A stretch of 11,869 nucleotides of DNA from Bacteroidales bacterium (lineage in GTDB: Bacteria > Bacteroidota > Bacteroidia > Bacteroidales > UBA932): assembly GCA_024401915.1 (NCBI GenBank), contig JAKSKA010000025.1, positions 1-11,869 on the forward strand. The letters run 5' to 3'. Below, piece after piece: positions 1 to 11,869 of this stretch (within the stretch, counting starts at the first letter, position 1; each line of letters starts with the position of its first letter). A program made the translations under genes and the position numbers. Under the pieces are notes generated by a model. The model was not told the origin of the DNA. It worked only from the letters and a program-made list of their open reading frames with translations, and made no database searches.

Positions 1-160
1 CGAGTAGGAAGGTGCTCTCCTGAGGTGGCGGATAGATGTATTTCAGTCCCGTGCAGGAAACCAGCAATACTGCGCACAGATGCACGGCCACCGTAAGGAT
101 TACTCCGATGACCGTTGCGCGCTTCTGGCGCTGCTGTCTTTCTTCAAGGTAAACTTTCAT
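1..160 (-). CDS. tonB: TonB-like energy transducer, N-terminal part (cut by window edge)
   Basis: This is the first 53 codons of a gene that continues past the left edge. The protein begins MKVYLEERQQRQKRA, a short positively charged cytoplasmic tail, followed by one membrane segment at about residues 15-35. It then has a proline-containing stretch (YIYPPPQE, 41-48) typical of the start of the periplasmic part of Bacteroidota TonB proteins. TonB passes proton-motive energy from ExbB/ExbD to outer-membrane receptors. The ATG lies 9 nt after the exbD stop, in third position of an exbB-exbD-tonB operon, and that context is the strongest argument for the call. The conserved C-terminal TonB domain is outside the window, so another single-pass envelope protein is possible. 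Confidence 0.72.
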   Translation of the reverse strand, partial: MKVYLEERQQRQKRATVIGVILTVAVHLCAVLLVSCTGLKYIYPPPQESTFLL

Positions 161-169
161 TGTCCTGGG

Positions 170-580
170 CTATTCCGGGGATGTCGCAAGGATGACTTTG
201 TAGTGGTTGCGCTTGGCGATGTTCATCACCTGCACGACCTCCTTGATGGGAACGGATTCGTCCGAGTAGATGGAGAAGGTCGGTTCCTCCTCGCTCTGGA
301 GCAGCCCGATGAGGCTGTCCTCTATCTCGTCGAACCCGACGGGAGCCTCGCTCCCGTTGATATGGTATGTGAAGCGCTCTTCTCCCCAGTCCTTGATCGA
401 GACGCTCGCCGTCGGCTTCGCGCCCACCTGTCCCGTGCTCTTCGGAAGGAGGAGCTTCAGGGCGTTGGGGTTGACCAGCGTCGAGGTCACGAGGAAGAAT
501 ATCAACAGCAGGAAGACGATGTCCGTCATACTGCTCATTGACATATTCGGGTCGGGCCTTGTTGTTCTTTTAAGTGACAT
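170..580 (-). CDS. exbD: ExbD/TolR family biopolymer transport protein
   Basis: A 136-aa protein, the normal length for ExbD/TolR. It has a short cytoplasmic N-terminus, one membrane helix at about residues 18-36 (MTDIVFLLLIFFLVTS) and a periplasmic domain to the C-terminus. Asp20, at the start of the helix, matches the proton-carrying aspartate of this family (Asp25 in E. coli ExbD). With ExbB it forms the proton channel that energises TonB. The ATG sits 3 nt after the exbB stop, so the two are almost certainly co-translated. The gene ends in TAG. ExbD and TolR cannot be told apart by sequence alone, but the following TonB-like gene favours ExbD. Confidence 0.93.
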   Translation of the reverse strand: MSLKRTTRPDPNMSMSSMTDIVFLLLIFFLVTSTLVNPNALKLLLPKSTGQVGAKPTASVSIKDWGEERFTYHINGSEAPVGFDEIEDSLIGLLQSEEEPTFSIYSDESVPIKEVVQVMNIAKRNHYKVILATSPE

Positions 581-583
581 AAG

Positions 584-1288
584 CTATTCTGCTGCGGTCT
601 TGTTCTCTTCTTCGGAGAGGATGTCCACCATCTCCACTGTCGCGCTCTCCATACGGAATGCGAGGTCGGAGACCTTGGACGTGAGGAAGTTGTATCCGAA
701 ATATGCGACGATGCCGACGATCAGACCGCCTACCGTGGTGATCATTGCGGTGTAGATGCCGCCGGAAAGAAGCGCTATGTCGATGTTGCTTCCGGCCATT
801 GACATATTGAAGAATGCCTGGACCATTCCCATAACGGTTCCGAGGAAGCCTATCATAGGCGCGCCTCCGGCAATCATTGCGAGGTAGGGAAGTCCCTTTT
901 CTATCCTTGCGATCTCAAGGTTGCCCATATTCTCGATGGTCGTCTGGATTTCGGCGGAACTCTTTCCGCATTTTTCGAGTCCGGCTTCCGCCATCCTGGC
1001 CACGGGAGTGTCGAATTTGCCGCAGAGGGTCTTTGCGGATTTGATTTTCCCCTCGTGGAGATAGTCGCGGATGTCCATCAGGAAGTTCCTGTCGATTTTC
1101 CCGGCTTTCGAGATGAGCCATAGTTTCTTTCCGAAGATATAGACTGCGATGATGCTGAGGATGAGCAGCACTATCATCAGCCAGCCGCCCTTGACGGCCA
1201 TATCGACGATTGAGTAGGACATCTCCTGCTGTATCGGAGCCGCTTCTGCGGCTTCGACGATGTCTGTCTGGAGTAAGTTGAAGAGCAT
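584..1288 (-). CDS. exbB: ExbB/TolQ/MotA family proton channel protein
   Basis: A 234-aa protein when started at the ATG at 1288. The frame stays open upstream to 1495, but that extension lies antisense inside truA and across the AT-rich promoter region, so the shorter start was chosen. Three membrane segments are visible, at about 36-53, 134-160 and 178-200, with the family hallmark GGAPMIGFLGTVMGMVQAF at 141-159. The large loop between the first two is cytoplasmic, as is the C-terminus. ExbB forms the pentameric ring around ExbD that converts proton flow into force for TonB. It is the first gene of the minus-strand operon and is divergent from truA. It ends in TAG. Confidence 0.93.
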   Translation of the reverse strand: MLFNLLQTDIVEAAEAAPIQQEMSYSIVDMAVKGGWLMIVLLILSIIAVYIFGKKLWLISKAGKIDRNFLMDIRDYLHEGKIKSAKTLCGKFDTPVARMAEAGLEKCGKSSAEIQTTIENMGNLEIARIEKGLPYLAMIAGGAPMIGFLGTVMGMVQAFFNMSMAGSNIDIALLSGGIYTAMITTVGGLIVGIVAYFGYNFLTSKVSDLAFRMESATVEMVDILSEEENKTAAE

Positions 1289-1313
1289 ATCGTGTAATTT
1301 TACATATAACACG

Positions 1314-1344
1314 CGAAGATAGTGTTTTTTGCTCAAAAAATAAA
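1314..1344 (-). promoter_or_regulatory. Possible promoter of the exbB-exbD-tonB operon
   Basis: Reading the minus strand, TTTA (1344-1341) is followed after 19 nt by TATCTTCG (1321-1314), a near match to the Bacteroidota -7 box TAnnTTTG. Transcription would start near 1307, giving a leader of about 20 nt before the exbB ATG. The -33 box departs from TTTG, and a TTTG nearer to the -7 box is too close (12 nt), so this is a tentative assignment. Confidence 0.35.
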
Positions 1345-1348
1345 GTCT

Positions 1349-1382
1349 TTTGTCCTTGAAGGGTGTTTTTTCATTATATTTG
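1349..1382 (+). promoter_or_regulatory. Promoter of truA
   Basis: TATATTTG at 1375-1382 is a perfect match to the Bacteroidota -7 consensus TAnnTTTG. A TTTG at 1349-1352 could be the -33 box, although the 22-nt gap is slightly long. The -7 box ends only 6 nt before the truA ATG, so the transcript should start at or very near the start codon. It lies back to back with the likely exbB promoter. Confidence 0.5.
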
Positions 1383-1388
1383 TGCGCT

Positions 1389-2123
1389 ATGCGGTACAGG
1401 ATCGACTTGTCATACGACGGCGCCCCCTTCTGCGGCTGGCAGATCCAGCCCGGTGCGCCAAGCGTCCAGGAGACTCTCCAGCGTGCTGTGTCCACGCTGC
1501 TTCACGAGGATGTCGCCGTGACCGGATGCGGGCGTACGGACACCGGCGTGAACGCTTCCCACTATGTGGCCCATTTCGACTGCGGTGAGGGAATCGGGGA
1601 CTGCGCGCGCCTCTGCTACAGGCTGAACTCGATCCTTCCGGAAGCCGTTGCGGTCCGTTCCGTCGCTCCCGCAGCTGACGATTTCCACGCCCGTTTTGAC
1701 GCACGACGCCGTGAGTACCGTTACTACCTCCACCGCAGAAAAGACCCTTTCTGCGCCGCTCATTCCTATTTCTGGGGTTATCCCGACGTGGATTTCGACG
1801 CTATGCAGGAGGCGGCATCCAGGCTGCTTGGCGTCCACGATTTCTCCTGCTTCGAAAAGACGGGCGGCGACAACAAGACTTCGATCTGCAACATCACGGA
1901 GGCCGGATGGACGCGCATCGATGATGACCACTGGGTGTTCACGGTGGCGGCAGACCGCTTCCTCCGCAATATGGTCCGCGCCATCGTCGGCACGCTGCTC
2001 GAGGTGGGACGCGGGAAACGCAGCGCAGCGTCCATATCGGAACTTCTGGACAATGGGGACAGGTGCCGGGCCGGAGAATCCGTGCCGGGCCACGCGCTGT
2101 TCCTTTCGGAGGTGGATTATTGA
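1389..2123 (+). CDS. truA: tRNA pseudouridine(38-40) synthase TruA
   Basis: A 244-aa protein matching TruA along its length. It isomerises uridines 38-40 in the anticodon stem-loop of tRNAs. The N-terminus MRYRIDLSYDGAPFCGWQIQ and the active-site motif GCGRTDTGVNA (47-57) are diagnostic, with Asp51 as the catalytic residue. The usual RTDxGVHA histidine is Asn55 here. A second family block, FLRNMVRAIVGTLLEVG (191-207), is intact. The ATG at 1389 was preferred to an in-frame ATG at 1350 because family members begin at MRYRI and the extra 13 codons lie in promoter sequence. It is a housekeeping gene functionally unrelated to its neighbours and may be transcribed alone. Confidence 0.96.
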   Translation: MRYRIDLSYDGAPFCGWQIQPGAPSVQETLQRAVSTLLHEDVAVTGCGRTDTGVNASHYVAHFDCGEGIGDCARLCYRLNSILPEAVAVRSVAPAADDFHARFDARRREYRYYLHRRKDPFCAAHSYFWGYPDVDFDAMQEAASRLLGVHDFSCFEKTGGDNKTSICNITEAGWTRIDDDHWVFTVAADRFLRNMVRAIVGTLLEVGRGKRSAASISELLDNGDRCRAGESVPGHALFLSEVDY

Positions 2124-2148
2124 AAAGGTCAGCGATACGGGCATTTTT

Positions 2149-2180
2149 TTTGTAGTGAAACCATTTGGAAGATACAAATA
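2149..2180 (+). promoter_or_regulatory. Possible promoter of the Bat operon
   Basis: The 63 bases between truA and moxR contain a run of eight T ending in TTTG (2149-2152), then 20 nt later TACAAATA (2173-2180). The spacing fits a Bacteroidota promoter, but the second element shares only its TA with the TAnnTTTG consensus. No ribosome binding site is seen; the leader is simply A/T-rich (ATACAAATACACAAT before the ATG), as is common in this phylum. Read-through from truA is an alternative. Confidence 0.3.
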
Positions 2181-2186
2181 CACAAT

Positions 2187-3179
2187 ATGGAAAGTGTGAA
2201 CATCAAGGAACTCAACGAACGCATCCAGAAAGAAAGCGAATTCGTTGACATTCTTTCCCTTGAGATGGGGAAGGTCATCGTGGGCCAGAAACATCTCGTT
2301 GAAAATCTGATGATTGCATTGCTCGCGAACGGCCACGTCCTCCTCGAAGGTATGCCGGGTCTTGCAAAGACGCTCGCGATAAGCACCCTGTCAAAGGCCG
2401 TGAACGCCCGCTTCAGCAGGATACAGTTCACGCCGGACCTCCTCCCGGCCGACGTCACCGGCACCCTGGTCTATTCCCAGAAAAAAGAGGATTTCGAGGT
2501 GCACAAGGGCCCCGTGTTCGCCAATTTCGTCCTTGCCGACGAAATCAACCGTGCCCCGGCGAAGGTCCAGTCGGCTCTGCTCGAGGCTATGCAGGAGCGC
2601 CAGGTGACGCTCGGCGACAACACCTACGAGCTGCCGAAGCCCTTCCTCGTAATGGCGACCCAGAACCCTGTGGAGCAGGAAGGTACATATCCCCTCCCCG
2701 AGGCGCAGATGGACCGTTTCATGCTCAAGGTGGTGGTAGGCTATCCTTCGAAGGATGAGGAGCGCAACATCATCAGGATGAATAATTCCGGAGAGTTTCC
2801 CACACCCAATGCCGTGATTACTCCCGAGGAGATAATGAAGGCCAGGGAAGTGGTCCGCGAGGTCTATATGGACGAGAAGATAGAACGCTATATCGTCGAT
2901 ATCGTCTATGCGACCCGTACTCCCGGAGATTATGGCCTGGGTGATATCAAGAGCCTCATCTCCTATGGCGCGTCACCCCGTGCCAGCATAGCGCTCAGCG
3001 CCGCCGCGAAGGCCTACGCCTTCATCAAGCGCCGCGGGTACGTGATCCCCGAGGACGTCAGGGCCGTGTGCCCCGAAGTGCTCCGTCACCGTATCGGACT
3101 GAGCTATGAGGCAGAGGCGGAGAATGTCACCGTCGAGGAAATCATCGAAAAGGTCATCAACGCTGTAATAGTTCCGTAA
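2187..3179 (+). CDS. moxR: MoxR family AAA+ ATPase (Bat operon)
   Basis: A 330-aa cytoplasmic AAA+ ATPase of the MoxR family, full length. Walker A is GMPGLAKT (55-62), Walker B is VLADE (115-119), sensor 1 is at Asn160 in VMATQN, the likely arginine finger is Arg177 in PEAQMDRF, and sensor 2 is Arg265 in GASPRAS. All key ATPase residues are therefore present. MoxR ATPases are encoded beside VWA proteins and are thought to remodel or mature protein complexes with them. Here it opens the Bat operon, 6 nt ahead of the DUF58 gene. The exact client in Bacteroidales is not known. Confidence 0.96.
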   Translation: MESVNIKELNERIQKESEFVDILSLEMGKVIVGQKHLVENLMIALLANGHVLLEGMPGLAKTLAISTLSKAVNARFSRIQFTPDLLPADVTGTLVYSQKKEDFEVHKGPVFANFVLADEINRAPAKVQSALLEAMQERQVTLGDNTYELPKPFLVMATQNPVEQEGTYPLPEAQMDRFMLKVVVGYPSKDEERNIIRMNNSGEFPTPNAVITPEEIMKAREVVREVYMDEKIERYIVDIVYATRTPGDYGLGDIKSLISYGASPRASIALSAAAKAYAFIKRRGYVIPEDVRAVCPEVLRHRIGLSYEAEAENVTVEEIIEKVINAVIVP

Positions 3180-3185
3180 TTCCTG

Positions 3186-4070
3186 ATGGAAAATTCGGCC
3201 ACAGAACTGCTGAAGAAGGTCCGCAAGATAGAGATACGGACCAAGGCGCTCTCCCACCAGATCTTTGCGGGAGAGTATCATTCTGCATTCAAGGGCCGCG
3301 GAATGGCGTTCAGCGAAGTGCGCGAATACCAGTGGGGCGACGATGTGCGCTCGATGGACTGGAATGTCACGGCGCGTCTGCGCAGCCCCTATGTCAAGGT
3401 GTTCGAGGAAGAGCGCGAACTGACGGTGGTGCTGCTCGTGGACGTGAGCCGCAGCGGCCTTTTCGGCACATCCGTGCGTACGAAGCGGGACCTGGTGGCT
3501 GAGATCGCCGCCGTCCTGAGCTTCAGCGCAAGCATCAACAACGACAAGGTGGGCGCACTTTTCTTCAGCGACCGCGTCGAGAAGTTCATCCCCCCGAAGA
3601 AGGGCCGCAGCCATCTTCTCCACATCATACGCGAGATGCTCCAGCTCCAGCCCGAACACGACGGAACCGATATAGGCGAAGCTCTCCGTTTCCTCACCAA
3701 TGCACTGAAAAAGAGATGTAACGCCTTCCTGCTGAGCGATATGCTCGACGTCGATGCGGACGGCAACCCGCGCTACGAGGACGCGCTGAAGGTAGCGGCG
3801 GGACGTCACGAGCTCTCGGTTCTCAGGGTATATGACCCGAGGGAGGAGGAGATTCCCGCAGTCGGCCTTGTCCACGTCAAGGACAGCGAAAGCGGGGAGG
3901 GAGCGTGGATCAACACTGACAGCAAGCGTGTCAGGACCGCATACGGAGACTGGCACCGCAATGCGTCGGAAGCCTGTCTCAAGATGCTGCGCAGATACAA
4001 GGTCAATTCGGTCGATGTGCGCACTGACGAAGATTATGTCAAGGCCCTGATGAAACTTTTCCACAATTGA
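3186..4070 (+). CDS. DUF58 / VWA-like protein of the Bat operon
   Basis: A 294-aa protein without a signal peptide or obvious membrane segment. It carries the DUF58 signature as GRGMAFSEVREYQWGDDVRSMDW (about 37-59), followed by TARLRSPYVKVFEEERE. A VWA-type fold follows with a metal-binding-like DVSRS motif at 86-90 and a SDMLDVD segment near the expected last MIDAS loop. DUF58 proteins regularly sit directly after moxR and are presumed to be its cytoplasmic partner. Only 6 nt separate it from moxR and 1 nt from the next gene, so co-translation is likely. The biochemical role is unproven. Confidence 0.92.
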   Translation: MENSATELLKKVRKIEIRTKALSHQIFAGEYHSAFKGRGMAFSEVREYQWGDDVRSMDWNVTARLRSPYVKVFEEERELTVVLLVDVSRSGLFGTSVRTKRDLVAEIAAVLSFSASINNDKVGALFFSDRVEKFIPPKKGRSHLLHIIREMLQLQPEHDGTDIGEALRFLTNALKKRCNAFLLSDMLDVDADGNPRYEDALKVAAGRHELSVLRVYDPREEEIPAVGLVHVKDSESGEGAWINTDSKRVRTAYGDWHRNASEACLKMLRRYKVNSVDVRTDEDYVKALMKLFHN

Positions 4071-4071
4071 A

Positions 4072-5058
4072 ATGAGGATTCTTGTCATTATACTGGCTTT
4101 TGTTCTGAACGTCATACCGTCCGGACGCGCTTTTCTGGAGCCCCTCCAGAAGCGTGATTCCATCCTGGTCGGCGACCAGGTCCGGTATGGGATCAGACTT
4201 GACAGCCTCGGGAAGGGGACGGCGATAGCCCTGCCTGATTTCTCCGAGGTGTCCAATGATACGCTTACGCTCGTAAGCAACTGGCAGACAGATACGATAG
4301 GCCGTTATACAAAGAAGGATGCCGAGGCCGGGAAACCGCTCTCGATAAGGGCGTCCGTGGTTCTTGCTCCCTTTGAGGAAGGGACCTATGAACTTCCCGC
4401 AATTCCGGTCGCCATAATCCGTTCCGGCCACGCCGACACCCTCCTTTTCGAAGCTCGGACGATGGATGTCAAGACGCTTCAGCTGGACACGGCCGGTTTC
4501 GAAGTCCGCGACCTGAAGGGGCAGATGACCTATCCCGTCACTTTCCGGGAAATAGCGCCCTGGCTCGGCGGCGGCCTTGTGCTCGCCGGGCTCATTGTCC
4601 TGGCTGTCTGGCTCCTGCGCCGCTATCTTAAAAAGGAAAAAGGCGTCGAGGAGAAGAAGGATCCGGCATATATCGTGGCCCTCCGCAAGATCGAGGGCTT
4701 CAGGAGCGATAAATACTGGGCTCCGGAGAAACAGAAGCTTTTCTATTCCGGTATCACGGATGCTTTGAAGGAGTATATCGACGACCGTTTCGGCGTCGAT
4801 GCCCCCGAGATGACGACGGCGGAACTTTTCGCGGCACTGAAGGGCGAGAAGGATATAAGTCCGGAATTGTATATGGATATGAAATCCTTGTTCGAGAGGG
4901 CCGATTTCGTGAAATTCGCGAAATTCGCCGCATCCGACGAGGAGAACGCATCCGTGCTTCCGGTAGCCGTGCGTTTCGTCACTTCCACATATCAGATTGA
5001 AATGGAGCGCCAGGAGGCGCAGAACAGCACAGAGGGTGGGGAGGCCGTCGGAAACTGA
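4072..5058 (+). CDS. BatD-like single-pass membrane protein of the Bat operon
   Basis: A 328-aa protein that I can place by architecture but not name. Residues 1-20 form a signal peptide (RILVIILAFVLNVIPSGRA). A beta-rich periplasmic part follows to about 160, then a membrane helix at about 163-183 followed by basic RRYLKKEK, and a cytoplasmic domain from 184 to the end. That domain (LRKIEGF ... WAPEKQKLFYSGITDALKEYI ... LFERADFVKFAKF) resembles the cytoplasmic tail of BatD proteins. A gene of this kind lies between DUF58 and batA in many Bacteroidota. Its stop overlaps the batA ATG by one nt. It may be a scaffold linking the cytoplasmic ATPase to periplasmic partners; this is inference. Confidence 0.82.
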   Translation: MRILVIILAFVLNVIPSGRAFLEPLQKRDSILVGDQVRYGIRLDSLGKGTAIALPDFSEVSNDTLTLVSNWQTDTIGRYTKKDAEAGKPLSIRASVVLAPFEEGTYELPAIPVAIIRSGHADTLLFEARTMDVKTLQLDTAGFEVRDLKGQMTYPVTFREIAPWLGGGLVLAGLIVLAVWLLRRYLKKEKGVEEKKDPAYIVALRKIEGFRSDKYWAPEKQKLFYSGITDALKEYIDDRFGVDAPEMTTAELFAALKGEKDISPELYMDMKSLFERADFVKFAKFAASDEENASVLPVAVRFVTSTYQIEMERQEAQNSTEGGEAVGN

Positions 5059-6041
5059 TGTTCTTCGAATATCCGAAACTTCTCTGGCTCCTGCTGCTGC
5101 CGCTTCTGCTTGTCGCCCATTACCTTTGGGTGGAGCTGAGCGACCGCAGGCCCCATATACGGGTGTCTTCCGTGATTCCCTGGAAGCGTGGGGGGAGCAG
5201 CGTGCTCCGCTGGCTCCGTCATCTTCCATTCGTGTTCCGTATCCTCGCATTATCGTTGATAATCATTGCAATAGCGCGCCCCCGCTCGTCTTCCGAAGTC
5301 GAGAAAATCGATACCGAGGGCATCGATATCGTGATGGCTATGGATGTGTCCACGAGTATGCTTGCCCGGGATTTCAACCCCGACCGTATAAGCGCGGCGA
5401 AGGACATCGCGATCGAGTTCATCGCCCAGAGGCCTACGGACCGTATGGGAATAGTCGTTTTCGCGGGAGAAAGCTATACCCAGTGTCCGCTTACGACGGA
5501 CAGGGCCGTCCTTATCAATATGATGAAGGAAATCCAGACCAACCTCATCCAGGATGGAACGGCAATCGGAGACGGACTCGCCACGGCGGTCGCAAGGATG
5601 ATGGATTCGGATGCGAAGAGCCGGGTCGTGATTCTGCTTACCGATGGTGTGAACAACAGTGGCGCCGTCGCTCCGCTTACTGCGGCTGAGATTGCATCCA
5701 CTTATGGCATAAGGGTTTACACTATAGGCGTCGGTGCCAACGGGACAGCGCCATATCCGGTTATGACACCCTGGGGAGTCGAAGTCCAGAACATCCCGGT
5801 GGAGATTGACGAGGACCTCCTGAAGGGTATAGCCGAAAAGACGGGCGGCCGCTACTTCCGCGCTACGGACAATACCAAGCTGGCCGAAATCTATACTGAG
5901 ATCAACAAGATGGAGAAGGCCCGCACGACGATTGACAGTTTCCCTGTTTACAAGGAGCTGTTCGACCGCTATGCGCTTGCCGCTCTCGTGCTTCTGCTTC
6001 TTGAAATGCTTGTGAAACTATTGATAAGGAGACTGCCGTAA
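5058..6041 (+). CDS. batA: BatA, membrane-anchored VWA protein
   Basis: A 327-aa protein with two N-terminal hydrophobic segments (about 8-23 and 57-73), a VWA domain from about 88 to 280, and a C-terminal membrane helix at about 305-322. The MIDAS metal site is complete: DVSTS (96-100), Thr168 in DGTAIGDG, and Asp196 in LLTDGVNNSG. The VWA domain is therefore expected to bind Mg2+ or a similar ion and engage a partner. BatA was defined in the Bacteroides fragilis aerotolerance operon, and pairs with BatB. It overlaps the gene before and the gene after by one nt each (TGATG and TAATG), indicating coupled translation. Confidence 0.95.
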   Translation: MFFEYPKLLWLLLLPLLLVAHYLWVELSDRRPHIRVSSVIPWKRGGSSVLRWLRHLPFVFRILALSLIIIAIARPRSSSEVEKIDTEGIDIVMAMDVSTSMLARDFNPDRISAAKDIAIEFIAQRPTDRMGIVVFAGESYTQCPLTTDRAVLINMMKEIQTNLIQDGTAIGDGLATAVARMMDSDAKSRVVILLTDGVNNSGAVAPLTAAEIASTYGIRVYTIGVGANGTAPYPVMTPWGVEVQNIPVEIDEDLLKGIAEKTGGRYFRATDNTKLAEIYTEINKMEKARTTIDSFPVYKELFDRYALAALVLLLLEMLVKLLIRRLP

Positions 6042-7039
6042 TGCTGCTGTTCGGAAATGCGAAATATCTGCTCCTGCTTTTGGGAGTCCCCCTTATTCTG
6101 ATTGTGTATGCCGTGAAGAGGCGTCTGCAGTCCCGCCGTGTGGCTGCGCTGGGCGATCCGGGGCTCGTGCGTGAACTGATGCCTTCGGTATCGGGAGCCA
6201 AGGGCTGGCTGCGCAACGTGCTCTTCGCGCTTGCCTTCGGCCTCTTCGCCATTGGCCTGGCGCGTCCTCGCATCGGAGCGAAGCTTGCCACCAGGGAGAC
6301 CCACGGAGCCGAGATAATGATTTGTCTCGACGTCTCCAACTCTATGCTGGCCCAGGATTATTCACCCTGCCGTCTGGAACGCGCGAAACTGGCTATTTCG
6401 AGAATAGTGGACAAACTTGACGGTGACCGCATAGGCCTGATCGTCTTTGCCGGCAGTTCATTCGTGCAGCTTCCGATCACCACCGATTACGTGTCCGCGA
6501 AGATGTTCCTGAGCAGCATCAATACCGAGTCGGTGCCTGTCCAGGGCACGGCCATAGCGGATGCGTTGCTGACGGCTGCGCGCGGATTCAGCCTTCAGAG
6601 CGAGAAGAGCCGCGCGGTGATTGTCATAACCGATGGCGAGAACCACGAGGACGATCCCGTCGAGGCCGCATCCAAGTTGGCCGAATCCGGCATCAGGGTA
6701 TATACCATCGGAGTGGGCTCCACTCACGGACAACCCATCCCGAAAGACGGCGACCTGATGAAGGACAATGACGGCAATATTGTGGTTACGAAGTTGGATG
6801 AGACGATCCTTCAGCAGATTGCGAAAGTCGGAGGCGGGGCTTACGTCCACGCCGGCGATGGGGAGTTCGGGCTCAATCCCATAATAGAAGACCTGAAGAG
6901 GCTCGAGGACGAGAAATTCAATTCCGTCGTCTTCGAAGAGTTCGATGAACAATATATGTATTTCTTCGGCGCGGCTCTCGTGCTGTTCATCCTCGAGATG
7001 CTTATAGGTGAAAGGAAGATAAAAAAGAAGCTGTTCTGA
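6041..7039 (+). CDS. batB: BatB, membrane-anchored VWA protein
   Basis: A 332-aa paralogue of BatA with the same plan: hydrophobic segments at about 8-24 and 57-74, a VWA domain, and a C-terminal membrane helix (YFFGAALVLFILEMLIG) followed by basic RKIKKK. MIDAS residues are all present: DVSNS (97-101), Thr170 in VQGTAIADAL, and Asp198 in VITDGENHE. The tandem arrangement suggests that BatA and BatB arose by duplication and form a hetero-complex. It starts inside the batA stop codon (TAATG) and its own stop overlaps the batC start (TGATG). Confidence 0.95.
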   Translation: MLLFGNAKYLLLLLGVPLILIVYAVKRRLQSRRVAALGDPGLVRELMPSVSGAKGWLRNVLFALAFGLFAIGLARPRIGAKLATRETHGAEIMICLDVSNSMLAQDYSPCRLERAKLAISRIVDKLDGDRIGLIVFAGSSFVQLPITTDYVSAKMFLSSINTESVPVQGTAIADALLTAARGFSLQSEKSRAVIVITDGENHEDDPVEAASKLAESGIRVYTIGVGSTHGQPIPKDGDLMKDNDGNIVVTKLDETILQQIAKVGGGAYVHAGDGEFGLNPIIEDLKRLEDEKFNSVVFEEFDEQYMYFFGAALVLFILEMLIGERKIKKKLF

Positions 7040-7782
7040 TGAGAAGGTCCTTGTTATTCATATTGATGGTCCTGCTTTCCGTCCAGGCTTATGCCCAGGT
7101 GGACAGGAAGGAAGTGCGCGCCGGAAACCGTGATTTCAAGAAAGGCGATTACGGCGAGGCCGAGATAGACTACAGGAAGGCCGTCCTCAAGGACTCGCTT
7201 TCCGTTGCGGGCAATTACAACCTGGCTTCTGCCTTATATAAAAAGGAGGATTTTGACGGAGCCGGGAAGGCTCTCGATGCCGTCAAGGACCTGTGCGATA
7301 CTCCTGAATATCATTTCAACAGGGGGGACGTGGCTCTGAAGAAGAAGGATTGGAAGACGGCGGTGGACGAGTTCAGGAAGGCTCTGCTGCAGACTCCGGA
7401 TGATATGGATGCGAAGGAGAACTACGTTTATGCTAAGAAGATGCTGGAGAACCAGCAGCAACAGCAGCAACAGCAGCAGAACCAGCAGGATAACAATCAG
7501 GATCAGAACCAGGATCAGAACCAGGACCAGCAGCAACAGCAGCAACAGGATCAGGATCAGAACCAGGATCAGGACCAGCAGAATCAGGATCAGAACCAGC
7601 CCCGGGACAAGGGCGATCAGGATAATCAGGACAGCCAGCAACAACAGGATGGGAAGATTTCTCCGCAGCAGGCCCGCCAGATGCTTCGCGCGATTCAGGC
7701 CCGCGAGAAGGAGACTCAGGACAAGGTGAAAAAGGAAAAGGCCGCATTGCTGCAGTCCAGCCAAAAGGAAAAGAATTGGTGA
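7039..7782 (+). CDS. batC: BatC, periplasmic TPR protein with Gln/Asp/Asn-rich linker
   Basis: A 247-aa secreted protein. Residues 1-19 are a signal peptide with likely cleavage after VQAYA. TPR-type helices span about 22-136 (for example AGNRDFKKGDYGEAEIDYRKAV and GDVALKKKDWKTAVDEFRKAL). Residues 138-203 are almost only Gln, Asn and Asp. The last 40 residues (ISPQQARQMLRAIQAREKET ... KEKNW) match the conserved BatC tail. BatC is thought to act as an interaction scaffold with BatA/BatB and BatD in the periplasm. The gene overlaps batB and batD by one nt each. The linker is a likely site of length variation between strains. Confidence 0.92.
   Translation: MRRSLLFILMVLLSVQAYAQVDRKEVRAGNRDFKKGDYGEAEIDYRKAVLKDSLSVAGNYNLASALYKKEDFDGAGKALDAVKDLCDTPEYHFNRGDVALKKKDWKTAVDEFRKALLQTPDDMDAKENYVYAKKMLENQQQQQQQQQNQQDNNQDQNQDQNQDQQQQQQQDQDQNQDQDQQNQDQNQPRDKGDQDNQDSQQQQDGKISPQQARQMLRAIQAREKETQDKVKKEKAALLQSSQKEKNW
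7453..7647 (+). repeat. Degenerate CAG/CAGGAT/AACCAGGATCAG repeats inside batC
   Basis: A low-complexity stretch of CAG and CAA triplets mixed with short units such as AACCAGGATCAG and CAGGATCAGGAC encodes the Gln/Asn/Asp-rich linker of BatC. All units are multiples of three, so gain or loss of a unit keeps the frame. Synonymous CAA/CAG mixing suggests selection on the amino acids rather than a fresh nucleotide expansion. Confidence 0.85.
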
Positions 7783-8276
7783 TGAAGAAGTTGATATTGA
7801 CAATCATTTGCGCTCTCGCGGCACTTGCCGCTTCAGCTGCCGAAACGATAAAGGTCCAGTGTCCGAATCTCGTGGCGCTGGACGAACAGTTTAACGTCAC
7901 CTTCATAATTGAAGGGGAGTCCTCTGATTTCCAGTGGACGCCGGGGAATGATTTCCAACTTGTCTGGGGGCCCCAGAGAGGCAGTTCCTCGTCCATCAGC
8001 ATCATCAACGGAAAGCGCACCAGTTCTTCCCAGACGAGCTATACCTATGTGCTCAGCCCGAAATCTTCCGGACGTTTCCAGCTGCCGCAGGCGAGCGCCG
8101 TGTCGGGCAGGGACAGGATCGTGTCCCCTTCCGTGACCATCGAGGTCGTGTCCAACGGCGCTTCCCAGCAGCCCCAGCAGTCCCGGCAGACAAACTCCGG
8201 CTCCTATGATGAACCGGCGCCTGCTGCCGCTCCTGCGCCGCGTGATGGTAAGCGCGATAGTTTCATGCGCCTGTAG
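7782..8276 (+). CDS. batD: BatD, N-terminal part, ended early by an in-frame TAG
   Basis: This encodes 164 residues corresponding to the first domain of BatD. A signal peptide covers about 1-20 (LILTIICALAALAASAA). A beta-rich domain with the BatD-type block VWGPQRGSSSSISIINGK (61-78) and TSYTYVL follows, then a Pro/Ala/Gln-rich linker at about 127-157. The ATG at 7782 was chosen because it overlaps the batC stop by one nt (TGATG), as at the neighbouring junctions; a TTG two codons earlier is unlikely. The frame stops at TAG (8274-8276) just after DSFMRL, where BatD proteins continue into a second domain. Downstream sequence carries on in the same frame with clear BatD similarity, so this looks like the 5' part of a broken or read-through gene rather than a natural short protein. 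Confidence 0.85.
   Translation: MKKLILTIICALAALAASAAETIKVQCPNLVALDEQFNVTFIIEGESSDFQWTPGNDFQLVWGPQRGSSSSISIINGKRTSSSQTSYTYVLSPKSSGRFQLPQASAVSGRDRIVSPSVTIEVVSNGASQQPQQSRQTNSGSYDEPAPAAAPAPRDGKRDSFMRL
8274..8276 (+). other. In-frame amber codon interrupting batD-batE
   Basis: TAG replaces one sense codon between Leu164 of the upstream part and the Met encoded at 8277-8279. Nothing is missing or shifted: reading through gives a continuous frame of 870 codons from 7782 to 10391. The local protein reads SFMRL-stop-MSKKKVVIGE, and BatD proteins normally run through this point as one strand. Confidence 0.9.
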
Positions 8277-10394
8277 ATGAGCAAGAAAAAGGTCGTCATC
8301 GGAGAGGCCGTCACGGCAACCCTGAAACTGTACCAGCGCGCCAATATCGCCGGGTTTGAGGATGCCCACTTCCCCTCGTTCAACGGCTTCTGGAGCCAGG
8401 AACTGCAGGCCCCTACAAATATCGAGTTCCAGCGCGAAAACGTCGGGAACCTTATATACAATTCAGCCGTCCTGCGCAGCTGGAAGCTCATTCCGCAGCA
8501 GTCGGGGGAACTTGAGATAGAGCCCTCCGAACTGGTATGCCTGGTCAACGTGCGCACTCCGCGCGCCTCTACGGGCAGCATCTTCGACAGCTTCTTCCAG
8601 GATGATATCCAGACCGTACGCAGGCGCATCACCGCCCCGGCCCAGAAGGTCAGGGTGTCCGGCCTCCCTGCCGGTGCTCCGGATTCTTTCGGCGGCGGTG
8701 TGGGCCAGTTCAGCCTGAGTGCAGCGCTGACGCGTGATTCCCTGAAGACGCACGAGGCCGCATCGCTGAAGGTGACCGTCAGCGGAAAGGGAAACCTGAC
8801 CATGCTCGAAGCGCCGAAGATTTCTTTCCCTCCCGACTTCGAGGTCTATGACGTGAAGGTGTCCGATACGGCTTCCGGCCGTCAGTTCGAATATCCTTTC
8901 ATTCCCCGCAGCCACGGTGATTTCGTGATAGGGCCCGTCGAGTATTCGTACTATGACATTCAGGCTTCGAGGTATGTGACCCTCAATTCCGCAGCCCTTC
9001 CGCTGAAGGTGGCACGCGGGGCCGAGACTCAGGAAAACGCCTACGGGCAGCCGCTTGTGCCGTCCGTTTCCAGAAAGGACGTGCGCGATCTGGGCAGCGA
9101 CATACGTTATATCGTGTCTTCCCCTTCGTCGCTGTCTCGCTCCGGCCGTTTCTTCGTCGCTTCGCCCGCATTTATAGTGATTCTCGCCCTGATTCTCGTT
9201 GCAGCTGCCCTTTATCTGCTTCTTTCCCGCAGGGCCGCCGCCAGACGTGCCGACGTTGTGGGAAGCCGCAACCGAGCCGCTGCCAAGAAGGCCCGCAAGC
9301 GTCTCGCCAGGGCCGGAGGCTATCTGAAGGACAATCTTTATACGGCGTTCTATGAGGAGCTCCACAGGACCCTTCTCGGATTCGCTTCCGACAAGTTGGC
9401 TATGGACGCGGCGGCTATGTCGCGGGACAATATAAAAGCACGCCTGCTCGCTTCAGGAGCCTCGGAAAGCGACGCTGATGGCTTCTGCTCGCTGCTTGAA
9501 GCCTGCGAATACGCGCGCTATGCCCCCGATGCCGGCCACGAGGCGATGAACGCCCATTTCGAAAGTGCCGTCAGTGTCATTTCTTCAATCGATGAGAGTA
9601 TGAAACATTCACGCAAGGGAGGAGCTTCCGTTGCAGCAATGGTCGCCGGCCTGCTGTTCCTGCTTCCCGTTTCCTCTTCCGCTGCCGTTCCGGCCGAGGT
9701 TGATTCATTGTGGAACAAGGGGGTGGACGCTTATGCCGCCGGAATGTGGCAGGAGGCTGTAGAGGCCTGGACGGCAGTCAGGGATCAAGGCCTGGAATCA
9801 GCCGGGCTGTGTTATAATATAGGGAACGCTTTCTTCAAGAAAAATGAATACGGACGTGCGGTCCTCTGGTATGAACGCGCCCACAGGCTCGACCCCGCCG
9901 ACAAGGACATACGGTACAATCTCGATTATGCCGCTGCGATGACCCAGGACAGGATCGAACCGGTGCCCGAGTTCTTCCTCACCACATTCGCCCGCCGTTT
10001 CCGCTCCGTACTCGGGTCCGATGCCTGGGCGGTGCTCTTCCTTGTCTTTCTCGGAGCGTTCCTGACCGCGCTCGTGCTTTTCCTGCGAGGTCGCTCCACT
10101 TCGGTCAGAAGGACGGGTTTCCATGGAGGGATAGCTCTTGCGCTCCTTGCTGCCGTGTCGCTACATTCCTCCATAAAGCTAAAGAACGAATATACGGACA
10201 AGACGTACGCAATCGTCGTTTCACCCGTGATCCAGGTGAGGAGTGCGCCCGGAGATGGTGCTGCGACCGAACTGTTTGTGCTCCACGAAGGTACAAAGGT
10301 GAAGATCCTGGACAGCGTCGGTGGATGGGACAACGTGGAGATAGCTGATGGACGGAAAGGCTGGCTCAAGGGCGCGGATATTGAAATCATATAA
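8277..10394 (+). CDS. batD: BatD C-terminal part fused to BatE (TPR and SH3-like domains)
   Basis: Residues here are counted from 8277. About 1-290 are periplasmic beta-rich BatD domains, including VVIGEAVTATLKLYQ and APTNIEFQREN. A membrane helix lies at about 296-316, and 317-448 is a basic, cytoplasmic BatD tail. At 442 a BatE-like start appears in the same frame: MKHSRKGG followed by a signal-like hydrophobic stretch (449-470). Next come TPR repeats (475-550), two membrane helices (582-602 and 614-633) and a C-terminal bacterial SH3-like domain (643-705). The positive-inside rule is satisfied throughout for a single fused chain. If translation begins at 8277 the product lacks an export signal, so this part should need readthrough of the TAG to work. 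It may be annotated as BatD family protein. Confidence 0.85.
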   Translation: MSKKKVVIGEAVTATLKLYQRANIAGFEDAHFPSFNGFWSQELQAPTNIEFQRENVGNLIYNSAVLRSWKLIPQQSGELEIEPSELVCLVNVRTPRASTGSIFDSFFQDDIQTVRRRITAPAQKVRVSGLPAGAPDSFGGGVGQFSLSAALTRDSLKTHEAASLKVTVSGKGNLTMLEAPKISFPPDFEVYDVKVSDTASGRQFEYPFIPRSHGDFVIGPVEYSYYDIQASRYVTLNSAALPLKVARGAETQENAYGQPLVPSVSRKDVRDLGSDIRYIVSSPSSLSRSGRFFVASPAFIVILALILVAAALYLLLSRRAAARRADVVGSRNRAAAKKARKRLARAGGYLKDNLYTAFYEELHRTLLGFASDKLAMDAAAMSRDNIKARLLASGASESDADGFCSLLEACEYARYAPDAGHEAMNAHFESAVSVISSIDESMKHSRKGGASVAAMVAGLLFLLPVSSSAAVPAEVDSLWNKGVDAYAAGMWQEAVEAWTAVRDQGLESAGLCYNIGNAFFKKNEYGRAVLWYERAHRLDPADKDIRYNLDYAAAMTQDRIEPVPEFFLTTFARRFRSVLGSDAWAVLFLVFLGAFLTALVLFLRGRSTSVRRTGFHGGIALALLAAVSLHSSIKLKNEYTDKTYAIVVSPVIQVRSAPGDGAATELFVLHEGTKVKILDSVGGWDNVEIADGRKGWLKGADIEII

Positions 10395-10410
10395 TCTTTT
10401 GTTGAAAAAA

Positions 10411-10441
10411 TTGTTGATAAACAAAAAATTATCTATATTTG
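10411..10441 (+). promoter_or_regulatory. Promoter of the ompA-like gene
   Basis: TTG at 10411-10413 and TATATTTG at 10434-10441 are separated by 20 nt; the second is a perfect TAnnTTTG box. Transcription should begin near 10448, leaving an AT-rich leader of about 56 nt. This leader contains a small inverted repeat, TTTGAAATTCAAA (10469-10481), and no Shine-Dalgarno sequence. A strong separate promoter fits the very different codon use of the gene it drives. Confidence 0.7.
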
Positions 10442-10503
10442 CCACTTGAAAGTGCAATTGGGCGCTAATTTGAAATTCAAAAATAACTAATTTATAATCA
10501 ATT

Positions 10504-11718
10504 ATGAAAATCAAAGCTTTAGTACTGGCTTCCGCTCTGCTTCTTTGCGGTTCAGCTTTCGCTCAGGAAACCAATCGTGATGCCAACGGAAAACTCCAGT
10601 ATGGTTCTTATGAGACCAACAAGTTCTGGGACAACTGGTTCGTAGAGGCCGGCGCCGGAATCAACGTAGGATTCAACGGCCTTGCCAATAAAGTTCTCAA
10701 GGGTGGCGACAACCTTGTAGGCGGAACCGGATTCGGCACCAAGGTTGAGGTCGGCAAGTGGATCGATCCCTGCTGGGGCGTCGGTCTCGGCTGGAACGGT
10801 CTTAAGACCGGTGACTTCATCCCTACGGCAGACCATAAGCTCGGCACTCCCAACCAGATTTGGAACAACTATGTACACGGTGACGTATTCGTTAACTTCT
10901 CCAACCTCGTTGCAGGTTACAAGGAGACCCGTCTCGTGAACTTCATCCCTTACTTCAACGCAGGTCTTATGTTCACCAAGAGCGTTGAGAGCGGTGAGAA
11001 GGCTAACAAGCCCGTCGCATTCGGCTTCGGTATGATGGTTCCTTTCCGTATCTGCAATTCTTTCAGCATCGTTCCTGATTTCGGTCTTGCATACAGCAGC
11101 GGCGAATTCTACAACATCGACGTACGCCGTGCAAAGCACTTCAGCGCTATCCTCGCACTCCAGTACAACTTCGGCAGGAACAACTGGACCCGCAAGGCTA
11201 CCACTACTGCAGCAGCTGCAGCAGCTCTCGCAGCTTCCGAGGCAGCACGCGCAGCCATCCAGGCCAAGAACGACAAGCTCGCCGCTTCCGAGGCTGACGC
11301 ACAGAAGGCAAAGGATCAGCTCGCAAAGGAGAACAAGGAACTTCAGGACGAACTCGCACGCGCAGCCGCTAACGCCGGCAACGCAGTCATCGACCTCGCT
11401 GAGACTCCTATCATCGCTTACTTCGAGATTGGCAAGACCACCCTTTCCGAGAAGGAACTCGCACACGTAGAGTACAATGTCAAGACCGCTATCGCTCAGA
11501 ACAAGAACGTGAAGCTCACCATCGCCGGCAACGCCGACTCCAAGACCGGTACCGCAAGGCGCAACCAGTATCTCTCCGAGAAGCGTGCTGAGTACATCTA
11601 CAAACTCCTCACCGAGAAGTATGGTCTCGACGGCAGCAACTTCACCGTTAAGGCAAATGGTGGCAACGACATCTTCGCTACACCTGCTCTCAACCGTGCT
11701 ACCATCATCAGCAAGTAA
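10504..11718 (+). CDS. OmpA family outer-membrane protein
   Basis: A 404-aa secreted protein. Signal peptide 1-20 (cleavage after GSAFA; the Cys15 context is not a lipobox) is followed by a beta-barrel region at about 40-225, with alternating aromatic/polar strands ending in LALQYNF. An Ala-rich coiled-coil linker lies at about 233-297 (AAAAAALAASEAARAAIQAK), then an OmpA C-terminal peptidoglycan-binding domain at 302-404. In that domain NADSKTGTARRNQYLSEKRA includes Asp345 and Arg361, which match the diaminopimelate-binding pair. It anchors the outer membrane to the cell wall and is usually among the most abundant Bacteroidales proteins. Codon choice is strongly restricted (CTC, GCA, AAG, GGC, AAC favoured), unlike the Bat genes, which agrees with high expression. 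It stands alone between its own promoter and terminator. Confidence 0.94.
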   Translation: MKIKALVLASALLLCGSAFAQETNRDANGKLQYGSYETNKFWDNWFVEAGAGINVGFNGLANKVLKGGDNLVGGTGFGTKVEVGKWIDPCWGVGLGWNGLKTGDFIPTADHKLGTPNQIWNNYVHGDVFVNFSNLVAGYKETRLVNFIPYFNAGLMFTKSVESGEKANKPVAFGFGMMVPFRICNSFSIVPDFGLAYSSGEFYNIDVRRAKHFSAILALQYNFGRNNWTRKATTTAAAAAALAASEAARAAIQAKNDKLAASEADAQKAKDQLAKENKELQDELARAAANAGNAVIDLAETPIIAYFEIGKTTLSEKELAHVEYNVKTAIAQNKNVKLTIAGNADSKTGTARRNQYLSEKRAEYIYKLLTEKYGLDGSNFTVKANGGNDIFATPALNRATIISK

Positions 11719-11738
11719 TTTTACTTAAGATACTTTAT

Positions 11739-11769
11739 AAAGGTCGGCTGTCAAAGTCGACCTTTTTTT
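11739..11769 (+). terminator. Intrinsic terminator after the ompA-like gene
   Basis: An 11-bp stem (AAAGGTCGGCT pairing with AGTCGACCTTT, with one G-T pair) and the 5-nt loop GTCAA are followed by a T run; the run of seven T spans 11763-11769. It begins 20 nt after the stop codon. This is a textbook rho-independent terminator. On the minus strand the trailing T stretch is short, so it is probably weaker in that direction. Confidence 0.92.
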
Positions 11770-11869
11770 ATGAGCGGAGCTCAGCAGCGGCAGCAACATG
11801 CCTCTGAGAGAACTCCGCGGCTCCCGAGCTACCGACATCGCGTCTACGACGCTCCGTCCCGCTCTCCGC
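11768..11869 (-). CDS. Possible C-terminal end of a convergent gene (very uncertain)
   Basis: On the minus strand a frame is open from the right edge for 33 codons and stops at TAA (11770-11768), right against the terminator of the ompA-like gene. The tail would read ...SGAAEFSQRHVAAAAELRS. This resembles no family I know and is low in complexity. The plus strand is also open here in one frame, so the openness may only reflect high GC. Listed because a convergent gene ending at a terminator would be a normal arrangement. Confidence 0.15.
   Translation of the reverse strand, partial: AESGTERRRRDVGSSGAAEFSQRHVAAAAELRS

What the first reader, a model, noticed from the sequence alone, without database searches (positions are those of the whole stretch)
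8274..8276. Single in-frame TAG splits an otherwise intact batD-batE gene
The 2.6-kb frame from 7782 to 10394 has one internal stop, TAG, directly followed by ATG. Both sides show strong BatD features, and the break falls inside a conserved strand at the start of the second BatD domain. The downstream piece would lack a signal peptide, so independent expression from 8277 could not place its large beta-rich part in the periplasm. Candidates are a recent nonsense mutation (an aerotolerance-type gene lost), an assembly or sequencing error, or readthrough. The rest of the long frame has no other stop or frameshift, so the event is recent or the codon is tolerated.
Basis: partly seen in the sequence, partly recalled or inferred. 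Interest (0 to 1): 0.7.

Follow-up and report, generated by a model that had tools for sequence, protein, structure and literature searches.

The report
Probable sequence-error patch in batD-batE
A stop codon that seems to cut a gut-type bacterium's membrane-complex gene in two sits inside a tiny patch packed with odd changes that an almost identical gene elsewhere lacks, so it is most likely a local sequence error, or failing that one broken copy, and not a new genetic trick.

Summary
Frame 7782-10394 of a Bacteroidales Bat operon has one internal stop, TAG at 8274-8276, followed by ATG. "Single TAG in an otherwise intact gene" is incomplete: an uninterrupted 870-aa relative, P0001, is 98% identical over the downstream piece, and 7 of the 16 differences between it and the window, stop included, lie in residues 157-173, nt 8250-8300. 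No shuffle clustered so (0 of 200,000 plain, 0 of 20,000 rate-weighted); 60 overlapping pairs of other relatives show 0 or 1 difference there. The window's residue is absent from 119 relatives at 7 of 7 positions, P0001's at 2; against 80 loci, 5 and 1. All 80 loci are open across the site, as are the rows printed for 398 family genomes. TAG ends two neighbouring genes. Best reading: a ~50-nt patch of wrong bases in a metagenome-type contig (about 0.62); next, a real clustered or nonsense lesion (about 0.33). Recoding, separate genes and programmed readthrough are disfavoured. No reads or whole genome were available, so error and lesion are not finally separated.

The parts
7782..8276 (+). upstream piece of batD: signal-peptide-like N-terminus, first BatD domain, Gln/Pro/Ala-rich linker, ends in TAG
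   Evidence: PF13584 E 8.8e-19; hydropathy; model of P0001: helix 2-16, strands 23-123, low-confidence linker 127-156
8250..8300 (+). patch (codons 157-173) holding 7 of the 16 protein-level differences from the intact relative P0001
8274..8276 (+). in-frame TAG, codon 165, within predicted strand 160-166
8277..10394 (+). downstream piece: rest of BatD (second beta domain, second PF13584 match), membrane helix, BatE-like TPR and SH3 part
   Evidence: PF13584, TPR and SH3_3 matches; 705-aa ORF; model
7039..7782 (+). TPR protein with Gln/Asn/Asp-rich tail (BatC-like, label recalled), overlaps the batD start by one base
6041..7039 (+). VWA protein (BatB-like, label recalled); control gene with no difference patch
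5058..6041 (+). VWA protein with BatA N-terminal domain (BatA-like)
4072..5058 (+). operon protein without a Pfam match
3186..4070 (+). DUF58 protein
2187..3179 (+). MoxR-type AAA ATPase
   Evidence: AAA_3, bpMoxR
170..580 (-). ExbD/TolR gene that ends in TAG: TAG acts as a stop in this genome
584..1495 (-). MotA/TolQ/ExbB gene that ends in TAG (listed start is the mechanical one; its C-terminal end is less well conserved than ExbD's)

Best explanation
The window is an ordinary Bacteroidales Bat operon, most likely from a metagenomic contig (inferred: no genome is held for it), and batD-batE is one gene of 870 codons. The TAG is not an isolated event but one of at least seven wrong bases in a roughly 50-base patch of the contig's consensus. 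The likely source is a spot covered by one poor read, or a badly closed gap. Shown: the patch exists, is confined, is absent from the nearest copy, and there the window rather than that copy mostly leaves the family's range. Inferred: that it is technical, and that the cell makes a normal BatD-BatE. If the cell did carry this DNA, a short secreted first domain would be made, and reinitiation at the adjacent ATG could give only an unsecreted rest of BatD.
For: 7 of 16 protein differences from P0001 fall in 17 of 870 residues; 0 of 200,000 shuffles and 0 of 20,000 rate-weighted shuffles reach that anywhere in the protein (the width of 17 was chosen after seeing the data). In 60 pairs of other relatives at least 95% identical (overlapping, not independent) the same stretch has 0 differences (51 pairs) or 1 (9 pairs), 9 of 705 in all, so it is not a natural hot spot. 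Window residues absent from 119 relatives: 7 of 7 patch positions, P0001's 2 of 7; against 80 loci 5 and 1. Example: residue 160 is Ser in the window, while 119 of 119 relatives and 80 of 80 loci have Met, Ile, Leu or Val. The nine differences outside the patch go both ways. The neighbouring VWA gene differs from its three nearest copies at 3, 5 and 6 of 332 residues with no such patch. No other stop or frameshift in the frame. Most of the patch's minimal changes are transversions (my reading by eye; weak), as random miscalls would give.
Against: No reads or coverage were available; the rest of the contig looks clean, so a single bad spot has to be assumed. Only one intact close copy was in hand, as protein only (its cluster stands for 5 sequences, of which one was seen), so silent changes are unseen. 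At residue 157 the loci go the other way (window's Lys in 1 of 80, P0001's Gln in none) and at 173 the window's Ile is in 4 of 80. Clusters of differences also occur elsewhere in other pairs (up to 8 in 17 residues, P0063/P0083). An earlier scan of 11 genes did not single out this patch.
Confidence: 0.62

Rival explanations
1. A real loss-of-function allele: one clustered mutation event (error-prone repair, a template switch or short import with an unseen donor), or a nonsense mutation plus local changes, broke batD-batE in this strain. Its product would be a secreted first BatD domain, and perhaps a cytoplasmic remainder or BatE part made by reinitiation.
For: The frame is otherwise clean, which fits a recent event. 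ATG follows the stop directly, so reinitiation is possible (inference). Clustered multi-base mutations occur in nature (recalled).
Against: Relaxed selection would scatter changes over 870 codons, not 17 residues. No donor found in what was searched: no direct or inverted repeat of 14 or more in 7800-8800; the patch matches reverse-strand pieces of the window within the range of random pieces; a short-word search gave 10-base matches in the window and, in the 80 loci, two matches at the homologous place. The rest of the genome was not available. An imported tract from a relative should carry family-typical residues and no stop; it does not.
Confidence: 0.33
2. TAG is read as an amino acid here (code change, suppressor tRNA or programmed readthrough).
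For: The frame stays open for 705 codons after the TAG.
Against: TAG ends the ExbD and ExbB genes of the same window. Among 58 relatives whose ExbD match reaches that end the codon there is TGA in 25, TAA in 19, TAG in 14; for ExbB 12 of 16 have a stop there, 3 of them TAG, and 4 have none. 0 of 80 loci have a stop at the site. The missense changes around it stay unexplained. No tRNA gene lies in the window; the rest of the genome was not available.
Confidence: 0.02
3. Two genes by design: the BatD first domain and the rest are separately translated, with the TAG-ATG pair as a coupled boundary.
For: Adjacent TAG-ATG; overlapping starts are common in this operon. Some upstream-only proteins exist in the database: of the 19 of 150-175 aa printed, P0127 ends about five residues past the matching point and P0158 about ten; whether these are contig-end fragments was not checked.
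Against: 80 of 80 loci are one frame across the site, and every printed row has an open frame of 783-1084 aa around the roughly 705-residue match; the boundary lies inside a predicted strand; the downstream piece lacks a signal peptide; none of the 19 proteins printed ends at the matching point itself.
Confidence: 0.01
4. A targeted-diversification patch (diversity-generating retroelement or similar) in batD.
For: Dense substitutions without indels in a short tract.
Against: No near-repeat template of the patch in the window; no reverse transcriptase family among the 12 window proteins or pieces scanned against Pfam; the patch lies mid-gene, not at a C-terminal variable repeat (recalled hallmark); other close pairs hardly vary here.
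Confidence: 0.01

Closest known systems
BatD-BatE fusion proteins of uncultured Bacteroidales (P0001 and the other 119 proteins listed, 856-884 aa), Pfam PF13584
   Same: Same length (870 codons) and domain order; 98% identity of the downstream piece to P0001, next best about 61%
   Different: Window has TAG at codon 165 and six further differences from P0001 within residues 157-173
Bat (Bacteroides aerotolerance) proteins as described for Leptospira biflexa and Bacteroides fragilis (PMC3557215, passages read)
   Same: VWA and TPR motifs plus a BatD with an export signal, suggested to form a membrane-associated or periplasmic complex; fusions of bat genes are described
   Different: Role unproven: the paper could not show a protective role in oxidative stress for L. 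biflexa, so calling this an aerotolerance gene lost overstates what is known
Sequencing and assembly substitution errors (PMC4787001, passages read)
   Same: The paper calls substitutions the main Illumina error type and indels far rarer, like this patch
   Different: That paper's error motifs (3-mers ending in GG before the error) were not tested here; no reads to compare, and the platform behind this contig is unknown

Membership tests
BatD (PF13584) / Bat operon | BatD domains above Pfam's cut-off | tested here: met
   68.4 and 55 bits against cut-off 24.1 in the two pieces
BatD (PF13584) / Bat operon | MoxR, DUF58, VWA, VWA, TPR genes directly upstream | tested here: met
   (one protein without a Pfam match lies between DUF58 and the first VWA gene)
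BatD (PF13584) / Bat operon | one uninterrupted reading frame | tested here: not met
   TAG at codon 165 in the window as given; the frame is open in 80 of 80 loci
Stop-codon reassignment (TAG) | TAG not used as a true stop in the genome | tested here: not met
   ExbD and ExbB genes of the window end in TAG
Stop-codon reassignment (TAG) | tRNA with CUA anticodon | not testable with these tools
   no tRNA in window; no genome held
Programmed readthrough | stop conserved at the position in relatives | tested here: not met
   0 of 80 loci; printed rows have open frames of 783-1084 aa, longer than the 705-residue match
Sequence error patch | changes confined to a short tract, absent from an otherwise near-identical copy, outside the family's range | tested here: met
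   range left at 7 of 7 positions against 119 relatives, 5 of 7 against 80 loci
Sequence error patch | low or single read support at the tract | not testable with these tools
   no reads
Diversity-generating retroelement target | template repeat and reverse transcriptase nearby | tested here: not met
   no repeat; no reverse transcriptase family among 12 scanned proteins or pieces; only the 11.9-kb window was searched

The most novel reading that the evidence does not exclude
The patch is real DNA: a single event rewrote about 50 bases of batD in one strain, seven or more substitutions without an indel and with no donor found, making a natural null or truncated BatD that still secretes its first domain. 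That would be a clean example of a dense, donor-less mutation cluster in a conserved envelope-complex gene.
Probability: 0.08. Interest if true: 0.4.

Novelty: not a real feature. Interest (0 to 1): 0.1.

Why it matters
It mainly matters as a caution: a lone in-frame stop in a metagenomic gene should be checked against its nearest copy for a surrounding patch of off-family changes before it is called a pseudogene, recoding or readthrough. If the patch were real, it would be a dense mutation cluster in a Bat operon, a system whose function is still unsettled (PMC3557215, passages read).

Tried and rejected
Recoding or readthrough: disfavoured, TAG ends two neighbour genes and no fetched relative has a stop here. 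Two-gene design: disfavoured. Template switch or local repeat: none found in the window. Mobile DNA: no near match of the window in phages or plasmids; 7039-10394 has no distant match in plasmids; no viral contig matched a 26-base stretch beside the stop or the protein patterns.

A first scan for residues unseen in relatives, across 11 genes, did not single out the patch: its densest 17-residue stretches were ExbB (5), BatDE (4, the one reported starts at 805) and DUF58 (4). All 80 of its segments do cover the site, so the difference lies in the local alignments. The full-length alignments give 5 unseen residues in 157-173 against 80 loci and 7 against 119 proteins; the densest stretches start at 150-154 (7 and 9). 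P0001 has 1 and 2 there, and its own densest stretches lie in the linker near 142 (6 and 7).

Base-change types (mostly transversions) were read by eye from protein against codon and are weak evidence, since only amino-acid-changing differences are visible.

Search for a genome of the same species: 398 genomes of the family of G001 (384 with a match; G001 itself holds L001, so this overlaps the 80 loci) gave nothing above 61% identity among the printed rows, so the DNA of the intact copy was never seen. One search scored 7,999 candidates and listed 120 of 5,635 hits; one search kept 80 of 481 loci. My statements on relatives rest on those.

Literature searches led to two papers, of which I saw listings and passages only; the listing showed nothing that I used.

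Full report
Observation. The frame 7782-10394 has 871 codons with stops only at codon 165 (TAG, 8274-8276) and at its end, and ATG follows the TAG. The other five frames over this stretch hold 10 to 38 stops, and both pieces have BatD domains well above Pfam's cut-off, so this is a broken gene and not a chance open frame. The genes upstream are MoxR, DUF58, an unassigned protein, two VWA proteins and a TPR protein: a Bat operon. The relatives found in genome contigs are Bacteroidales or Bacteroidia assemblies, many named after rumen or faeces samples.

Nearest copy. A protein search with the downstream piece alone found P0001, 870 aa, 98% identical over the whole query, on a 52-kb contig; the next best hits are at about 61%. 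P0001 has exactly the length of the window's frame with the stop counted as one residue. An intact copy thus exists in what is probably the same species (inference from identity).

The patch. The window and P0001 differ at 16 of 870 positions, and seven of these, the stop included, lie in residues 157-173, nt 8250-8300. Random placement of 16 differences never put seven in any 17 residues (0 of 200,000), nor did placement weighted by each column's variability among 119 relatives (0 of 20,000); the width of 17 was chosen after seeing the data. As a second control I took all pairs among the 120 listed relatives that are at least 95% identical with at least five differences: 60 overlapping pairs, of which 51 have no difference in this stretch and 9 have one, 9 of 705 differences in all. 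Clusters do occur elsewhere in such pairs (8 in 17 residues for P0063/P0083, and a C-terminal cluster of five in pairs with P0033 and P0049), so clustering alone is not proof.

Direction. None of the 119 relatives has the window's residue at any of the seven positions, whereas P0001's residue is shared by 34 (residue 160), 2 (165), 61 (166), 15 (169) and 113 (173) of 119; at 157 and 158 both are unseen. In 80 genome loci the window's residue is unseen at 158, 160, 165, 166 and 169, present in 1 at 157 and in 4 at 173; P0001's is unseen at 157 only. At the nine other differences neither side is consistently the odd one. So the patch does not look like ordinary strain variation, nor like a tract imported from a relative; residue 157 alone points weakly the other way.

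Conserved context. All 80 loci have an open frame across the site. In a search of 398 family genomes 384 have a match; every printed row shows an open frame of 783-1084 aa around the roughly 705-residue match, hence reaching past the site (the list was cut before its end). The downstream piece has no N-terminal hydrophobic stretch, but later ones near residues 454-485, 617-636 and 743-770.

Is TAG a stop here? Yes. The ExbD and ExbB genes on the other strand of this window end in TAG. Of 58 relatives whose ExbD match reaches that end all have a stop there, 14 of them TAG; for ExbB 12 of 16 do, 3 of them TAG. Readthrough or recoding would also leave the surrounding missense changes unexplained.

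Error or lesion. Relaxed selection after a nonsense mutation would scatter changes over the gene; they are confined. A neighbour gene in the same contig differs from its three nearest copies at 3, 5 and 6 of 332 residues with no patch, so the contig is not poor throughout. No donor for a template switch or conversion was found in the window or at other places of the 80 loci. The simplest account is a short stretch of bad consensus. The paper read in passages (PMC4787001) calls substitutions the main Illumina error type, which fits a patch without indels; its error motifs were not tested here and the platform of this contig is unknown. A real single-event lesion stays possible, since no reads, no coverage and no DNA of the intact copy were available.

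Meaning. If real, BatD-BatE would be lost or truncated in that strain. The role of Bat proteins is itself unsettled: the Leptospira study could not show a protective role against oxidative stress (PMC3557215, passages read), so 'aerotolerance lost' would not follow. Verdict: the stop is in the sequence as given, but as biology it is most likely an artefact; low interest.

Noticed in passing
7039-7782: The TPR (BatC-like) protein carries a long Gln/Asn/Asp-rich low-complexity stretch before its C-terminus; its stop overlaps the batD start.
   Followed up: no
4072-5058: The 328-aa operon protein between DUF58 and the first VWA gene has no Pfam match, yet 69 of the 80 loci hold a relative of it.
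   Followed up: no
codon 545 of the batD-batE frame, 9414-9416: A lone difference from P0001 at a column that is Asp or Glu in all 119 other relatives; possibly a further base error or a real variant.
   Followed up: partly
P0033 and P0049 (database proteins), residues 863-869 in window numbering: Two database proteins share a C-terminal cluster of five differences from their close kin P0028; P0052 gives the same cluster count, its positions were not printed.
   Followed up: no
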